From Malaciobacter molluscorum LMG 25693 (GTDB taxonomy: Bacteria; Campylobacterota; Campylobacteria; Campylobacterales; Arcobacteraceae), in the NCBI RefSeq assembly GCF_003544935.1, contig NZ_CP032098.1, positions 2,604,001 to 2,668,000 of the forward strand: DNA of 64,000 nt. The letters are read 5' to 3'. Under the pieces are notes generated by a model. It was not told the DNA's origin. It did not search any database and was given only the letters and a program-made list of their open reading frames with translations. Positions 1 through 64,000 of the stretch are shown piece after piece. The position numbers and the translations under genes were made by a program. Within the stretch, counting starts at the first letter, position 1; each line of letters begins with the position of its first letter.

Positions 1-2078
1 AAGCAAATGAAACAGAAAATATTGTTAATGATTTAGAAGGACAAAGAGTTTTTGGAAGACAACATTATGAATTCTGGCTTATTTCAATAATTGCACTATC
101 TTGGACACTATTTCAATTATATATAGTAATTGAACCTGTAAACTCAAATATTTCAAGATCTATTCACTTAACTTTTGCATTAGTGCTTTCGTTTTTAATA
201 TATCCAATGTTTAGAACAGAATATTTTTTGAAAAAAATTAGATGGTTTGGATATACGTTTGCAACACTTGGATTATGTACAGCTGGGTATATTGCATTTT
301 TTTATAATGATTTAGCATTAAGACCAGGTGATTATACAACAATTGACATCTATGTTGCACTATTAGGGATAGTTATTTTATTAGAAGCTGGTAGAAGAGT
401 ATTAGGTTTTGCACTTAGTATAATTGCTATAGTATTTTTAGCATATGATGTACTAGGACCTTATATGCCAGAACTTATTATTCATAAAGGTGCTAGTTTA
501 AATAAACTTGCAGGACATATGTTTTTAACAACAGAAGGTATTTTTGGTGTACCATTGGGTGTTTCAACTGGTTTTGTATTTTTATTTGTACTTTTTGGTT
601 CTCTTCTTGATAAAGCAGGGGCTGGAGAATATTTTATTAACTTAGCATTTGCATTACTTGGTAGATTTAAAGGTGGTCCAGCAAAAGCTTCAGTAGTTGC
701 ATCTGGATTTACTGGTATTATGAGTGGTTCTTCTATTGCAAATACAGTTACAACTGGTACATTTACTATTCCTTTGATGAAAAAAACTGGTTTTAGACCT
801 GAACAAGCTGGTGCAGTTGAAGTTGCTGCTTCTACAAATGGTCAACTAATGCCTCCTGTTATGGGTGCTGCAGCGTTTATTATTGCAGAATTTTTGGCAC
901 TTAATTATACAGATGTAATTTATGCTGCATTTATTCCAGCATTTGTTTCTTATTTTGCACTATTTTATATAGTTCATTTAGAAGCATTAAAACTAGGATT
1001 AAAAGGTGCAAAAAAAGAGGATTTACCTCCAAAATTCCAAACATTTATTAGAGGTATTCACTATTTAATTCCTATTTTATTTTTACTTTATACTTTGATG
1101 GTTTTAAGAGAAAGTGCCGCAAGTGCTGCATTTAATGCTGTTTCTTTATTAATGATATTAATGATTGTTCAACATCCATTTAGAGCATTAATTTATAAAC
1201 AAAAAATCACAAAAGAAGTATGGATGAGTGGATTTGTTGATATTTTAGCTGGATTTATTAGTGGAGCTAAAAATATGGTTCCTATTGCTGTTGCTACTGC
1301 ACTTGCTGGTATTGTTGTTGGTTCAATTACATTAACTGGACTAGGACAAGTATTATTAGAAGTAATTGAAACTATCTCAGGTGGTAATATATTTATTATT
1401 TTATTACTTGCTGCATTTGTTTCTTTAATACTTGGTATGGGATTACCAACAACTGCAAACTATATTGTAATGGCATCATTAACAGCACCTGTAATTTTAA
1501 CACTTGCTCAAGATAATGGATATTTAATTCCATCAATTGCAGCACACTTATTTGTTTTCTATTTTGGTATCTTAGCAGATGATACTCCTCCTGTTGGTTT
1601 AGCAGCATATGCAGCTGCTGGTATTGCAAAAGCAGATCCAATAAAAACAGGTATTCAAGGATTTAAATATGATATTAGAACAGCAATTTTGCCATTTATG
1701 TTCTTCTTCAATCCAGACTTATTATTAATTGCAGGGGTTGATTCATTTAATCCAGGAGATCCACATGGTTGGATTTGGATAACTAATCCATTTAGAATAG
1801 CAGAGATATTTACAACAGCATTTATCGGAATGATGGCCTTCTCTTGTTTTACTCAAGGTTATTTTATTACTTGGGCAAATATTATAGAAAGATTACTATT
1901 TTTAGTAATTGTTCCTTTTATGTTCTTACCAGAACTTATGGCAAAACATATTTCTTTACCTACATATCATTTATCATATTTAATAGGTATTAGTTTATTC
2001 TTATTATTATATTTATTCCAAAAAGCAAAATTAAAAGCAAATAATACTTCAAAATATGAAGTTGATATAGAAGAATAA
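1..2078 (+). CDS. TRAP transporter permease, fused DctQ-DctM type (5' end outside window)
   Basis: The reading frame is open from base 3, so the start lies upstream of the window and only the 3' part is seen. The product is a very hydrophobic protein with many membrane helices. It carries the glycine- and serine-rich TRAP large-subunit signature (GIMSGSSIANTVTTG, then NGQLMPPVMGAAAF) and a second related block (GMGLPTTANYIV, then DDTPPVGLAAYAAAG). These features belong to the fused 4TM/12TM TRAP permeases, which import organic acids or other anions with a periplasmic binding protein, driven by an ion gradient. The binding-protein gene is not in view and the substrate cannot be told. The gene ends at a bidirectional hairpin shared with the convergent two-component system, which may sense the same substrate (inference). 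Confidence 0.93.
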   Translation, partial: ANETENIVNDLEGQRVFGRQHYEFWLISIIALSWTLFQLYIVIEPVNSNISRSIHLTFALVLSFLIYPMFRTEYFLKKIRWFGYTFATLGLCTAGYIAFFYNDLALRPGDYTTIDIYVALLGIVILLEAGRRVLGFALSIIAIVFLAYDVLGPYMPELIIHKGASLNKLAGHMFLTTEGIFGVPLGVSTGFVFLFVLFGSLLDKAGAGEYFINLAFALLGRFKGGPAKASVVASGFTGIMSGSSIANTVTTGTFTIPLMKKTGFRPEQAGAVEVAASTNGQLMPPVMGAAAFIIAEFLALNYTDVIYAAFIPAFVSYFALFYIVHLEALKLGLKGAKKEDLPPKFQTFIRGIHYLIPILFLLYTLMVLRESAASAAFNAVSLLMILMIVQHPFRALIYKQKITKEVWMSGFVDILAGFISGAKNMVPIAVATALAGIVVGSITLTGLGQVLLEVIETISGGNIFIILLLAAFVSLILGMGLPTTANYIVMASLTAPVILTLAQDNGYLIPSIAAHLFVFYFGILADDTPPVGLAAYAAAGIAKADPIKTGIQGFKYDIRTAILPFMFFFNPDLLLIAGVDSFNPGDPHGWIWITNPFRIAEIFTTAFIGMMAFSCFTQGYFITWANIIERLLFLVIVPFMFLPELMAKHISLPTYHLSYLIGISLFLLLYLFQKAKLKANNTSKYEVDIEE

Positions 2079-2099
2079 AAAGCGCAAATTGCGCTTTTT
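2077..2099. terminator. Bidirectional intrinsic terminator between TRAP permease and response regulator
   Basis: A 9-bp perfect stem (AAAAAGCGC / GCGCTTTTT) with a 5-nt loop sits exactly between the two convergent stop codons. Each side gives a GC core followed by a T run, so it can serve both strands. It overlaps both stop codons. Confidence 0.8.
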
Positions 2100-2814
2100 A
2101 TTTAATAAAAGGTTTTTCAATTATATATCCATAACCTTTATGAGAAACAATAAAATCATCATCTTTTACTTTATCTTTTAATCTTTTCATTACTGTTCTA
2201 AATGCAGAATCATTTGTATTTATATCATTCCATACTAATTTTTTAAATGTTTCTACTGAAACTACTTCACCAAAGTTATCAATTAATACTGTTAAAATAT
2301 CTGATTCTTTTTTTGATAATTTAACTATTTTTTCTTGATTATACAATTTTGCATTTATTTTATTATATGTATATGTTTTATTTATAGTAATTAAATCATC
2401 TTCTTTTGTCTCATTTTTATCAGCAAGAACTTCACTTTTAGCTTTTTCAAGCATTTGCATCATATTATCAATATTTAAAGGTTTAACAAAATATCCAAGA
2501 ACTCTAAGGTTTATTAATTTTAATAAATCATCTTCATTTTTATGGGCACTTACAATAATAAATCTTTGATTTGGAACCAAACTTAAGATGTCATCAATCA
2601 TCTCTATACCATTTTTATTTGGCATTTTTATATCTGTAAGAACTAAGTCAAATGATTTGTTTAAAGTATAGTTTTCTTTAAACTTATTACTACCTTCTTC
2701 TCCATCACAAGCAACAACAACCTCATCAAAGATTGTATTTAAATAAAATGATAAAGTTTTTCTAGCTAATTGTTCATCTTCTACTAAAAGAACTCTTGTA
2801 TTCATATTTTGCAT
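2098..2814 (-). CDS. Response regulator transcription factor, OmpR-like
   Basis: Two-domain regulator of 238 aa. The receiver domain occupies about residues 5-125, with acidic residues E12 and D13, phospho-acceptor D61 (LVLTDIKMPNKNG), S89 and the conserved K111 (FVKPL). A winged-helix DNA-binding domain follows (about 150-235, ending HKGYGYIIEKP). The first ATG is preferred because AGGGTGA lies about 9 bases upstream. It lies 55 bases downstream of the histidine kinase gene on the same strand, so the two form a cognate pair. The target is not visible. The convergent TRAP transporter is a plausible target because such transporters are often controlled by adjacent two-component systems. Confidence 0.9.
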   Translation of the reverse strand: MQNMNTRVLLVEDEQLARKTLSFYLNTIFDEVVVACDGEEGSNKFKENYTLNKSFDLVLTDIKMPNKNGIEMIDDILSLVPNQRFIIVSAHKNEDDLLKLINLRVLGYFVKPLNIDNMMQMLEKAKSEVLADKNETKEDDLITINKTYTYNKINAKLYNQEKIVKLSKKESDILTVLIDNFGEVVSVETFKKLVWNDINTNDSAFRTVMKRLKDKVKDDDFIVSHKGYGYIIEKPFIK

Positions 2815-2869
2815 ATCATATCACCCTAATATTATCTTTAAATTAAATTTATGATAGCAAATTTGCTCT

Positions 2870-5434
2870 TTAAACTGGCAGAATAATTGTAAATTTAACA
2901 CCATTATTAATATTTTTTACATTAATTTGTCCATTCATATTCTTTTCTATAATGGTTTTTGCCATATAAAGACCAATACCAGTTCCTTGGTTTTGAAATT
3001 TAGTTGTAAAATAAGGTTCGAACATTCTTTCTAAAATTTCATAATCAACTTCTCCACAATTATTACTTAGAACTATTGTAACGCTAGTTGATTGTTTTAC
3101 TATTTCAATATCAATTAAAGGTAAAAATTTTTCTTCTTTTAATTTAATAATTGCTGCTTCACTTGCATTGTTTAATATATTTACTATTACTTGTTGGAAT
3201 TCATTTTGATAACCGAAAATCTCTATATTTTCACCAAAAATATTTACTTTAATATTTGCTTTTTCTATTTGACCTTTAACAATTTTAATACATCTTTTAA
3301 TTGATTTTTGCAGATCAAAACTCTGTTTTTCTTTTGTTGGCTTATAAAAATTCCTAAAATCATCAATAGTTTGAGACATATAATCAATTTGAACTTTTGC
3401 ACTTTTTATTGATTCATCTAACTCTTTTTTTGTAAAATTACCATAATTATCTCTAATAAAATATATAAGTAAATTTATATTATTTAAAGGTTGTCTCCAT
3501 TGGTGAGCAATACTTCCTAATACTTCACCCATTGAGGCTAATTTATTTTGATGAGCTAAAATTCTGTCTTTTTGAACATTTTTTTCAACTTCATCTGCAA
3601 TTTTTTGTTTTAGTTCTTCTTCTGTTAATTTCATTCTTGTAATATCATTTATATAACCATATAAATGAGTTACTTTACCAAAATGATCTTTTAATAAAAT
3701 TGTTCTATTAAATACCCATCTTAAAGAACCATCTTTATCTTTAACTCTATAAACTTTTACAAAAAACCTATCATCATTTTCTATTGCTTCTTTTATCTCT
3801 TCTTTTAAAGACTCAATATCTTCTTCATATACAATATCTAAATAGTTTAAACTATTCATAAATTCATCTATTTCATAACCATAAGAATTAATACTTTTAG
3901 ATACATAATCAACACTTAAATTATCATCATTATTCCATTTAAAAATAACAATTCGTCCCATTTCAACTAGAACTTCAACATTATTTAATTCATCTGCTAA
4001 ACGTTTTTTTTGATCAACATCCATTGACATCATTAACATTCTATTTGATTTTTTACTATTTTTAAAAGCTTTTCCTCTTACAAATATCCATTTATAATGA
4101 TTATCTATATTTCTAATTCTATACTCACATAAAAAATGTTCAGTTTTGCCATTTAAGTGTTCGTTAAATTTATAAGTTACTTTCTTTCTATCTTCGGTAT
4201 GAATTAAATTTAACCAATCATCAAATGTTTGAATTTCACCTCTTGTATATCCAAACATATCCAACCACTTATTTGAAAAAAATATTTTTTTACTATCTAA
4301 ATCAATATCCCATAATCCATCATTTGATGCAATAATTGCTAATTCATATCTCTCTTTCCACTTTTTATATAAAGAGTTTCTTGTTTCTAGTCTTCTGTTA
4401 TACCTATTAAATAATGTGTTTACAAATCTTGCAAAAGCAGTTGTCATAAATATCATAAAAATAGATACACAAAGAATAATTAATATATAAATAGTAAGTT
4501 TTGAATGATACTGTTTTTTTATCTGTTTAATATCTTTATATATTTCAAAACTTCTCACAGATATTAAAAATTGATATTTATTAAAATTATATATATTATC
4601 ATCTTCAAATTTTAAATTTTTATATTTCAAGAAATTTATTCTATCTTGTTTTAATAAATTCTTTTCATCAATCTTATTACCTTGATTATAGTAGTTATAA
4701 ACATATTTATTTGCATAATCATAAAACCAAAAATAACTATCTTCATAGGCTTTACTCTTAGAAGTAATTGAATTTAATATAGCTTTTCTTGTTAGTGCTT
4801 CCATATCATCAACTTTTGAAAATGCTACAATAACCCAATTTTTAAAAGTAACTTTTTTAGAGTAACTAAGCCTAATTTTTTTTCTTTGATTATCAAGCCA
4901 ATAAATTAAATTTTCATCACCCATATAAATAATATTTCTTAGCATATAAGTTTTAAAATAGTCATTTTTCATTTTGGAATTTGTTAATTCTTGAAGATAC
5001 TGAATTACAATATTTCCTTTTAAAATCTCAAAAGTTTTATAATTAAAAACTACAAATTCAATATTTCTACTTTTTTCTAATTTTGACAATACATTTTTAA
5101 TATCATCATATTGAACTTTATGATTATTTGTATCTAATGCATTCATATGTCCAATTATTTCAAAAATACTTCTATTTAAATTATCTTCTATTGAATCAAA
5201 ATTAGCACTTGAATTATATTTAATATCATTTATATAAGATTTTAAAATTGTTTTTGTTCTATATTTGTCTTTTTGAATTAATAGCTCTATTTGATTACTT
5301 TTTTTATAATCCAAAACTAAATATACAATTACAATTGATAATATTGCAACAATTAAAACAAAAAGTAAAGGAGTTATTATTATATGTTTTTTTATATCAC
5401 TTAAGTTATTAAATTTTTTTTTAGAAAAAAGCAT
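2870..5434 (-). CDS. Membrane PAS sensor histidine kinase
   Basis: Hybrid-less sensor kinase of 854 aa. It has one membrane helix at about 19-41, a periplasmic sensing region of about 270 residues (probably Cache-like, a weak assignment), and a second helix at about 313-335. Two PAS domains follow (about 360-475, GLWDIDLDSKKIFFSN, and about 490-600), then a dimerisation/phosphoacceptor domain with H644 (SIAHQWRQPLNNIN) and an HATPase_c domain with N box (VNILNNASEA, about 751-760) and G box (GTGIGLYMAK, about 818). The HQWRQPLN H-box type is common in Campylobacterota kinases. Its start codon shares one base with the truA stop (TAATG), so it is probably translationally coupled. It should phosphorylate D61 of the downstream regulator. 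Confidence 0.9.
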   Translation of the reverse strand: MLFSKKKFNNLSDIKKHIIITPLLFVLIVAILSIVIVYLVLDYKKSNQIELLIQKDKYRTKTILKSYINDIKYNSSANFDSIEDNLNRSIFEIIGHMNALDTNNHKVQYDDIKNVLSKLEKSRNIEFVVFNYKTFEILKGNIVIQYLQELTNSKMKNDYFKTYMLRNIIYMGDENLIYWLDNQRKKIRLSYSKKVTFKNWVIVAFSKVDDMEALTRKAILNSITSKSKAYEDSYFWFYDYANKYVYNYYNQGNKIDEKNLLKQDRINFLKYKNLKFEDDNIYNFNKYQFLISVRSFEIYKDIKQIKKQYHSKLTIYILIILCVSIFMIFMTTAFARFVNTLFNRYNRRLETRNSLYKKWKERYELAIIASNDGLWDIDLDSKKIFFSNKWLDMFGYTRGEIQTFDDWLNLIHTEDRKKVTYKFNEHLNGKTEHFLCEYRIRNIDNHYKWIFVRGKAFKNSKKSNRMLMMSMDVDQKKRLADELNNVEVLVEMGRIVIFKWNNDDNLSVDYVSKSINSYGYEIDEFMNSLNYLDIVYEEDIESLKEEIKEAIENDDRFFVKVYRVKDKDGSLRWVFNRTILLKDHFGKVTHLYGYINDITRMKLTEEELKQKIADEVEKNVQKDRILAHQNKLASMGEVLGSIAHQWRQPLNNINLLIYFIRDNYGNFTKKELDESIKSAKVQIDYMSQTIDDFRNFYKPTKEKQSFDLQKSIKRCIKIVKGQIEKANIKVNIFGENIEIFGYQNEFQQVIVNILNNASEAAIIKLKEEKFLPLIDIEIVKQSTSVTIVLSNNCGEVDYEILERMFEPYFTTKFQNQGTGIGLYMAKTIIEKNMNGQINVKNINNGVKFTIILPV

Positions 5435-6156
5435 TAATAATAAACCTTTGCCAAATATAATCCATAAGCACTTGCAGGAGTTTTAAGAAGATGTTTTTGT
5501 TTATTTAATTGTATTAATAAGTCTTCTTTTGTAAAAGTTCCATCATTTATTTTTAATAAAAACCCAACCATTAATCTAATTTGAGAACGTAAATAAGAGT
5601 TTGCAGTAAATTTAAAAACATAAATATCTCGATATTTATAAAAAACTGCATCATAAACTTCTCTTATTAGATTCTCTTTATCACTCCCTCTTTTATGAAA
5701 AAATTCAAAATCATGAGTTCCAATAAATAGTTTTATAGCTTCTTTTATTCTATTTTCATTTATATCTTTTACATAAGTTACATATCTTGAGTTAAAGGCT
5801 GTTGTAGGCTTTGAAGTGATTATGTATCTATATACTCTTTTTTTTGCATGAAATCTTGAATGAAACTTTTCATTTACAAAACTTATCTTATTTATTCTAA
5901 TAGATAAAGGAAGATGTCTATTCAAAATTTCTTTTAACTTTTTTAAATTTGTCCAATAACTTGGTAATAAACAATTAAAAACTTGTCCAGTTGCATGAAC
6001 ATCTTTATCTGTTCTTCCACTAAGAACTATTTTTGTATTAATATTTAAATGCTTAAATACTTCTTGAAGTTTATCTTCTACACTCAACCCATTTGGTTGA
6101 GTTTGTGAGCCACAATAAAACGATCCATCATATGATATTACAAATTTTGTATTCAT
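5434..6156 (-). CDS. truA: tRNA pseudouridine(38-40) synthase TruA
   Basis: Isomerises uridines 38-40 in the tRNA anticodon stem-loop to pseudouridine. At 240 aa it has the usual TruA length. The catalytic aspartate is D50 in the signature LSGRTDKDVHATGQ. Further family blocks are FHSRFHAKKRVYRY and the C-terminal FTANSYLRSQIRLMVGFLL. It abuts the upstream permease gene with no gap and the downstream kinase gene by one base, in a tightly packed minus-strand run. Confidence 0.95.
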   Translation of the reverse strand: MNTKFVISYDGSFYCGSQTQPNGLSVEDKLQEVFKHLNINTKIVLSGRTDKDVHATGQVFNCLLPSYWTNLKKLKEILNRHLPLSIRINKISFVNEKFHSRFHAKKRVYRYIITSKPTTAFNSRYVTYVKDINENRIKEAIKLFIGTHDFEFFHKRGSDKENLIREVYDAVFYKYRDIYVFKFTANSYLRSQIRLMVGFLLKINDGTFTKEDLLIQLNKQKHLLKTPASAYGLYLAKVYY

Positions 6157-7173
6157 CTAATATAGTTTTTTTGTCAGTTTTGAATATAAATAATATGTTG
6201 CTAAAATCCAAATAGGAGGAGCAATAAAAAGTGAATATAATTCTACATTTTTTGTTAAATATTTTATAATTACATAATAAATAACTACTGCTATTAAAGA
6301 TAATCCAATTGCCCTATTTTTTTCATATCTTGGATTATAATAACCAAAAGCCACAACTAAAAATAGAGATATAAATGGGAAAATAGAAGTTAAAATATAA
6401 AATGTAAAATCATCAATATTTTTACCTTGTGTTAAATAATATTTCCAATAATCATATGAAGTTGTGAAATGATATTCATTTTTACTTGCAATTGAGTCAT
6501 TAATAACCATTGTTTTATAATCAATTTGATTTAACTCTTTATTTTCTATATAAAATGTTTTTCCATCAATTAAAATAAAATTTAAATCTCCATTATCATT
6601 TTTTAAAACTGCTCTGTTTGATACAATAAATTGATCAAGATTATTTTCTGTTTTAAATAACTTTACATTCTTATATTTTTTACCATTTTTTTCATCTATA
6701 TAAATTAACCAATCACCAAATTTTTGACCAAATTCTGATGCTTTAATATTGAAATTTGCCTCTTTTTGTTTCTTTTGAACAAATGTATCCATTAAATATT
6801 TTGTTTTTGGAATAAGTCCAACTGAAATTATCATCAAAGATATTGATAAAAAAAGTGTAGGTAGAAAAAAAATTTTTAATATTTTTATTGGATTAAAACC
6901 AAAAGAAGTAATTACTATTAACTCATATTCACTTGAAAGTTTAGCTAGTGTAATCACAAGTGAAATAAAAAAAGATATTGGCATAGTAAAAAATATAATT
7001 TTAGGCATTGTATAAGCATACATTTTCAAAAGTTCAAATACATCAATAGTAATAACTGAAGTTAAAGATGCTATTTTTACTAAAAATATAATTGAAGTAA
7101 TAAAATATAATCCTAAAAAAATAGGAAGAAAAGATATTGATAATTGTGAATACAAATAACTTTTAATTTTCAA
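6157..7173 (-). CDS. LptF/LptG family permease (lipopolysaccharide export)
   Basis: Membrane protein of 338 aa with the YjgP/YjgQ layout: two to three N-terminal membrane helices (about 8-35, 50-75, 98-122), a soluble periplasmic beta-rich region (about 125-250), and three C-terminal helices. The block LLKMYAYTMPKIIFFTMPISFF and the following hydrophobic LAKLSSEYELIVITSFG are typical of the family. These permeases pair with LptB and pull LPS or lipooligosaccharide out of the inner membrane towards LptC/A/D. Only one of the LptF/LptG pair is here and I cannot assign which. The downstream end abuts truA. The start overlaps the prepilin peptidase stop by 4 bases. Confidence 0.85.
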   Translation of the reverse strand: MKIKSYLYSQLSISFLPIFLGLYFITSIIFLVKIASLTSVITIDVFELLKMYAYTMPKIIFFTMPISFFISLVITLAKLSSEYELIVITSFGFNPIKILKIFFLPTLFLSISLMIISVGLIPKTKYLMDTFVQKKQKEANFNIKASEFGQKFGDWLIYIDEKNGKKYKNVKLFKTENNLDQFIVSNRAVLKNDNGDLNFILIDGKTFYIENKELNQIDYKTMVINDSIASKNEYHFTTSYDYWKYYLTQGKNIDDFTFYILTSIFPFISLFLVVAFGYYNPRYEKNRAIGLSLIAVVIYYVIIKYLTKNVELYSLFIAPPIWILATYYLYSKLTKKLY

Positions 7174-7931
7174 GAAAAAACCTTTGATGATATATTTAAA
7201 AAGAATTCAAATAAAAAGCCTAAGACTAAAAAGGGAATAAATGGCATTTGAGTATCTTTTTTTAAAATTAAATTATAAATTGAGGGTATTATAGCAAAAA
7301 TTCCTGCTAAAAATATAGCTACTATACCTGCTTTAAGACCTAAGATAATTCCAATTATTGAAATAATAGGAATATCACCCTCACCTAATGCTTTTTGTGT
7401 TTTTAATTTTATATCTTTTAATAATTTATATTTAATATTTTGAATATAAAAACTAAGAATAAAATCTAAAAGAATAAAAAAACCCGCAAAAAGACAAGCA
7501 TTTTTTAAAGCTTGAAAAAATGGATAATTTGTACAAAAAAATGAAAAAATAAATATAATTATCAAAAGATAATCAGGTACTGCTTTATATTCAATATCAA
7601 TAAAAGATAAAACTATTAAAATATAAAAAAATAAAGCATATAGAAAAAAGTCTAAAGTAAAAGAAAAATCTATATATAAAAGTAATGTTAATAATCCACA
7701 CATTAATTCAACAAAAAAGTATCTATAATTTATTGTTGTTTTACAAGATGAACATTTAGCCTTTAAATATAAATATGAAAATAAAGGGATATTCTCATAC
7801 CAATTAATTTTATGGGAACAATTTGGACAAGAAGAAGATTTTATTAATGAAATATTTTTAGGAAGCCTATAAATTAATACATTTAAAAAAGAGCCAAAAA
7901 CAACTCCAAAAAGAAAACTAAATACCACCAA
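7170..7931 (-). CDS. pilD: Prepilin peptidase / N-methyltransferase (PilD, A24 family)
   Basis: Cleaves the leader of type IV pilin-like proteins and methylates the new N-terminus, in the inner membrane. At 253 aa it has the N-terminal methyltransferase region with two CxxC pairs (C35/C38 in CPNC, C60/C63 in CSSC) around YENIPLFSYL. It also has the two catalytic aspartates of aspartyl prepilin peptidases: D112 (SFIDIEYKAVPD) and D186 in GEGD. About seven membrane helices follow. It overlaps uppS by 14 bases upstream and the LptF/G gene by 4 bases downstream. No pilin gene is in the window, so its substrates lie elsewhere. Confidence 0.9.
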   Translation of the reverse strand: MVVFSFLFGVVFGSFLNVLIYRLPKNISLIKSSSCPNCSHKINWYENIPLFSYLYLKAKCSSCKTTINYRYFFVELMCGLLTLLLYIDFSFTLDFFLYALFFYILIVLSFIDIEYKAVPDYLLIIIFIFSFFCTNYPFFQALKNACLFAGFFILLDFILSFYIQNIKYKLLKDIKLKTQKALGEGDIPIISIIGIILGLKAGIVAIFLAGIFAIIPSIYNLILKKDTQMPFIPFLVLGFLFEFFLNISSKVFS

Positions 7932-8622
7932 ATCTTCTCTCTCTATTTATATAATCACTAATAATATCATCTAATTCATTAGTTGAAAATTCTGGCCAAT
8001 ATGTATTTACAAAAAACATCTCTGCATATGCATTTTGCCATAACAAATAATTAGAGAGTCTTATTTCTCCACTTGTTCTTATAAGCAAATCAACATCAGG
8101 AAATCCTGCGGTATCTAAACAACTTTCAAAATTCTCTTTTGTTACCTCAAGTTCTTTTTCATTTAACTTTTTTATAGCTCTTAAGATTTCATCTTGAGAA
8201 CCATAATTCAATGCTAATACTTGTGTTAATCCTGTTGCATTTTTTGTAGCTTCTATTGTTTTATTTATGATTTTTTGTAAAGATTTTGAAAATTTTGAAA
8301 TATCTCCAATAACTTTAAATTTTACATTGTTATCCAAATATATATTTAACTCATTTTTCAAATATTTTTCTAAAAGTTTCATCAAAAACTCAATTTCAAG
8401 TTTTGGTCTGCTCCAATTTTCTGTAGAAAAAGCATATAATGTTAAATATTTTATTCCTATATTATTACAATGTTTTGTAATTTCTCTTACAGTTTTGGCT
8501 CCTTCTTCATGCCCTGCAGTTCTTTTTAACTCCCGCTCATTAGCCCATCGTCCATTTCCATCCATAATAATTGCAATATGATTTGGTAACTGTTTTTTAT
8601 TATTAATATTCATTAAACTCAT
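7918..8622 (-). CDS. uppS: Isoprenyl transferase (undecaprenyl diphosphate synthase)
   Basis: Condenses isopentenyl diphosphate units onto farnesyl diphosphate to make the C55 lipid carrier for peptidoglycan and LPS. At 234 aa it has the diagnostic HIAIIMDGNGRWA with catalytic D21, then TLYAFSTENWSRP, and a C-terminal DLLIRTSGEIRLSNYLLWQ-type block. It begins inside the end of coaBC (20-base overlap). Two ATG codons nine bases apart are possible starts, and neither has a strong Shine-Dalgarno, so translational coupling to coaBC is likely. Confidence 0.96.
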   Translation of the reverse strand: MSLMNINNKKQLPNHIAIIMDGNGRWANERELKRTAGHEEGAKTVREITKHCNNIGIKYLTLYAFSTENWSRPKLEIEFLMKLLEKYLKNELNIYLDNNVKFKVIGDISKFSKSLQKIINKTIEATKNATGLTQVLALNYGSQDEILRAIKKLNEKELEVTKENFESCLDTAGFPDVDLLIRTSGEIRLSNYLLWQNAYAEMFFVNTYWPEFSTNELDDIISDYINRERRFGGI

Positions 8623-9832
8623 TTTTCAAATAATTTAAAAGTTCACTAGACAACTCTATTTTAGAAGCAGAAAAAGAGAATGATTTATCTTTTAAAATCA
8701 ACTCTATTTTATTATTATTTGAACCAAATGTATTCTCTTCATTTAATACATTTAAACACACAGCATCTAAGTTTTTATTTACTAACATATTCTGTGCATT
8801 TTCAAAAGCAACAGTTTCGTCTGTTTCTGCTTTAAATCCAATTGAGATAAGCTCACTTTTTTCTAAAGTATTTAAAATATCAATATTTTGCTTTAATTTC
8901 AAATCCCAAGAATTTCCTAATAGTTCTTTTTTTAATTTACCCTCTTCTTTATTTAAAGGAAGATAATCACTTATTGCTGCAACCATAAATAAATAAACTT
9001 TTTTACTCTTGTTCATTTTATTTTTAGCAAGATTTATTGTACTTACTAAAGACTCATACATATCTAAACTGCTTTGAACAGGAATTACATTTATAGAGTT
9101 TGGTAAATTTTCATATCCTCTTGTTGATACTAAAGTAACATTTGCACCTTTTAAATATAATGCAAGGCTTAATGAAGATGCCATTTTACCTGATGAAAAG
9201 TTTGATATATATCTAACATCATCAATTTTTTCTATTGTTCCTCCACCACTTAAAACAACTTCTCTATTACTCCAGTATTGATCTTTTAAAAGTTCTCTCG
9301 CTGTTTCATAAAAAATCTCTTGTGGTTCTGCCATTGCTCCATCACCAACATCTTTACAAGCTAACTCTTTTATCTGAGTTTGTACAATTTTAAAATTTGC
9401 AAGTTTTAGATTTTTTATACTATTTTGAGTTATAGGATTAGTAATCATATTTGTATTTGCAGCTGGTGAGAGAATTTTTATTTTAGGATAAGCTAATACT
9501 GTTTGAGTTAATAAATTATCAGCAATTCCATTACTTATTTTATTTATTGTATTTGCACTTGCTGGAGCAATTACAAAAATATCTGCCCACTTTCCTATAT
9601 CAATGTGGTTGTAATCACTGTTTTTATCCCAAGATTCAGTATTTTTTTCCAAAACTCTATTTTGAGAAATCGCTTCAAATGTTATAGGATTTATAAATTT
9701 TTTTGCAGAATCAGTCATAATAACTTTTACAATTGCTCCTGCTTTTATGTATAATCTAATTAACTCTAAAGCTTTATAAATAGCAATAGAACCTGTAACT
9801 GCAAGTAAAATTTTTTTATTTTTTAATAGCAT
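8603..9832 (-). CDS. coaBC: Bifunctional phosphopantothenoylcysteine decarboxylase / phosphopantothenate-cysteine ligase
   Basis: Catalyses two consecutive steps of coenzyme A synthesis. The 409-aa protein has the N-terminal flavin-dependent decarboxylase (CoaC, about 1-185) with catalytic H76 (YNHIDIGKW), ASANTINKISNGIADNL, and the active-site cysteine C159 in ELACKDVGDGAMAEP. The C-terminal CTP-dependent ligase (CoaB) starts near GGGTIEKIDDVRYISNFSSGKM (about 196-217). One oddity is that the usual PxMNxxM substrate-binding motif reads PAANTNM (123-129), with Ala for the first Met. It lies 5 bases after glmU and overlaps uppS. Confidence 0.95.
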   Translation of the reverse strand: MLLKNKKILLAVTGSIAIYKALELIRLYIKAGAIVKVIMTDSAKKFINPITFEAISQNRVLEKNTESWDKNSDYNHIDIGKWADIFVIAPASANTINKISNGIADNLLTQTVLAYPKIKILSPAANTNMITNPITQNSIKNLKLANFKIVQTQIKELACKDVGDGAMAEPQEIFYETARELLKDQYWSNREVVLSGGGTIEKIDDVRYISNFSSGKMASSLSLALYLKGANVTLVSTRGYENLPNSINVIPVQSSLDMYESLVSTINLAKNKMNKSKKVYLFMVAAISDYLPLNKEEGKLKKELLGNSWDLKLKQNIDILNTLEKSELISIGFKAETDETVAFENAQNMLVNKNLDAVCLNVLNEENTFGSNNNKIELILKDKSFSFSASKIELSSELLNYLKNEFNEY

Positions 9833-9837
9833 AATTT

Positions 9838-11127
9838 TTACTTTTTAAAGAATTTATAAAAATAATCTTTTATTATTTTCATAGGTGCTCTATTAATTGC
9901 AAGTGAACCTTTTTTTATATCTTTTGTTACACAAGTTCCTGCTGCTAAAATAACATCATCTTCAATAGTTACAGGAGCAACAAGTTGAGTATCAGAACCA
10001 ATAAATACATTTTTACCAATTATTGTTTTATGTTTATTAACTCCATCATAATTACATGTAATTGTTCCTGCACCTATATTTGTGCCTTCATCAATTTCAC
10101 AATCACCAAGATAAGAAAGATGCCCAGCTTTTACACTATTTAATTTAGCTTTTTTTGTCTCTACAAAATTCCCAACATGTGTATCTTTTAGATGGCTATT
10201 TGGTCTTATTCTTGCCATTGGACCAACATCAGAATTATCTAAAATAGAGTCTTCTACTACTGAGTTTGTTTTTACAATAGAGTTGATTATTTTTGCAGTA
10301 CCTAATAAACTAACACCATTTTCAATTACACATTCACCTTCTATTTGAACACCCTCTTCAATGTAAATAGTGTCAGGCAATCTCATAGTTACACCATTTT
10401 GCATAAACTCTTTTTTTATTCTATTTTGATGAATTATTTCTGCTTGAGATAGTTCATATTTTGAGTTTACACCTTTAAAATTCTCTTCATTTACAATCAA
10501 AGGCTTTAATACTTTATTATCATTTATTGCAAACTCTACCAAATCTGTAATATAATACTCTTTTTGAGCATTATTATTTGATAATTTTGGTAAATACTCT
10601 TTTAAAAATTTTGTTTCAAAAAGATAAACTCCAGCATTTGCTGTATTTACTTTTAATTCATCTTCATTTGCATCTTTTTGCTCTACAATTTTTACAACTT
10701 TACCATCTTTTATTATTACTCTTCCATATCCATTTGCATCTTCAAGATTTAAAACAGACATCACAATAGCTGCATCTATATTAAATTTTTCTAACTCTTT
10801 TGCTTGAATTAATGGCATATCTGCATTTAAAACCAAAGTTTTTTCATACTTTGGTTCAATATTCATAACTGCTCCTCCAGTACCAGGGAAGTTTTCATGG
10901 TCTTGAATTACAAAATTTATATTTTTAAAATATTTTCCAACTTCTTCTTTTACTTTTGAGGCTTGATGATATAAAACAACTGTAATATCATCACTTAATT
11001 TTGAAGCTTCTTTTATAGAATAATAAAGCATTGGTTTACCAGAAATTTTATGTAAAACCTTTGGATTTGAAGACTTCATTCTTGTACCTGCACCTGCTGC
11101 AAGTATTATAATTGATAATTTATTCAT
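9838..11127 (-). CDS. glmU: Bifunctional GlmU: N-acetylglucosamine-1-phosphate uridyltransferase / glucosamine-1-phosphate acetyltransferase
   Basis: Makes UDP-GlcNAc, the precursor of peptidoglycan and LPS and also the PseB substrate in the cluster at 35 kb. At 429 aa it has the N-terminal nucleotidyltransferase signature ([19 protein letters not shown], about 9-27) and sugar-nucleotide residues [13 protein letters not shown] and LNADMPL. The C-terminal left-handed beta-helix acetyltransferase includes GPMARIRPN and [11 protein letters not shown]. It is slightly shorter than E. coli GlmU (456 aa), as in other Campylobacterota. It lies 9 bases after the ankyrin gene and 5 before coaBC. Confidence 0.96.
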
Positions 11128-11136
11128 ATAATATTC

Positions 11137-13074
11137 CTATTTTAATGCATCATGTATTTCTAATCTTAAATTTCTTATTACTTGTTTTATCGCACTAATC
11201 ATTTTAGGATCAGTGATATTCCCTTGTAAAAGTTTAGCTAAATTTTTCTCTCTTTCTTTAAAAAACTTTGCAACAGAACGACTCTTTTTTGTATAGTTAT
11301 ACATTAATACTCCGGAAGCAATTAATATTATTACTAATTTTGTATGCCCAAAAATTGCTGCATAATTTAATACAGAAAAACCAGCATAATCAACTGCATT
11401 AATATCAGCCCCAGCTGCTATTAATAATCTTGCAATTTTGTAATTACCTTTCCATTGTGTATGATGTAAAGCATTTCTTCCTTGATTATCTTTTATATTT
11501 AAATTTGCTTTTTTTGATAAAAGTTTTTCTACTACTTCTATATCATCTGCAATTACTGCTTTATGATATACAGTTCGTCCCTCTTTATCTGTAACATTAA
11601 CATCAATTCTAAATTTTAACAAATATACTAATCTTTCTAGAAATTGTTCTTTATCCCTTATTTTTTTAGCTTTTAATCCATTATCTACAAGTACAGTTAA
11701 TGGAGTATTACCCTCTTCATCTACAATATTTGGATCAGCTCCTGCATTAAAAAGAAGTTTTACTAAATCTAAGTTATTATAAATAATAATATCAAAAATA
11801 ACTGTTCTTCCATTTGAACGAGGTCTATTTATTTTTGGTCTAAAATTTATCATTCTTTTAAGTAATACAAAATAATCTTGTTCATCATCAATATTTAAAT
11901 ATCTTCTAGAACTAGCTCTTTTATAATTTCCTTGAACTAAAATTATTTCACATAATTCATCAATAATAGTTTTCTCTTGAATATCTCTATGATCAATATC
12001 TGCACCTTTTATCACCAAATATTCAATCATAGAGATATTCTTAATTCCACCAAATATTGCTTCAAATAAAACTGTACGTCCCTCTTTATCTTCAGCATTA
12101 ATATCTGCACCTGAATCTAAAAGAAAGTTAATAGTGTCATAGTTTTCTCGTTCAACCTCTTTATATAAAACAGTTTTACCACTATTATCAACTCTATTTA
12201 CTGCAAGTCCATGCTCTATTAAAATAGTAGTTAATTTTAGGTAATCTCTTGTTTCATTGACAAGTTTATATCTTCCTTCAGCATCTTGTTTTGGATCTTT
12301 TAAAATAGAAAGAATTTTTAATATTTCATCTAAAACAGTTTCATTATTAATATTTTTTATATTTAATTTAATACCTTTTTCCAATAGAAGCTCAATTATT
12401 TCGATATTTGAAGCACCCATGACTACAGCATTAAATAAAACATTTTCCCTATTATCATCTGTAATATGAATATCTATGCCATTCATAACTAAAAATTTTG
12501 CAACCTCAGGGGATTCTTTTAAGACTGCATTAAAAAGTACCGTTTGTCCATTTTCATCTACAATATTCGGATTTTCAATATTATTTAAAACTTCTCTTAT
12601 AATTTTTAGATTTCCACCCTCAACAGCATCAAATAAAACAGTTCTTCCATAATTATCAACAATATTTAAATCTGGTTTATGTGCCATTAAAATATCAAAA
12701 ACCCGGTGATTTTCTTCTAAAGCTACATCTTGTAAAAGAGTCCGTCCTGAAGAGTTTACATAATTTAAAGAAGCTCCATTATCAATCAAAAATCTAATCA
12801 TAACCCCATCACCTCGTTCAACTGCTTCACTTAAAACAGTTTTACCGAAATTATCCTCATGATTTACATCTATTCCATTTTTAATTAGAATTCGAATAGC
12901 TTCTATTCTTTTTTTCTTTACTAAAGGAAAAAGTAAAGTTTGACCCTTATCATTTAGTTTATGAATATTTGCGCCATTATCAATTAATTTTTGAACTTTT
13001 TCTATATTTATATAATTTTTAAGTAATTCTTTTTGAAAACTTTCTGTAACATTTTGTTTAAATAAGTTCAACAT
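11137..13074 (-). CDS. Ankyrin-repeat protein
   Basis: A 645-aa protein built almost wholly of ankyrin repeats of about 33 residues. Around fifteen copies can be followed by the recurring GADIN and G-R/Q-T-V/L-L/F signatures (GQTLLFPLV, GKTVLSEAV, GRTVLFDAV, GRNALHHTQ). Two longer inter-repeat insertions occur near residues 265-300 and 380-420. The last about 50 residues are helical and basic. There is no signal peptide or clear membrane anchor, so it is probably cytoplasmic. Ankyrin repeats mediate protein binding and the partner is unknown. It sits between a helicase gene and glmU in a run of housekeeping genes, not near toxin or secretion genes, so I infer a resident scaffold rather than an effector. 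Confidence 0.85.
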   Translation of the reverse strand: MLNLFKQNVTESFQKELLKNYINIEKVQKLIDNGANIHKLNDKGQTLLFPLVKKKRIEAIRILIKNGIDVNHEDNFGKTVLSEAVERGDGVMIRFLIDNGASLNYVNSSGRTLLQDVALEENHRVFDILMAHKPDLNIVDNYGRTVLFDAVEGGNLKIIREVLNNIENPNIVDENGQTVLFNAVLKESPEVAKFLVMNGIDIHITDDNRENVLFNAVVMGASNIEIIELLLEKGIKLNIKNINNETVLDEILKILSILKDPKQDAEGRYKLVNETRDYLKLTTILIEHGLAVNRVDNSGKTVLYKEVERENYDTINFLLDSGADINAEDKEGRTVLFEAIFGGIKNISMIEYLVIKGADIDHRDIQEKTIIDELCEIILVQGNYKRASSRRYLNIDDEQDYFVLLKRMINFRPKINRPRSNGRTVIFDIIIYNNLDLVKLLFNAGADPNIVDEEGNTPLTVLVDNGLKAKKIRDKEQFLERLVYLLKFRIDVNVTDKEGRTVYHKAVIADDIEVVEKLLSKKANLNIKDNQGRNALHHTQWKGNYKIARLLIAAGADINAVDYAGFSVLNYAAIFGHTKLVIILIASGVLMYNYTKKSRSVAKFFKEREKNLAKLLQGNITDPKMISAIKQVIRNLRLEIHDALK

Positions 13075-13135
13075 TAAGTTTTTGTCCTTGGCAATATTGG
13101 TAATAGTAATTTTCTACATTTTATCAAAATTTTTA

Positions 13136-14668
13136 TTAAAATCTTTTTCTATATTTTTTATATTTTTTTATTTCAGAATTTTTATTATTATTTCTTCTGT
13201 CATCAATTAAATTTGACTTTAAAGATTTCTCTATAAAATTATTAAAACTTGCTCTTGTAATACTTGCTTTTATATTATCTGGAAATAGTTCTGGCAACTT
13301 ATATGAGAGCCAAAGGTACAAAGATATTTTTTTTACTTCATCTTCAACAAGTAGTAAATCTCGGTATGTCAAAGCTTTTTTAGGTAAAGTGATTGATGGC
13401 TTATATCGTACAACTCTATTTTTTATTATTGCAGCAATATAAGAGTCATATGCTTGTAAAATTATCGTTGATTTTATTGTAATTGGAGCTTGAGAAAGCA
13501 TATATTTTTCTTCCATTTTTAAATTATTTTTTTTATCTAAAATTTTTGCTGCCTCTATCATAGAACCAATATTTGAAGCAATAAATGGTCCATCAAAATA
13601 CATATTTTCATTAAAGAATTTAAGAACTTTTTCAAGTGAATTTGTCTTAATATGAGAGCTTAAACCTTCTAGCTGTGGTGCACTTATTTTAACTTTAAAT
13701 GGTGCTTTTATTGTTCTAATTGGTTTATCATACTCTTTTTGTAAATGTTTTAATGTATCTTTTGAAGTTGCACCTAAAAATCCCTCTTCATGAAAACCAT
13801 ATCTTCCCGCTCTTCCTGCAATTTGCACTATTTCATTTATATTTATAGTTCTTTTTGAAACTCCATCAAATTTTCTATGAGTTGTGAATAATATAGTTTT
13901 TATTGGTAAATTTAATCCCATAGCAATTGCATCAGTTGCAATTAAAATATCACTTTGTCCTTCTCTAAATCTTCTTGCTTCATCTCTTCTTACTTCTGGT
14001 GATAAGTTACCATAAATAACTGATACTTTATGATATTTTTGCAGCTTTTGTTTTAATCTTAATACATCTGTTCTACTAAATGCTATTAAAGCTGTATGAG
14101 GCTTTAACTCTTTTAAGGATGTATATTTTTCCATAAGATGAAGTCTGTTTTTTCTTTGAAATTTTATAACTTCTAACTCTTCACCTAAATATTTTGCAAT
14201 CTTTTTTACTGCATCTAGTGCATTAACTGATCCTGTCATAATAATTTGTTTTGCAGGACAACCTATAATTGCATTAACCCAAGCCCATCCTCTTTCATCA
14301 TCATCAAGCATTTGAATTTCATCAATTATTGCAACATCAACATCTAAATCATAATCAATCATTTCTATTGTTGAGCATACATGTGCAGCATCTTCATCAA
14401 AAATTTGTTCTTCACCTGTAATTAGTGTTGCATTTAAATTTGAAGCTTTTAGATCTTCATAACCTTCAAGAGCCAATAATCTTAATGGAGCCAAATATAA
14501 TCCACTATTTGCTTTTTTTAATTGCGTCATCGCACTATGTGTTTTACCAGAATTTGTAGGACCAACAAAAAATTTAAGTTTTCTATTTAAACTTCTTGCT
14601 AATGAAAATTGTGATTTTAAATCACAATTTAATAGGTTTTGTAATTGTTTTTGCCAAGTATCTTTCAT
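13136..14668 (-). CDS. Suv3-like superfamily 2 helicase
   Basis: Predicted ATP-dependent RNA (or DNA) helicase of 510 aa. The core carries motif I KFFVGPTNSGKTHSA (about 33-47), motif Ib SGLYLAPLRLLALE, the DEIQ motif II (AIIDEIQMLDDDERG), motif III TGS, motif V DILIATDAIAMGLNLP, and motif VI QIAGRAGRYG. GPTNSGKT, DEIQM and QIAGRAGR together are typical of the Suv3/degradosome helicase branch. The C-terminus ends in a lysine- and arginine-rich tail (KKYKKYRKRF) that could bind nucleic acid. It is divergent from trmA, with 55 bases between the two starts holding both promoters, and may head the long minus-strand run. Its partner nuclease, if any, is not in the window. Confidence 0.85.
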   Translation of the reverse strand: MKDTWQKQLQNLLNCDLKSQFSLARSLNRKLKFFVGPTNSGKTHSAMTQLKKANSGLYLAPLRLLALEGYEDLKASNLNATLITGEEQIFDEDAAHVCSTIEMIDYDLDVDVAIIDEIQMLDDDERGWAWVNAIIGCPAKQIIMTGSVNALDAVKKIAKYLGEELEVIKFQRKNRLHLMEKYTSLKELKPHTALIAFSRTDVLRLKQKLQKYHKVSVIYGNLSPEVRRDEARRFREGQSDILIATDAIAMGLNLPIKTILFTTHRKFDGVSKRTININEIVQIAGRAGRYGFHEEGFLGATSKDTLKHLQKEYDKPIRTIKAPFKVKISAPQLEGLSSHIKTNSLEKVLKFFNENMYFDGPFIASNIGSMIEAAKILDKKNNLKMEEKYMLSQAPITIKSTIILQAYDSYIAAIIKNRVVRYKPSITLPKKALTYRDLLLVEDEVKKISLYLWLSYKLPELFPDNIKASITRASFNNFIEKSLKSNLIDDRRNNNKNSEIKKYKKYRKRF

Positions 14669-14723
14669 GTTGATATTATAATGATTTAAATATAATATAG
14701 TATTAAAAATATAAGGTAAATTA

Positions 14724-15845
14724 ATGGATTGTACATATTTTGGTAAATGTGGTAGTTGTACTTTATTTGAGAAATCATATGAGGAACAACTTTTATTTAA
14801 ACTAAATAGAGAAAAACAAAGATTTAGTGATTTAACAAATTTAGAATTTGATGTAATAAAAAGTGAAGAAAAAAACTTTAGAAATAGAGCTGAATTTAGG
14901 ATGTGGAAAAGTTTTGATGAAAATAATAATCCAACTATCTCTTATGCAATGAATGATTTTGATAAAAATGCATTGATAATTGATGAATGCCAAATAGTTA
15001 GTAATCATATTAAAGAAATTATGCCAAAGCTTTTAGATGAAATTCAAAATAGTAATGTACTAAAAACTAAACTTTTCGCATGTGAATTTTTAAACTCAAC
15101 AAAAAAAGATATATTAGTTACTTTAATCTATCATAGAAAGCTAGAAGATAATTGGATAAAAGAAGCAAAAGAACTTGAAGCAAAATTAAATATTAAAATT
15201 ATTGGAAGAAGTAAAAAACAAAAAATTGTTTTAAGTGAAGATTTTATAAAAGAAGAACTAAGTATAGATAAATCAGCTTTTTATTTTGAATATAAAGAAG
15301 GAGGATTTACTCAACCAAATACAAATGTAAACATAAAAATGATTGAGTGGGTTTTATCAAATATTGAAACTTCAAAAACTGATTTATGTGAATTATACTG
15401 TGGTGGAGGTAACTTTACAATTCCTTTATCAAAAAAATTCAATAAAGTTTTAGCAACAGAAATATCAAAAACATCAATTAAATCTGCATTAAAAAACTGT
15501 GAATTAAATTCAATTACTAATATTAATTTTATAAGAATGAGTAGTGAAGAGTTTGTTGAAGCATTAAATGAAAAAAGAGAATTTAGAAGACTTAAAGATG
15601 TTGATTTAAAATCTTATAATTTTTCAACTGTTTTTGTAGATCCTCCAAGAGCAGGTATTGATGAAACAACAACAAATCTTATAAAAAGCTTTAATAAAAT
15701 TATTTATATTTCATGTAATCCTGAGACTTTACATAGAGACTTAAAAGAGCTTACAAAAACACATAAAATAGTAAAATTTGCAATTTTTGATCAATTTTCT
15801 TATACTAAACATATAGAAAGTGGTGTAATCTTAAACAAAATTTAA
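14724..15845 (+). CDS. trmA: tRNA (uracil-5-)-methyltransferase
   Basis: SAM-dependent methylation of U54 in the T-loop of tRNA. At 373 aa it has an N-terminal cysteine set (CTYFGKCGSC), the SAM-binding block LCELYCGGGNFTIPL, VFVDPPRAGIDE, and the catalytic cysteine block YISCNPETLHRDL near the C-terminus. The C-terminal HIESGVIL fits TrmA, so I prefer TrmA to RlmD-type rRNA methylases of the same fold. AAGGT precedes the ATG. It is divergent from the helicase gene. Confidence 0.92.
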   Translation: MDCTYFGKCGSCTLFEKSYEEQLLFKLNREKQRFSDLTNLEFDVIKSEEKNFRNRAEFRMWKSFDENNNPTISYAMNDFDKNALIIDECQIVSNHIKEIMPKLLDEIQNSNVLKTKLFACEFLNSTKKDILVTLIYHRKLEDNWIKEAKELEAKLNIKIIGRSKKQKIVLSEDFIKEELSIDKSAFYFEYKEGGFTQPNTNVNIKMIEWVLSNIETSKTDLCELYCGGGNFTIPLSKKFNKVLATEISKTSIKSALKNCELNSITNINFIRMSSEEFVEALNEKREFRRLKDVDLKSYNFSTVFVDPPRAGIDETTTNLIKSFNKIIYISCNPETLHRDLKELTKTHKIVKFAIFDQFSYTKHIESGVILNKI

Positions 15846-15851
15846 TTTTAC

Positions 15852-15868
15852 CTTAGATAAAATCTAAG
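15852..15868. repeat. Short perfect inverted repeat after trmA
   Basis: CTTAGAT and ATCTAAG are separated by AAA. It lies 6 bases after the trmA stop and has no T run, so it is a weak terminator at best. Its right arm overlaps the TAAGAAT element proposed as part of the flagellin 1 promoter, so an operator role is also possible. Confidence 0.35.
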
Positions 15869-15885
15869 AATAATGAGAGTATTGA
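15865..15885 (+). promoter_or_regulatory. Flagellar promoter-like element upstream of flagellin 1
   Basis: TAAGAAT, 8 bases, then TATTGA. This is the most divergent of five elements with identical 8-base spacing found upstream of flagellin and maf transcription units. The -10-like box lies only 13 bases from the start codon, so the untranslated leader would be very short. Confidence 0.4.
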
Positions 15886-15898
15886 TAAAAGGGTAAAT

Positions 15899-16756
15899 AT
15901 GAGAATTAATACAAATACTGCTTCACTTATGGCACAAGAAGCAAATACTAATACAAATAAAAAGCTTACAACTTCTTTAGAGAAGCTAAGTACAGGTCTT
16001 AGAATTAATAAAGCAAGTGATGATGCATCAGGTTTAGCAATTGCTGATAAACTTAGAACTCAAGCAAGTTCTATTGGTCAGTCAATTTCAAATGGTAACT
16101 CTGCTGTTTCTTTAACACAAATTGCTGATAAGGCTATGGCTGAGCAATCTAATATTTTGAATACTATTAAAACGAAACTTATTCAAGCAGCAACTGATAC
16201 TAGTTCTGATGAAGGTAGAGAAGCCATTGGGAAAGATATTAATAAATTACTTGACCAATTAAATAATATTGCTAAACAAACTAATTATAATGGTACAACA
16301 TTGTTACAAGGTGCAACATCTGGTTCTGCAGCAGTTCAATTAACATTCCAAATGGGTGAAACAAGTAGTGATACTATTCAAACAGGTGCAGGAGTAAGAG
16401 CAAATGTTAGTGGATTAAGTCTTGAAGGTTTAAAATCAGCTGCAAATTCTGGAACGGTATCTTCATTTTCTGCTGCAAAAGCTAGAAGTTTTATGAAAAC
16501 AGTTGATAGTGCGTTAAATACATTAAATAGTTGGAGAGCAGACTTTGGTTCTACTCAAAATCAGTTAGAGTCAGCTATTAGAAATCAAATGACTCAGCAA
16601 ACTAATATTAAAGCTGCTGAATCTGTGATTAGAGATGTTGATTATGCACAAGAAAGTGCTAATTTTAATAAACAGAATATTATTTCACAAGCTGGTACAT
16701 TTGCAATGAGCCAAGCAAATAATGTGCAACAAAATATATTGAGATTATTACAATAA
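15899..16756 (+). CDS. Flagellin 1
   Basis: Structural subunit of the flagellar filament, exported by the flagellar type III apparatus. At 285 aa it is a short flagellin: conserved N-terminal D0/D1 helices (MRINTNTASLMAQEA, LEKLSTGLRINKASDDASGLAIAD), a small variable centre (about 138-200), and the C-terminal D1/D0 helices ending NILRLLQ. AGGG lies 8 bases before the ATG. It is the only one of the five tandem flagellins without the 108-nt structured leader, and its C-terminus (ISQAGTFAMSQANNVQQNILRLLQ region) is distinct. A strong terminator follows, so it is its own transcription unit. The Ser/Thr-rich centre is the likely O-glycosylation target of the downstream Maf and pse genes. Confidence 0.97.
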   Translation: MRINTNTASLMAQEANTNTNKKLTTSLEKLSTGLRINKASDDASGLAIADKLRTQASSIGQSISNGNSAVSLTQIADKAMAEQSNILNTIKTKLIQAATDTSSDEGREAIGKDINKLLDQLNNIAKQTNYNGTTLLQGATSGSAAVQLTFQMGETSSDTIQTGAGVRANVSGLSLEGLKSAANSGTVSSFSAAKARSFMKTVDSALNTLNSWRADFGSTQNQLESAIRNQMTQQTNIKAAESVIRDVDYAQESANFNKQNIISQAGTFAMSQANNVQQNILRLLQ

Positions 16757-16797
16757 TCAGATTTATTTTTATTTTACTCTTAAAAACCCTTAAAATG

Positions 16798-16825
16798 AGC
16801 CTGAACGTGAGTTTGGGCTTTTTTT
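16798..16825 (+). terminator. Intrinsic terminator of flagellin 1
   Basis: A 9-bp stem (AGCCTGAAC / GTTTGGGCT, two G-T wobbles) with loop GTGA is followed immediately by a T7 run. It is the clearest intrinsic terminator of the region. Confidence 0.85.
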
Positions 16826-16852
16826 ATATTTTATTTAACTTTAAGCTAATAT

Positions 16853-16873
16853 TAAGAATTGGTGTGTCATAAT
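16853..16873 (+). promoter_or_regulatory. Flagellar promoter-like element upstream of the small ORF and flagellin 2
   Basis: TAAGAAT, 8 bases (TGGTGTGT), then CATAAT. About 26 bases around it are identical but for one base to the element upstream of flagellin 3. The -10-like box is 30 bases before the small ORF start. Confidence 0.6.
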
Positions 16874-16903
16874 TCTTTTGTATATTACGAAAGGAGACTT
16901 AAA

Positions 16904-17098
16904 ATGACAAGACATATTTCTATAACGGATAACATTTTAAAAATCCAAAAAAAGTTATGTACTTTTGAGAAAGGTTCTAGAAATTATATTAAATATAGCA
17001 AAATTCTAGAAAAACATATTAAAAAAAATAATATGAAAAGAAGAGTTAATAGCAATATAAAAACAATAGAAGCTATTCAGAAAATTAGTAAAAATTAA
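16904..17098 (+). CDS. Small basic protein of unknown function within the flagellin array
   Basis: I do not recognise this family. The 64-aa protein starts MTRHISITDN and is rich in lysine and arginine (about 17 of 64, against 4 acidic residues). It has one cysteine, no signal peptide and no membrane helix, and is probably mostly helical. The start is firm: AAAGGAG lies 7 bases before this ATG, a stronger Shine-Dalgarno than most genes here, and the flagellar promoter-like element lies just upstream. The gene ends 14 bases before the structured leader of flagellin 2, so the two genes are probably co-transcribed. The charge suggests binding to RNA, DNA or an acidic protein (inference). A role in flagellin expression is suggested only by position. 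Confidence 0.7.
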   Translation: MTRHISITDNILKIQKKLCTFEKGSRNYIKYSKILEKHIKKNNMKRRVNSNIKTIEAIQKISKN

Positions 17099-17112
17099 AA
17101 TTAATAAATTTG

Positions 17113-17220
17113 TAGGTATCGATGGATTCCGAAGAGTTAATGACTCTATGCTTGGTAACACAAGAATGTTTTAGGCTCCCGTATCATGGGTAAATCTTTT
17201 AATCATAAAAAGGATTTATT
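17113..17220 (+). ncRNA. Structured flagellin leader, copy A
   Basis: A 108-nt element directly before the flagellin 2 ATG. Predicted hairpins, in leader numbering: 21-35 (AGAGUU/GACUCU), 39-52 (CUUGG/C, bulged A, CAAG), 66-78 (CCCGU/AUGGG), and a 10-bp stem 79-88/97-106 that contains the whole Shine-Dalgarno AAGGA. Here the element is intercistronic, 14 bases after the small ORF. I recognise no known riboswitch class in it. Confidence 0.7.
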
Positions 17221-18078
17221 ATGAGAATTAATACAAATACTGCTTCGCTTATGGCACAAGAAGCTGCAACAAATACAACAAAAAACTTAAATAGCTCATT
17301 AGAGAAGCTAAGTACAGGTCTTAGAATTAATAAAGCAAGTGATGATGCATCAGGTTTAGCAATTGCTGATAAACTTAGAACTCAGGCAAGTTCTATTGGT
17401 CAGTCAATTTCAAATGGTAACTCTGCTGTTTCTTTAACACAAATTGCTGATAAGGCTATGGCTGAGCAATCTAATATTTTGAATACTATTAAAACGAAAT
17501 TAGTTCAAGCAGCAACTGATACTACTTCTGATGAAGGTAGAAAATCTATTGGGAAAGATATTAATAAATTACTTGACCAATTAAATAATATTGCTAAACA
17601 AACTAATTATAATGGTACAACATTGTTACAAGGTGCAACATCTGGTTCTGCAGCAGCGCAATTAACATTCCAAATGGGTGAAACAAGTAGTGATACTATT
17701 CAAACAGGTGCAGGAGTAAGAGCAAATGTTAGTGGATTAAGTCTTGCAGGTTTAAAATCAGCTGCAAAATCTGGAACAGCATCTTCATTTTCTGCTGCAA
17801 AAGCTAGAGGTTTTATGGCAACAGTTGATAGTGCGATTAACACATTAAATGCTTGGAGAGCAGACTTTGGTTCTACTCAAAATCAGTTAGAGTCAGCTAT
17901 TAGAAATCAAATGACTCAGCAAACTAATATTAAAGCTGCTGAATCTGTGATTAGAGATGTTGATTATGCACAAGAAAGTGCTAATTTTAACAAACAAAAT
18001 ATTATTGCTCAAGCTGGTACTTATGCTTTAAGTCAAGCAAATGCAATTCAACAAAATGTAACTAGATTATTACAATAA
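17221..18078 (+). CDS. Flagellin 2
   Basis: Filament subunit of 285 aa, with the D0/D1 core almost identical to its four paralogues and a short variable centre. The N-terminus (EAATNTTKNLNSSLEKLSTG) and C-terminus (AQAGTYALSQANAIQQNVTRLLQ region) match flagellin 3 but not 4 or 5. The start follows an AAGGA predicted to be paired within the leader hairpin, so translation should depend on opening it. A terminator hairpin follows. It is probably co-transcribed with the small basic ORF upstream. Confidence 0.97.
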   Translation: MRINTNTASLMAQEAATNTTKNLNSSLEKLSTGLRINKASDDASGLAIADKLRTQASSIGQSISNGNSAVSLTQIADKAMAEQSNILNTIKTKLVQAATDTTSDEGRKSIGKDINKLLDQLNNIAKQTNYNGTTLLQGATSGSAAAQLTFQMGETSSDTIQTGAGVRANVSGLSLAGLKSAAKSGTASSFSAAKARGFMATVDSAINTLNAWRADFGSTQNQLESAIRNQMTQQTNIKAAESVIRDVDYAQESANFNKQNIIAQAGTYALSQANAIQQNVTRLLQ

Positions 18079-18093
18079 ATTTAATAATATATT

Positions 18094-18128
18094 AAAGAAG
18101 AGATGAAAATGTTATCTCTTCTTTTTTT
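18094..18128 (+). terminator. Intrinsic terminator of flagellin 2
   Basis: An 11-bp perfect stem (AAAGAAGAGAT / ATCTCTTCTTT) around a 9-nt loop, running into a T7 tract. Confidence 0.8.
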
Positions 18129-18155
18129 ACAAATAAGATTATTTTAAACTAATAT

Positions 18156-18176
18156 TAAGAATTGGTGTAAAATAAT
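18156..18176 (+). promoter_or_regulatory. Flagellar promoter-like element upstream of flagellin 3
   Basis: TAAGAAT, 8 bases (TGGTGTAA), then AATAAT. The structured leader begins 10 bases downstream, so it is close to the expected transcript 5' end. Perfect 11-base arms (18136-18146 and 18168-18178) form an inverted repeat around the element and could be an operator. Confidence 0.6.
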
Positions 18177-18185
18177 CTCAATATA

Positions 18186-18293
18186 TAGGTATCGATGGAT
18201 TCCGAAGAGTTAATGACTCTATGCTTGGTAACACAAGAATGTTTTAGGCTCCCGTATCATGGGTAAATCTTTTAATCATAAAAAGGATTTATT
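18186..18293 (+). ncRNA. Structured flagellin leader, copy B
   Basis: Identical to copy A over all 108 nt. It follows the promoter-like element by about 10 bases, so here it is a true 5' untranslated region. It has the same four hairpins, with the Shine-Dalgarno in the last stem (18264-18291). Confidence 0.75.
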
Positions 18294-19148
18294 ATGAGAA
18301 TTAATACAAATACTGCTTCGCTTATGGCACAAGAAGCTGCAACAAATACAACAAAAAACTTAAATAGCTCATTAGAGAAGCTAAGTACAGGTCTTAGAAT
18401 TAATAAAGCAAGTGATGATGCATCAGGTTTAGCAATTGCTGATAAACTTAGAACTCAGGCAAGTTCTATTGGTCAGTCAATTTCAAATGGTAACTCTGCT
18501 GTTTCTTTAACACAAATTGCTGATAAGGCTATGGCTGAGCAATCTAATATTTTGAATACTATTAAAACGAAATTAGTTCAAGCAGCAACTGATACTACTT
18601 CTGATGAAGGTAGAGATGCGATTGGGAAAGATATTAATAAATTACTTGACCAATTAAATAATATTGCTAAACAAACTAATTATAATGGTACAACATTGTT
18701 ACAAGGTGCAACATCTGCTTCTGCAGCTGCGCAATTAACATTCCAAATGGGTGAAACAAGTAGTGATACTATTAAAACAGGTTCTGGTGTAAGAGCAAAT
18801 GTTAGTGGATTAAGTCTTGCAGGTTTAAAATCAGCTGCAAAATCTGGAAGTACTGCATTCTCTGCTGCTGCAGCTAGAGGTTTTATGGCAACAGTTGATA
18901 GTGCGATTAACACATTAAATGCTTGGAGAGCAGACTTTGGTTCTACTCAAAATCAGTTAGAGTCAGCAGTAAGAAATCAAATGACTCAGCAAACTAATAT
19001 TAAAGCTGCTGAATCTGTGATTAGAGATGTTGATTATGCACAAGAAAGTGCTAATTTTAACAAACAAAATATTATTGCTCAAGCTGGTACTTATGCTTTA
19101 AGTCAAGCAAATGCAATTCAACAAAATGTAACTAGATTATTACAATAA
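18294..19148 (+). CDS. Flagellin 3
   Basis: Filament subunit of 284 aa. The N- and C-terminal helices match flagellin 2, while the centre (ATSASAAAQLTF, SGSTAFSAAAARGFMATVD) matches flagellin 5. The structured leader sits directly upstream. No convincing terminator or promoter-like element lies in the 70 bases before the next leader, so flagellin 4 is probably read from the same transcript. Confidence 0.97.
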   Translation: MRINTNTASLMAQEAATNTTKNLNSSLEKLSTGLRINKASDDASGLAIADKLRTQASSIGQSISNGNSAVSLTQIADKAMAEQSNILNTIKTKLVQAATDTTSDEGRDAIGKDINKLLDQLNNIAKQTNYNGTTLLQGATSASAAAQLTFQMGETSSDTIKTGSGVRANVSGLSLAGLKSAAKSGSTAFSAAAARGFMATVDSAINTLNAWRADFGSTQNQLESAVRNQMTQQTNIKAAESVIRDVDYAQESANFNKQNIIAQAGTYALSQANAIQQNVTRLLQ

Positions 19149-19218
19149 ATTTGAATAATATATTAAAATAGTATTTTTTTGTAAAAGTATTTAAAAGGGA
19201 AAATAAAACGCTATTTTG

Positions 19219-19326
19219 TAGGGGTCAATGGATTCCGAAGAGTTAAAAACTCTATGCTTGATAATACAAGAATGTTTTAGGCTCCCGTATCATGGGTAAA
19301 TCTTTTAATCATAAAAAGGATTTATT
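19219..19326 (+). ncRNA. Structured flagellin leader, copy C (divergent copy)
   Basis: The same 108-nt length, with seven differences from copies A and B. Three lie in the first nine bases and are shared with copy D. Four lie in hairpins 1 and 2. In hairpin 1 one change is in the loop and one turns U26-G30 into U26-A30. In hairpin 2, G43-C47 becomes A43-U47, a coupled change that keeps the pair. This is the main comparative evidence that the element folds as RNA. It is intercistronic between flagellins 3 and 4. Confidence 0.75.
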
Positions 19327-20178
19327 ATGAGAATTAATACAAATGCTGCTTCATTGATCGCTCAAGAAGCTGCAACAAACACATCTAAAAATGTAAGTAA
19401 TTCTTTAGAGAAGCTAAGTACAGGTCTTAGAATTAATAAAGCAAGTGATGATGCATCAGGTTTAGCAATTGCTGATAAACTTAGAACTCAGGCAAGTTCT
19501 ATTGGTCAGTCAGTTTCAAATGGTAACTCTGCTGTTTCTTTAACACAAATTGCTGATAAGGCTATGGCTGAGCAATCTAATATTTTGAATACTATTAAAA
19601 CGAAATTAGTTCAAGCAGCAACTGATACTACTTCTGATGAAGGTAGAGATGCGATTGGGAAAGATATTAATAAATTACTTGACCAATTAAATAATATTGC
19701 TAAACAAACTAATTATAATGGTACAACATTGTTACAAGCAAGTGCAGCAGGAAATGGTTCAGCTACATCATTAACATTCCAAATGGGTGAAACAAGTAGT
19801 GATACGATTACAACAACTGCAGGTGTAAGAGCAAATGTTCAAGGATTAGGTCTTAGCGCATTAAAAGTATCTGCAGCTGCTGGATTTAGTGCTGCAAGTA
19901 CTGCAAGAAGTTTTATGAAAACAGTTGATAGTGCAATTAACACACTAAATGGTTGGAGAGCAGACTTTGGTTCTACTCAAAACCAATTAGAATCAGCTAT
20001 TAGAAATCAAATGACTCAGCAAACTAATATTAAAGCTGCTGAATCTGTGATTAGAGATGTTGATTATGCACAAGAAAGTGCTAATTTTAACAAACAGAAT
20101 ATTATTTCACAAGCTGGTACTTATGCTATGAGTCAAGCTAACTCTATTCAACAAAATGTTCTTAGACTTCTTCAATAG
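19327..20178 (+). CDS. Flagellin 4
   Basis: Filament subunit of 283 aa with the most divergent centre of the set (ASAAGNGSATSLTF, VQGLGLSALKVSAAAGFSAAST). The N-terminus (NAASLIAQEAATNTSKNVSNS) and C-terminus (QANSIQQNVLRLLQ) are shared with flagellin 5. It has a structured leader but no TAAGAAT-N8 promoter-like element, so its expression probably depends on read-through from flagellin 3. A hairpin terminator follows, duplicated after flagellin 5. Confidence 0.97.
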   Translation: MRINTNAASLIAQEAATNTSKNVSNSLEKLSTGLRINKASDDASGLAIADKLRTQASSIGQSVSNGNSAVSLTQIADKAMAEQSNILNTIKTKLVQAATDTTSDEGRDAIGKDINKLLDQLNNIAKQTNYNGTTLLQASAAGNGSATSLTFQMGETSSDTITTTAGVRANVQGLGLSALKVSAAAGFSAASTARSFMKTVDSAINTLNGWRADFGSTQNQLESAIRNQMTQQTNIKAAESVIRDVDYAQESANFNKQNIISQAGTYAMSQANSIQQNVLRLLQ

Positions 20179-20211
20179 TAGTCTTTGAATACTTTTTGAA
20201 TTTTTTGAATT

Positions 20212-20246
20212 TTTAAAGGGCTAGAATTACTCTAGTTCCCTTTAAA
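20212..20246 (+). terminator. Hairpin terminator after flagellin 4
   Basis: Stem TTTAAAGGG / CCCTTTAAA, extended inside by CTAGA / TCTAG with a TT bulge. T-rich sequence lies upstream and the stem ends in T and A residues rather than a clean T tract. The identical sequence follows flagellin 5, so the duplication that made the pair included the 3' flank. Confidence 0.6.
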
Positions 20247-20285
20247 ACATCCATTCTTAATAGTTATAGTATTAAGAATGGATGT
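20247..20285. repeat. 16-bp perfect inverted repeat spanning the flagellin 5 promoter-like element
   Basis: Arms ACATCCATTCTTAATA (20247-20262) and TATTAAGAATGGATGT (20270-20285) are separated by 7 bases. The right arm contains the TAAGAAT element, so the left arm presents the same element in reverse. It could be a second terminator for flagellin 4, an operator, or a divergent promoter pair. Confidence 0.7.
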
Positions 20286-20293
20286 GTTATATA
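20273..20293 (+). promoter_or_regulatory. Flagellar promoter-like element upstream of flagellin 5
   Basis: TAAGAAT, 8 bases (GGATGTGT), then TATATA. The leader begins 26 bases downstream. Confidence 0.55.
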
Positions 20294-20318
20294 GATGTGA
20301 GGGAATTTAAATACATTG

Positions 20319-20426
20319 TAGGGGTCAATGGATTCCGAAGAGTTAATGACTCTATGCTTGGTAACACAAGAATGTTTTAGGCTCCCGTATCATGGGTAAA
20401 TCTTTTAATCATAAAAAGGATTTATT
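20319..20426 (+). ncRNA. Structured flagellin leader, copy D
   Basis: 108 nt. The first nine bases match copy C and the rest matches copies A and B, so it is itself a mosaic. All four hairpins are conserved, with the Shine-Dalgarno inside stem 4 (20397-20424). Confidence 0.75.
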
Positions 20427-21281
20427 ATGAGAATTAATACAAATGCTGCTTCATTGATCGCTCAAGAAGCTGCAACAAACACATCTAAAAATGTAAGTAA
20501 TTCTTTAGAGAAGCTAAGTACAGGTCTTAGAATTAATAAAGCAAGTGATGATGCATCAGGTTTAGCAATTGCTGATAAACTTAGAACTCAGGCAAGTTCT
20601 ATTGGTCAGTCAATTTCAAATGGTAACTCTGCTGTTTCTTTAACACAAATTGCTGATAAGGCTATGGCTGAGCAATCTAATATTTTGAATACTATTAAAA
20701 CGAAATTAGTTCAAGCAGCAACTGATACTACTTCTGATGAAGGTAGAGATGCGATTGGGAAAGATATTAATAAATTACTTGACCAATTAAATAATATTGC
20801 TAAACAAACTAATTATAATGGTACAACATTGTTACAAGGTGCAACATCTGCTTCTGCAGCTGCGCAATTAACATTCCAAATGGGTGAAACAAATGCTGAT
20901 ACTATTACAACAACTGCAGGTGTAAGAGCAAATGTTAGTGGATTAAGTCTTGCAGGTTTAAAATCAGCTGCAAAATCTGGAAGTACTGCATTCTCTGCTG
21001 CTGCAGCTAGAGGTTTTATGGCAACAGTTGATACTGCGATTAACACATTAAATGCTTGGAGAGCAGACTTTGGTTCTACTCAAAATCAGTTAGAATCAGC
21101 AGTAAGAAATCAAATGACTCAGCAAACTAATATTAAAGCTGCTGAATCTGTAATTAGAGATGTTGATTATGCACAAGAAAGTGCTAATTTTAACAAACAG
21201 AATATTATTTCACAAGCTGGTACTTATGCTATGAGTCAAGCTAACTCTATTCAACAAAATGTTCTTAGACTTCTTCAATAG
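20427..21281 (+). CDS. Flagellin 5
   Basis: Filament subunit of 284 aa that reads as a recombinant. The N-terminal about 30 residues and last about 25 residues match flagellin 4. The central ATSASAAAQL and SGSTAFSAAAARGFMATVD blocks match flagellin 3. A short patch between them (TITTTAGVRANV) again matches flagellin 4. It has its own promoter-like element, structured leader and terminator. The Maf glycosyltransferase gene follows. Confidence 0.97.
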   Translation: MRINTNAASLIAQEAATNTSKNVSNSLEKLSTGLRINKASDDASGLAIADKLRTQASSIGQSISNGNSAVSLTQIADKAMAEQSNILNTIKTKLVQAATDTTSDEGRDAIGKDINKLLDQLNNIAKQTNYNGTTLLQGATSASAAAQLTFQMGETNADTITTTAGVRANVSGLSLAGLKSAAKSGSTAFSAAAARGFMATVDTAINTLNAWRADFGSTQNQLESAVRNQMTQQTNIKAAESVIRDVDYAQESANFNKQNIISQAGTYAMSQANSIQQNVLRLLQ

Positions 21282-21314
21282 TAGTCTTTGAATACTTTTT
21301 GAATTTTTTGAATT

Positions 21315-21349
21315 TTTAAAGGGCTAGAATTACTCTAGTTCCCTTTAAA
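21315..21349 (+). terminator. Hairpin terminator after flagellin 5
   Basis: A copy of the flagellin 4 terminator, with the same stem TTTAAAGGG / CCCTTTAAA and the inner CTAGA / TCTAG pairing. It separates flagellin 5 from maf. Confidence 0.6.
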
Positions 21350-21359
21350 AATAAAAGCC

Positions 21360-21380
21360 TAAGAATCTTTAATGTAAAAT
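21360..21380 (+). promoter_or_regulatory. Flagellar promoter-like element upstream of maf
   Basis: TAAGAAT, 8 bases (CTTTAATG), then TAAAAT, 25 bases before the maf start. It suggests that maf is expressed together with the flagellins. Confidence 0.55.
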
Positions 21381-21405
21381 AAAATATCTAAAGATAAGGT
21401 GTTAC

Positions 21406-23382
21406 ATGCAAGAACTTGAAGAATTAACTCAACTACTTTTTAAACTATATAAAAAGAATTTAGAATTTTTAAAAAATAATCATCCTAAAGTATATAAAAA
21501 GGTTCAAGACCTATCAAATGAATTAGATAATAAAAAAAGAAAAGAAAGATACACTCTAGAATATATAGAAAAAGGTGGATACTTTGATGTATTAGACCAT
21601 AATACAGATAAGTATATATATGATTTCAACAGTTATAAAGAAGCAGACAAAAGAGCTGAAATAACTGATTTTACAAGAGATAGCTCTTTAAATTTATTAA
21701 GAATTGATACAATCACTAATAAATTAGCACTAATGGGGTCACTTGGAGTTGTAACAACATTAGTAAATTATATTAATCACAAAGTTGATTTTTCAAATAT
21801 AACTTTTTCTAAAATATTTAAATTTATATTTATTGGTGTTGGATCAGGAGTACATCTAAATGAAGTATATAAAAAAATTGATTCAATGAATACTTTAATT
21901 ATTGAACCGGACATAGAATTATTTAGAATATCTTTATTTACAGCTGATTATACACTTTTTGAAGAAGGAAATAAAAAACTATTTTTATCAGTTGGTGAAA
22001 ATGAAATAGAAAGAGAAGAAACTCTTGCAGATTTCAGCTATTATCATAACTATATGAATTATAATATAAAACATCATCTATTTTGGATAGAATATAAATA
22101 TATATTAGACCAAATAATTGATTTTTTTGGTAATAATAGTGCTACATCATTTCCATTTGATGCAGTTTTAAATGTACTTGAAAGAACAACAAAATTTATG
22201 AGAAACAAAGAACTTTTTTTAAAAAACTCTCTTGTTCAGAAAAATGCACCTTTAAAAAATAAAAAAGTCTTAATTATTAGTGCTGGACCATCATTAGATA
22301 AAAATATAGATTGGATTAAACAAAACCAAGATAAATTTGTAATAATATGTGTTGATGTAATATTAAGAAAATTAGAGAAAAATAATATTATACCAGATAT
22401 TGTAGTATCGATTGACCCTTCTTATCTTTGTGGGGAATATTTAACAACAGAAAATAAAGATTTTTTAAAAAATAGTGCAATTATTTTTCTTTCTCAACAA
22501 GAAGAGAGTGTTTTAGAAAAAGTTAAACATCTAAATTACTACTTTTCTCAAGTTTTTCCATTATCAAAGGAATTAGGATATTCTTTTTCTCTTCCAAATG
22601 TTGGAACATTTTCATTTGCAATTGCAATATTTTTAAAAGCAAATGAAATTTACTTAGTAGGAAATGATGCCGCATTTAACCAAGAAACAGGTAGCAGATA
22701 TGCTTCTGATAGTTCACATAAAATTAAAGATTTTTCTCATGATGAAAAATATGAAAAAGATGATACCTTAATATCATCATATGATATTATTGAAGTAAAA
22801 GGTAACTTTAAAGATAAAATAAAATCAAATAGAATTTTATTAACATTTAAAAAGGATTATGAATCATACTTATTTTCATTAGATGAAAAAGTAAAAAAAT
22901 CACTTAAAGCTTATAATCTTTCTGATGGTGCATATATGGAAGGATTGATTCCTCTTAAAAAAGAAAACATTGATTTATCAAAATTTACAAAAAAAGAGTT
23001 TAATGTAAATAATGTTTTACAAAGTATTTCTTGTGAAGTTAAAGATTTAGACTTTAAAGATGATGCAAAAATATTAACAAAAATGATTACAAGAGTAAAT
23101 AAATTCAAAAAAATAAAAGTAAATTCAAGAGATGATCTTTTAGCTAAAAAATTAGATATTATGATTTGGATTCTTGAACAAAAGAAGACAATGAGTAGCG
23201 AAATTTTTGGGAATGTTTTCCTAAAATTTATCGAACTTATTGATATTTATGTTAATTTTTTCCTAAATTTAAGACAAAATGCTCTTTATGATAAAAAAAA
23301 CTTAATGGAAATTAAATCATACTGGTGTGATTCTACGATTTATGTATTAAAATACCTAAAACATATAATAAATCAAGAGTAA
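21406..23382 (+). CDS. maf: Maf-type motility accessory factor (flagellin nonulosonic acid transferase)
   Basis: A 658-aa member of the Maf/DUF115 family (6-hydroxymethylpterin-pyrophosphokinase-like). These proteins transfer pseudaminic or legionaminic acid from the CMP-sugar to Ser/Thr of flagellin in the cytoplasm before export. The central domain (about 285-440) begins KNKKVLIISAGPSLDKNIDWI and includes VICVDVILRKLEKNNIIPDIVVSIDP and a later EIYLVGNDAAFN. The flanking regions are helical and family-specific. It lies between the flagellins and the pse cluster, with a flagellar promoter-like element upstream, so donor synthesis, transfer and acceptor genes are contiguous. The stop codon lies inside a bidirectional terminator hairpin. 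Confidence 0.9.
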   Translation: MQELEELTQLLFKLYKKNLEFLKNNHPKVYKKVQDLSNELDNKKRKERYTLEYIEKGGYFDVLDHNTDKYIYDFNSYKEADKRAEITDFTRDSSLNLLRIDTITNKLALMGSLGVVTTLVNYINHKVDFSNITFSKIFKFIFIGVGSGVHLNEVYKKIDSMNTLIIEPDIELFRISLFTADYTLFEEGNKKLFLSVGENEIEREETLADFSYYHNYMNYNIKHHLFWIEYKYILDQIIDFFGNNSATSFPFDAVLNVLERTTKFMRNKELFLKNSLVQKNAPLKNKKVLIISAGPSLDKNIDWIKQNQDKFVIICVDVILRKLEKNNIIPDIVVSIDPSYLCGEYLTTENKDFLKNSAIIFLSQQEESVLEKVKHLNYYFSQVFPLSKELGYSFSLPNVGTFSFAIAIFLKANEIYLVGNDAAFNQETGSRYASDSSHKIKDFSHDEKYEKDDTLISSYDIIEVKGNFKDKIKSNRILLTFKKDYESYLFSLDEKVKKSLKAYNLSDGAYMEGLIPLKKENIDLSKFTKKEFNVNNVLQSISCEVKDLDFKDDAKILTKMITRVNKFKKIKVNSRDDLLAKKLDIMIWILEQKKTMSSEIFGNVFLKFIELIDIYVNFFLNLRQNALYDKKNLMEIKSYWCDSTIYVLKYLKHIINQE

Positions 23383-23399
23383 AACTACTTTTGATTTAT
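23368..23399. terminator. Bidirectional terminator built into the last codons of maf and the acetyltransferase gene
   Basis: A 14-bp stem (ATAAATCAAGAGTA / TACTTTTGATTTAT, one G-T wobble) with a 4-nt loop covers both convergent stop codons. Because it is palindromic, both proteins end in the same peptide: IINQE in Maf and IINQK in the acetyltransferase. Confidence 0.7.
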
Positions 23400-23918
23400 G
23401 ATTCCATATAATTTAATATCTATGTATTGACCATTTTTAAAAATTGCTTGTTTCAAAGTACCCTCTTCTTTCATTCCTAACTTTATTGCAAGCTTTTGCA
23501 TTGAAATATTTTCACTACTTGTTCCACAATAAATTCTATGAAGATTTAAACTGTTAAATGCATGATTTATTATTAATTTTGAGGCTTCATAGGCAAAACC
23601 TTTTCCTTGATAATTTGTTTCACCCATAACTATTGCAAACTCTGCATTTGAATCTATATAGTTTATACTTTGAATACTCACATTTCCTATATGAATATTA
23701 TCTTCTTTACAACAAATCGCCAAAACTAAACAATCTTTAGATGAATTTATCCTTGAAATATACTCTATAGTTTTTTCTTTTGTATTTACAAATCTATGAT
23801 GTGCGTTGAACTTACATACTTCTTTATCATTTAACCAATTTACATAATTTGTTTCTGCATCTTCTAAACAAAGAGCTCTTAAATATATATTATTTGATTC
23901 TAAAAATATATTATTCAT
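23385..23918 (-). CDS. GNAT acetyltransferase, candidate PseH
   Basis: A 177-aa RimJ/RimL-type N-acetyltransferase with the acetyl-CoA binding segment (YQGKGFAYEASKLIINHAF, about 118-136) and the typical NISMQKLAIKLGMKEEG near the end. In the pseudaminic acid pathway PseH acetylates the 4-amino group of the PseC product. This is the only GNAT protein in the cluster, so it is the natural PseH candidate. It sits at the far downstream end of the cluster rather than beside pseC and pseG, so another sugar-modifying role is possible. It overlaps the upstream gene by 8 bases. Confidence 0.75.
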   Translation of the reverse strand: MNNIFLESNNIYLRALCLEDAETNYVNWLNDKEVCKFNAHHRFVNTKEKTIEYISRINSSKDCLVLAICCKEDNIHIGNVSIQSINYIDSNAEFAIVMGETNYQGKGFAYEASKLIINHAFNSLNLHRIYCGTSSENISMQKLAIKLGMKEEGTLKQAIFKNGQYIDIKLYGIINQK

Positions 23919-24831
23919 CTAGTTTCCTTAATATCTTTTTTAACTTTTCTTCTGAGTTTATAACTTTTACACCATCTAGAACATTAATATTTTTTAATAG
24001 TTGAATACTATATGTATTAATATTCAACAACATAGATTCTTTAAAAACTGAAGAATTAATTCCAAATATACATTTACAACCATATATTACTTCATGTATA
24101 TCAAATTCTTTAATAAAAATATTTAAATTTTTATATTGTTTAATTATATAATCAAATTTTGACTTCTTTTCAGCAGGATGTAATTTTATAAAAATAGGTA
24201 TTGTTATTTTTTCTTTATTCATACAAGATAAAATAAGCTCTAAAACATCATACTCATTAAAACCAAATTTATTTCCATAAAGTTCTTTTATGTATTCTGA
24301 TAAAAAAAGAATATATTTATTTTTATTTTCTAAAATTAATTTATCTTTTATTATTAATTGAGGATAGAAAATATCTTTTATATACTTTAAATATAAATCT
24401 TTTTTAAAATGTACTTTTTCTTTTATATTTTTATCTTTTATATTTTCCACTTCTTCACAATAAATTACATCTGGTAAATATATATTATCTAAAGGTTTAT
24501 TATTAAAAGAAAATCTTTTTTCCAAATTTAAACTAGAATCTAAAAAACATCTAACTTCTAATCCTATTTTTTTAGCTTCAATGAGTATTTCAATCTCATA
24601 ATCAGAATGAATTCCAGATGTTCCAATAACAACAATATCACTATTTTCTAAAACTACTTTTTCATTACATATTAAATAAGGGATATGTTTTTGAAAAGTT
24701 TTTAAAGCGGGACCTTTAGGATAACAAAAAACTTTATATCCTTTTTTATCCATAAAATAAGCATAAGCCATTACAAGGTTTGCACCACCTGCATCATAAG
24801 AAAATAGTTTTATTTTTTTATCTAAGTTCAT
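23911..24831 (-). CDS. Putative GT-B-like sugar transferase of the nonulosonic acid cluster
   Basis: I do not recognise this 306-aa protein firmly. It opens with KLFSYDAGGANLVMAYAYF, contains a segment IVVIGTSGIHSDYEIEILIEAKKIGLEVRCFLDS, and near the C-terminus has IFIKLHPAEKKSKFDYIIKQY followed by GCKCIFGINSSVFKESML. The last two resemble the HP motif and S-S pair seen in sialyl/polysialyl-transferase-like and KpsC/S-like GT-B folds. No membrane helix is seen. It overlaps the aminotransferase gene upstream by 14 bases and the acetyltransferase downstream by 8, so it is firmly in the operon. I infer transfer or processing of the cluster's sugar. Confidence 0.6.
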   Translation of the reverse strand: MNLDKKIKLFSYDAGGANLVMAYAYFMDKKGYKVFCYPKGPALKTFQKHIPYLICNEKVVLENSDIVVIGTSGIHSDYEIEILIEAKKIGLEVRCFLDSSLNLEKRFSFNNKPLDNIYLPDVIYCEEVENIKDKNIKEKVHFKKDLYLKYIKDIFYPQLIIKDKLILENKNKYILFLSEYIKELYGNKFGFNEYDVLELILSCMNKEKITIPIFIKLHPAEKKSKFDYIIKQYKNLNIFIKEFDIHEVIYGCKCIFGINSSVFKESMLLNINTYSIQLLKNINVLDGVKVINSEEKLKKILRKLDE

Positions 24832-26104
24832 CTAAGTTTTCACATACTTTTACATAAGCATTTATTATATCATTTACATCTTCTTTTGTGAAAGGACTTC
24901 TAGTAAGATCATGTGTCCATAAAGTATGAAAATGAAATTTCTCTACATTTGGACAAGTTCCTTTCTCATAATTAATTTCTTCTTTAAATGCAAAATTTCT
25001 TTTATTATATGCAATTTTATTTTGAAACATAGGTAACATATAAATAGGTTTCACATAACCTTGGCCTATTGGTACCCCTTCATTTTCTCTACCTTCTACA
25101 ACTTCCAATTCTGCTTTTACTGCATTAATAAATTTATCTCTTGAAACTTTTGCAATATCTTCTATAAATTGAAAAGCTTGTACATAATAAGAGTGCGTTC
25201 TATTTTCTAATCTAGTAATTTTTATAAAAGGATATTTACTTAATGCTTCATCATACATTTTTGCATATTGTTGTCTAATTTTTAATTCACTATTAAGTTT
25301 TTTTAACTGCTCTATTCCTATTGCTGCTTGAATTTCTGTAAGTCTAAAATTAAATCCTAACATATTCTCAAATTCAGTTTCACCTTTATTTTCAACTACT
25401 GATTCTGCATGATTTCTTATTAATTGCATTTTATTAGCCAAAGCATCATTATTTGTTGTGCAAACTCCACCCTCACCTGTATGAATATGCTTATGATAGT
25501 TTAAACTAAAAACTCCAATATCACCTATTGTTCCAACAAATTTATCATCATATTTTGCACCTGGTGCTTGTGCACAATCTTCTATAACATAAAGATTATT
25601 CTCTTTTGCTACTTGCATTATCTCTTTCATATTTGAAGGACAGCCAAAAATATGAACAACCACTATCACTTTTGTATTTTTTGTTATTGCCTTTTTTAAA
25701 GAATCAATACAAAAAGAATAACTATTTGGTTCTAAATCACAAAATACAGGTGTTGCATTCCAAAACAATGGAGCAGTTGCAGATATAGACATAGAATAAG
25801 GTGAAACAATAACCTCATCACCAAGACCAATCCCACAAGCACCAAGTGCAGTTATTAATCCTGAACTATTTGAATTTACTGAAATTGAGTGTTTTACATC
25901 AAAATACTCACTCCAAGCTTGTTCAAACTCTTGAACTTTTTCTCCCCCATAAAAGTCCTCATGCCATGCACCTAAATATTTTGATAAAACACCTTTTTTC
26001 ATAACTTTTACAACTTCATCTATCTCTTTTTGATCAATATTATTATATCTTCCAAATAGCTCTTTTCTTACTTTATTCCCACCATTAATAGCTAAATTAG
26101 GCAT
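24818..26104 (-). CDS. DegT/DnrJ/EryC1/StrS sugar aminotransferase
   Basis: PLP-dependent aminotransferase of 428 aa acting on a keto-sugar nucleotide. Signatures are the N-terminal YLGAWHEDFYGGEKVQEFE, HSISVNSNSSGLITAL, VIEDCAQAPGAKYDD, and the PLP-lysine block FSLNYHKHIHTGEGG (K205). It is distinct from PseC at 33.9 kb, being longer and with a different active-site context, so the cluster encodes two sugar aminotransferases. It sits directly after a Gfo/Idh oxidoreductase, the usual arrangement for making an amino sugar by oxidation then transamination. The product is unknown. It may be a second glycan sugar or a branch of the nonulosonic acid. Confidence 0.88.
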   Translation of the reverse strand: MPNLAINGGNKVRKELFGRYNNIDQKEIDEVVKVMKKGVLSKYLGAWHEDFYGGEKVQEFEQAWSEYFDVKHSISVNSNSSGLITALGACGIGLGDEVIVSPYSMSISATAPLFWNATPVFCDLEPNSYSFCIDSLKKAITKNTKVIVVVHIFGCPSNMKEIMQVAKENNLYVIEDCAQAPGAKYDDKFVGTIGDIGVFSLNYHKHIHTGEGGVCTTNNDALANKMQLIRNHAESVVENKGETEFENMLGFNFRLTEIQAAIGIEQLKKLNSELKIRQQYAKMYDEALSKYPFIKITRLENRTHSYYVQAFQFIEDIAKVSRDKFINAVKAELEVVEGRENEGVPIGQGYVKPIYMLPMFQNKIAYNKRNFAFKEEINYEKGTCPNVEKFHFHTLWTHDLTRSPFTKEDVNDIINAYVKVCENLDELR

Positions 26105-26106
26105 TT

Positions 26107-27081
26107 TTATTCCTTACTATTTAATATTTTAGTTAAAAATTCTAAATTTTTTAACTCATTTTCAAAAGAAGCACAATTATCTTTTTGTCCATTTAATTGT
26201 AAAAATATCTCATCATATACATTATAAATTAGTTTATTTGATATTGTATCTTCTTTATTGGCTACTTTATTAATAAACTTATAACCTTTAAACTCTTTTT
26301 TTTCAACTATATTTTTATAAAAAATTGTTTGTTCACTATTTATATAACTTACTACTTGATTTGCAAAATATAAGTTTAGTTCTATAATATTATATTTAGT
26401 ATGATCTAAAGCAATAAAATATACAGGTATTAATTTGTTATTATATTTTATTTTAAAAAATATATCATAAGATTTATCTTCATTATTAAAGCCAATAGTT
26501 TCATCAAGTATTTTTACATCTTCTATTTTTGGATTTGAAAATAGATAATTAATCAAATCAATAAAATGTGAACCATTATTTTTCAAACCTTTTACATAAT
26601 TAAGTGTTATTTTTTGTAAATTTTTTAAACTCTTATTTTCTATATTCTCTTTTAAATTTTTTATTGGTTTTTGAAATCTTCTTATATAGTTTACTACTAT
26701 TTTATCTTTAAAAAAAGAGTCTAAAGTCTCATACTCATCTTTAATTGAAAAAAGTGGTTTTTCCACTAAAAATTTTTTAATATGATTGCAATTTATGAAA
26801 CTACTTAAAACTTCAAAATGCATATTTGTAGGAGTAGCAATAACTAAAATGTCAATATCTTTTTTATCAATAAGTTTTTTATAATCATTATAAAAAACCA
26901 CATCAGAAAAAAGTTTTTGAACTTTTGATAAATTTGTATCATCTATATCTGCTATATATTTTAAATTAAACTCTTTGTGCAAATATATAGCTTTTATATG
27001 AGAGTTTGCACTATTTATATCTTTATCATAATCAAAAAGTAAAGAGATATTTCCTATTCCAATTACTGCAACATTTAACAT
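26107..27081 (-). CDS. Gfo/Idh/MocA family oxidoreductase
   Basis: NAD(P)-dependent sugar oxidoreductase of 324 aa. It has an N-terminal Rossmann motif (VAVIGIGNISLLFDYD), the DILVIATPTNMHFEVL strand and the VEKPLF motif with the conserved lysine, followed by the C-terminal alpha/beta domain. The substrate is not evident. Its place between an SpsF-like cytidylyltransferase and a DegT aminotransferase suggests it prepares a keto-sugar for transamination. Its start overlaps the upstream stop by one base. Confidence 0.82.
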   Translation of the reverse strand: MLNVAVIGIGNISLLFDYDKDINSANSHIKAIYLHKEFNLKYIADIDDTNLSKVQKLFSDVVFYNDYKKLIDKKDIDILVIATPTNMHFEVLSSFINCNHIKKFLVEKPLFSIKDEYETLDSFFKDKIVVNYIRRFQKPIKNLKENIENKSLKNLQKITLNYVKGLKNNGSHFIDLINYLFSNPKIEDVKILDETIGFNNEDKSYDIFFKIKYNNKLIPVYFIALDHTKYNIIELNLYFANQVVSYINSEQTIFYKNIVEKKEFKGYKFINKVANKEDTISNKLIYNVYDEIFLQLNGQKDNCASFENELKNLEFLTKILNSKE

Positions 27082-27806
27082 TAGCTAAGACCTTTTCTTT
27101 TTATACTTCCATTAATCTGTAATAAATTGGGGTTATCTCTTACATAGTTAACTAACTGTTCTATTGAAAAATAGTCATCATTAAAATAATTCATTATTTT
27201 AGTAATTATTTCATAATCTTCTTTTGTATCCAAAGTTACTGACAACTCTGGAAATTCCAACTCTTTAGGAGCACAAATATTAAAAGTTTTAAATCTATTT
27301 GTAGTGTAAAATTGAGGAGTCACATGCTCTTTATCCATACTATTTAATCCATATTTTTTAATATTTTCTAAAGATTTTAAAGAATAAACTTGAATAGCCA
27401 TTCCTATAGGAAATGTACTTTTTATACTATTACTTACATATTCATAGTCGTTGTCTAAATATATTTTTATTGCTTCATCTATTAGTTTAGGATCAATAAA
27501 AGGACAATCTCCCGTAAGTTCTACAATTACATCTGTATTAAATTTTTGATGTGCTTGTAAAACTCTTTGAAAAACATTATCTTCACTTCCTCTAAAATGT
27601 TTAATACCTTTTTTTTCACAAAGTTTTATAATAGCATCATCATCTTTATTTGTTGTAGTTGCAACAATTATTTCATCAACTAACTCACATTTTAAAACTC
27701 TATTTATCATCACTTCTAAAACAGTGCTATTTCCAAGAGGTTTTAAAACTTTTTTAGGAAGCCTTGAAGAAGTCATTCTAGCTTCAATTGATACATTAAT
27801 TTTCAT
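27081..27806 (-). CDS. SpsF-like cytidylyltransferase (second copy)
   Basis: A 241-aa nucleotidyltransferase of the SpsF/COG1861 type, related to CMP-Kdo and CMP-nonulosonate synthetases. It has the N-terminal nucleotide loop (EARMTSSRLPKKVLKPLGN), EIIVATTTNKDDDAII, the RGSEDNVFQRVLQA block and ELTGDCPFIDPKLI with the metal-binding aspartate. It is paralogous to the product of 32532-33260. Both follow a TIGR03587-type methylase gene. One of the two should supply the missing PseF step (CTP plus nonulosonic acid to CMP-sugar). I cannot say which. Confidence 0.82.
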   Translation of the reverse strand: MKINVSIEARMTSSRLPKKVLKPLGNSTVLEVMINRVLKCELVDEIIVATTTNKDDDAIIKLCEKKGIKHFRGSEDNVFQRVLQAHQKFNTDVIVELTGDCPFIDPKLIDEAIKIYLDNDYEYVSNSIKSTFPIGMAIQVYSLKSLENIKKYGLNSMDKEHVTPQFYTTNRFKTFNICAPKELEFPELSVTLDTKEDYEIITKIMNYFNDDYFSIEQLVNYVRDNPNLLQINGSIKRKGLS

Positions 27807-27814
27807 ATTATTTC

Positions 27815-28453
27815 CTATTTTTTCAATAAAAACATTTGATCTAATAAATTTTTATCATCACTATATGAAACTTTTAATTCATCAATTTTTCTTAAATTCT
27901 GTTTTCTTTCTTGATAAATTTTCATAAAATTTGCTTTCCACATCAAATCTTTATTTCCTTGATACATCAAATCAATATATTCGTCTGCATAATATTCAAA
28001 GCCCCAGATATAAGAGTTTGATACTCTATATATTTCATCAATTGCAAAATTTATATTTTTAGGTGAAATGTGTATCAAAACGCCACTTGTAAATACTACA
28101 TCAAAGAAATTATCTTTAAATGGAATATCTAAAGCATCCCCTTTTATTATATTTAGATTATCAGCTCTTTTTTTAGCATAATTTATTGCTCTATTTTGAA
28201 TCTCAATTCCATATAAGTTTTTAAAACCCATATTTTGTAGATGAAGTAGTTGATTACCAATATTTGTACCAACTTCTAATATCTTAGCATCTTTACTTAT
28301 ATCTTTTAGAAATTGATTATTTAATTGTGTTCTTGAGTATCCATATCTATTTTTATAAAACTCATCTAATTGCTCAGGTGAATAAATATTTCTTTGAAGA
28401 TAATCTGAACCAAAATTATCTTCCCAAGTCTGTCTTTGATAAGTTTTTTCCAT
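27815..28453 (-). CDS. Pseudaminic-acid-associated methyltransferase (TIGR03587-like, copy 2)
   Basis: A 212-aa SAM-dependent methylase. The N-terminal WEDNFGSDYLQRN matches the start of the methylases found in pseudaminic acid clusters. The SAM site is AKILEVGTNIGNQLLHLQ, followed by IKGDALDIPFKDNFFDVVFTSGVLIHISP. It is a paralogue of the 33257-33868 product, and each lies immediately upstream of an SpsF-like gene. The target may be a hydroxyl or amino group of the sugar (family association only). Confidence 0.8.
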   Translation of the reverse strand: MEKTYQRQTWEDNFGSDYLQRNIYSPEQLDEFYKNRYGYSRTQLNNQFLKDISKDAKILEVGTNIGNQLLHLQNMGFKNLYGIEIQNRAINYAKKRADNLNIIKGDALDIPFKDNFFDVVFTSGVLIHISPKNINFAIDEIYRVSNSYIWGFEYYADEYIDLMYQGNKDLMWKANFMKIYQERKQNLRKIDELKVSYSDDKNLLDQMFLLKK

Positions 28454-28478
28454 ACTTTTTCCTATATTAATTTTATAT

Positions 28479-29507
28479 TTAATTGAACTCTAATCTATCT
28501 GCAAATTTATAATCTTTTTTTGATTTTTGACCTAATATTTGTTTTAAATATTTTGGATGAAGTCCATGCCCAGGTCTTACACTTCTTATATTTTCTAAAG
28601 TAAACTCTTCACCTTTTTTTATATCTTTTGATACATATAAACTTCTTGAGAATACTCGATTTTTTCTTTTCTTTTCTGTCATTTCATAGCTTACTTTACC
28701 TAATAGCTTTTCACTATCTCTTATAGCTTTTACCATATCTTTAAACTCATCTTTTTGCATAGAAAACTGTGCATCTGGCCCACCTATACTTTTATCTAAA
28801 ATAAAGTGTTTTTCAATAACTTTTGCACCTAAAGTTACTGCCATAATTGGTGCAGTTGAGCCTATAGTATGATCAGAAAAACCAACTTCTACTCCAAAAG
28901 TTTCAGCCATATTTGGTATTGTATTTAAATTTGCATCTTCTAAAGCAGCAGGATAAGCACTTGTACATTTTAATAAAATAATATTATCATTTCCTACACT
29001 TTTACAAATATCAACTATATCTTGAATCTCTTGCAATGTTGCAATTCCTGTTGAAATTATAATTGGCTTACCTTTTTTTGCCGTATATTCAACCAAATCA
29101 TAATCTGTTATTTCAAATGATGCAATTTTATAAGCGCTTGGATTAAATTGTTCAAGAAAATCAACTGCACTTTTATCAAAAGGTGAAGAGAAAATATCTA
29201 AATCTAAACTTCTTGCATAATCAAATAGTTTTTTGTGCCATTGCCAAGGAGTATAAGCCTCTTCATATAACTTATATAAAGTCTTATCATCCCACAAAGT
29301 ACCACCTTTAATAACAAAATCCTCTTTATCAGAATTTAAAGTTAAAGTATCAGCAGTATATGTTTGAAGTTTTATAGCATTTGCCCCAACTTCTTTTGCA
29401 GCTTTTATAGTATCAAATGCATTTTGTAAACTACCATTATGATTTGCACTTAACTCTGCAATTATAAATGTTCCATCTTTTTGTAAATCAAATTTTCCTA
29501 TTTTCAT
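28479..29507 (-). CDS. pseI: Pseudaminic acid synthase
   Basis: A NeuB-family enzyme condensing 2,4-diacetamido-2,4,6-trideoxy-L-altrose with phosphoenolpyruvate to give pseudaminic acid. At 342 aa it has the N-terminal TIM-barrel signature (FIIAELSANHNGSLQNAF, about 14-31), NAIKLQTYTADTLTL, SSPFDKSAVDFLE, YKIASFEITD, GFSDHTIGSTAP and VIEKHFILD. The C-terminal antifreeze-like SAF domain is at about 285-342 (VRPGHGLHPKYL). The SANHNGS form and length fit PseI rather than NeuB or LegI. There is one copy only, so if two nonulosonic acids are made they must diverge after or around this step. Confidence 0.93.
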   Translation of the reverse strand: MKIGKFDLQKDGTFIIAELSANHNGSLQNAFDTIKAAKEVGANAIKLQTYTADTLTLNSDKEDFVIKGGTLWDDKTLYKLYEEAYTPWQWHKKLFDYARSLDLDIFSSPFDKSAVDFLEQFNPSAYKIASFEITDYDLVEYTAKKGKPIIISTGIATLQEIQDIVDICKSVGNDNIILLKCTSAYPAALEDANLNTIPNMAETFGVEVGFSDHTIGSTAPIMAVTLGAKVIEKHFILDKSIGGPDAQFSMQKDEFKDMVKAIRDSEKLLGKVSYEMTEKKRKNRVFSRSLYVSKDIKKGEEFTLENIRSVRPGHGLHPKYLKQILGQKSKKDYKFADRLEFN

Positions 29508-29558
29508 ATTAAATTCTCTTTTTCTTTTTTAACTTATTTTTATAAATAAATTTTTGTA

Positions 29559-30293
29559 TCAACAATCAATAAAATATCTTCCTTTTAACATTATCTCTTT
29601 TGAAGATTCTAATCCTTCATTAAATAATAAATCAAGTATTCCAAGTTGATAAATAAAGTTTTCTCCTACTTGATTATAAATAGGATGTTTATAATATTGA
29701 TAAACTATATCTATATTTTTCATATTAAATTTTTTTAAATATTTATATAAATAATCTTTAGAACCTAATGCTGATATATATTCACTACAAGACTTATTTA
29801 TACAAATATTTAAGATTAAATCACCTTTATTACCTTGAATATTTTTTAAATTTGAGGATAAACTAAAATTAGTATTTATGTTTAAAAGCTTTGAGATTTC
29901 TTTTATGAAATTAATATTATATTCACATAAATACTCTGTTTTATAAGATAAAATATTAAATATCTTTTCTTCTAATTCAGAAAAATATCTTGCTTTTTTA
30001 TAATTTCGTAAAATAAGAGAATTCAATTTTAAAGAAAAATCATAGTTATCAAAACTTAATTTTACATCTTTTAAAATTGTTTCATCTCTTGATTTCTCTT
30101 TTTTTATAGGTAAAGAAAACATATATTCTTTATTATTAACTTTTAATTTGTTTCGTACTTGCCAACTTCTTTTTGCTAACTGAACAGTATCTAAAAAAAC
30201 AAATTCATCAACATAATCAATTAAATCAAAATAACCAATCCACGGATTAAAAGTTGGTTGCATAATAGCTAATTTCAATTTATTCTTCCCCAT
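29559..30293 (-). CDS. WbqC family protein
   Basis: A 244-aa protein whose start (LKLAIMQPTFNPWIGYFDLIDYVDEFVFLDTVQLAKRSW) is the hallmark of the WbqC-like family, found in O-antigen and flagellin-glycan clusters of many bacteria. Its biochemical role is not established to my knowledge. A role in aminoacyl or acyl decoration of sugars is often assumed. It overlaps the upstream methyltransferase gene by 19 bases. Confidence 0.83.
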   Translation of the reverse strand: MGKNKLKLAIMQPTFNPWIGYFDLIDYVDEFVFLDTVQLAKRSWQVRNKLKVNNKEYMFSLPIKKEKSRDETILKDVKLSFDNYDFSLKLNSLILRNYKKARYFSELEEKIFNILSYKTEYLCEYNINFIKEISKLLNINTNFSLSSNLKNIQGNKGDLILNICINKSCSEYISALGSKDYLYKYLKKFNMKNIDIVYQYYKHPIYNQVGENFIYQLGILDLLFNEGLESSKEIMLKGRYFIDC

Positions 30294-30949
30294 AATATCA
30301 TATCAGAATTAAATACTATTGTGTTCTCTTTTTGCAGATTTTGAAATTCATTATGAAATAAAAAATAATCTCTTAAATCTAGATGCTTTTTTAACATTTC
30401 TATTAATTCAAATTCTGTATAAAATTTATTTATGCATGAAGCTTCATTTGTAATTGTATAATCATCAGCCATTTTAAATGTACTAGAATCAATTTTTTTT
30501 CCAATTCCAAATCTAAAATCTTTTGGTTCTCTGCACCTTATGAAAAAATCTGCATCATTTTTTATATTTTTATTCTCTTTCATTATTTCAAAGAATTCTA
30601 TCAATTCATCTTTTTTTATGTAGTTCACAACATTGGGAAGAAGCAAAACATCTATTTGTAAATCTTTATTATTCTTTGCAAAAGTCAACATATCACTTTT
30701 ATAAAATTCATATAAAGAAGATGATTTAGTGTGACTAAAATTAAATTTAGCATTTTCAATTGCATCTTCATTTATATCTACTCCTACAATATCAAATTCA
30801 TATTGATATGGAAGCATTAAATTATTTCCACTAGAACATCCAAATTCAAAAAATTTCAATCCTTTTTTTTGATGAAAACTATTTTTAAAAAAGTATTTTA
30901 TAAAATACTCATCTGGATATTTCAAACCTCTTATTTCTTTTATTTTCAT
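30275..30949 (-). CDS. Class I SAM-dependent methyltransferase
   Basis: A 224-aa protein with the SAM site FFEFGCSSGNNLMLPYQYEFDIVGVDINEDAIENAK and a following DVLLLPNVVNYI strand. It differs from the two TIGR03587-like methylases in this cluster. The substrate is unknown. By context it modifies a sugar or works with the neighbouring WbqC protein, with which it overlaps by 19 bases. A 38-base gap with weak promoter features separates it from the formyltransferase-like gene upstream. Confidence 0.78.
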   Translation of the reverse strand: MKIKEIRGLKYPDEYFIKYFFKNSFHQKKGLKFFEFGCSSGNNLMLPYQYEFDIVGVDINEDAIENAKFNFSHTKSSSLYEFYKSDMLTFAKNNKDLQIDVLLLPNVVNYIKKDELIEFFEIMKENKNIKNDADFFIRCREPKDFRFGIGKKIDSSTFKMADDYTITNEASCINKFYTEFELIEMLKKHLDLRDYFLFHNEFQNLQKENTIVFNSDMILWGRIN

Positions 30950-30987
30950 AAATACCTCAAAATATTATTAATTTTATTATACTACAT

Positions 30988-31617
30988 TTATTCACTTAGT
31001 TCAATTTTTAAAATATATTTTTTATCATTTTTATAAAAGAATGCAGGATATTCTTCATTATCAACTACTCTTAATAAATTAAACTGCTCATTTATTGTTT
31101 TATTAATATCTAATTGACTATTTAAAGGTGTCCTTTTTTTATAAAAACTTTCTTTACCTATTTGTTCGGTTAAGACATTATATTTTTCATAATTTGATAC
31201 AAACTCTTTACACATACTATTTACCAATTGAGCTTGTTTATGTCTTAATAAAGGATTCAATTCAGTTCCATCAAGATTAAGTATCTTTTGCATATAGATA
31301 CTCCCCTCATCTACATCACAAGAAGCTTCAAACATAGTAAAAGGTATATCATTTTTACCCTCTAAAACTTGCCAAAAAAGAGGAGACCAACCTTTACCTT
31401 TAGGTAAAGCACTTGCATGTACCACTATATTATGTTCATTCTTTTTTAAGTATTCTTCTTCTATAATCTTATGATAACTTAAAATAAATACTATTTTATA
31501 ATTACTTGCCATTTTTTTATGATCAAAAAATAACTCACAATTACTTAACTCTTTTGCTAGTTCTTTTGCGTAATCAATGAACCATTGATTAGGAGATGTT
31601 AATATTGCAATTTTCAT
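30988..31617 (-). CDS. Formyltransferase-family protein of pseudaminic acid clusters
   Basis: A 209-aa member of the methionyl-tRNA/sugar formyltransferase fold. The core block is VVHASALPKGKGWSPLFWQVLEGKN, then ASCDVDEGSIYMQ, containing the catalytic histidine and aspartate of the N-x-H...D triad. The asparagine two residues before the histidine is replaced by valine, and the HASALPKGKGWSP form is typical of the cluster-associated subfamily. If active it would add an N-formyl group from formyl-tetrahydrofolate to an amino sugar. It lies 3 bases after pseG, where an acyltransferase would be expected. Confidence 0.78.
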   Translation of the reverse strand: MKIAILTSPNQWFIDYAKELAKELSNCELFFDHKKMASNYKIVFILSYHKIIEEEYLKKNEHNIVVHASALPKGKGWSPLFWQVLEGKNDIPFTMFEASCDVDEGSIYMQKILNLDGTELNPLLRHKQAQLVNSMCKEFVSNYEKYNVLTEQIGKESFYKKRTPLNSQLDINKTINEQFNLLRVVDNEEYPAFFYKNDKKYILKIELSE

Positions 31618-31620
31618 TTT

Positions 31621-32529
31621 TTAACCTCTTATTAATTCTTCTATATATTCTCTTAAAATTTTTTTATTAAAAGATCTTATTGTAAGATATTTTTTCTTAT
31701 TTAAATATTTATATATTTCTTTTTGGTTATTTGCAGTTTTTATTGCTATAAATGGCAAGTTCATAAAATATACTTCATTCAATATAACACTTGCACTAAC
31801 TACTGCAAAATCACTTTTTGCCATAAGTTTCGCAATTTTTTTAGTATCTATATATAAATTTATAAAATCTTTATTTTTACAATATTCTTTTAATTGTTTC
31901 AAATTTTTATTTGCACTTGTAGTAACTATATAAACTTTTAGATTTTCAAACAACTCTAATACTTTTAATATATCAATATTTATATTACTATGATCAGTTC
32001 CTCCAATTGCTACAAAAACTCTTATTTTCTCATTACTTTTTTTTATTACTTTTTTTTTATACTTATAAAATTCATCTCTTAAAAGAGTATATTTAGCTCC
32101 ACACTTCAATTTACAATTTTTTGGAACTAAATTTTTATATTTTTTTTCATTTGCACTAATATTATGATTTATTAAAACATCACAATAGTGTTTTTCATAA
32201 GTATCATCAAGACATAGTATTTTTACATTTGTCTTTTCTTTAATTAATTTTTCACTTTTATAATCAATCTCATAATTATCAATTATTAAAATATCTATAT
32301 TTTGTTTTTTTATTAAATAGATAAGTTCTTGAATATTTTTAGTATTTAGATTATATAAACCAAATTTATTATCAAGAATTTTTTTATTTAGATTACCTTC
32401 TAAGTTCAAAGTTGCAAAACTTACTTCAAAACCTTTTTGTTCATACTCTTTTGCCAAAACAAAAGTTCTCATTATATGACCATGACCTATACTAAAAGAA
32501 GCATCTGCTCGAATAAGAACTCTTTTCAT
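31621..32529 (-). CDS. pseG: UDP-2,4-diacetamido-2,4,6-trideoxy-beta-L-altropyranose hydrolase
   Basis: Removes UDP from the altrose intermediate before condensation by PseI. At 302 aa it is a GT-B-like protein starting VLIRADASFSIGHGHIMRTFVLA, with the catalytic histidine in GHGHIMR, then ILIIDNYEIDY, CLDDTYEKHYCDVLINHN, and VFVAIGGTDHSNI in the second half. The fold and motifs match PseG, which resembles MurG. It lies 2 bases after the first SpsF-like gene. Confidence 0.92.
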   Translation of the reverse strand: MKRVLIRADASFSIGHGHIMRTFVLAKEYEQKGFEVSFATLNLEGNLNKKILDNKFGLYNLNTKNIQELIYLIKKQNIDILIIDNYEIDYKSEKLIKEKTNVKILCLDDTYEKHYCDVLINHNISANEKKYKNLVPKNCKLKCGAKYTLLRDEFYKYKKKVIKKSNEKIRVFVAIGGTDHSNINIDILKVLELFENLKVYIVTTSANKNLKQLKEYCKNKDFINLYIDTKKIAKLMAKSDFAVVSASVILNEVYFMNLPFIAIKTANNQKEIYKYLNKKKYLTIRSFNKKILREYIEELIRG

Positions 32530-32531
32530 AA

Positions 32532-33260
32532 TTATCTTTTCTTTTGTTCTACAAATTTATTTATCTCGAAAATCTCTGGATTATCTTTTAGTGTTGAAAT
32601 AAGTTTTTCATAAGAGAATTCTTCTTTATTTCCAAGTTTTTCATATAGTTTTTTAATAGCTTCATAATCAGCAATTTCATCTAAAGTAATTCTATATTTT
32701 GAATTATCTTCAAAACTTTTTAAAAAATCTATTTTCAATTTATCTTTTATTGTTGTATGCATATAAATAGTCACATGCTCTTTTTCATAATCTGTAGTTG
32801 CATTATTATAAGCTTGTGTTAGTAATTTAAAAGAAAAAACTTCAGTGTCCAAACCTCTTGGAAATCCACTATGAACTCCTAAACTTACATAATCAGCTTT
32901 TGAAGTTTTATATAGATTTATCGCTTTTTGTATTAGTTTAGCATCAACAAAAGGGCAATCACTTGTACATCTTATTACAATATCATCATCTTTTAAATTA
33001 AATTTCTTACAAGCTTCATAATATCTACTTAAAACATTATTTGTATCACCCTCATAATATTTTATATTATGCTTTTTACATATATTTACAATTTCTTCTT
33101 GAGTTCCATCATTTGTTGTAGCAATAATAAGATTTTCTTTAAATTTCTCAAGTCTTTTAATCATCACTTCTAAAACTGTTTTACTTCCTAAAGGAAGTAA
33201 AACTTTTTTTGGAAGTCTTGTACTTGTTGTTCTTGCTTGTATAACTATATAAATATTCAT
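32532..33260 (-). CDS. SpsF-like cytidylyltransferase (first copy), probable CMP-pseudaminic acid synthetase
   Basis: A COG1861-type nucleotidyltransferase of 242 aa from the start chosen here. I use the ATG giving MNIYIVIQARTTSTRLPKK because GGA lies 8 bases upstream and ATGA overlaps the methylase stop. A start 21 bases further upstream is not needed. Blocks are IIATTNDGTQEEIV, YEGDTNNVLSRYYEAC and RCTSDCPFVDAKLI. Canonical Helicobacter/Campylobacter PseF begins with an ARGGSKRI-type loop, which is absent. Its place between pseC and pseG makes it the better candidate of the two copies for the PseF role (inference). Confidence 0.82.
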   Translation of the reverse strand: MNIYIVIQARTTSTRLPKKVLLPLGSKTVLEVMIKRLEKFKENLIIATTNDGTQEEIVNICKKHNIKYYEGDTNNVLSRYYEACKKFNLKDDDIVIRCTSDCPFVDAKLIQKAINLYKTSKADYVSLGVHSGFPRGLDTEVFSFKLLTQAYNNATTDYEKEHVTIYMHTTIKDKLKIDFLKSFEDNSKYRITLDEIADYEAIKKLYEKLGNKEEFSYEKLISTLKDNPEIFEINKFVEQKKR

Positions 33261-33868
33261 TTTTTTTCCAATAAAAACCAACTAATATCATCTTGAGGAA
33301 AATTATTGTCTCTATGATATAAAAAACCATAATCTACAAGATTTAAATCATCAAATTTATCTAATATCTCACCTGCAAAATCTCTTTTAAAAAGTTTTGA
33401 TTCAAAACCTCTATATGGTACTTCAACTGGAGTTGGATTATAATATTCTGCAATAAGTATATATCTATTTGAATAAGTATAAAGCTTTTCATATACAATA
33501 TCTAAGTATTTTGGATTAATATGAATTAAAACTCCTTTTATAAATGTCATATCAAATTTTTCATTTAAATTAATTTCAAGTAATGATTCATTGTAAATAT
33601 TTTTGATAAAATCAAGTTTTTCTAATTGCTTAACTGCTGTTTTATTTATCTCAATTGCAGATAATTCTAAATCAAAGATTTTATTTAAAGCATGAAGATT
33701 CATACCAATATTAGAACCAAATTCAATTACAGAATTTACATTTTTAACTCGATTAAAAACTTTAGAAAAAAAGTTTATATTACTTTTGATAATTGATGTA
33801 TTTCTTTTACAATATTCATCACCAAACTCTTCTGCCCAAAATCTTTCTTGCTCAGTTTTATATTCCAC
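33257..33868 (-). CDS. Pseudaminic-acid-associated methyltransferase (TIGR03587-like, copy 1)
   Basis: A 203-aa SAM methylase with the diagnostic start EQERFWAEEFGDEYCKRN, the SAM site SVIEFGSNIGMNLHALN, and FDMTFIKGVLIHINPKYLD. The family is found almost only in pseudaminic acid clusters. Its exact substrate is unknown to me. Copy 2 at 27.8 kb has the same relation to an SpsF-like gene. It lies 3 bases after pseC. Confidence 0.85.
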   Translation of the reverse strand: MEYKTEQERFWAEEFGDEYCKRNTSIIKSNINFFSKVFNRVKNVNSVIEFGSNIGMNLHALNKIFDLELSAIEINKTAVKQLEKLDFIKNIYNESLLEINLNEKFDMTFIKGVLIHINPKYLDIVYEKLYTYSNRYILIAEYYNPTPVEVPYRGFESKLFKRDFAGEILDKFDDLNLVDYGFLYHRDNNFPQDDISWFLLEKK

Positions 33869-33871
33869 AAT

Positions 33872-35004
33872 TCAAGCCTTTTCTAAAGTTTCAATCAAAT
33901 TATCTAATACATATTTTTGCTCTTTTTTACTCAATTTAGGAAAAATTGGCAAAGATAAAGCTTTTTCGTAATAATCTTCCATCATAGGAATTTTTTCATC
34001 ACCATATCCTAATTTTTTATAATATGGTTGTTTATTTATAGGTATATAGTGATATTGTAAATAAATAAATTTTTTTCTAAGTTTAAGGAATAACTCTTTT
34101 TTTGAAATATTATATTTTTCAAAATCAATTAAAATTACATACAAATGATATGAACTATTTTCTGTATATTTATACAATGGTTTTATATTTGCATATTCAT
34201 CAAAAAACTTATCATACTTTTTTGCTATTTTTCTTCTTTTTTCAAGAAACTTATCTAATCTTTTTATTTGAGAAAGACCTAATGCACAAGCAATATCTGT
34301 TAATCTATAATTAAACCCTAACTCATACATTTCATAGAACCATGGTGCTATTTCTGTTTTTGAAGACATTCCATGATTTCTTAATTTCAATGCTTTTTCA
34401 TATATATCTTTTCTATTTGTTAAAATAGCACCACCTTCACCTGTAGTTAGCTGCTTAACAGGATGAAAAGAGAAAACAGAAATATCACTATTTTGACAAC
34501 TTCCTGCTTTTATTCCATTTTCAATTGCACCTATACTATGAGCACAATCTTCTAAAATTTTAATATTATAACTCTTTTTTAAAAAAGCAAGTTTTTCTTG
34601 ATTTACAGGATTTCCAGAAAAATGAACAACATAAATTGCTTTAATTTTATCATTTTTTAAAAGTTCTTTTTCACATAAATCTAAATCAATATTTCCATCA
34701 CTTTGTATATCAACAAAAATAGGTTTTGCTTTTGCATAAAGAATCGAGTTTGAAGTTGCTAAAAAAGAGTTAACTGTTGTAAGAACTAAATCACCTTCTT
34801 TTAAAAGTATTAAAGAACTTAAATGCAATGCTGCAGTTGCATTTGATACGCTTACACAATATTTTACACCAGTATATTCACATAAAGCATTTTCAAACTC
34901 TTTAACTTTAGGTCCTGTTGTTAAAAAATCACTTTTTAATACATCTTTTACTGCTTTAATATCTTCTTTTGAAATTGATTGTTTACCATAAGGAATATTT
35001 TTCA

Positions 35005-35005
<1 letters not shown>
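33872..35005 (-). CDS. pseC: UDP-4-amino-4,6-dideoxy-N-acetyl-beta-L-altrosamine transaminase
   Basis: PLP-dependent aminotransferase, second step of pseudaminic acid synthesis. It acts on the PseB product with glutamate as donor. At 377 aa it has the PseC-typical start IPYGKQSISKEDIKAV, the nucleotide-sugar segment VSVSNATAALHLSSL, ILEDCAHSIGA, and the PLP lysine K184 in FSFHPVKQLTTGEGGA. Its start overlaps the pseB stop by one base, which indicates co-translation. Confidence 0.94.
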
Positions 35006-36015
<1,010 letters not shown>

Positions 36016-36132
36016 TTACTTTATTTTACATAATATTGTCTTTATTATAGTTAATCTTTAATATTATTTAATAATAAATAAATAAAAACATTACAATTTG
36101 CAATAAAAATATATAATTTATTTATTTTTTGC

Positions 36133-36138
36133 TAAAAT
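36133..36138 (+). promoter_or_regulatory. Probable -10 box of recA
   Basis: TAAAAT preceded by TG and one base (TGCTAAAAT), an extended -10, in a T-rich stretch 42 bases before the recA ATG. This resembles vegetative promoters of Campylobacterota, which lack a clear -35. No LexA-like palindrome was noticed. Confidence 0.5.
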
Positions 36139-36179
36139 TCCCAAATAACATAAAATAAACTAAAAAATTAGGAAAAGAA

Positions 36180-37214
36180 ATGGATGAGAATCAAAGAAAA
36201 TCACTTGATTTAGCAATAAAACAAATTGACAAAGCCTTTGGAAAAGGAACTCTTATCAGACTTGGAGATAAAGAGGTTGTTCCCACTGAAGCTATTTCAA
36301 CAGGTTCATTAGGACTTGATTTAGCTTTAGGTGTTGGTGGTCTTCCAAAAGGTAGAGTGATTGAAATTTACGGACCTGAAAGTTCTGGTAAAACTACATT
36401 AACTCTTCATGCAATTGCAGAATGCCAAAAAGCTGGTGGAGTTTGTGCCTTTATTGATGCAGAACATGCATTAGATACTATCTATGCTAGAAATTTAGGT
36501 GTTGATATTGATAATTTACTTGTTTCTCAACCAGATTATGGTGAACAAGCTCTTGAAATTCTTGAAACTGTAGTTAGAAGTGGTGCAGTTAATTTAGTTG
36601 TAGTTGATTCAGTTGCTGCACTTACTCCAAAAGTTGAAATTGATGGAGATATGGATGACCAACAAGTTGGTGTTCAAGCAAGACTTATGAGTAAAGCTCT
36701 TAGAAAAATAACAAGTATCATGAATAAAATGGGTACTACTGTAATTTTCATTAATCAAATAAGAATGAAAATTGGTATGACGGGATATGGAAGTCCAGAA
36801 ACAACAACTGGTGGAAATGCACTTAAATTCTACTCATCTGTAAGACTTGATATTAGAAGAATTGCTACATTAAAACAAGCAGAAGAGAGTATTGGAAACA
36901 GAGTTAAAGTAAAAGTAGTTAAAAATAAAGTTGCACCTCCATTTAAACAAGCTGAATTTGATGTAATGTTTGGAGAAGGTATCTCTAAAATGGGTGAGCT
37001 TATTGATTATGGTGTAAAACTAGATATTGTTGATAAAGCAGGAGCTTGGTTTAGTTATGGTGATTCAAAAATAGGTCAAGGAAAAGAAAATTCTAAACAA
37101 TTTTTAAAAGACAACCCAGAAATTGCAAAAGAGATTGAAGGAAAAATACTTCAAGCAATGGGAATAGATGATGAAACAATTAAAGGAGAAGTTGAAGAAT
37201 CTGAAGAAGATTAA
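36180..37214 (+). CDS. recA: Recombinase RecA
   Basis: Strand-exchange ATPase for homologous recombination. At 344 aa it has Walker A GPESSGKT (65-72), the Walker B region [13 protein letters not shown]-binding loops ([43 protein letters not shown]) and the usual acidic C-terminus (EVEESEED). AGGAAAAG precedes the ATG. A strong hairpin terminator follows. It is relevant to the flagellin array because RecA-dependent recombination would be the expected route for exchange between the repeats. Confidence 0.98.
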
Positions 37215-37231
37215 TTCAACTTTTCAACTCT

Positions 37232-37266
37232 AAACATCAAAAAAGATTTATTCTTTTTTGATGTTT
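37232..37266 (+). terminator. Hairpin terminator after recA
   Basis: A 14-bp perfect stem (AAACATCAAAAAAG / CTTTTTTGATGTTT) with a 7-nt loop, 17 bases after the stop codon. The descending arm supplies its own T run. Confidence 0.75.
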
Positions 37267-37325
37267 CTTCTAAAAAATAAAACTACAATCTAACTTATCA
37301 AAGCAATTATCAATCAACTTTTTTA

Positions 37326-37331
37326 TATAAT
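37326..37331 (+). promoter_or_regulatory. Probable -10 box of eno
   Basis: A perfect TATAAT, 34 bases before the eno start, downstream of the recA terminator and in a T-rich context. Confidence 0.6.
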
Positions 37332-37365
37332 AGTTAAAATTTTTGTAACTTAATTAGGAGAAACA

Positions 37366-38640
37366 GTGGTATATATTGACAACGTTTACGCTGACGAGGT
37401 TTTAGATTCAAGAGGTAATCCAACTGTGAGAGCAACAGTTATTTTAAGTGATGGAACAAAACAATCTGCAATTGTTCCAAGTGGTGCAAGTACAGGAAAA
37501 AGAGAAGCGTTAGAACTAAGAGATGGCGATGATAGATTTTTAGGTAAAGGTGTTTTAAAAGCAATAGAAAATGTAAATACTTTAATTGCTGATGAATTAA
37601 TTGGTTTAAGTCCATACAATCAAGCAGAAGTTGATGCAACTATGAAAGATATTGATGGGACAAATAATTACTCAAAACTTGGTGCAAATGCAGTATTAGG
37701 TGTATCAATGGCAACAGCAAGAGCAGCTGCAGCATCTTTACAAATTCCACTATATAGATATTTAGGTGGAGCAAATGCTATGACTATGCCTGTACCAATG
37801 TTTAACATTATTAATGGTGGAGAACATGCAAATAACTCTGTTGATTTCCAAGAATATATGATTATGCCAGTAGGATTCGAAAACTTCAATGATGGATTAA
37901 GAGCAACTTGCGAAGTTTATCAAAATCTTAAAAAAATAATTAATGATATGGGTGAAAGTACAGCAGTTGGTGATGAAGGTGGATTTGCACCAAACTTAAA
38001 ATCAAATGAAGAACCTATTCAAGTTATCATCAAAGCAATAGAAAAATCAGGTTACAAACCAGGTGATGAAATTGCAATTGCATTGGATGTTGCTGCTTCT
38101 GAACTTGTAAATGATGAAGGTAAATATGTACTTAAATCTGAAAATAAAGAATTAACATCTCAAGAGATGGTTTCTTATTATGAAAACTTATGCTCTAAAT
38201 ATCCAATTGTTTCAATTGAAGATGGATTAAGTGAAGATGACTGGGATGGATGGAAAGTTTTAACAGAAAGACTTGGTAACAAAACACAACTTGTTGGTGA
38301 TGATTTATTTGTTACAAATGCATCTATTGTTGCAGAAGGTATTTCTAAAAAAATAGCAAATGCTGTTTTAATTAAACCAAATCAAATTGGAAGTGTTAGT
38401 GAAACAATGTTAACAGTAAGACTAGCACAAAGAAATAATTACAACTGCGTTATGTCTCATAGATCTGGTGAATCAGAGGATGCATTTATATCTGATTTTG
38501 CAGTTGCATTAAATTGTGGTCAAATAAAAACAGGTGCAACATCAAGAGGTGAAAGAAACGCTAAATATAATAGATTATTAGAAATAGGTGCAGAAGTTGC
38601 ATATGCTGAATATTTAGGGAAAGCTCCTTTTTCTAAATAA
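37366..38640 (+). CDS. eno: Enolase
   Basis: Interconverts 2-phosphoglycerate and phosphoenolpyruvate. PEP is also a PseI substrate. The 424-aa protein starts at GTG ([19 protein letters not shown]), supported by AGGAG 5 bases upstream and by the N-terminal signature. Other blocks are [56 protein letters not shown] and [13 protein letters not shown]. Its stop is followed after only 5 bases by the FtsB-like gene, forming the eno operon. The order recA-eno-small membrane protein-AMIN protein also occurs in Campylobacter jejuni. Confidence 0.98.
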
Positions 38641-38645
38641 TTTAA

Positions 38646-38888
38646 ATGAAGCGTAAAGTTCATGAAGTAAAAAAATTTAGTGTAATAGCTATAGGATCTA
38701 TTGCTATTACACTATTTCTTAGTTATCATGTTGCAATACTTTTATTTGGAAGTAATTCATTAGATGTTTATAACTCTTTAAAAAATAAAAGAGTATATTT
38801 AATTAATGAAATAAAAAGATTACAAGAAGAAAATGCCCATTTACAAAAAGAGTATTTTGAATTAAAAAACTTGGAGCCAGAACAATGA
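38646..38888 (+). CDS. Small FtsB/DivIC-like membrane protein
   Basis: An 80-aa bitopic protein with a short basic N-terminus, one membrane helix (about 12-33), then a periplasmic coiled coil (about 42-78, KRLQEENAHLQKEYFELKNL). The size and layout fit the septum formation initiator family (FtsB/DivIC), which links FtsL and FtsQ at the division site. Sequence identity in this family is low, so the function rests on architecture and position. There is no clear Shine-Dalgarno at its ATG, so it is probably coupled to eno. It overlaps the AMIN gene by 4 bases. Confidence 0.75.
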   Translation: MKRKVHEVKKFSVIAIGSIAITLFLSYHVAILLFGSNSLDVYNSLKNKRVYLINEIKRLQEENAHLQKEYFELKNLEPEQ

Positions 38889-39583
38889 AAAAAATATCTT
38901 TATTTATAACATTATTGATTATCTCATCAAACCTGTATGCTAGAGAAAATCCTTTTGTGCCAACACAATCTTATAATGAAGAAGTTGCTAGATTAAATGA
39001 AATAAATGACTCTTATCCTGATGAATTTGAAGGTCAAGAAAAACTTTATATTCAAGAAATACAAGATAAAATGAAATCAAACCCTGATAGTATAAATAAA
39101 GATACTAAAAGTGTTAAGAAAAAAGCAAAATCGGATTTAACAGAAGATAAAATAAAAAACTTAATAACAAAAGCGCAAGAAAAAACTGTAAAAGAGACAA
39201 AACAACTAGTAGAACAGCTAAAAGAAAAAGAAGAAATAATATATGTTAAACCTAGAACTGATGTTGCTATTGAAAAACAAGTCTTACCATTTGTAAAGTT
39301 AGAATATACAAATCAAAAACTAGATCTTTATTCAAAATATAAAGTATTTAAAAAATTTACACTTCCTAATCAAAATAAAATTATTTTAGATTTTTATGCA
39401 AAAGAAAATTTTTATACAAAAAGAGAAGATTTAAACTCAACTAATTTTACAAAAGTTACTGTAGGAAATCACCAAAAAGATAAATTCTTTAGAGTTGTAG
39501 TAGAACTTACAAGTACACCAGATAATTATGAAGTTACATACACAGATGGGCATGTAACAATTTTTAGATTAGAGCAAATGTAA
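38885..39583 (+). CDS. Periplasmic AMIN-domain protein
   Basis: A 232-aa exported protein with a signal peptide (about 1-19, cleavage likely after LYA), a charged helical linker (about 50-125), and a C-terminal AMIN domain (about 130-230, including LDFYAKENFYTKRED and FRVVVELTSTPDNYEVTY). AMIN domains bind peptidoglycan or septal components. Its place after an FtsB-like gene suggests a cell-envelope role. The same locus in C. jejuni encodes a periplasmic glycoprotein (Cj1670c/CgpA, from memory). A D-x-N-x-T sequon (DLNST) is present here. Confidence 0.8.
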   Translation: MKKISLFITLLIISSNLYARENPFVPTQSYNEEVARLNEINDSYPDEFEGQEKLYIQEIQDKMKSNPDSINKDTKSVKKKAKSDLTEDKIKNLITKAQEKTVKETKQLVEQLKEKEEIIYVKPRTDVAIEKQVLPFVKLEYTNQKLDLYSKYKVFKKFTLPNQNKIILDFYAKENFYTKREDLNSTNFTKVTVGNHQKDKFFRVVVELTSTPDNYEVTYTDGHVTIFRLEQM

Positions 39584-39591
39584 TATTTGCT
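39573..39591. terminator. Short hairpin between the convergent AMIN and antiporter genes
   Basis: A 7-bp stem (AGCAAAT / ATTTGCT) with a 5-nt loop spans the AMIN stop codon, followed by TT. It is modest in strength but well placed between convergent genes. Confidence 0.5.
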
Positions 39592-39595
39592 TTAA

Positions 39596-40765
39596 TCAAT
39601 CAGCTGCTACAACATCATCCTTAATTTTAAACACACTAACTAAAAATCTAATAAATATCATTACTAATAAAACTTCTAAAATAGAAGCCAAAATAAATGC
39701 ATAATAATAAAATTGATCTATTGCATGATTATGATATGCTAAAGTAGTAACAGCAATTAAAAGTGTTAGAGGCATAGCATGAGATAGCCCAAGCATAAAG
39801 AATCTATTTAATCCCATCTCTTTAATAAATAATAATGAAGCAACAACTCTTATAATAATCATTGCTAACACAATCAATAAAGCTGTAGAAATAAGTCCAT
39901 CTTGGAATAATTCTTCCAGTTCAAAAGAAGAGCCTACATAAATAAAAAATATGGGAACAAGCCATCCAAAACCAAAATGTTCTAATTTATGAGGTAATGA
40001 TTTATTATGTTCAAAAAAAGTTGTAATAAATGTTCCTGCAATAAAAGCACCAAATGCAACTTCTAATTGTAAATAAATCATCACAGCAATCATAACAAAG
40101 AAAATTGCCATTGATACTCGAATATCTTGTTCTTGATGATCTTGTGTTGGCATAAGATAAGTTTTTATTTCAGGATACCACCAAACTAAATTATTAAATA
40201 GTTTATATATTATTGCCATTAAAATCATAAAACCAGAAAATAACAACATTGTCTTATAAAATTGCCAAGTTATACCAAATTCAAGTATTGCAGATACTGT
40301 TGTTAATGCAATAATAGATACAATTTCTCCAATTAACCCAACAATAATCGATATTTTTATCCACTCTGTGTTTCCATACTCTTTTTTCAATGCAGCTAGT
40401 AATCCAATAGATATTAAAGGAAGTGTTACAATAAAAATATTTCCTAATTTAAAATAAAAAGTAATTGCACCAGATAAAGAAAATAATATTACATTATAAA
40501 TTAATGCCTTTTTTAAGATGGCAGAAGGTACGTGCATTAATTTTCGTAAATCAACTTCTAATCCTGCCAAAAACATCAAATATAAAAATCCCAATTCTGC
40601 AACCAACTCAAAAATTGTATTTTCATGGATATAAGAGAAATATACAGCCAAAGATCCCATTATAATTTCAATAGGAATTGTAGGTATTTTTAATGCCTTT
40701 GATAACAATGGCGATGTAAAAATAATTACAGACAAAGATATAATAATTAAAATTTCATCACCCAT
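39596..40765 (-). CDS. Cation:proton antiporter, CPA2 family
   Basis: Integral membrane protein of 389 aa with about twelve helices, a monovalent cation/H+ exchanger of the KefB/GerN type. Family blocks are the N-terminal LKIPTIPIEIIMGSLAVYF, LAELGFLYLMFLAGLEVDLRKL, and QLEVAFGAFIAGTFITTFFEHN, followed by FGWLVPIFFIYVGSSF. It ends soon after the last helix and lacks a C-terminal RCK/TrkA-N regulatory domain, so it is the short form. The transported ion cannot be read from the sequence. Confidence 0.85.
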   Translation of the reverse strand: MGDEILIIISLSVIIFTSPLLSKALKIPTIPIEIIMGSLAVYFSYIHENTIFELVAELGFLYLMFLAGLEVDLRKLMHVPSAILKKALIYNVILFSLSGAITFYFKLGNIFIVTLPLISIGLLAALKKEYGNTEWIKISIIVGLIGEIVSIIALTTVSAILEFGITWQFYKTMLLFSGFMILMAIIYKLFNNLVWWYPEIKTYLMPTQDHQEQDIRVSMAIFFVMIAVMIYLQLEVAFGAFIAGTFITTFFEHNKSLPHKLEHFGFGWLVPIFFIYVGSSFELEELFQDGLISTALLIVLAMIIIRVVASLLFIKEMGLNRFFMLGLSHAMPLTLLIAVTTLAYHNHAIDQFYYYAFILASILEVLLVMIFIRFLVSVFKIKDDVVAAD

Positions 40766-40782
40766 TAATTTTTCCTAATTTA

Positions 40783-41640
40783 TTATTTATTATCAAATTC
40801 TCTTGTAATTGAGAATCCTAATTTTTCTAATGCTTCAATATCATCTTTTGGTGTTTTACCTTGCGTTGTTAGATAATTTCCAATAACAAATGCATTTGCA
40901 CCTTTTTCAAAGATTTTATACTCTTCTTCTCCAAACATTAATTCTCTACCACCTGCTACCATTATTTTTCTTGCATTTGGTATCATTTTTCTAGCTAATG
41001 TAATTAGTTCAAATGCTTGTTCTCTATTAATTGTATTCTTTACTAATGGTAATGCTTCATTTGGATGAAAAAAGTTTAAAGGCACATTCATTGGATCTAA
41101 AGAGGCAATTGATTCAAGCATAGAAACTCTTTGCTCTTGTGTTTCACCCATTCCAAAAATTCCTCCACAAATAAGTCTTAAACCTACTTGTTTAACATTT
41201 TTACATGTTTCATATCTTTCATCCCATGTATGCGTTGTACAAATTGTTGGATAAAAATCTCTTGCAGTTTCTAAATTATGGTTATATGCATCAATTCCTG
41301 CTTCTTTTAATATTTCTAATTGTTCAACTGTCGCAGTTCCATTACATGCGATTAAAACAAGTCCTAAATTCTCTTTTTTTACTGCACGTACAGCTTCACA
41401 AACAAATTCTAATCTTTTTTGAGTTAAACCTTTTCCAGCTGTTACCAAACAAAATCCATTAGCATGGTTTTGTTTTGCTTTTTTAGCTTCTTCAACTATT
41501 TGATCTATCTCTTTTCTTTTATATCTTTGAATATCTGCTTTATATTTTACACTTTGTGTACAAAATTTACAATCTTCATTACATGTACCACTTTCAATAT
41601 TACAAATAGCACATAAAAATATTGTCTTATTATCGCTCAT
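40783..41640 (-). CDS. bioB: Biotin synthase
   Basis: Radical SAM enzyme inserting sulfur into dethiobiotin. With the start chosen here the protein has 285 aa, begins MSDNKTIFLCAICN, and binds the 4Fe-4S cluster through C20-x3-C24-x2-C27 (CNEDCKFC). Further blocks are GFCLVTAGKGL, YNHNLETARDFYP, CGGIFGMGET and AGGRELMF. An AGAAGAG sequence precedes this ATG. An in-frame start 33 bases upstream would place the start deeper in the preceding gene and adds a non-conserved leader. It is shorter than E. coli BioB at the N-terminus, as usual for this phylum. It overlaps the phosphodiesterase gene by 11 bases. Confidence 0.93.
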   Translation of the reverse strand: MSDNKTIFLCAICNIESGTCNEDCKFCTQSVKYKADIQRYKRKEIDQIVEEAKKAKQNHANGFCLVTAGKGLTQKRLEFVCEAVRAVKKENLGLVLIACNGTATVEQLEILKEAGIDAYNHNLETARDFYPTICTTHTWDERYETCKNVKQVGLRLICGGIFGMGETQEQRVSMLESIASLDPMNVPLNFFHPNEALPLVKNTINREQAFELITLARKMIPNARKIMVAGGRELMFGEEEYKIFEKGANAFVIGNYLTTQGKTPKDDIEALEKLGFSITREFDNK

Positions 41641-42142
41641 ATTTAAACTCTTCTTTCTTAAAATTATTAGCATTTATATCTTTAAAATAGTAACTAATTA
41701 TATACTCATTTTTATTAATTTCAAGCAATACACACTCTATTAGAGGCTTTTCTCTTGCACATACCTCACCTGGATTAATAAACAAAGTATTATTTATATA
41801 ATTACATTCAAACTTATGCGTATGTCCAAAAATAACAATATCACTATCTGAAGTTAGATAAAAAGGAAGATGCATCAATTTAAATTTTACATTTTCTATT
41901 TTAAAATAATATGGCTCTTTTTGAATCTTATATTTTTGTGATAATGAAAATAAGGCATTATCATTATTTCCAAAAACACTAACATATACTAGCTTTGAAT
42001 TTTGTAATATCTTTAAATTATCTTCAATACATAAGTCACCAGCATGTAGTAAATATTGAGCACCTTTTTCTTTTAGATGCTCAACAACTAATTCAGTATA
42101 GTCACTTCTTGTATGACTATCTGATAGAATTCCTATTTTCAT
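41630..42142 (-). CDS. YfcE/MJ0936-type metallophosphoesterase
   Basis: Small calcineurin-like phosphodiesterase of 170 aa. Metal-binding motifs in order are ILSDSHTRSD (D-x-H), LLHAGDLC (GD), VFGNNDN (GN[HN]-like) and IFGHTHKFE (GHTH), then the family-typical FINPGEVCAREKP. These enzymes hydrolyse phosphodiesters with two metal ions. The natural substrate is unknown. It is wedged between topA (no gap) and bioB (11-base overlap) on the same strand. Confidence 0.9.
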   Translation of the reverse strand: MKIGILSDSHTRSDYTELVVEHLKEKGAQYLLHAGDLCIEDNLKILQNSKLVYVSVFGNNDNALFSLSQKYKIQKEPYYFKIENVKFKLMHLPFYLTSDSDIVIFGHTHKFECNYINNTLFINPGEVCAREKPLIECVLLEINKNEYIISYYFKDINANNFKKEEFKYER

Positions 42143-44488
42143 CTATTTTTTAGTTGTACTTTTTGTACTTTTTTTAGTTGTAGTTTTCTTTGTAGTTGTT
42201 TTTTTAGTAGCACTTTTTTTAGTTCCTTTAGATTTAGGATCTTTTTCTATAATCTCTTGGCACTCTTCTAGTGTTAAATCCTCTGCAACTTTATCTTTTG
42301 GTATTTTAAAATTCTTTCTACCTTGTTTTATATAAGGTCCATATTGACCAATCAAAACTTGAATTTTCTCTTTTTCAAATACTTTAATAGTAGATTTAGC
42401 TTTTGCTTCATCCATCTGTTTTATAAGTTCTAAAGCTCTAGGAAGTTCTATTGTATAAGGATCATCAGTTTTTAATGAATAAAATTTACTTTTAACTTGC
42501 AAATATGGTCCAAATCTTCCAATATTAGCAACTATATCTTCACCATTTGCATCTTCCCCTACAACTCTTGGTAAATTAAATAAATATAAAGCTTCATCCA
42601 AAGTTATAGTATCCATATTTAAATGATCAGGGATTGCCACAAATTTTGGTTTTTCTTCATCATCTTTTGTACCTATTTGAACAAATGGTCCAAATCTTCC
42701 AACTCTAGCACTAACTGGTTTTCCTGATTTTGGGTCTATTCCTATTTCTCTTACTTGTGCATAATCTTCTTTGTTTACACTTGTCTCTTTTTCATTTATT
42801 CTTTTTTTGAAATCACCATAAAAATCTTGCATTACCTGTTCCCAAGCAATTTTACCTTCTGCAATTTCATCAAAATCTTCTTCGATTTTTGCTGTAAACC
42901 CTAAATCAATAATTTCAGCAAAGTGGTCATTTAAAAAACTATTTACAACTTCACCTGTTGGTGTTGGAGCTAATTTTTTATCTTCCGTTTTTACAACATA
43001 TTCTCTTTGTTGAATTGTTGAAATAGTTGGAGCATAAGTTGAAGGTCTTCCTATACCTTCACTTTCTAACTTTTTAACTAAACTAGCTTCTGTATATCTA
43101 GCAGGTGGTTTTGTAAAGTTTTGTTCTAAATCAAGTTTTTCAAGATTTAACACTGTTCCAACTTTTACATTTGGTAATATTTTTTCATTACTATCTAATG
43201 CATGTTCAGGGTTATCACTTCCTTCTGTATAAGCTTTCATAAATCCAGCAAAAATAATTCTTTGACCTTTTGCTTGAAATTCATACTCTTCATCTTTTCC
43301 AGCATTTATTTTATATGTAGTATTTGCAATTTTAGCTGCACTCATTTGTGTTGCTAAAGTTCTTTTCCAAATTAATGAATACAATCTATATTGTGCATTT
43401 TCAACATATGGTTTAATATCACTAGGTTTTAAAGCTAAATTAACAGGTCTAATAGCTTCATGTGCTTCTTGTGCACCTTTTGCTTTAGATTTATAAGCTC
43501 TTGGTTTAGATAAAGAGTACTCTTTCCCATACTCTTGCTCAATAACTTTCTTAGCTGCTGTTGTTGCAACAGTAGATAGGTTTAATGAATCTGTTCTCAT
43601 ATAAGTAATTAAACCACCAGTATGATTAGGAATATTTCCAACATTTCCTTCATATAGCTGTTGAGCAATTACCATTGTTTGTTTTACAGAAAGTCCAATT
43701 TTTCTACTTGCTTCTTGTTGAAGAGTTGAAGTTGTAAAAGGTGGTGCAGGATTTCTTGTTGTCTCTTTTTCTTCTATATCAACTAATTGAAATTTTCCTT
43801 GATTTATAGATGCTTCAATATTTTTTGCTTCTTGTTCATTTTTTACTTTTATATTTTTACCATCTTGTTTAGCAAGTTCTGATTTAAAACTAGGATTTTC
43901 ATAATCTGCTTTTATTTTCCAAAACTCTTCTGGAACAAATTTTCTTATTTCATTTTCTCTATCTACAATTATTCTAACAGCAACAGATTGAACTCTACCT
44001 GCACTAAGACCAAATCTAACTTTTTTCCATAATAAAGGAGATAATTCATACCCAACTGCTCTATCTAAAATTCTTCTTGCTTGTTGAGCATCAACTAAAT
44101 TCTTATCAACATCTCTTGGATTTTGAATGGCTTTTAAAATTGCATCTTTAGTAATTTCGTGAAAAACAATTCTTTTTATAGGATTTTTTTCAATTTTAAG
44201 TGCAGGAATTAGATGCCAGGCGATTGCTTCCCCTTCCCTATCCTCATCGGCTGCTAGGTAAATAACTGTATCTTTTGTTATATGTTTTTTTAAATCTGCA
44301 ATTACTTTTCTTTTATCTGTAGATATTAAATATTGTGGCTTGAAATTATCATCAGGATCAAAGCCTAATTTTGATTTTGGTAAATCCCTTACATGCCCCA
44401 TTGACGCCATTACGGTGTAACTATTATCTAAAAACTTTGATATTGTTTTTGCTTTTGCTGGTGACTCCACTATTACTAAATTTTTCAA
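42143..44488 (-). CDS. topA: DNA topoisomerase I
   Basis: Type IA topoisomerase relaxing negative supercoils. At 781 aa it has the Toprim domain with E9 (VESPAKAKT) and DEDREGEAIAWHL (81-93), the gate region LSAGRVQSVAVR, and the catalytic tyrosine Y296 (GGLITYMRTDSLNLS). The C-terminus carries three short repeats (VGRFGPFVQIG, IGRFGPYLQVK, IGQYGPYIKQG) instead of four-cysteine zinc fingers. It ends in a Lys/Thr repeat tail (TKKTTTKK and similar), probably for DNA contact. It is followed directly by the phosphodiesterase gene. Confidence 0.96.
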   Translation of the reverse strand: MKNLVIVESPAKAKTISKFLDNSYTVMASMGHVRDLPKSKLGFDPDDNFKPQYLISTDKRKVIADLKKHITKDTVIYLAADEDREGEAIAWHLIPALKIEKNPIKRIVFHEITKDAILKAIQNPRDVDKNLVDAQQARRILDRAVGYELSPLLWKKVRFGLSAGRVQSVAVRIIVDRENEIRKFVPEEFWKIKADYENPSFKSELAKQDGKNIKVKNEQEAKNIEASINQGKFQLVDIEEKETTRNPAPPFTTSTLQQEASRKIGLSVKQTMVIAQQLYEGNVGNIPNHTGGLITYMRTDSLNLSTVATTAAKKVIEQEYGKEYSLSKPRAYKSKAKGAQEAHEAIRPVNLALKPSDIKPYVENAQYRLYSLIWKRTLATQMSAAKIANTTYKINAGKDEEYEFQAKGQRIIFAGFMKAYTEGSDNPEHALDSNEKILPNVKVGTVLNLEKLDLEQNFTKPPARYTEASLVKKLESEGIGRPSTYAPTISTIQQREYVVKTEDKKLAPTPTGEVVNSFLNDHFAEIIDLGFTAKIEEDFDEIAEGKIAWEQVMQDFYGDFKKRINEKETSVNKEDYAQVREIGIDPKSGKPVSARVGRFGPFVQIGTKDDEEKPKFVAIPDHLNMDTITLDEALYLFNLPRVVGEDANGEDIVANIGRFGPYLQVKSKFYSLKTDDPYTIELPRALELIKQMDEAKAKSTIKVFEKEKIQVLIGQYGPYIKQGRKNFKIPKDKVAEDLTLEECQEIIEKDPKSKGTKKSATKKTTTKKTTTKKSTKSTTKK

Positions 44489-44557
44489 TTTTTCTAACCC
44501 TTAGCCATTTTTTAAAGTGCAAAGTGTATCATAAATTATTCTAATTAAAAATAAAGC

Positions 44558-45328
44558 TTAATAAATTACAATCTCTTCTTCTAAATTTATACCAAATTTT
44601 TCTTTAACTCTTTTTTTTGCTAATTGTATTAAAAATATAGCATCTTCATAAGTTCCATTACCATTATTTACTAAAAAATTTGCATGTTTTTCTGAAAAAG
44701 ACATACCACCTTTTTCAAATCCTTTTAATCCAACTTCTTCGATTAATCTGCCTGCAAAATCACCTTCTGGATTTTTAAAACAACTTCCAGCACTTGCAAT
44801 TTGAGGTTGATTATCTCTCATTTTATTAAACTCTTTTAATTTATCTTTACTAAAACCACTTTTTATTTCTAGAACTACTTCATACACTATTGTATCAATT
44901 TTAGTATTTCTATACGAATAAGATATATCTTCTTTATTTATATATCCATCTTTTGTTTTTATACTTATTATATGATTAAATATCTCCCAAGATTTTAATC
45001 CTGCATTCATTTTAACAACTCCACCCATAGTTCCAGGTAATTTTGCTAAAAATTCTAAATTTGCAATATTATTTTTTCTACAATAACTCAAAAGTTTACC
45101 TGAGCTTGTAGCACATCCAACAAAAAGTTTATTATCTTCTTGTTTTATATAATCAAAGTTAGGACCTAATATTGCAAAATTTGTAGGATTATTCGAAACA
45201 AGAATATTATTTGCTTTACCAATAATCCTATAATTATCATAATCATTAATATCATCAATTATTTTAACATCAACAACTGGTCCAATCTTAATTGAAGAAT
45301 ATCTTGAAAAATCTATTTGTTTTATCAC
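44558..45328 (-). CDS. murB: UDP-N-acetylenolpyruvoylglucosamine reductase
   Basis: FAD- and NADPH-dependent second committed step of peptidoglycan precursor synthesis. The 256-aa protein has KLPGTMGGVVKMNAG (FAD site), SYSYRNTKID with the catalytic arginine, and SAGSCFKNPEGDFAG, where a Ser/Cys proton donor is expected, as in shorter MurB types. The C-terminal FGINLEEEIVIY has the conserved glutamates. Its start overlaps the mqnD stop by 4 bases. Confidence 0.94.
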   Translation of the reverse strand: MIKQIDFSRYSSIKIGPVVDVKIIDDINDYDNYRIIGKANNILVSNNPTNFAILGPNFDYIKQEDNKLFVGCATSSGKLLSYCRKNNIANLEFLAKLPGTMGGVVKMNAGLKSWEIFNHIISIKTKDGYINKEDISYSYRNTKIDTIVYEVVLEIKSGFSKDKLKEFNKMRDNQPQIASAGSCFKNPEGDFAGRLIEEVGLKGFEKGGMSFSEKHANFLVNNGNGTYEDAIFLIQLAKKRVKEKFGINLEEEIVIY

Positions 45329-46188
45329 TTGCTTCTTAATTCCTCATACTCTGTTGGAATTAAAAAATCTTTTGCCTTTACTAAGTTTTCATAAAATCCA
45401 TGTTTATAACCTAGTTCAAAAAGCTTATCTAAAGCCTCATATTGAACATCACTTAAATTTATAGACTCATCATTTGCATATAAATCTAAATATGTATCTA
45501 AAGTTGGTGCATCAACTCTAATAAGACCTTTTTCTAAAAGCATTGTTGCAAGAACTTTTCTATTTTTATTTGCTACATCAACTGCTTTTATTAAAGTATT
45601 TTCATAATCAATTGCACTGTGTAAAGGAATTGATCTTCTAATACACATTCCACCTAAAGGTAAAGGTAAATTTCCACCACTTAACTCTTCCCAAATATCC
45701 CAAATTTCTTTTTCAACTTCTAAATCTTCACTATAATTTAATATAGATTCATGAATTAATACACCTGCATCTACTGTTCCTTCTAGAACTGCATTTTCAA
45801 TATCTAAAAAATTCATATATGTAACTCTAGCATCAGGATATGCAATCTTAAATAAAAGTGCATTTGTAGTATATTCTCCACTAAGTGCAACTTTAAAATT
45901 TTTCTTTAATTTAGTGCCTTTTTTCTTTATTAGTTTTGGTCCATATCCTTGTCCAAAAGATACAGCTGTTTTTAATAAAGCATAATCATCTTTTACAAAA
46001 GGATACAAAGCAAAAGAGATAGCACAAATATCATATTCACCTTTTAATGTAGCTTGATTTAATGTTTCAATATCAGCTGCAATATTTTCAAATTTTGCAT
46101 CTTTTGCTCCAACCCAACCAAATTTAATAGCATAGTACATAAAAATATCATCAGCATCTGGAGAGTGAGCAACACTTATAGTTTTCAA
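45325..46188 (-). CDS. mqnD: 1,4-dihydroxy-6-naphthoate synthase, futalosine menaquinone pathway
   Basis: Cleaves cyclic dehypoxanthine futalosine to 1,4-dihydroxy-6-naphthoate. At 287 aa it has the characteristic start ISVAHSPDADDIFMYYAIKFGWV, then YDICAISFALYPFVKDDYALL, SFGQGYGPKLI, VALSGEYTTNALLF and GNLPLPLGGMCIRRS. The SPDADD start distinguishes MqnD from the related MqnA. The pathway is the menaquinone route of Campylobacterota and supplies the quinone used by the complex I encoded just downstream. Confidence 0.92.
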   Translation of the reverse strand: MKTISVAHSPDADDIFMYYAIKFGWVGAKDAKFENIAADIETLNQATLKGEYDICAISFALYPFVKDDYALLKTAVSFGQGYGPKLIKKKGTKLKKNFKVALSGEYTTNALLFKIAYPDARVTYMNFLDIENAVLEGTVDAGVLIHESILNYSEDLEVEKEIWDIWEELSGGNLPLPLGGMCIRRSIPLHSAIDYENTLIKAVDVANKNRKVLATMLLEKGLIRVDAPTLDTYLDLYANDESINLSDVQYEALDKLFELGYKHGFYENLVKAKDFLIPTEYEELRSK

Positions 46189-46262
46189 AATATTTCCTTA
46201 ATCATTTATATAATTATCAAGCAATGATTTTATCAAGTTATGGTTTATCTTTTGGTTAGATT

Positions 46263-46294
46263 AAACAAAGTAGAGTTTTATTTCTACTTTGTTT
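46263..46294 (-). terminator. Hairpin terminator after the Bax-like gene
   Basis: A 12-bp perfect stem (AAACAAAGTAGA / TCTACTTTGTTT) with an 8-nt loop overlaps the stop codon of the Bax-like gene. It lies in the 95-base gap before mqnD. Confidence 0.6.
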
Positions 46295-47285
46295 GTTCTT
46301 CTTTTGCAGTCTTTTTTTCTTCTTTTTTATCTATAGTTGTTTCAGATTTTGTCTCATCTTTTTTTTGTTCTTGTGATACTACTTCATCTTTTTGAATATC
46401 ATCAGATGTTGTAACTTCATCAGAAGCAGCTTGTTCTATTGCTTTTTGCTCAAGTTGCTCTTCTTCTTTTTGTTCTTCTTTTGTTAATTTTTCTTCATCT
46501 TTTTGAACAATAAAATCTTTATCATCATATTTAGTAAAATTATTATATTTAATAACTGAAGCTAATTCTTTGCCATATAAAGCTTTTTTTTCAGAATATC
46601 TATCAAGCTTTTTTACTAATATATATGGATTAGGATTTTCATAATTTTGTTTTCTAAATGCTTTAAATGCAGGACTTTTTGATAATGTTTCATAATAATC
46701 TTTTATTGCATCTTTTACACTTGAATATTTTTTAAGCCAAATAGTTTTTGTACCTCTTTTACTATTTGCAGCTATTCTTGGTTCATCTTTATTAAAAGAC
46801 CATACTCCAAACATATTATTAGCTTCTTTAAAAAATCTTGATTGTCCCCAAGCACTCTCCATTGCTCCTTGAGCTAATGCAATCGATTTTGGATGAGGTT
46901 TTAATGCATATAATAACTTTTCATTAGAATCAACAGAATAAAACTCTTTTAAATTTTTAATTTCATCCGTTATATTGTTTTCATCAATATCTTTTTTAAC
47001 TCTTAAATATCTAGATTTTAAATCATTATAAACTTCATCTAAAGGTTTTAGCATCATGTTTATAAATCTTTTTTTCTTAACTGAAACAGGAATTTGTTTT
47101 TTCTTTGTATATTTTTCTAATTCTTGTTTTAATTTTTCTTCACTACTTTGTAATAACTCCACTTTTTTATTTAATTTTTCTACTTCTTGTGTCAATTGTC
47201 TAATTTGTTTATTTTGAAGTTGAAAAAAGTAACCAAATAAAAATAGTATAATTATACTCATTCCTACTAAATAACTCTTTTTCAT
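46284..47285 (-). CDS. Bax-like glucosaminidase-domain protein
   Basis: A 333-aa membrane-anchored cell-wall hydrolase. It has an N-terminal membrane helix (about 5-22), a coiled coil (about 24-62), and a glucosaminidase domain (about 110-250) with the catalytic glutamate E143 in LAQGAMESAWGQSRFFKEANNMFGVW. A C-terminal low-complexity tail of Glu, Lys, Gln and Thr (about 255-333) follows. The domain cleaves N-acetylglucosaminyl bonds of peptidoglycan in related proteins. Whether this one is enzymatically active is inferred from the conserved glutamate. Terminator-like hairpins bracket it on both sides, so it is probably monocistronic. Confidence 0.85.
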   Translation of the reverse strand: MKKSYLVGMSIIILFLFGYFFQLQNKQIRQLTQEVEKLNKKVELLQSSEEKLKQELEKYTKKKQIPVSVKKKRFINMMLKPLDEVYNDLKSRYLRVKKDIDENNITDEIKNLKEFYSVDSNEKLLYALKPHPKSIALAQGAMESAWGQSRFFKEANNMFGVWSFNKDEPRIAANSKRGTKTIWLKKYSSVKDAIKDYYETLSKSPAFKAFRKQNYENPNPYILVKKLDRYSEKKALYGKELASVIKYNNFTKYDDKDFIVQKDEEKLTKEEQKEEEQLEQKAIEQAASDEVTTSDDIQKDEVVSQEQKKDETKSETTIDKKEEKKTAKEEQTK

Positions 47286-47322
47286 GTTAATTCCTATGTG
47301 TGATTTATATATAAGTTTAGCA

Positions 47323-47355
47323 AAATATCAATAAAAGTTATTTTTATTGATATTT
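47323..47355 (-). terminator. Terminator of the nuo operon
   Basis: A 14-bp perfect stem (AAATATCAATAAAA / TTTTATTGATATTT) with a 5-nt loop, 6 bases after the nuoN stop on the minus strand. The descending arm starts with T4. Confidence 0.7.
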
Positions 47356-47361
47356 ATAGGT

Positions 47362-48843
47362 TTAGAACCCTGATATTTGCGTATAATAAGAAATTATTTG
47401 AAGTAATGGCTCTATAATAAAAATAGAAAAAATTGTAAAAATTGCAGATGTTATTACTACAAATTTAATTATAGATGTAGAATTTTCTAATTTTAAAGTA
47501 TCATTTTCTGGTTCATTTAAAAATATAAAAACTACTGGTTTTAAATAATAATAGGCTGCTATTGCAGAATTTAATATCATAACAACTGCCAGAATTAAAT
47601 GTCCTGCATTTACTGCACTTCCAATTAAATAAAGTTTTCCCCAAAAAAGAGAGAAAGGAGGAAGCCCTGCTAAACTAATCATAAATATACCCATTAAAGT
47701 TGCAATCAAAGGTGATGTTTTAATTAAACCTTTATACTTTTTTAAATTATCATCACTATTTTCAGTATAATTTTTTGTTCTATTTAACCAAAGAATTGCA
47801 AATGCTCCTAAATTTGTAATAAAAAACATAATCCAATATAAAAACAAAGATTGCGTAGCTTGTGTAGTTCCTATTAAAATAGCAGCCATTGCAAATCCTG
47901 CATTTGAAATAGAAGAGTAGGCTAACATTCTTTTGAAATCATTTTGTAATAAAGCAATTACATTTGGTATAGTCATAGTCAAAATAACAATAACATATAA
48001 AAGCATTTCAATGAATTTATCATTATGTATAATAAATATCTCAAAAAATCTTAAAGCTACAATAAAACCTGCAATTTTAGGTACAACAGAAAGAAATCCA
48101 GCTAACGCAGAAGTAGAACCTTCATAAACATCTGCAACCCATAAATGGAAAGGAAACAGTGATAATTTAAATGCAAGTGCAGCCACAATAAAACAAGTAC
48201 CTACTAAAACAATAGTATAATTATTAAATCCACTTGCTGTTAATACTTGTGAAATTTCAGATAATTCAACACTTCCTGTCTGAGCATAAAATATCATTGA
48301 TCCAAATGCAAAAAAAGCTGTACTTAAGGCACCCATTGTAAAATATTTAATTGCCGCTTCAATTGCAGTTAATCTATTATGCATAGCAATCATTGTATAT
48401 AAAGCCATAGATGATGTTTCTAAAGCAACAAAAATTAAGATTAAACTATCAGAGGTAACCATAAATTGAAAACCTGCAACAGCAAATAAATATAAAGCAA
48501 AATATTCAGGATAATTTAATTCATGAAATTTAAGCTTATTAAAATACAATAACATAAAAAATATTGAAGATATTATAATAATTACTTGAGATAAAGTTGC
48601 AACTCCATCAAATAATAATAAATCAAAAAAACCTCTTGTATCTGAGTCAAATCCTAAAACAAATCCTAAATCGATTAATAAAGCTAAAATTGCTAATATA
48701 ATATATAATGATTTATCCAAATGTTTATTTGCTAAATCAATACATAATATTAATAGTGCTGCAACAATAACTATAATCATAGGAGCAATAGTTGCAAAAT
48801 TTAAACTAAAAAAATCAACCGTTATTTTTGGTATTTCACTCAT
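47362..48843 (-). CDS. nuoN: NADH-quinone oxidoreductase-type complex I, subunit N
   Basis: Antiporter-like proton-pumping subunit of the membrane arm, 493 aa and about fourteen helices. Key blocks are VALETSSMALYTMIAMHNRLTAIEAAIKYFTMGALSTAFFAFG, with the conserved glutamate and lysine, AFKLSLFPFHLWVADVYEGS with the lysine in TM7, and KRMLAYSSISNAGF. Last gene of the nuo operon. Its start overlaps nuoM by 4 bases and a terminator follows. Confidence 0.95.
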   Translation of the reverse strand: MSEIPKITVDFFSLNFATIAPMIIVIVAALLILCIDLANKHLDKSLYIILAILALLIDLGFVLGFDSDTRGFFDLLLFDGVATLSQVIIIISSIFFMLLYFNKLKFHELNYPEYFALYLFAVAGFQFMVTSDSLILIFVALETSSMALYTMIAMHNRLTAIEAAIKYFTMGALSTAFFAFGSMIFYAQTGSVELSEISQVLTASGFNNYTIVLVGTCFIVAALAFKLSLFPFHLWVADVYEGSTSALAGFLSVVPKIAGFIVALRFFEIFIIHNDKFIEMLLYVIVILTMTIPNVIALLQNDFKRMLAYSSISNAGFAMAAILIGTTQATQSLFLYWIMFFITNLGAFAILWLNRTKNYTENSDDNLKKYKGLIKTSPLIATLMGIFMISLAGLPPFSLFWGKLYLIGSAVNAGHLILAVVMILNSAIAAYYYLKPVVFIFLNEPENDTLKLENSTSIIKFVVITSAIFTIFSIFIIEPLLQIISYYTQISGF

Positions 48844-50366
48844 TTTTGTACTCCAATACTATTTACATTAACTATCTTTACAGCAGTATCATCATCTAAT
48901 ACTTTCGCATGCATTATTTTTACCATTTTTGATACTGCATAATTAGCTGGTTCTAATATTGGCTTTGGATATACTCCAAAAAAGATAATTAATGTAACTA
49001 AAGGAATTAAAGCTGTTAACTCTTTTTTATTTAAATCAATAAGCTTTTTATTCTCTTCTTTTGTAATTTCTCCAAAAAAAGATTTTTTATACATAACTAA
49101 CATATATACTGCACCTAAAATGATTGTAAGTCCTGCAAGTAGTGCTAAAGTTGGAGATGTTCTAAAAAATCCTAATAGTGATAAAAATTCACCAATAAAA
49201 CCAATTGTTAAAGGAAGTCCAATTGAACCCATTAATATAAAAGCAAAAATAGTTGCATATTTAGGCATCACAGTTGCTAATCCACCAAATTCACTTATTA
49301 ATTTTGTATGTCTTCTTTCATAAATAACGCCAACAAGTAAAAACAATCCTCCAGAAACAATACCATGAGAAATCATAAGAAAAATAGAACCGCTTATTCC
49401 TTCCACATTTAAAGCAAAAATACCTAAAATTATTACACCCATATGTGATACAGAAGAATATGCAATTACTTGTTTCATATCTTCTTGTGCATAAGCAACC
49501 ATAGCTGTATAAATAATTGCAATTAATGCTAAAATTGCAATAGGTATCACAAAAAAAGAACTTGCATCTGGAAACAAAGGCAATGAAAATCTAACAAAAC
49601 CATAAGTACCCATTTTAAGTAAAACTGCTGCAAGTATCACTGATCCTATTGTTGGTGCTTGTCCATGTGCATAAGGTAACCAAGTATGAAAAGGGAACAT
49701 TGGCACTTTAACAGCAAAACCTGCAAAAAATGCAATAAATAACCATAACTGTAAATCAAATGGTAGTATCAACATATTCCAATCTTGAATATTAAAACTC
49801 CAATTACCCGTTGTTTGATAATATACATACCCTAAATATAACATTCCAACTAACATAATTAAAGAACCAAAAAATGTATATAAAAAGAATTTAATAGAGG
49901 CATAAATTCTTAATTTTCCACCCCAAGCACCAATAATATAAAGCATTGGTATTAATGATAATTCCCAAAATAAGTAAAAAATCACTGCATCTAAAGCTAC
50001 AAATACTCCAATCATTGTCATTTCTAAAAATAGTACAGTAATTATTAAATTTTTTAAAGCTTTTCTCTCACTTAAAGCTATTAAAGAGACCATTGTCATA
50101 AATGTTGTCATTATTACTAAAAATAGAGATATTCCATCTATTCCTACAATATAATTTATTCCATAAGATGGAATAATTGGAATATTTTGAAGAAATTGCA
50201 TATTTGGATTATGCGAGTCAAAATTTATATACATAATAATACTTATAACAAACTCTATAAATGTAGTAATAATTCCATAAACCCTAATAGAATTACTATT
50301 TACTAAAAAACCTACAAATGCTGCAAAAAAAGGGAAGAATATCAAAATTGATAAAATATAATCCAT
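48840..50366 (-). CDS. nuoM: Complex I subunit M
   Basis: Proton-pumping membrane subunit of 508 aa. Conserved blocks are YLFWELSLIPMLYIIGAWGG (key glutamate), AFFAGFAVKVPMFPFHTWLPYAHGQAPT (key lysine), KQVIAYSSVSHMGVIILG, and the late MGSIGLPLTIGFIGEFLSLLG. It is spaced 11 bases from nuoL and overlaps nuoN. Confidence 0.96.
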   Translation of the reverse strand: MDYILSILIFFPFFAAFVGFLVNSNSIRVYGIITTFIEFVISIIMYINFDSHNPNMQFLQNIPIIPSYGINYIVGIDGISLFLVIMTTFMTMVSLIALSERKALKNLIITVLFLEMTMIGVFVALDAVIFYLFWELSLIPMLYIIGAWGGKLRIYASIKFFLYTFFGSLIMLVGMLYLGYVYYQTTGNWSFNIQDWNMLILPFDLQLWLFIAFFAGFAVKVPMFPFHTWLPYAHGQAPTIGSVILAAVLLKMGTYGFVRFSLPLFPDASSFFVIPIAILALIAIIYTAMVAYAQEDMKQVIAYSSVSHMGVIILGIFALNVEGISGSIFLMISHGIVSGGLFLLVGVIYERRHTKLISEFGGLATVMPKYATIFAFILMGSIGLPLTIGFIGEFLSLLGFFRTSPTLALLAGLTIILGAVYMLVMYKKSFFGEITKEENKKLIDLNKKELTALIPLVTLIIFFGVYPKPILEPANYAVSKMVKIMHAKVLDDDTAVKIVNVNSIGVQK

Positions 50367-50377
50367 ATAAAAACCTT

Positions 50378-52240
50378 TTATTTAAAAAATGCTACAGAAG
50401 CAATTAATATAATAATAAATGCAACACCCATAGTCATGACTTTTAAACTTTGTGATAAATTTCCTGATTGGATTACCACAGAATTTTCACCTGTTTTGTA
50501 AATAAATTTTGCAATTAAATCTACAATTACATCAATTATTTTCATATCAATTACTTTAAATGCAAATTTTGATAATAAAAAATATGTTTTACAAATAATT
50601 TTGTCATAAAACCATGGTATAAAGTATTGATTTGTTAATAACTTATAAGAGAAAGTCTCTTCCCATGTTTTACAAAATCCACCTTTATTATATTTATATA
50701 CTGCAAATAATATACCACTAATTGCAATAGCTGATGTAAGTGCAATTAAAATATATTCATTTGAATGAGAAATCCTTGATGCTTCCCATTTGGGTAAAAG
50801 ATAAGAAACTAATCTTACAAATAAAGGTTCAAACCATCCAGCTATTATTGAAAGAAGTGCAAGAGGTATCATTGATGCAATTACAAAAGGATAAGTTTCA
50901 TGTGGGTGGTAACCATACTCTTCATAATTTGGTTTTGTAAAAAATATTTTCATAATTAATCTAAAAGAGTAAAAAGCTGTAAGTCCAGCAGTAATAAATA
51001 AAATGCCCCATAAAAATATTGCATTATCATTAAAAGCTACTTCTAATATTTTATCTTTAGAGAAAAATCCAGCAAAAGGAAAAATTCCAGAAAGTGCAAT
51101 TGAAGCAATAATCATGATAATTGCAGTGGGCTTCATTTTATTATACAAAGCTCCCATTTTTCTAATATCTAACTCATTGTCCATTGCATGCATAACATTT
51201 CCTGCACCTAAGAATAATACAGATTTAAAAAATGCATGTGTCGCAAGATGAAATAATGCAATCCAATAAGCTCCAAGTCCAGCTGCAACAAACATATAAC
51301 CTAATTGAGATAGAGTTGAATATGCAATAATTTTTTTCATATCATTATTAACCAAAGCCATACTTGCAGCAAAAATTGCAACAAATGCACCTAAACAAGC
51401 AATAAAATATCCAACTTGTGGAACTGTAGTATAAATTTCATTTGTTCTTACAAGTAAATATACACCTGCTGTAACCATAGTTGCAGCATGAATTAATGCA
51501 GAAACAGGAGTTGGTCCTTCCATTGCATCAGCTAGCCATGTGTGAAAAGGGAATTGTGCAGATTTACCCATCGCCCCAATAAATAAAAATATTGCAATAG
51601 TTACAATTAAAGAAATAGGTAATGAATCAATATTTGAAAAAACAACATCATATTGTAAACTTCCAATATTCCAATAAATAAAGAAAATACCAATAAGCAT
51701 TCCTAAATCTGCAATCCTATTCATAATAAAAGCTTCATTTGCTGACCAAGCTGCTGAATTTTTGTGATACCAAAAACCAATTAGTAACCATGAGCAAAGA
51801 CCAACACCTTCCCAACCAATAAATAATCCTGCAAAATTATCAGACATTACAAGAATTAACATTGAAAAAACGAAAGCACTTAAATATGAAAAATATCTAT
51901 TAAAACCTTTGTCATGTTCCATATAACCAATTGAATGTATATGAACCATTGTTGAAACAATTGTTACAACACTCATCATAACAATACTTATATGATCAAC
52001 AACAAAACCAAAAGGAATATTTACATTTCCAACTTGAATCCAATTAAGCATATTTACATGTATAATTTTATCAGTTGTATAAACATAATAGAGCAAATTA
52101 AGAGATGCTACCATAGAAATAGCTAACATCAAAGATGTAAAAATACCTGTGATTAAGTTCTTTTTACTCATAGCAAATAGTGCTGCAAAAAGCGAACCTA
52201 CTAAAGGAGCAAAAAGTGCTATATATAAATATTTTTCCAT
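50378..52240 (-). CDS. nuoL: Complex I subunit L
   Basis: Distal proton-pumping subunit of 620 aa. Blocks are FIGWEGVGLCSWLLIGFWY (conserved glutamate), GAMGKSAQFPFHTWLADAMEGPTPVSALIHAATMVTAGVYL, KKIIAYSTLSQLGYMFVA, and THAFFKSVLFLGAG. A long C-terminal amphipathic lateral helix region (about 530-600) and a final anchor helix are present, as usual for NuoL. It lies 2 bases after nuoK. Confidence 0.97.
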   Translation of the reverse strand: MEKYLYIALFAPLVGSLFAALFAMSKKNLITGIFTSLMLAISMVASLNLLYYVYTTDKIIHVNMLNWIQVGNVNIPFGFVVDHISIVMMSVVTIVSTMVHIHSIGYMEHDKGFNRYFSYLSAFVFSMLILVMSDNFAGLFIGWEGVGLCSWLLIGFWYHKNSAAWSANEAFIMNRIADLGMLIGIFFIYWNIGSLQYDVVFSNIDSLPISLIVTIAIFLFIGAMGKSAQFPFHTWLADAMEGPTPVSALIHAATMVTAGVYLLVRTNEIYTTVPQVGYFIACLGAFVAIFAASMALVNNDMKKIIAYSTLSQLGYMFVAAGLGAYWIALFHLATHAFFKSVLFLGAGNVMHAMDNELDIRKMGALYNKMKPTAIIMIIASIALSGIFPFAGFFSKDKILEVAFNDNAIFLWGILFITAGLTAFYSFRLIMKIFFTKPNYEEYGYHPHETYPFVIASMIPLALLSIIAGWFEPLFVRLVSYLLPKWEASRISHSNEYILIALTSAIAISGILFAVYKYNKGGFCKTWEETFSYKLLTNQYFIPWFYDKIICKTYFLLSKFAFKVIDMKIIDVIVDLIAKFIYKTGENSVVIQSGNLSQSLKVMTMGVAFIIILIASVAFFK

Positions 52241-52242
52241 AA

Positions 52243-52542
52243 CTACCCTTTTAATTTTTGCATACTATCTAAATTTATAGTACCTGTTTTTTTGTACCAC
52301 AAAATCAAAAGACCAAGTCCAACTGCAACTTCACTTGCTGCAATTGCTATAATAAAAAATGCAAACATTTGTCCTGTTAAATCTCCATGAAATTTAGAAA
52401 TAGCTGCAAATGCGATATTTACAGAATTTAACATTATTTCTGTTGAGAAAAAAAGCATTAAAAGATTTTTTCTTCTAATAACACCTAAAAGCCCTAAACA
52501 AAAGATAAGAGTCGAAAAAATTAAATATGCATTTAGACTCAT
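52243..52542 (-). CDS. nuoK: Complex I subunit K
   Basis: A 99-aa membrane subunit with three helices: FCLGLLGVIRRKNLLMLFFSTEIMLNSVNIAFAA, carrying the conserved glutamate, then IAIAASEVAVGLGLLILWY with the second conserved glutamate. It overlaps nuoJ by 4 bases and lies 2 bases before nuoL. Confidence 0.96.
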   Translation of the reverse strand: MSLNAYLIFSTLIFCLGLLGVIRRKNLLMLFFSTEIMLNSVNIAFAAISKFHGDLTGQMFAFFIIAIAASEVAVGLGLLILWYKKTGTINLDSMQKLKG

Positions 52543-53099
52543 AACTCTTCCTTTTCTAAATTTTCAATTTCATCTTCAGATAGTTCAGAATAAGATAAAT
52601 CCATTTTTTTACCTGCAAGAATAATTCCACCAATCATTGCTACAAGTAACATAATTGCTGCAATTTCAAAAGGAATTAAATATTTAGTAAATAAAACAAC
52701 TCCTACATCTTGAGTATTACCCCACTGTTCATGAACAGGTAAATTTGCCTGAACATTCTCTCCAATAACAGGTGAAACAAAAATTATCACAATTAATAAA
52801 GCAATAATTCCACTTAATAAAAATACTAATCTTGGATTTTTTATATGTTCTTCAACTGTTGATAAAGAATCAAAAAACATCATTCCAAATGCATATAAAG
52901 CCATAACTGCCCCTGTATAAACAACAATTTGAACTGCACCTAAAAATTGAGCATCAAGCAAAAAGAAAAATGCTGAAATAAATATCATTCCGGCAGCTAA
53001 TGTACTTAACGCATACAAAGCATTATTAGTAAAAATAGTAATACTAAACATTGTAATAGTTAAAAAAGCAAATAGATAAAAAGCAACTATTTCAAACAT
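52539..53099 (-). CDS. nuoJ: Complex I subunit J
   Basis: A 186-aa membrane subunit with five helices. It has the characteristic LDAQFLGAVQIVVYTGAVMALYAFGMMF region around the third helix (the pi-bulge helix involved in gating) and a last helix AIMLLVAMIGGIILAGKK, ending in an acidic tail. It lies 9 bases after nuoI. Confidence 0.94.
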   Translation of the reverse strand: MFEIVAFYLFAFLTITMFSITIFTNNALYALSTLAAGMIFISAFFFLLDAQFLGAVQIVVYTGAVMALYAFGMMFFDSLSTVEEHIKNPRLVFLLSGIIALLIVIIFVSPVIGENVQANLPVHEQWGNTQDVGVVLFTKYLIPFEIAAIMLLVAMIGGIILAGKKMDLSYSELSEDEIENLEKEEL

Positions 53100-53108
53100 T
53101 ATTTCTCC

Positions 53109-53735
53109 CTAATACTGTAATGGAGTCTTTTTGATTTTTTCATCAGCATCAGAAGAAACTGAACCAAAACCTTCATACTCTTTTTGTAAATGTAATTTAT
53201 CAAGAGGAGTTAGAAAATCCTCTTTTAATCCAAATTGTGCTCTTTGTTCACTTGCATTTTCATATTCACTACCATGAACAATTGCAAGTTCAGGACAAAC
53301 CTCAGCACAATAACCACAAAAAATACATCTTCCCATATTAATTGTATATTCTAAAACCTCTTTTCTTGAGTTTTCATCTATTTTTGTATCCATTCTAATA
53401 CAATTTGAAATACAAATTTTTTCACAAAGACCACATCCTATACACCTATTTTCACCTGATTCTAATAATGCAAGAAGCTTATGTACTGCCCTATATCTTG
53501 GTCCTATTGGTAATTTTTCTGCTGGATATTGAACTGTATGCATTTGACCTTTAAATAAAGCATCTTTCATTATCTTAAAAGTAATTTTCAAACCAGTAAA
53601 AAGTTCACCCTTTAAACTTCTTTTTACTACTTGTTTGAATACCTCTGCATTTGTTTTAGGATAATTATCTTCTTGAACAGTAATATAGTTTTGTTGTCCT
53701 ATATTTCTATTTTTTAAATCTTCTATTTTCATCAT
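53109..53735 (-). CDS. nuoI: Complex I subunit I, 2x[4Fe-4S]
   Basis: Peripheral-arm ferredoxin-like subunit of 208 aa carrying clusters N6a and N6b. The first motif is CIGCGLCEKICISNC and the second CIFCGYCAEVCPELAIVHG. In the first motif the usual proline after the fourth cysteine is isoleucine. The N-terminal extension (about 1-80) includes the membrane-associated region. It abuts nuoH. Confidence 0.95.
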   Translation of the reverse strand: MMKIEDLKNRNIGQQNYITVQEDNYPKTNAEVFKQVVKRSLKGELFTGLKITFKIMKDALFKGQMHTVQYPAEKLPIGPRYRAVHKLLALLESGENRCIGCGLCEKICISNCIRMDTKIDENSRKEVLEYTINMGRCIFCGYCAEVCPELAIVHGSEYENASEQRAQFGLKEDFLTPLDKLHLQKEYEGFGSVSSDADEKIKKTPLQY

Positions 53736-54734
53736 TTACTCCAAAAACATCATAACAAAACCAGTAATAACAACATTTATTACTGCAAGTGGCATTAAGA
53801 TTTTCCAACAAAGCCACATCAATTGATCAGGTCTAATATGAGGCCAAGAAGCTCTTGTCCATAAAAAGAAAAAGATTAATGTCATTACTTTTAAAATAAT
53901 TGCTAGTCCACCCGGAATAAACCATAAATCATTAAATCCACCAAGAAAAACAAGAGATATTAAAAAGCATACAGTAAATAAATTTGCATATTCACCAATA
54001 AAAAACATTCCCCATCTAAGACCAGAATACTCTGTTGCATACCCTGCAACAATTTCTGCTTCATGCTCTAATAAATCAAAAGGTGTTCTATTTGTTTCTG
54101 CAAAACCAGATATTACAAAAAGAATAAATGCTAATGGTTGAGACCACACTAACCATGAAGTAAATCCAGCATTTTGATAATTATTTATATCAATTAAAGA
54201 TAAACTACCAACCAACATTAAGGGTGCTAATAAAGATAACCCAGAAACAACTTCATAAGAAAGAAGTTGTATTGCAGTTCTAGCTCCTCCAAGTAGTGAC
54301 CATTTATTTGCACTACTCATTCCACCTAATAAAGGTCCATATAATCCAACTGAAGCAACACCAAGTACAAATAAAATCCCCACATTTATATCTGATAAAA
54401 TTGGTCTTACTGTATATCCAAATAGTTCAAATTCAGGTAAAAAAGGTACTGCACTCATCGCTATAAAAGCAGTTGATGCAGTAATAATTGGAGCTATCAT
54501 AAATACAGGTCTTATTGCATACTGAGGTATAAAATCTTCTTTTGTAAATAATTTAATCCCATCTGCTACAATTTGTAAAAGCCCATAAGGACCAACATTC
54601 ATAGGACCAAGTCTTCTTTGCATAAAAGCTAAAACTTTTCTTTCTATATATGTTGTAAATCCTGCTAATGCAGAAAATACGGCTAATATAACAATTGCTT
54701 TTATAACAGTTTCAATAATTATGCTTGTTTGCAT
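53736..54734 (-). CDS. nuoH: Complex I subunit H
   Basis: A 332-aa membrane subunit at the quinone chamber. Blocks are TTYIERKVLAFMQRRLGPMNVGPYGLLQIVADGIKLFTKEDF, GFAETNRTPFDLLEHEAEIVAGYATEYSGLRWGMFF (E-loop glutamates), and FLWTRASWPHIRPDQLMWLCWKILMPLA near the end. It lies one base after nuoG and directly before nuoI. Confidence 0.97.
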   Translation of the reverse strand: MQTSIIIETVIKAIVILAVFSALAGFTTYIERKVLAFMQRRLGPMNVGPYGLLQIVADGIKLFTKEDFIPQYAIRPVFMIAPIITASTAFIAMSAVPFLPEFELFGYTVRPILSDINVGILFVLGVASVGLYGPLLGGMSSANKWSLLGGARTAIQLLSYEVVSGLSLLAPLMLVGSLSLIDINNYQNAGFTSWLVWSQPLAFILFVISGFAETNRTPFDLLEHEAEIVAGYATEYSGLRWGMFFIGEYANLFTVCFLISLVFLGGFNDLWFIPGGLAIILKVMTLIFFFLWTRASWPHIRPDQLMWLCWKILMPLAVINVVITGFVMMFLE

Positions 54735-54735
54735 G

Positions 54736-57216
54736 TTATACCTTTACAATCTTTGCTTTTGAGAATCTATAAGTTTCAAATAAATCTTTTGTTTGAATTG
54801 ATTTATCAAAAGTGGGAATATATGCAATTTTACCTTCTAATTGTTTATCAATATAAACTTCTAAATCTAATGATTTTTCATTTGAAAAGATATTAACAAT
54901 ATCATTTTCAAATAACTGCAACTCTTCACATAAATCTTTAGATATATATAGTCCTGTTTTTGCTTTATCTTTAAATTCATGTGAAACTGCAACAAATTCA
55001 TTAAAAATATTTATTGGGTTTGCTCTATAAATAGTTATATAATTTTCATTTATTTCAAACTGTTTAAATTCAGAAATAACACTTAACTGACTTAATTGTT
55101 CTACATTTAAGTTCTCAAGACAGTAACCTCGATTTTCTTTTCTATCATTAGAAAAATAGTTTGTTAAAGAGTCAAATTCAATATTTTTAAAACCTTTTTT
55201 TATTGGTAAATATTTTGTATAATCAATTGTATACTCTTGCTTTTCATCTAGCAATTCATTTGCAATATCATTTAATACATATCCTTTATAAGGAAGTGCT
55301 GCATTTGTAGGAACTACTTTTTTATCTATATTTACAAATGTTCCTTCTTGTTGATTTAATGCAGGAATATCCAAGTTCCCATCACCTAAAGCACTTAATT
55401 GATAATTTGCTTTTTCATTATATCCAATAGTGAACCCTTCTATTTTCTCATCTAAATCACATATTAAACTTACACCTAAAGTATTAGTTTTACTTGGAAT
55501 TATTAATACATCAAATTGTGTATATTTTTCAATTAAAGCTGTAAGTTTTGCTAAACTCTTCCACTTTGGATGAGTGATTAAATCTTCTCCAATAATCAAT
55601 GAAAATTTATCTTTTTTAAGAATCATTGAATCAATTAACTCATAAAAAGTTTCATCTTTACCAATTTCATCAAGAAGTTTTGAGTAGATATATTCTACTT
55701 CTTTTTCTTGTTTTTTAGTAACCATCTTTGTTACTTCTTTTTCTTCACCACTATCTTCATCTATTACTTTTTCTACAACTTGTTCTTTTATATTTTCAAC
55801 AACAGTTTTAACTCTTTTTTCTTTTAGTGATTGTAAATACTCTTTAATATTTTCTGGTAAATTTTCATTAGCAAAAACATCAAGAATAAAATATAAAATA
55901 GCCTCTTCTTTTAGAGGTTTATGAAAAATAAAATCTGTTGTTTTACCTTTTTTACCAATTTTTTGTATAGTATTATCTTCAAGAGGATGAAAATATAAAG
56001 CACTACCTTTATTTAAAATAACAGAATTGTTTAAAGCATATCTAGCATTTGGCATATCATGTTTTAAAAATGAACCAACAGATATAACAAAATTAGACTC
56101 ATGCACATCTTTTAAAGTTGCAGTATATAAACTTTTACCAGTAATATTTGAAAACTCTTTTATAAATCTTTGATATAAAAATGCATCATCATTTACAAGT
56201 TTAAAGCCATATTTTTCTTTTAATTTTTGTAAAATAAATGCTTCTTCATTAGTAATAAAAGAATTAAATTTAATGCTATTTGCTTTTTTAAAAGCTTCAA
56301 GTGCTAAAGTAAACTCTTTTTCATTTTTTGATTCAACTTTGTTTTCAAAATCATAAGCAAATCTTGCAGCACCATTTAAAGATATATAATGATGATCATT
56401 TGTTACTCTATATATTTTTTGAGTATTATGTTTTTCAACTGATTCATGTTTTTTTTCATAATACATCAATGCACAATCACTTGAATGTGGATTTGAAGCA
56501 GGAACTCTTGTAAGCTCCCATGCATTTGATTTATATTGAAAATCATTTGATACCAATGCTCCAACAGGACAAACAGAAATACATTCACCGCAATCAGTAC
56601 AAGCATCTTTTTCAAAACCAATCAATGATTTATTAAGTTTATTCCACATAGAATAAGCATCTTTTGGCATACTATCTTTAAATGTTTTTTCAATTGCATC
56701 AGAAGGTCTTTTTACCGTACTTAATGCATTTGAACCTATCATATCTTTACATACTGTTACACACTTTTCGCAAACAATACATAATCCTGGGTCATAATTC
56801 ATAACTCCCCAATGTTGAGTTGGTCTTGGCACATCTTTAATTGAATAACTTTGAGAATCAACTTTCATATATAAACTATAATTTTGTAATTCACACTCTC
56901 CACTTTGATCACATACTCCACATTGTAAAGGATGGTTTACATCATAAACTTCCATTATTGCACGTCTTTCTTTTGCAATATTTTCAGTTGTAGTTTTTAT
57001 ATGCATTCCCTCTTTTGCTTTTGCATTACAAGCATATACTTGTTTTCCATCAGCTTCTACAAGACATAATCTACATGCTAAAGTTGGAGTACATCGTGTT
57101 AAATAACAAATTGCAGGAATAAATATTCCATTTGCTCTTGCTATATTTAAAAGACTTTCGCCCTCTTTTGCTTTACAAAGTTTTCCATCAATATTTAAAG
57201 ATATTAAATCACTCAA
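54736..57216 (-). CDS. nuoG: Complex I subunit G
   Basis: Large iron-sulfur subunit of 826 aa. The N-terminal 2Fe-2S ferredoxin domain (CYLTRCTPTLACRLCLVEADGKQVYAC) is followed by the His-Cys3 cluster region (HPLQCGVCDQSGECELQNY) and two 4Fe-4S sites (CIVCEKCVTVCK, CTDCGECISVCPVGAL). The rest is a divergent molybdopterin-oxidoreductase-like domain without cofactor. An acidic and lysine-rich insertion lies at about 480-510 (VVEKVIDEDSGEEKEVTKM region). In this phylum NuoG docks with two replacement proteins rather than NuoE and NuoF. Its start overlaps the replacement NuoF-position gene by 4 bases. Confidence 0.94.
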   Translation of the reverse strand: MSDLISLNIDGKLCKAKEGESLLNIARANGIFIPAICYLTRCTPTLACRLCLVEADGKQVYACNAKAKEGMHIKTTTENIAKERRAIMEVYDVNHPLQCGVCDQSGECELQNYSLYMKVDSQSYSIKDVPRPTQHWGVMNYDPGLCIVCEKCVTVCKDMIGSNALSTVKRPSDAIEKTFKDSMPKDAYSMWNKLNKSLIGFEKDACTDCGECISVCPVGALVSNDFQYKSNAWELTRVPASNPHSSDCALMYYEKKHESVEKHNTQKIYRVTNDHHYISLNGAARFAYDFENKVESKNEKEFTLALEAFKKANSIKFNSFITNEEAFILQKLKEKYGFKLVNDDAFLYQRFIKEFSNITGKSLYTATLKDVHESNFVISVGSFLKHDMPNARYALNNSVILNKGSALYFHPLEDNTIQKIGKKGKTTDFIFHKPLKEEAILYFILDVFANENLPENIKEYLQSLKEKRVKTVVENIKEQVVEKVIDEDSGEEKEVTKMVTKKQEKEVEYIYSKLLDEIGKDETFYELIDSMILKKDKFSLIIGEDLITHPKWKSLAKLTALIEKYTQFDVLIIPSKTNTLGVSLICDLDEKIEGFTIGYNEKANYQLSALGDGNLDIPALNQQEGTFVNIDKKVVPTNAALPYKGYVLNDIANELLDEKQEYTIDYTKYLPIKKGFKNIEFDSLTNYFSNDRKENRGYCLENLNVEQLSQLSVISEFKQFEINENYITIYRANPINIFNEFVAVSHEFKDKAKTGLYISKDLCEELQLFENDIVNIFSNEKSLDLEVYIDKQLEGKIAYIPTFDKSIQTKDLFETYRFSKAKIVKV

Positions 57217-58010
57217 TCTTCTAACCTCTCTATTTTTACAGGTTTATAAATATACCCACATGATAAGAAATCATCACCAATATTTTTCGTCGCGCATATT
57301 GCAATTGTACTTTGTAGTGTTTCCTCTATTTTTAATTGTTTTATTACTTCTTTATTTTTATACTTTAATTTAATTTTATCACCATCATTTGCTTTAGCAA
57401 TTCTTGAAAAAGAAACACTTGCATAAACAATATTTTCATCTTTTTGATTATCTAAATATGAATAAATAACTGTACCATTAAAAGGAAGTATTTCTTCAAC
57501 TTCATCTATATTTTCATCATTTACAATAAAATCATTTTCACTTATAACTTCAAATTCACTATATTTATCAATTGCACTCAAAATCTTTTTTATATTCTCA
57601 ACTCTTTCATGAGAAAATATATCAGATCCAACAAACAAAATTTTTGATTTTTTATTTTTTGATTTTTCTATAATCTCTTCAAACTCTTCTTCACCAGCAC
57701 TTGATTCAGCAGAGATATATCCAATATCCAAATCTTCAATATAGCTTTGAATAGTTTCACTAGAACTATTAACTAAGGTATCTAATAGTAAAGCACTAAT
57801 ACCCTCTTCACTTCCTGCTTCATATTTAATAAACTGAGTATAAAAATCTTTTAATAGTAAGCTATCAACAGCATGCATATAAACAACTTCTGCATTATTC
57901 TCTTTTTTAGCATTATTAATTGTTTCAACTAAATCTTGCTTTGTATTAGATAAAAACTGTCCAAAACATAAAATAAAATCACTATTTTTTAAAACTTCTA
58001 AATTACTCAT
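57213..58010 (-). CDS. Complex I accessory protein in the NuoF position (Campylobacterota type)
   Basis: The protein of 265 aa begins MSNLEVLKNSDFILCFG. I use this ATG because AGGA precedes it. A TTG 18 bases upstream would lie within the previous gene's end. It has no FMN, NADH or 4Fe-4S motif of NuoF. Its N-terminus resembles a piece of the molybdopterin-like fold of NuoG (KNSDFILCFGQFL, then KILFVGSDIFSHERVENI). The same position in Helicobacter pylori (HP1265) and Campylobacter jejuni (Cj1574c) holds proteins of this kind, where complex I does not oxidise NADH and flavodoxin is the reported donor in C. jejuni. It is probably part of the electron-input module. Confidence 0.75.
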   Translation of the reverse strand: MSNLEVLKNSDFILCFGQFLSNTKQDLVETINNAKKENNAEVVYMHAVDSLLLKDFYTQFIKYEAGSEEGISALLLDTLVNSSSETIQSYIEDLDIGYISAESSAGEEEFEEIIEKSKNKKSKILFVGSDIFSHERVENIKKILSAIDKYSEFEVISENDFIVNDENIDEVEEILPFNGTVIYSYLDNQKDENIVYASVSFSRIAKANDGDKIKLKYKNKEVIKQLKIEETLQSTIAICATKNIGDDFLSCGYIYKPVKIERLED

Positions 58011-58017
58011 TTTTTTC

Positions 58018-58272
58018 CTATTCTTCAATCTTTTTTTCTTCTGGTTTTATTTTTTTTACAACGATTGTCCAATCTACTTCATTAAATTTAATAGAATTCA
58101 TCAATGTATATCCATTTTCATAAATTAAATCTGCACTTTTTTGTATTGGTGAAAAATCTCCAATTTCAAATAAAAAAATTGCATTTTCTCCATCTTTTAT
58201 CTCTTCTTTCATAAGATAAATCATTCTTTCATAAAAGTTATCTTTTAAAGGTCTTAAGTCAAATCTTTTCAT
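58018..58272 (-). CDS. Complex I accessory protein in the NuoE position (Campylobacterota type)
   Basis: An 84-aa protein, rich in acidic and aromatic residues, beginning MKRFDLRPLKDNFYERMIYLMKEE, with IFLFEIGDFSPIQKSADLIYENGY and ending in a charged tail (IKPEEKKIEE). It has none of the four cysteines that bind the 2Fe-2S cluster of NuoE. It sits 8 bases after nuoD, as do HP1264 and Cj1575c. It is a proposed component of the alternative electron-input module. Confidence 0.78.
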   Translation of the reverse strand: MKRFDLRPLKDNFYERMIYLMKEEIKDGENAIFLFEIGDFSPIQKSADLIYENGYTLMNSIKFNEVDWTIVVKKIKPEEKKIEE

Positions 58273-58280
58273 TTATCACC

Positions 58281-59513
58281 TTACCTATCAATTTCACCAA
58301 ATACCATATTTAAGTTACCAATTAGAGTAACCACATCTGCAAGTTGAAGACCAGGAAGTAAATCTTCTAAAAGCCCAGTATGAAAGAAACTTGGAGCTCT
58401 TACTTTTAATTTATATACATAAGGAGTTCCATCACTTACAATCATAAATCCCAATTCACCTTTTGGAGATTCAGTAGCAACATAAACTTCACCTTTTGGA
58501 GGTCTCATACCTTGTGTCACTAATACAAAGTGTTGCATTAAAGAGTAATTTTGAGTCATAATTTGCTCTTTTGGTGCAGAGATATATTCTGGTGCATGAG
58601 CCATTAATTCAATTTTAGAATCTTTATACATTGGAATTAATTGTTTTAGTATCTTAATTGACTCTCGCATCTCTTGAATATAACATTTATACCTTCCATA
58701 AGCATCACCCGTTGTTGCAATAGGAATATCAAAATCTAATTCAGGATAAATTCCATAAGGCATCTCTTTTCTTAAATCCCATTTTATTCCTGTAGCTCTT
58801 AATGCAATCCCTGTTACACCCCAAGATTTTGCCAATTCTTGTGAAATTACTCCCACATTTTCAAGTCTCATTCTCCATATTCTATTTTCTGTTAACAAAC
58901 CTTCATAGTTTTCTAACTCTTTTTCTAAAACTTGTAAATATTTTTCTAAATTTTCACACCATGAAGAGGGTAAATCTAAAGGAACTCCTCCAATTCTTAC
59001 TGCACTATGAGTAAGTCTTGCTCCGCAATAATCTTCTATTAAATCAAGAGCATATTCTCTTTCTCTAAAAGTATATAAAAATACACTCATGGCTCCAACA
59101 TCAAGAGCATGAGTAGCTAACCAAAAAATATGAGAAACAATTCTATTAAGTTCTAAAAGCATTGTTCTAATAATTTCTGCACGTCTTGGAACTTCTATAT
59201 TTAAAAGTTTTTCAACTGCCAAGGCAAAACCATAATTATTCGAAGTTGCTGCAATATAATCCATTCTATCAGTAGTTGGCAAGAATTCATTATAAATCAT
59301 ATTTTCAGCCATTTTTTCCATACCTCTATGAAGGTATCCTATATCTGGTCTTGCTTTTACAACTTCTTCACCTTTAAGTTCTAAAATAAGTCTCATTTGA
59401 CCATGAGCAGAAGGATGTTGTGGTCCAAAATTAACCACCATAGTGTTGTCTTCTCTTTCAAAATTTATATTTTCAAAAAAAGGTTTTAATCTATTAGGTG
59501 TCTGTTGCTGCAT
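58281..59513 (-). CDS. nuoD: Complex I subunit D
   Basis: Quinone-site subunit of 410 aa, related to hydrogenase large subunits. Blocks are [60 protein letters not shown] (conserved Asp and His/Tyr region at the quinone head group), and [39 protein letters not shown] at the C-terminus. It is separate from nuoC (3-base gap), not fused. Confidence 0.97.
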
Positions 59514-59516
59514 AAT

Positions 59517-60323
59517 CTATTTTCTCTCTTTTAATATAACAGTATCGTCTTCTTTAAATTTTTTGATAAAAGCAACTCCATCCTCTTCTACATACTCTTT
59601 TGAACTTTTTTGTTCATTATTTGGTGTAACTTCAGTACCATAAGGAACTTCATGACCTAATCTTGAGAACCTTGTAGTATCATATCTATCAATAGCAGCT
59701 GCATCTCTAATCTCAGGACCTATAATATCTCTTGCTTCTTTTCCAAATATTTTATCTACTTCATACCAAGCTGCAAATTCATCTCCTTGTAAAGGATAAG
59801 TTTTTCTTAAAGGATGCCCTTGCCAATCATTAGGCATAAGAATTCTTTTCATATTTGGATGATTTAATATTTTTATTCCATACATATCATACATCTCTCG
59901 TTCTGCCCAATTTGCCATTTTAAATAGTCCATAAACAGAATTAATTGATTCTTTTTCTTGTATGAAAAATTTTAATCGCAATCTTTTGTGTTTACGCATT
60001 GATAAAAATTCATAAAAAATTTCAAATCCACCTTTTGAAGCTAAATAATCAATTGCCGAAATATCCATCATCATGTCATAATCAAGATTATTTTTTAAGA
60101 TTTCAGCTACTTTCAAATTATCAACTGGATTTATATATATTACTAAATGCTCTTTTTCTATATAACTTTTTAAAATATTTACATTTGAAGTTAAATATTT
60201 TATATCATTTTCAAAGATTTCATCTTGACTAACATCAAGTTTAGCAATTGATGGAGTTACATAAAATCTATCACTAAAATAAGATTTTTGTTGTACATCT
60301 TTTTTATCTTTATACTCTCTCAT
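59517..60323 (-). CDS. nuoC: Complex I subunit C
   Basis: Peripheral-arm subunit of 268 aa. The conserved core is [43 protein letters not shown]. Compared with the compact NuoC of about 200 aa it has extra N-terminal (about 1-40) and C-terminal (about 225-268) segments rich in charged residues. This fits Campylobacterota NuoC proteins and may relate to the altered input module (inference). Its start overlaps nuoB by 4 bases. Confidence 0.94.
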
Positions 60324-60829
60324 ATCAATCTCTTTTTCTTAATAGATCTAAAAATAGACTCTTTTCTAATCTTCTTTTGTAACATCATTAATGCATATTG
60401 TAAAGTTTCTGGTCTAGGAGCACAACCTGGTAAGTAAATATCCACAGGTACAACTCTATCTGCACCTTGAACAGTTGCATAAGTATTAAACATTCCACCA
60501 GTATTTGCACAAGATCCCATAGATATTACCCATTTAGGATCTGGCATCTGATCATATAATCTTCGCATAAATTCTGCGTGTTTTTTTGTTAAGGTTCCTG
60601 CAATTATAATTACATCTGCTTGCCTTGGACTTGCTCTAAAAATAGTCCCAAATCTATCAAAATCATATCTTGATGCACCTGTTGCCATCATCTCAATCGC
60701 ACAACAAGCTAAACCATAAGTTAAGGGCCATAAAGAGTTACTTCGTCCCCAGTTTACTAATTTATCTACTGTCGTTAAAGCAATAGGTGCCCCACCATTT
60801 GAAAGATAATTTACTTTATGCTGTGCCAT
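60320..60829 (-). CDS. nuoB: Complex I subunit B
   Basis: Subunit carrying the terminal cluster N2, 169 aa. The cluster cysteines are C42 and C43 ([14 protein letters not shown]), then the cysteine in [13 protein letters not shown] and that in [47 protein letters not shown] is also typical. Its start overlaps the end of nuoA by 19 bases. Confidence 0.97.
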
Positions 60830-61200
60830 TCAAATGCTCCTTTCTTCCATGCATATACAAATCCTATTGCTAAAAGAAGAATAAACAAAATCATTTCAAC
60901 AAAACCAAACCATCCTAAAATCATAAAATCCACTGCCCAAGGGAACATAAATATTATTTCAATATCAAATAAAATAAAAAGCAATGCCATTAAATAAAAT
61001 TGCACTGAAATTGTATTTGGTTGTTTTGTAACTTCAGGACCACATTCATATAAAGATACTTTTAATTTCTCAGTATTTAATCTAGCGATTTTTCTACTAA
61101 TGTATCTTGCTAAAAAAACTGTCAAAATGAAAGCTACAAATGTTAAAACAAACATAACAAATACACCAAAATACGGATGAGAAAAATCCATATGTGTCAT
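60811..61200 (-). CDS. nuoA: Complex I subunit A
   Basis: A 129-aa membrane subunit with three helices, the TM1-TM2 loop motif [39 protein letters not shown], and a final helix [21 protein letters not shown]. The Cys of ECGPE is present. AAGGA precedes the first ATG. A second in-frame ATG lies three codons later. First gene of the nuo operon, preceded by the 601-base AT-rich spacer that must hold the operon promoter. Confidence 0.95.
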
Positions 61201-61801
61201 TATGTATCCTTAATTTCTAAATATATCACTTAAACTTTTATTAATTATTCATAAATCCTATCTAATATCTACTAAAGCTATACTTATGCTATACAAGTAT
61301 ATTTTCTTAAAAATATTTAATAGAAATTTAAAAATAAACAAATTCAAAGATTTATTTTTTATTGTAAAAAATAGTGTATAATAGTTACCATTTAAAAGAG
61401 TGGATATTTTTCAATCTTTTAATTTATACTAAAATAAGTTATGCAATAACTATTCCAAAATAACTTTTTCTTATATTTTATAATACATCTTATATTTCAT
61501 TATAAATATTAAATTAAAATTGAAATACCTATTTTAAGGTTTCTTTTTGAAAAATAAAAATCATTATTAAAAATAAATTTAAAAATACTATTATATAAAA
61601 AAGATATAAATGGGAGTTTTTTTATCTTAATTTATTTATATTTTAAGAGCTTCTTTTTTTCTAACTAAAAGAATTAAAGTGGTTACTTCATTTTCTAATA
61701 TATTATTATATTTTATTAAGATTTACACATATAAATATATAAGATATACTTATATATTTATTTATAATATTTTATTATATTTTTTTTTAAAAGTTTACTT
61801 T
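61201..61801. other. 601-base AT-rich non-coding spacer
   Basis: No ORF of convincing length or codon use, and no tRNA-like structure. It is extremely AT-rich. Contents seen: the nuoA Shine-Dalgarno at the left edge; inverted repeats at 61279-61301 (TATACTT/AAGTATA) and 61437-61451 (AGTTAT/ATAACT) that could be operators of nuo; a plus-strand TATAAT at 61377-61382 with no gene downstream; and a long hairpin at 61731-61761. On the minus strand, AAGATA...TATCTT followed by T's near 61600-61630 could end the AAA transcript. Confidence 0.6.
61731..61761. repeat. 13-bp perfect inverted repeat in the spacer
   Basis: ATAAATATATAAG and CTTATATATTTAT are separated by ATATA, about 40 bases after the AAA gene stop. 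All-AT except one pair, without an adjoining T run on the minus strand, so it is either a weak terminator or a by-product of base composition. Confidence 0.45.
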
Positions 61802-63538
61802 TTAACTCATAAATCCCATTTTATTTTCACTATCAAAATTACCTTTTAACTCTTTTTCTATTTGGTCTTTAAAAGATATAACAGTAAAAATAGGTTCATC
61901 TTCAAGAGCAACTTTATATGCAGTATTTTTTATAATTAACTCAATTTGTCCACCAGTTAATTCATAAGATAATAACTCTTTCAAATCAAAATCTTCACTT
62001 AAAGGTAAAGTATCCGGAAGAAGTTTTTGCCACAACTTTTCTCTTTGTTCTAAATTAGGTTTTTTAAATTCTATTTTATAATTAAACCTTCTTGAAAATG
62101 CAGTATCAATTGATTCTAATAAATTCGTTGTTGCAATTAAAATACCTTCAAATCTCTCGATTTGCTCTAAAAATATATTTTGCATTTGATTATGCATTTT
62201 TTCACTTCCACTATTTGAAACTGTACTTCTTGCACTTAAGAATTGATCTGCCTCATTTAAAAGTAAAATTGGTTCAGTTTTTGTTCTTTCTACTAAATCT
62301 TTATATGTATCAAATATATTTCGAACATTTTTTTCACTTTCTCCAACATACATTGATAAGATTTTACTACAGTCAAAACTTAAAACTTCTCTTTTTAAAG
62401 ATTTTGCTAAAGCTAATGCTGTTAAAGTTTTTCCAGTTCCAGCAAATCCATAAAAAATAATTCTAGCTTCAATACCTCTTTTTTTCTCTTTTACACCCCA
62501 TTGTTTTAACCTATTTAAAACATTTTTATCAACTTGTTTTAATAAAGAATTTAGTGTTTCTCTTGTTTTATCATTTAATACCACATCATCCAAATTTTTA
62601 TTTGTTGATACTAATTCAAACATATCTTGTTCTTTAATAACAGAATCAAGTTTTATCTTAGTTCTCGAATTTTTCTTTTTTGTAGGATGCGATATTTTAT
62701 AAAGTATATCATCTGGAATAAAAAAGTTTCTATTTATTCCTCCAAATGCAGTTAAAACTTCGTCATAATCAATTAAACCTTTTGATACTAACTTTGAACT
62801 CTCTTCTAATAAACTTCTATATTTAATTTTTTCATAATCATCACTTGATATAAGTTCAATTAAATAATTCATATCTCTTATTGTTCCATCACCACCTGAA
62901 TATTCTTCTTTTAATAAAGCAAGAAATATCATTTGTTCTTGCTCATTTAACGAAAACTCTTTAAAGAAGTTTTCAAGCATTATTTCATGATCTGTAACTT
63001 TTACTCTTTCTTTAATTCTATTTTCAAGCATCAAAAGCTTTGATTTTAATCTATTTCTATTTGGAGAATTCTCATCAAAATTTCGTTTTACCATATTTAA
63101 CTGTTTTGCTAAATCTATTTTAAAAAACTGATCTTGTAAATACTCTAAATGATCACTATATTTTTTTATTTCAGGTAAAACAAATTCCAAAGAACCATCT
63201 TCTAAAAGTTTCAAAAATGATGTAGATAAAGATATACTAGAATTTAAAAGCTCTAATTTTGAAATATCACTAATTTTTACATGTTCAAAACTATTATGAA
63301 CAAGCCATCCTAATTCTAATAAAGATTTAATACTCTCCACTTTATATAAATGTTCATATTTTTTTATATCATAAAATTCACTTAATACATCAACAACTAC
63401 AAGGGCATCTCTTCCTGTGATATACTCTTTTGTTAAATATTGTAATATTTTGGCTTCTTCTAATGTACACTTTAATTGTGAATAAAAAGGAACTTTACTA
63501 ACATCTTCTGCTTTTAAAAAATCAATTATTTCTGTCAT
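61802..63538 (-). CDS. AAA+ ATPase with variant Walker B
   Basis: A 578-aa protein with an uncharacterised helical N-terminal half (about 1-290) and a classical AAA core. Walker A is GFAGTGKT (364-371, K370), the pore-like segment is SMYVGESEKNV (395-405), Walker B is ILLLNEADQF (424-433), sensor 1 is TTN (470-472) and arginine fingers are R483 and R484 (AFSRRF). The Walker B aspartate is asparagine (N428), while the catalytic glutamate E429 is kept. The core looks able to bind and hydrolyse ATP. The function is unknown: a remodelling ATPase with an unidentified client. Its start overlaps the small membrane protein gene by 17 bases, so the two are probably a unit. Confidence 0.83.
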   Translation of the reverse strand: MTEIIDFLKAEDVSKVPFYSQLKCTLEEAKILQYLTKEYITGRDALVVVDVLSEFYDIKKYEHLYKVESIKSLLELGWLVHNSFEHVKISDISKLELLNSSISLSTSFLKLLEDGSLEFVLPEIKKYSDHLEYLQDQFFKIDLAKQLNMVKRNFDENSPNRNRLKSKLLMLENRIKERVKVTDHEIMLENFFKEFSLNEQEQMIFLALLKEEYSGGDGTIRDMNYLIELISSDDYEKIKYRSLLEESSKLVSKGLIDYDEVLTAFGGINRNFFIPDDILYKISHPTKKKNSRTKIKLDSVIKEQDMFELVSTNKNLDDVVLNDKTRETLNSLLKQVDKNVLNRLKQWGVKEKKRGIEARIIFYGFAGTGKTLTALALAKSLKREVLSFDCSKILSMYVGESEKNVRNIFDTYKDLVERTKTEPILLLNEADQFLSARSTVSNSGSEKMHNQMQNIFLEQIERFEGILIATTNLLESIDTAFSRRFNYKIEFKKPNLEQREKLWQKLLPDTLPLSEDFDLKELLSYELTGGQIELIIKNTAYKVALEDEPIFTVISFKDQIEKELKGNFDSENKMGFMS

Positions 63539-63884
63539 TGTTTAACTTTTCCTGTAATAAATTATAAAACTTCTTTGCATCAATTTTTTCTTTAAATTCA
63601 AACTTTTCATTATTTATATATATAGTATTCTTTTGTATTTTTGAAGTTTGTATATTAGCATATAAAAACTCTTTTTTATTTTTATTAAGGTCAATAATAA
63701 AACTATTTTCAAGTTTTATAACTTTTTTATTACAAATTGCTTTGTATGAACCTTTAGAATAAGAATAATTAATACAATTTTGAGTTTTGATATAATCTTC
63801 AAGTTTTTGTAAATTTGAACTATCATAAATATTTAAACATATAACTAATAAAAAAACTAAAGCAAAAATACCTATAAAAATCAT
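63522..63884 (-). CDS. Small membrane-anchored protein of unknown function
   Basis: Not recognised. A 120-aa protein with one N-terminal membrane helix (MIFIGIFALVFLLVICLNIY, about 1-20) and a soluble part with two cysteines (NCINYSYSKGSYKAICNKK) that could form a disulfide, then beta-like segments (KNTIYINNEKFEFKEK). With the helix acting as a signal anchor, the soluble part would be periplasmic. It overlaps the AAA ATPase gene downstream by 17 bases, suggesting joint function or coupling. Confidence 0.65.
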   Translation of the reverse strand: MIFIGIFALVFLLVICLNIYDSSNLQKLEDYIKTQNCINYSYSKGSYKAICNKKVIKLENSFIIDLNKNKKEFLYANIQTSKIQKNTIYINNEKFEFKEKIDAKKFYNLLQEKLNNDRNN

Positions 63885-64000
63885 TTATACCCTTTTTTTA
63901 ATTAACCGCCGATGATACATAAATAAATCTTAACTATTTATGAACTATTTTTTGTATAAATTCTCGTTAATTTATAATAAAATAATTATTTTTATTAATA

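Follow-up and report, generated by a model that had tools for sequence, protein, structure and literature searches.

The question raised by this locus is what the four 108-nt elements are that lie before flagellin genes in the window (the whole 64,000-nt stretch of Malaciobacter molluscorum LMG 25693 analysed here). As the preliminary description stated, each of them abuts the ATGAGAATTAAT of a flagellin, and the leader is found at four of the five flagellin genes; the fifth (15899) has none. The likeness between copies A to D drops immediately 5′ of the element edge, and a whole-genome BLAST with one copy as query returned these four matches only. The copies sit in a duplicated array, and since the adjoining coding DNA is likewise repeated, their near-identity is expected from recent duplication. 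Selection on RNA structure had been argued from these four copies; considering that they are near-identical by duplication that one of the pairs had been mis-assigned and that one helix had been missed, the argument is a weak one, and it is the family that supplies the evidence for selection. Folded as single copies in 111-nt versions, the four elements do modestly better than shuffles (z from −1.84 to −2.65), and with 37 extra coding bases z was −0.90 for copy A and −2.34 for copy C. The features of the locus are collected in Table 1.

Table 1. Features of the flagellin leader locus, in window positions.
Feature	Position	Strand	Remark
Leaderless flagellin gene	15899..16756	+	contrast
Promoter-like element AATATTAAGAATTGGTGTGTCATAAT	16848..16873	+	before 64-aa gene
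Conserved 64-aa basic helical protein of Arcobacteraceae	16904..17098	+	upstream of leader A; candidate partner
Flagellin leader RNA copy A, type I	17113..17220	+	108 nt
Copy A core helix P1	17115-17120/17125-17130	+	leader positions 3-8 with 13-18
Copy A core helix P2	17133-17136/17144-17147	+	
Copy A core helix P3	17151-17154/17161-17164	+	
Copy A hairpin P4	17178-17190	+	
Copy A hairpin P5	17191-17218	+	predicted to bury Shine-Dalgarno AAGGA 17210-17214
Flagellin gene downstream of leader A	17221..18078	+	PF00669, PF00700
Promoter-like element, second copy	18151..18176	+	2 mismatches; before leader B
Flagellin leader RNA copy B	18186..18293	+	108 nt; sequence identical to copy A
Flagellin gene downstream of leader B	18294..19148	+	
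Flagellin leader RNA copy C	19219..19326	+	108 nt; furthest diverged of the four
Flagellin gene downstream of leader C	19327..20178	+	
Flagellin leader RNA copy D	20319..20426	+	108 nt
Flagellin gene downstream of leader D	20427..21281	+	

The preliminary description had called for a covariance-model search of Arcobacteraceae and a covariation test; homologues were found and the helices P1 to P3 covary. For the 68-nt core, the model drew on 51 of 53 aligned leaders. The two left out for poor alignment of P1 or P2 (L009:400-523 and L030:1499-1625) form part of the 53-row fold given below, were recovered by the model and were included in later covariation counts. Family genomes were searched by Infernal with stricter filters, at which weak matches are lost. 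There were 116 strong matches in the sequence stretches fetched, distributed over 15 of the 20 genera of the family, and 75 of 104 genomes bear a leader (a hand tally; the genome sets for the co-occurrence tests were likewise compiled by hand). Family leaders are about 100-180 nt long. The 108-nt elements are copies, at this locus, of a structured Arcobacteraceae RNA.

According to the preliminary description, its model would gain support if homologues always preceded flagellins. A flagellin start does lie 37-109 nt downstream in 113 of the 116 strong matches, so that the leader is restricted to one functional gene group; the exceptions are one variant flagellin start, one contig end and one match with no flagellin behind it. 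None of 16 weak matches in the family stands before a flagellin. Outside the family, the order sample gave weak matches only, in 10 genomes (7 of the 10 inside an open stretch), and no flagellin start was present within the 120 nt read; the best of these hits (genome G434) and that of G349, of the same genus, are the same coding sequence. All weak matches, inside the family as well as elsewhere in the order, were judged to be chance, none being ahead of a flagellin. A strong match is absent from 16 of the 91 flagellin-bearing family genomes, and some flagellins in leader-bearing genomes have no leader; because these do without it, flagellin can be made in the absence of the leader. Gaps in the assembly may explain some of the leaderless genomes; in G059, for instance, the contig stops soon after its flagellin.

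Around its three helices the core carries unpaired letters that are invariant or close to it: P1 is preceded by UA and has an A in its loop, P2 is preceded by an A, AUG lies between P2 and P3, and AA and GU follow P3. In a structure-blind alignment of 49 distinct rows, 99.4% of the cells can pair, both sides are changed in 10 of 14 pairs, and the covariation score was 0.298, against 0.143 for shuffled and at most 0.074 for slid controls. The fold of 53 rows had both-side changes in 11 of its 15 predicted pairs. An alignment fitted to the model, and biased towards helices on that account, was used with a tree-based null which is our own imitation of R-scape, not R-scape itself: over 101 rows the top eight covarying column pairs were all helix pairs, and E ≤ 0.05 was reached by 5 of 14 helix pairs and by no other column pair. 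All-pairs scans of the same biased alignment gave no additional helix or pseudoknot within the core, and its 1425 core cells held 99 G-U against 2 A-C, an asymmetry that argues for sense-strand RNA rather than DNA palindromes. In 13 of 102 rows a U-U mismatch stands at pair 9-20 of P1, and P1 of copies A and B has one U-U mismatch. The core presents a conserved, covarying domain of the kind that serves riboswitches for recognition.

This changes the previous picture of four hairpins, in which helix P1 was overlooked. The hairpins at 66-78 and 79-106 go with the type I 3′ end (39 of 113 leaders), the 3′ end being lineage-specific and of two or three kinds. The change from G43-C47 to A43-U47, taken as a compensatory pair, concerns a pair that the family does not conserve: of 59 members whose P3 loop has 6 nt, only 25 could pair at these positions (the commonest P3 loop in the family alignment is GUAAAA). 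As for the change from U26-G30 to U26-A30, assigned to hairpin 1, the changes at 29/30 fall in the variable P2 loop.

Taking into account the 3′ platforms, the leaders were divided into three types. In type I, UAAAUCUUUU is predicted to pair with AAAAGGAUUUA, burying the Shine-Dalgarno in an A-U-rich hairpin; in type II, UCAUAA is predicted to pair with UUAUGA, which buries the start codon and leaves the Shine-Dalgarno in the loop; in type III (9 of 113 leaders) neither closure is clear. Accessibility was calculated for 101 of the 113 leaders, duplicates and cut loci being dropped. The probability of being unpaired was 0.06 for the type I Shine-Dalgarno against 0.39 with shuffled upstream sequence (lower in 29 of 30), and 0.06 for the type II AUG, where the shuffled controls gave 0.43 (lower in 59 of 62). 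For 28 other genes of the window the values were 0.43 (Shine-Dalgarno) and 0.48 (AUG), and the Shine-Dalgarno value was 0.01 in the four window copies versus 0.56 in the leaderless flagellin. Openness across −20 to +15 was no different from that of shuffled controls (0.46 versus 0.47, 0.45 versus 0.48, 0.54 versus 0.49); the departure is confined to the Shine-Dalgarno or the AUG, and the type II Shine-Dalgarno is more open than controls. The tail alignments took in 52 of the 58 distinct sequences of type II and 24 of the 27 of type I. Type II P4 covaries, one pair having both sides changed in 21 of 52, and the platform pairings showed no covariation save for one isolated pair beside the type II start-codon helix (4 both-side changes). 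No alternative open state was found by eye or by pair scans of the core. Transcription attenuation was also considered and rejected: the 5-bp terminator-like stem of the four window copies is the type I P4 hairpin, and visual inspection of the type II alignment showed no counterpart.

The core, its sense-strand covariation, its position before flagellins and the predicted Shine-Dalgarno or AUG closure are established computationally. Family spread, position, covariation of P1-P3 and predicted burying of the Shine-Dalgarno or AUG in most leaders support the preliminary reading as a structured RNA that would regulate flagellin synthesis in cis, a role that the leader would play as follows. We consider it probable that it is a cis-acting, flagellin-dedicated, translation-repressing control RNA whose core is a putative docking site for a trans factor. 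The three-hairpin core with its invariant unpaired letters would be the recognition domain, and the lineage-specific 3′ platform would close translation initiation by default in most leaders; a trans factor reading the core might either open or stabilise the closed state, and flagellin output would thereby be coupled to need. That the closure regulates translation in the cell, and that such a factor exists and acts in one direction or the other, is what we infer from the predicted pairings. A leader standing before flagellins in most flagellated genomes of the family offers a concrete object for testing, since its covarying helices can be broken and restored by mutation, and two start-site closures on one core would show clearly how platforms can be exchanged while the RNA domain they are attached to is conserved.

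This design, in which variable platforms that conceal the Shine-Dalgarno or AUG are attached to a conserved domain for recognition, is shared by riboswitches and ribosomal-protein autoregulatory leaders, and it is possible, though we think it rather unlikely, that the core binds a small molecule such as a motility-linked second messenger. The invariant unpaired letters and the variable platforms fit the usual riboswitch layout; metabolite sensors, however, usually serve several gene kinds, and the downstream genes seen here are flagellins only. Unlike riboswitches and ribosomal-protein leaders, moreover, the flagellin leader has no Rfam match, riboswitch families included: as had been proposed, it lies outside the known Rfam classes, no cut-off being reached against 4227 families by window positions 15500-21500 or by 16 homologous loci. 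The only listed matches touching a leader were to AilA_thermometer, on the opposite strand of copies A and B with E 9. Hairpins close to the 5′ end can protect abundant mRNAs, and RNA thermometers bury the Shine-Dalgarno in an A-U-rich hairpin, as type I would. A passive stabiliser or temperature sensor in place of a dedicated regulator is nevertheless improbable, given that neither requires invariant unpaired core letters or restriction to flagellins, and that two distinct closures would be superfluous for a stabiliser. The duplicated array could suggest a DNA element (an operator or promoter region) or a mere by-product of recent duplication; as the sole explanation this is refuted by the G-U excess, by covariation over 101 distinct core sequences and by the spread over genera, and we give it practically no weight.

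Control by CsrA with FliW as antagonist, as in the C. jejuni flaA leader, would account for the position before flagellins and for the GGA in a hairpin loop of type II. According to PMC4894983, that leader is likewise a structured one before a flagellin gene, with its ribosome-binding site in a stem-loop and compensatory changes in relatives that support the pairing; it has 45 nt and two ANGGA stem-loops bound by CsrA. The Arcobacteraceae leader differs in length and in its three-hairpin core, and CsrA (PF02599) was found in none of the 104 family genomes, the search being positive in the controls E. coli, B. subtilis and T. maritima. Among 60 genomes sampled from the order, CsrA matched in 41, all of them among the 55 outside the family (14 of the 55 have none). 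The GGA of P1 is not kept in the family (e.g., GGAAUUAAUUAAUUCC) and that of the Shine-Dalgarno is looped in type II only, so a GGA conserved in at least two hairpin loops was not found. FliW is present in 66 of the 104 genomes, with two copies in M. molluscorum LMG 25693, but 20 of the 75 leader genomes lack a match and its presence is not associated with that of the leader (Fisher p 0.23). The lack of CsrA matches together with this lack of association largely refutes CsrA/FliW control, which we regard as very improbable. FliA was found in none of 19 family genomes tested. In the literature searched, as far as its text was covered, no paper was recognised as describing an Arcobacteraceae flagellin leader; Stav 2019 (PMC6429828, considered in part) dealt with 38 intergenic regions from Arcobacter sp. 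L, leaving most novel ones unnamed, and its main text, supplements excluded, has no word starting with "flagell"; the leader may already have been sighted there.

Returning to the translational control RNA with a docking core, one lead for its partner is the 64-aa basic protein, although we hold it unlikely that the leader is the target of this protein. It is encoded in 72 of the 75 leader genomes versus 7 of the 16 genomes that have flagellin but no leader (Fisher p 2.5e-6, with no kinship correction), a co-occurrence that shared ancestry alone could explain; the three leader genomes without it are 74-87% complete. In three genera (g1, g10, g18) the gene lies directly upstream of a leader, but elsewhere it is about 1.5 to 55 kb away in the pairs compared, or on another contig, and it also occurs in two genomes with no flagellin match (G066, G098). 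Neither family nor fold points to RNA binding: profile searches of PDB sequences and Pfam gave weak matches, with no Pfam cut-off reached, and a fold search with the model gave nothing meaningful (best E 0.46). In Caulobacter, where flagellar biogenesis proceeds without FliA, the dedicated protein FlbT acts on flagellin mRNA leaders at the 5′ UTR (PMC3930126), as the candidate partner would here. Unlike FlbT, the Arcobacteraceae candidate has 64 aa and stays below every Pfam cut-off. FlbT is the longer protein. It is slightly less likely still that leader and protein form a flagellin checkpoint private to Arcobacteraceae, in place of FliA/CsrA circuits, where the protein would read P1-P3 and set translation through two independently evolved closures. 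The protein is modelled confidently as two helices (mean pLDDT 90.9). In the window its gene is preceded by a promoter-like element similar to the one ahead of leader B, and when up to 3 mismatches are allowed the pattern occurs in the M. molluscorum genome at these two sites only.

The leader proved to be a conserved RNA element of the Arcobacteraceae rather than of one genome. With BLAST at E ≤ 0.01, 64 of 104 genomes of the family had matches, many being short ones limited to the Shine-Dalgarno end. Flagellin upstream regions were extracted, 53 leaders were aligned, and a covariance model was built from 51, restricted to the 68-nt core with hairpins P1 to P3; as this model holds neither the Shine-Dalgarno nor any coding part, flagellins cannot be found through their own start. 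The covariance-model search of the family, proposed in the preliminary description, returned strong matches across it, nearly all before flagellins. At E ≤ 0.05, matches of any strength occurred in 79 of the 104 genomes; four of these (G053, G097, G098, and G101) had weak matches alone, leaving 75 genomes with a strong leader, from 15 of the 20 genera. In the fetched stretches (L numbers) 116 matches scored 39.9 bits or more, and for 113 of these a flagellin start, M[RIV]INTN, lay 37-109 nt downstream of the core. Behind one strong match (L028) came a protein of flagellin-like sequence whose first residues are MRIMTN, at another (L048) the contig end was reached after ATGAGAAT, and at L114:113-195 the core was followed by a long palindrome and no flagellin, perhaps through an insertion or rearrangement. 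A further 16 matches were weaker, at 32.5 bits or less, and no flagellin followed any of them. Among 398 genomes of the order Campylobacterales, the family included, ten matches outside the family reached E ≤ 0.01; all were weak (E 6.5e-5 or worse), seven lay inside an open reading stretch, and behind none was a flagellin found within 120 nt. The element is thus known, from this search within the order, from Arcobacteraceae alone.

Flagellin (PF00669, E ≤ 1e-20) was detected in 91 of the 104 genomes, which included all 75 with the leader; none of the 13 genomes lacking a flagellin match had the leader. For five of the 16 flagellin-bearing leaderless genomes, a no-filter search upstream of seven flagellin starts (L142-L146) gave at most 9.9 bits, and in G059 the contig ends close by. 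What looks like a leader remnant was seen in G098, which has no flagellin match: L121:1254-1320 comprises P1 with one mismatch and CCGAAGA, after which the sequence is unrelated; part of the gene for the 64-aa basic protein described below lies close by. In three genera, leaders before flagellins starting MI or MV had CGTCAT instead of the usual GTGTCAT (L084, L052, L046, L085, L031, L032, L044, and L096), perhaps by joint transfer of leader and gene.

In the window, the four 108-nt elements claimed to abut a flagellin ATG were borne out in position and length, as was their presence at four of five flagellin genes, the first of the array being without one. Copies A and B were identical, and BLAST of the whole genome (2.80 Mb) gave these four copies and no further ones. 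Since the coding DNA beside them is also repeated, their near-identity is little evidence of selection; folding energies of single copies were modestly better than those of shuffles. The features are listed in the table.

Features of the flagellin region and related loci (window positions unless stated)
Feature	Position	Remark
Suv3-like RNA helicase	13136-14668 (-)	near the flagellin array
Protein largely of ankyrin repeats	11137-13074 (-)	
First flagellin of the array	15899	
Promoter-like AATATTAAGAATTGGTGTGTCATAAT	16848-16873 and 18151-18176	sole two genome matches with up to 3 mismatches
64-aa basic protein ORF	16904-17098	matched in 81/104 family genomes
Leader copy A	17113-17220	
Leader copy B	18186-18293	
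Leader copy C	19219-19326	
Leader copy D	20319-20426	
Maf-type (motility-associated) glycosyltransferase	21406-23382	directly behind the flagellin array
Two FliW genes of the window's genome	G000:C1:2459315-2459632 and 1667144-1667452	CsrA not recognisable in this genome

The core is formed by three helices: P1 has 6 bp, P3 has 4, and P2 has 4 or, in some leaders, more. Aligned without regard to structure, 49 distinct rows paired in 99.4% of cells, with both-side changes in 10 of 14 pairs, and sliding the partner lowered pairing to at most 51.9%. When 102 distinct rows were fitted to the model and the well-paired columns, those pairing in over 88% and changed on both sides at least three times, were ranked by mutual information, the nine top pairs were all helix pairs. 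Against a tree-based null, in which substitutions were redealt over a FastTree tree, helix pairs again took all eight top places. E ≤ 0.05 was reached by five of them and by no other pair; the remaining nine helix pairs comprised four that were invariant, three at E 0.10-0.17, and two with E of 1.9 and 8.8. An additional P3 pair claimed earlier failed, pairing being possible in 25 of 59. The 1425 helix cells comprised 1305 Watson-Crick, 99 G-U, 2 A-C, and 19 other; the G-U and A-C counts fit an RNA of the sense strand, and 13 of the 19 were U-U at P1 pair 9-20, as in copies A and B. Unpaired letters were invariant or nearly so before P1 (UA), in its loop (A), before P2 (A), between P2 and P3 (AUG), and behind P3 (AA and GU), a pattern of sequence that suggests specific recognition.

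Behind the core lies a lineage-specific platform, by which a sequence rule divided 113 leaders into 39 of type I (the window's), 65 of type II, and 9 of type III. Pairing is predicted for the Shine-Dalgarno of type I (P unpaired 0.06 vs 0.39 with shuffled upstream sequence; lower in 29/30) and for the start codon of type II (0.06 vs 0.43; lower in 59/62); the type II Shine-Dalgarno is predicted open in a loop (0.87 vs 0.46). No clear closure was predicted for type III (0.57 at the Shine-Dalgarno, 0.39 at the start codon); the means of 28 other window genes were 0.43 and 0.48. Predicted values were 0.01 and 0.33-0.38 for the four window copies and 0.56 and 0.58 for the leaderless flagellin. Mean openness from -20 to +15 was at most slightly off the shuffled control in every type. 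Covariation was present in the further hairpin P4 of type II; because they barely vary, the start-codon and Shine-Dalgarno pairings have no covariation support, one isolated pair apart. In the most likely reading, the leader RNA controls the translation of flagellins specifically, its conserved core serving for recognition and its platforms, which differ between lineages, for closure. Structured leaders controlling flagellin translation in C. jejuni (PMC4894983) and Caulobacter (PMC3930126) are precedents for the kind. No earlier description of this RNA family was found in the literature searched, consulted in part and without the supplements of PMC6429828.

As to possible regulators, CsrA (PF02599) matched none of the 104 family genomes. 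In a sample of 60 from the order it matched 41 genomes, all among the 55 from other families and none among the five from this one, so it is also absent from 14 of those 55. FliA exceeded its curated cut-off in 0 of 19 family genomes vs 9 of 12 from other families; the profile match that each of the 19 did have was to a frame of some 610-650 codons, presumably that of the main sigma factor, and G085 had three short weak ones besides. RpoN was mixed, occurring in 8 of the 19, including the window's genome, unlike A. butzleri, where it is reported missing (PMC2147049). FliW was found in 66 of the 104 genomes and showed no association with the leader (55/75 leader genomes vs 9/16 leaderless; Fisher p 0.23).

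The 64-aa protein is a lead as a possible partner of the leader. Among flagellin-bearing genomes it occurred in 72/75 with the leader vs 7/16 without (Fisher p 2.5e-6, kinship not corrected). Its gene immediately precedes a leader in the window, as it does in three genera; elsewhere the two are separated by about 1.5 to 55 kb or lie on different contigs. Two helices are predicted, and comparison with known families and folds gave no convincing match. A pattern-based scan of 84,980 species genomes yielded 41 loci. Their titles were Arcobacter and related genera, Campylobacterales, Campylobacteraceae, and Epsilonproteobacteria, apart from a single Sulfurospirillum MAG and a single bacterium without placement; these two, like the record titled Epsilonproteobacteria, are apparently family genomes already in the comparison set. 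A sequence resembling the promoter-like element was also observed upstream of leaders in other genera and of the leaderless flagellins in G102.
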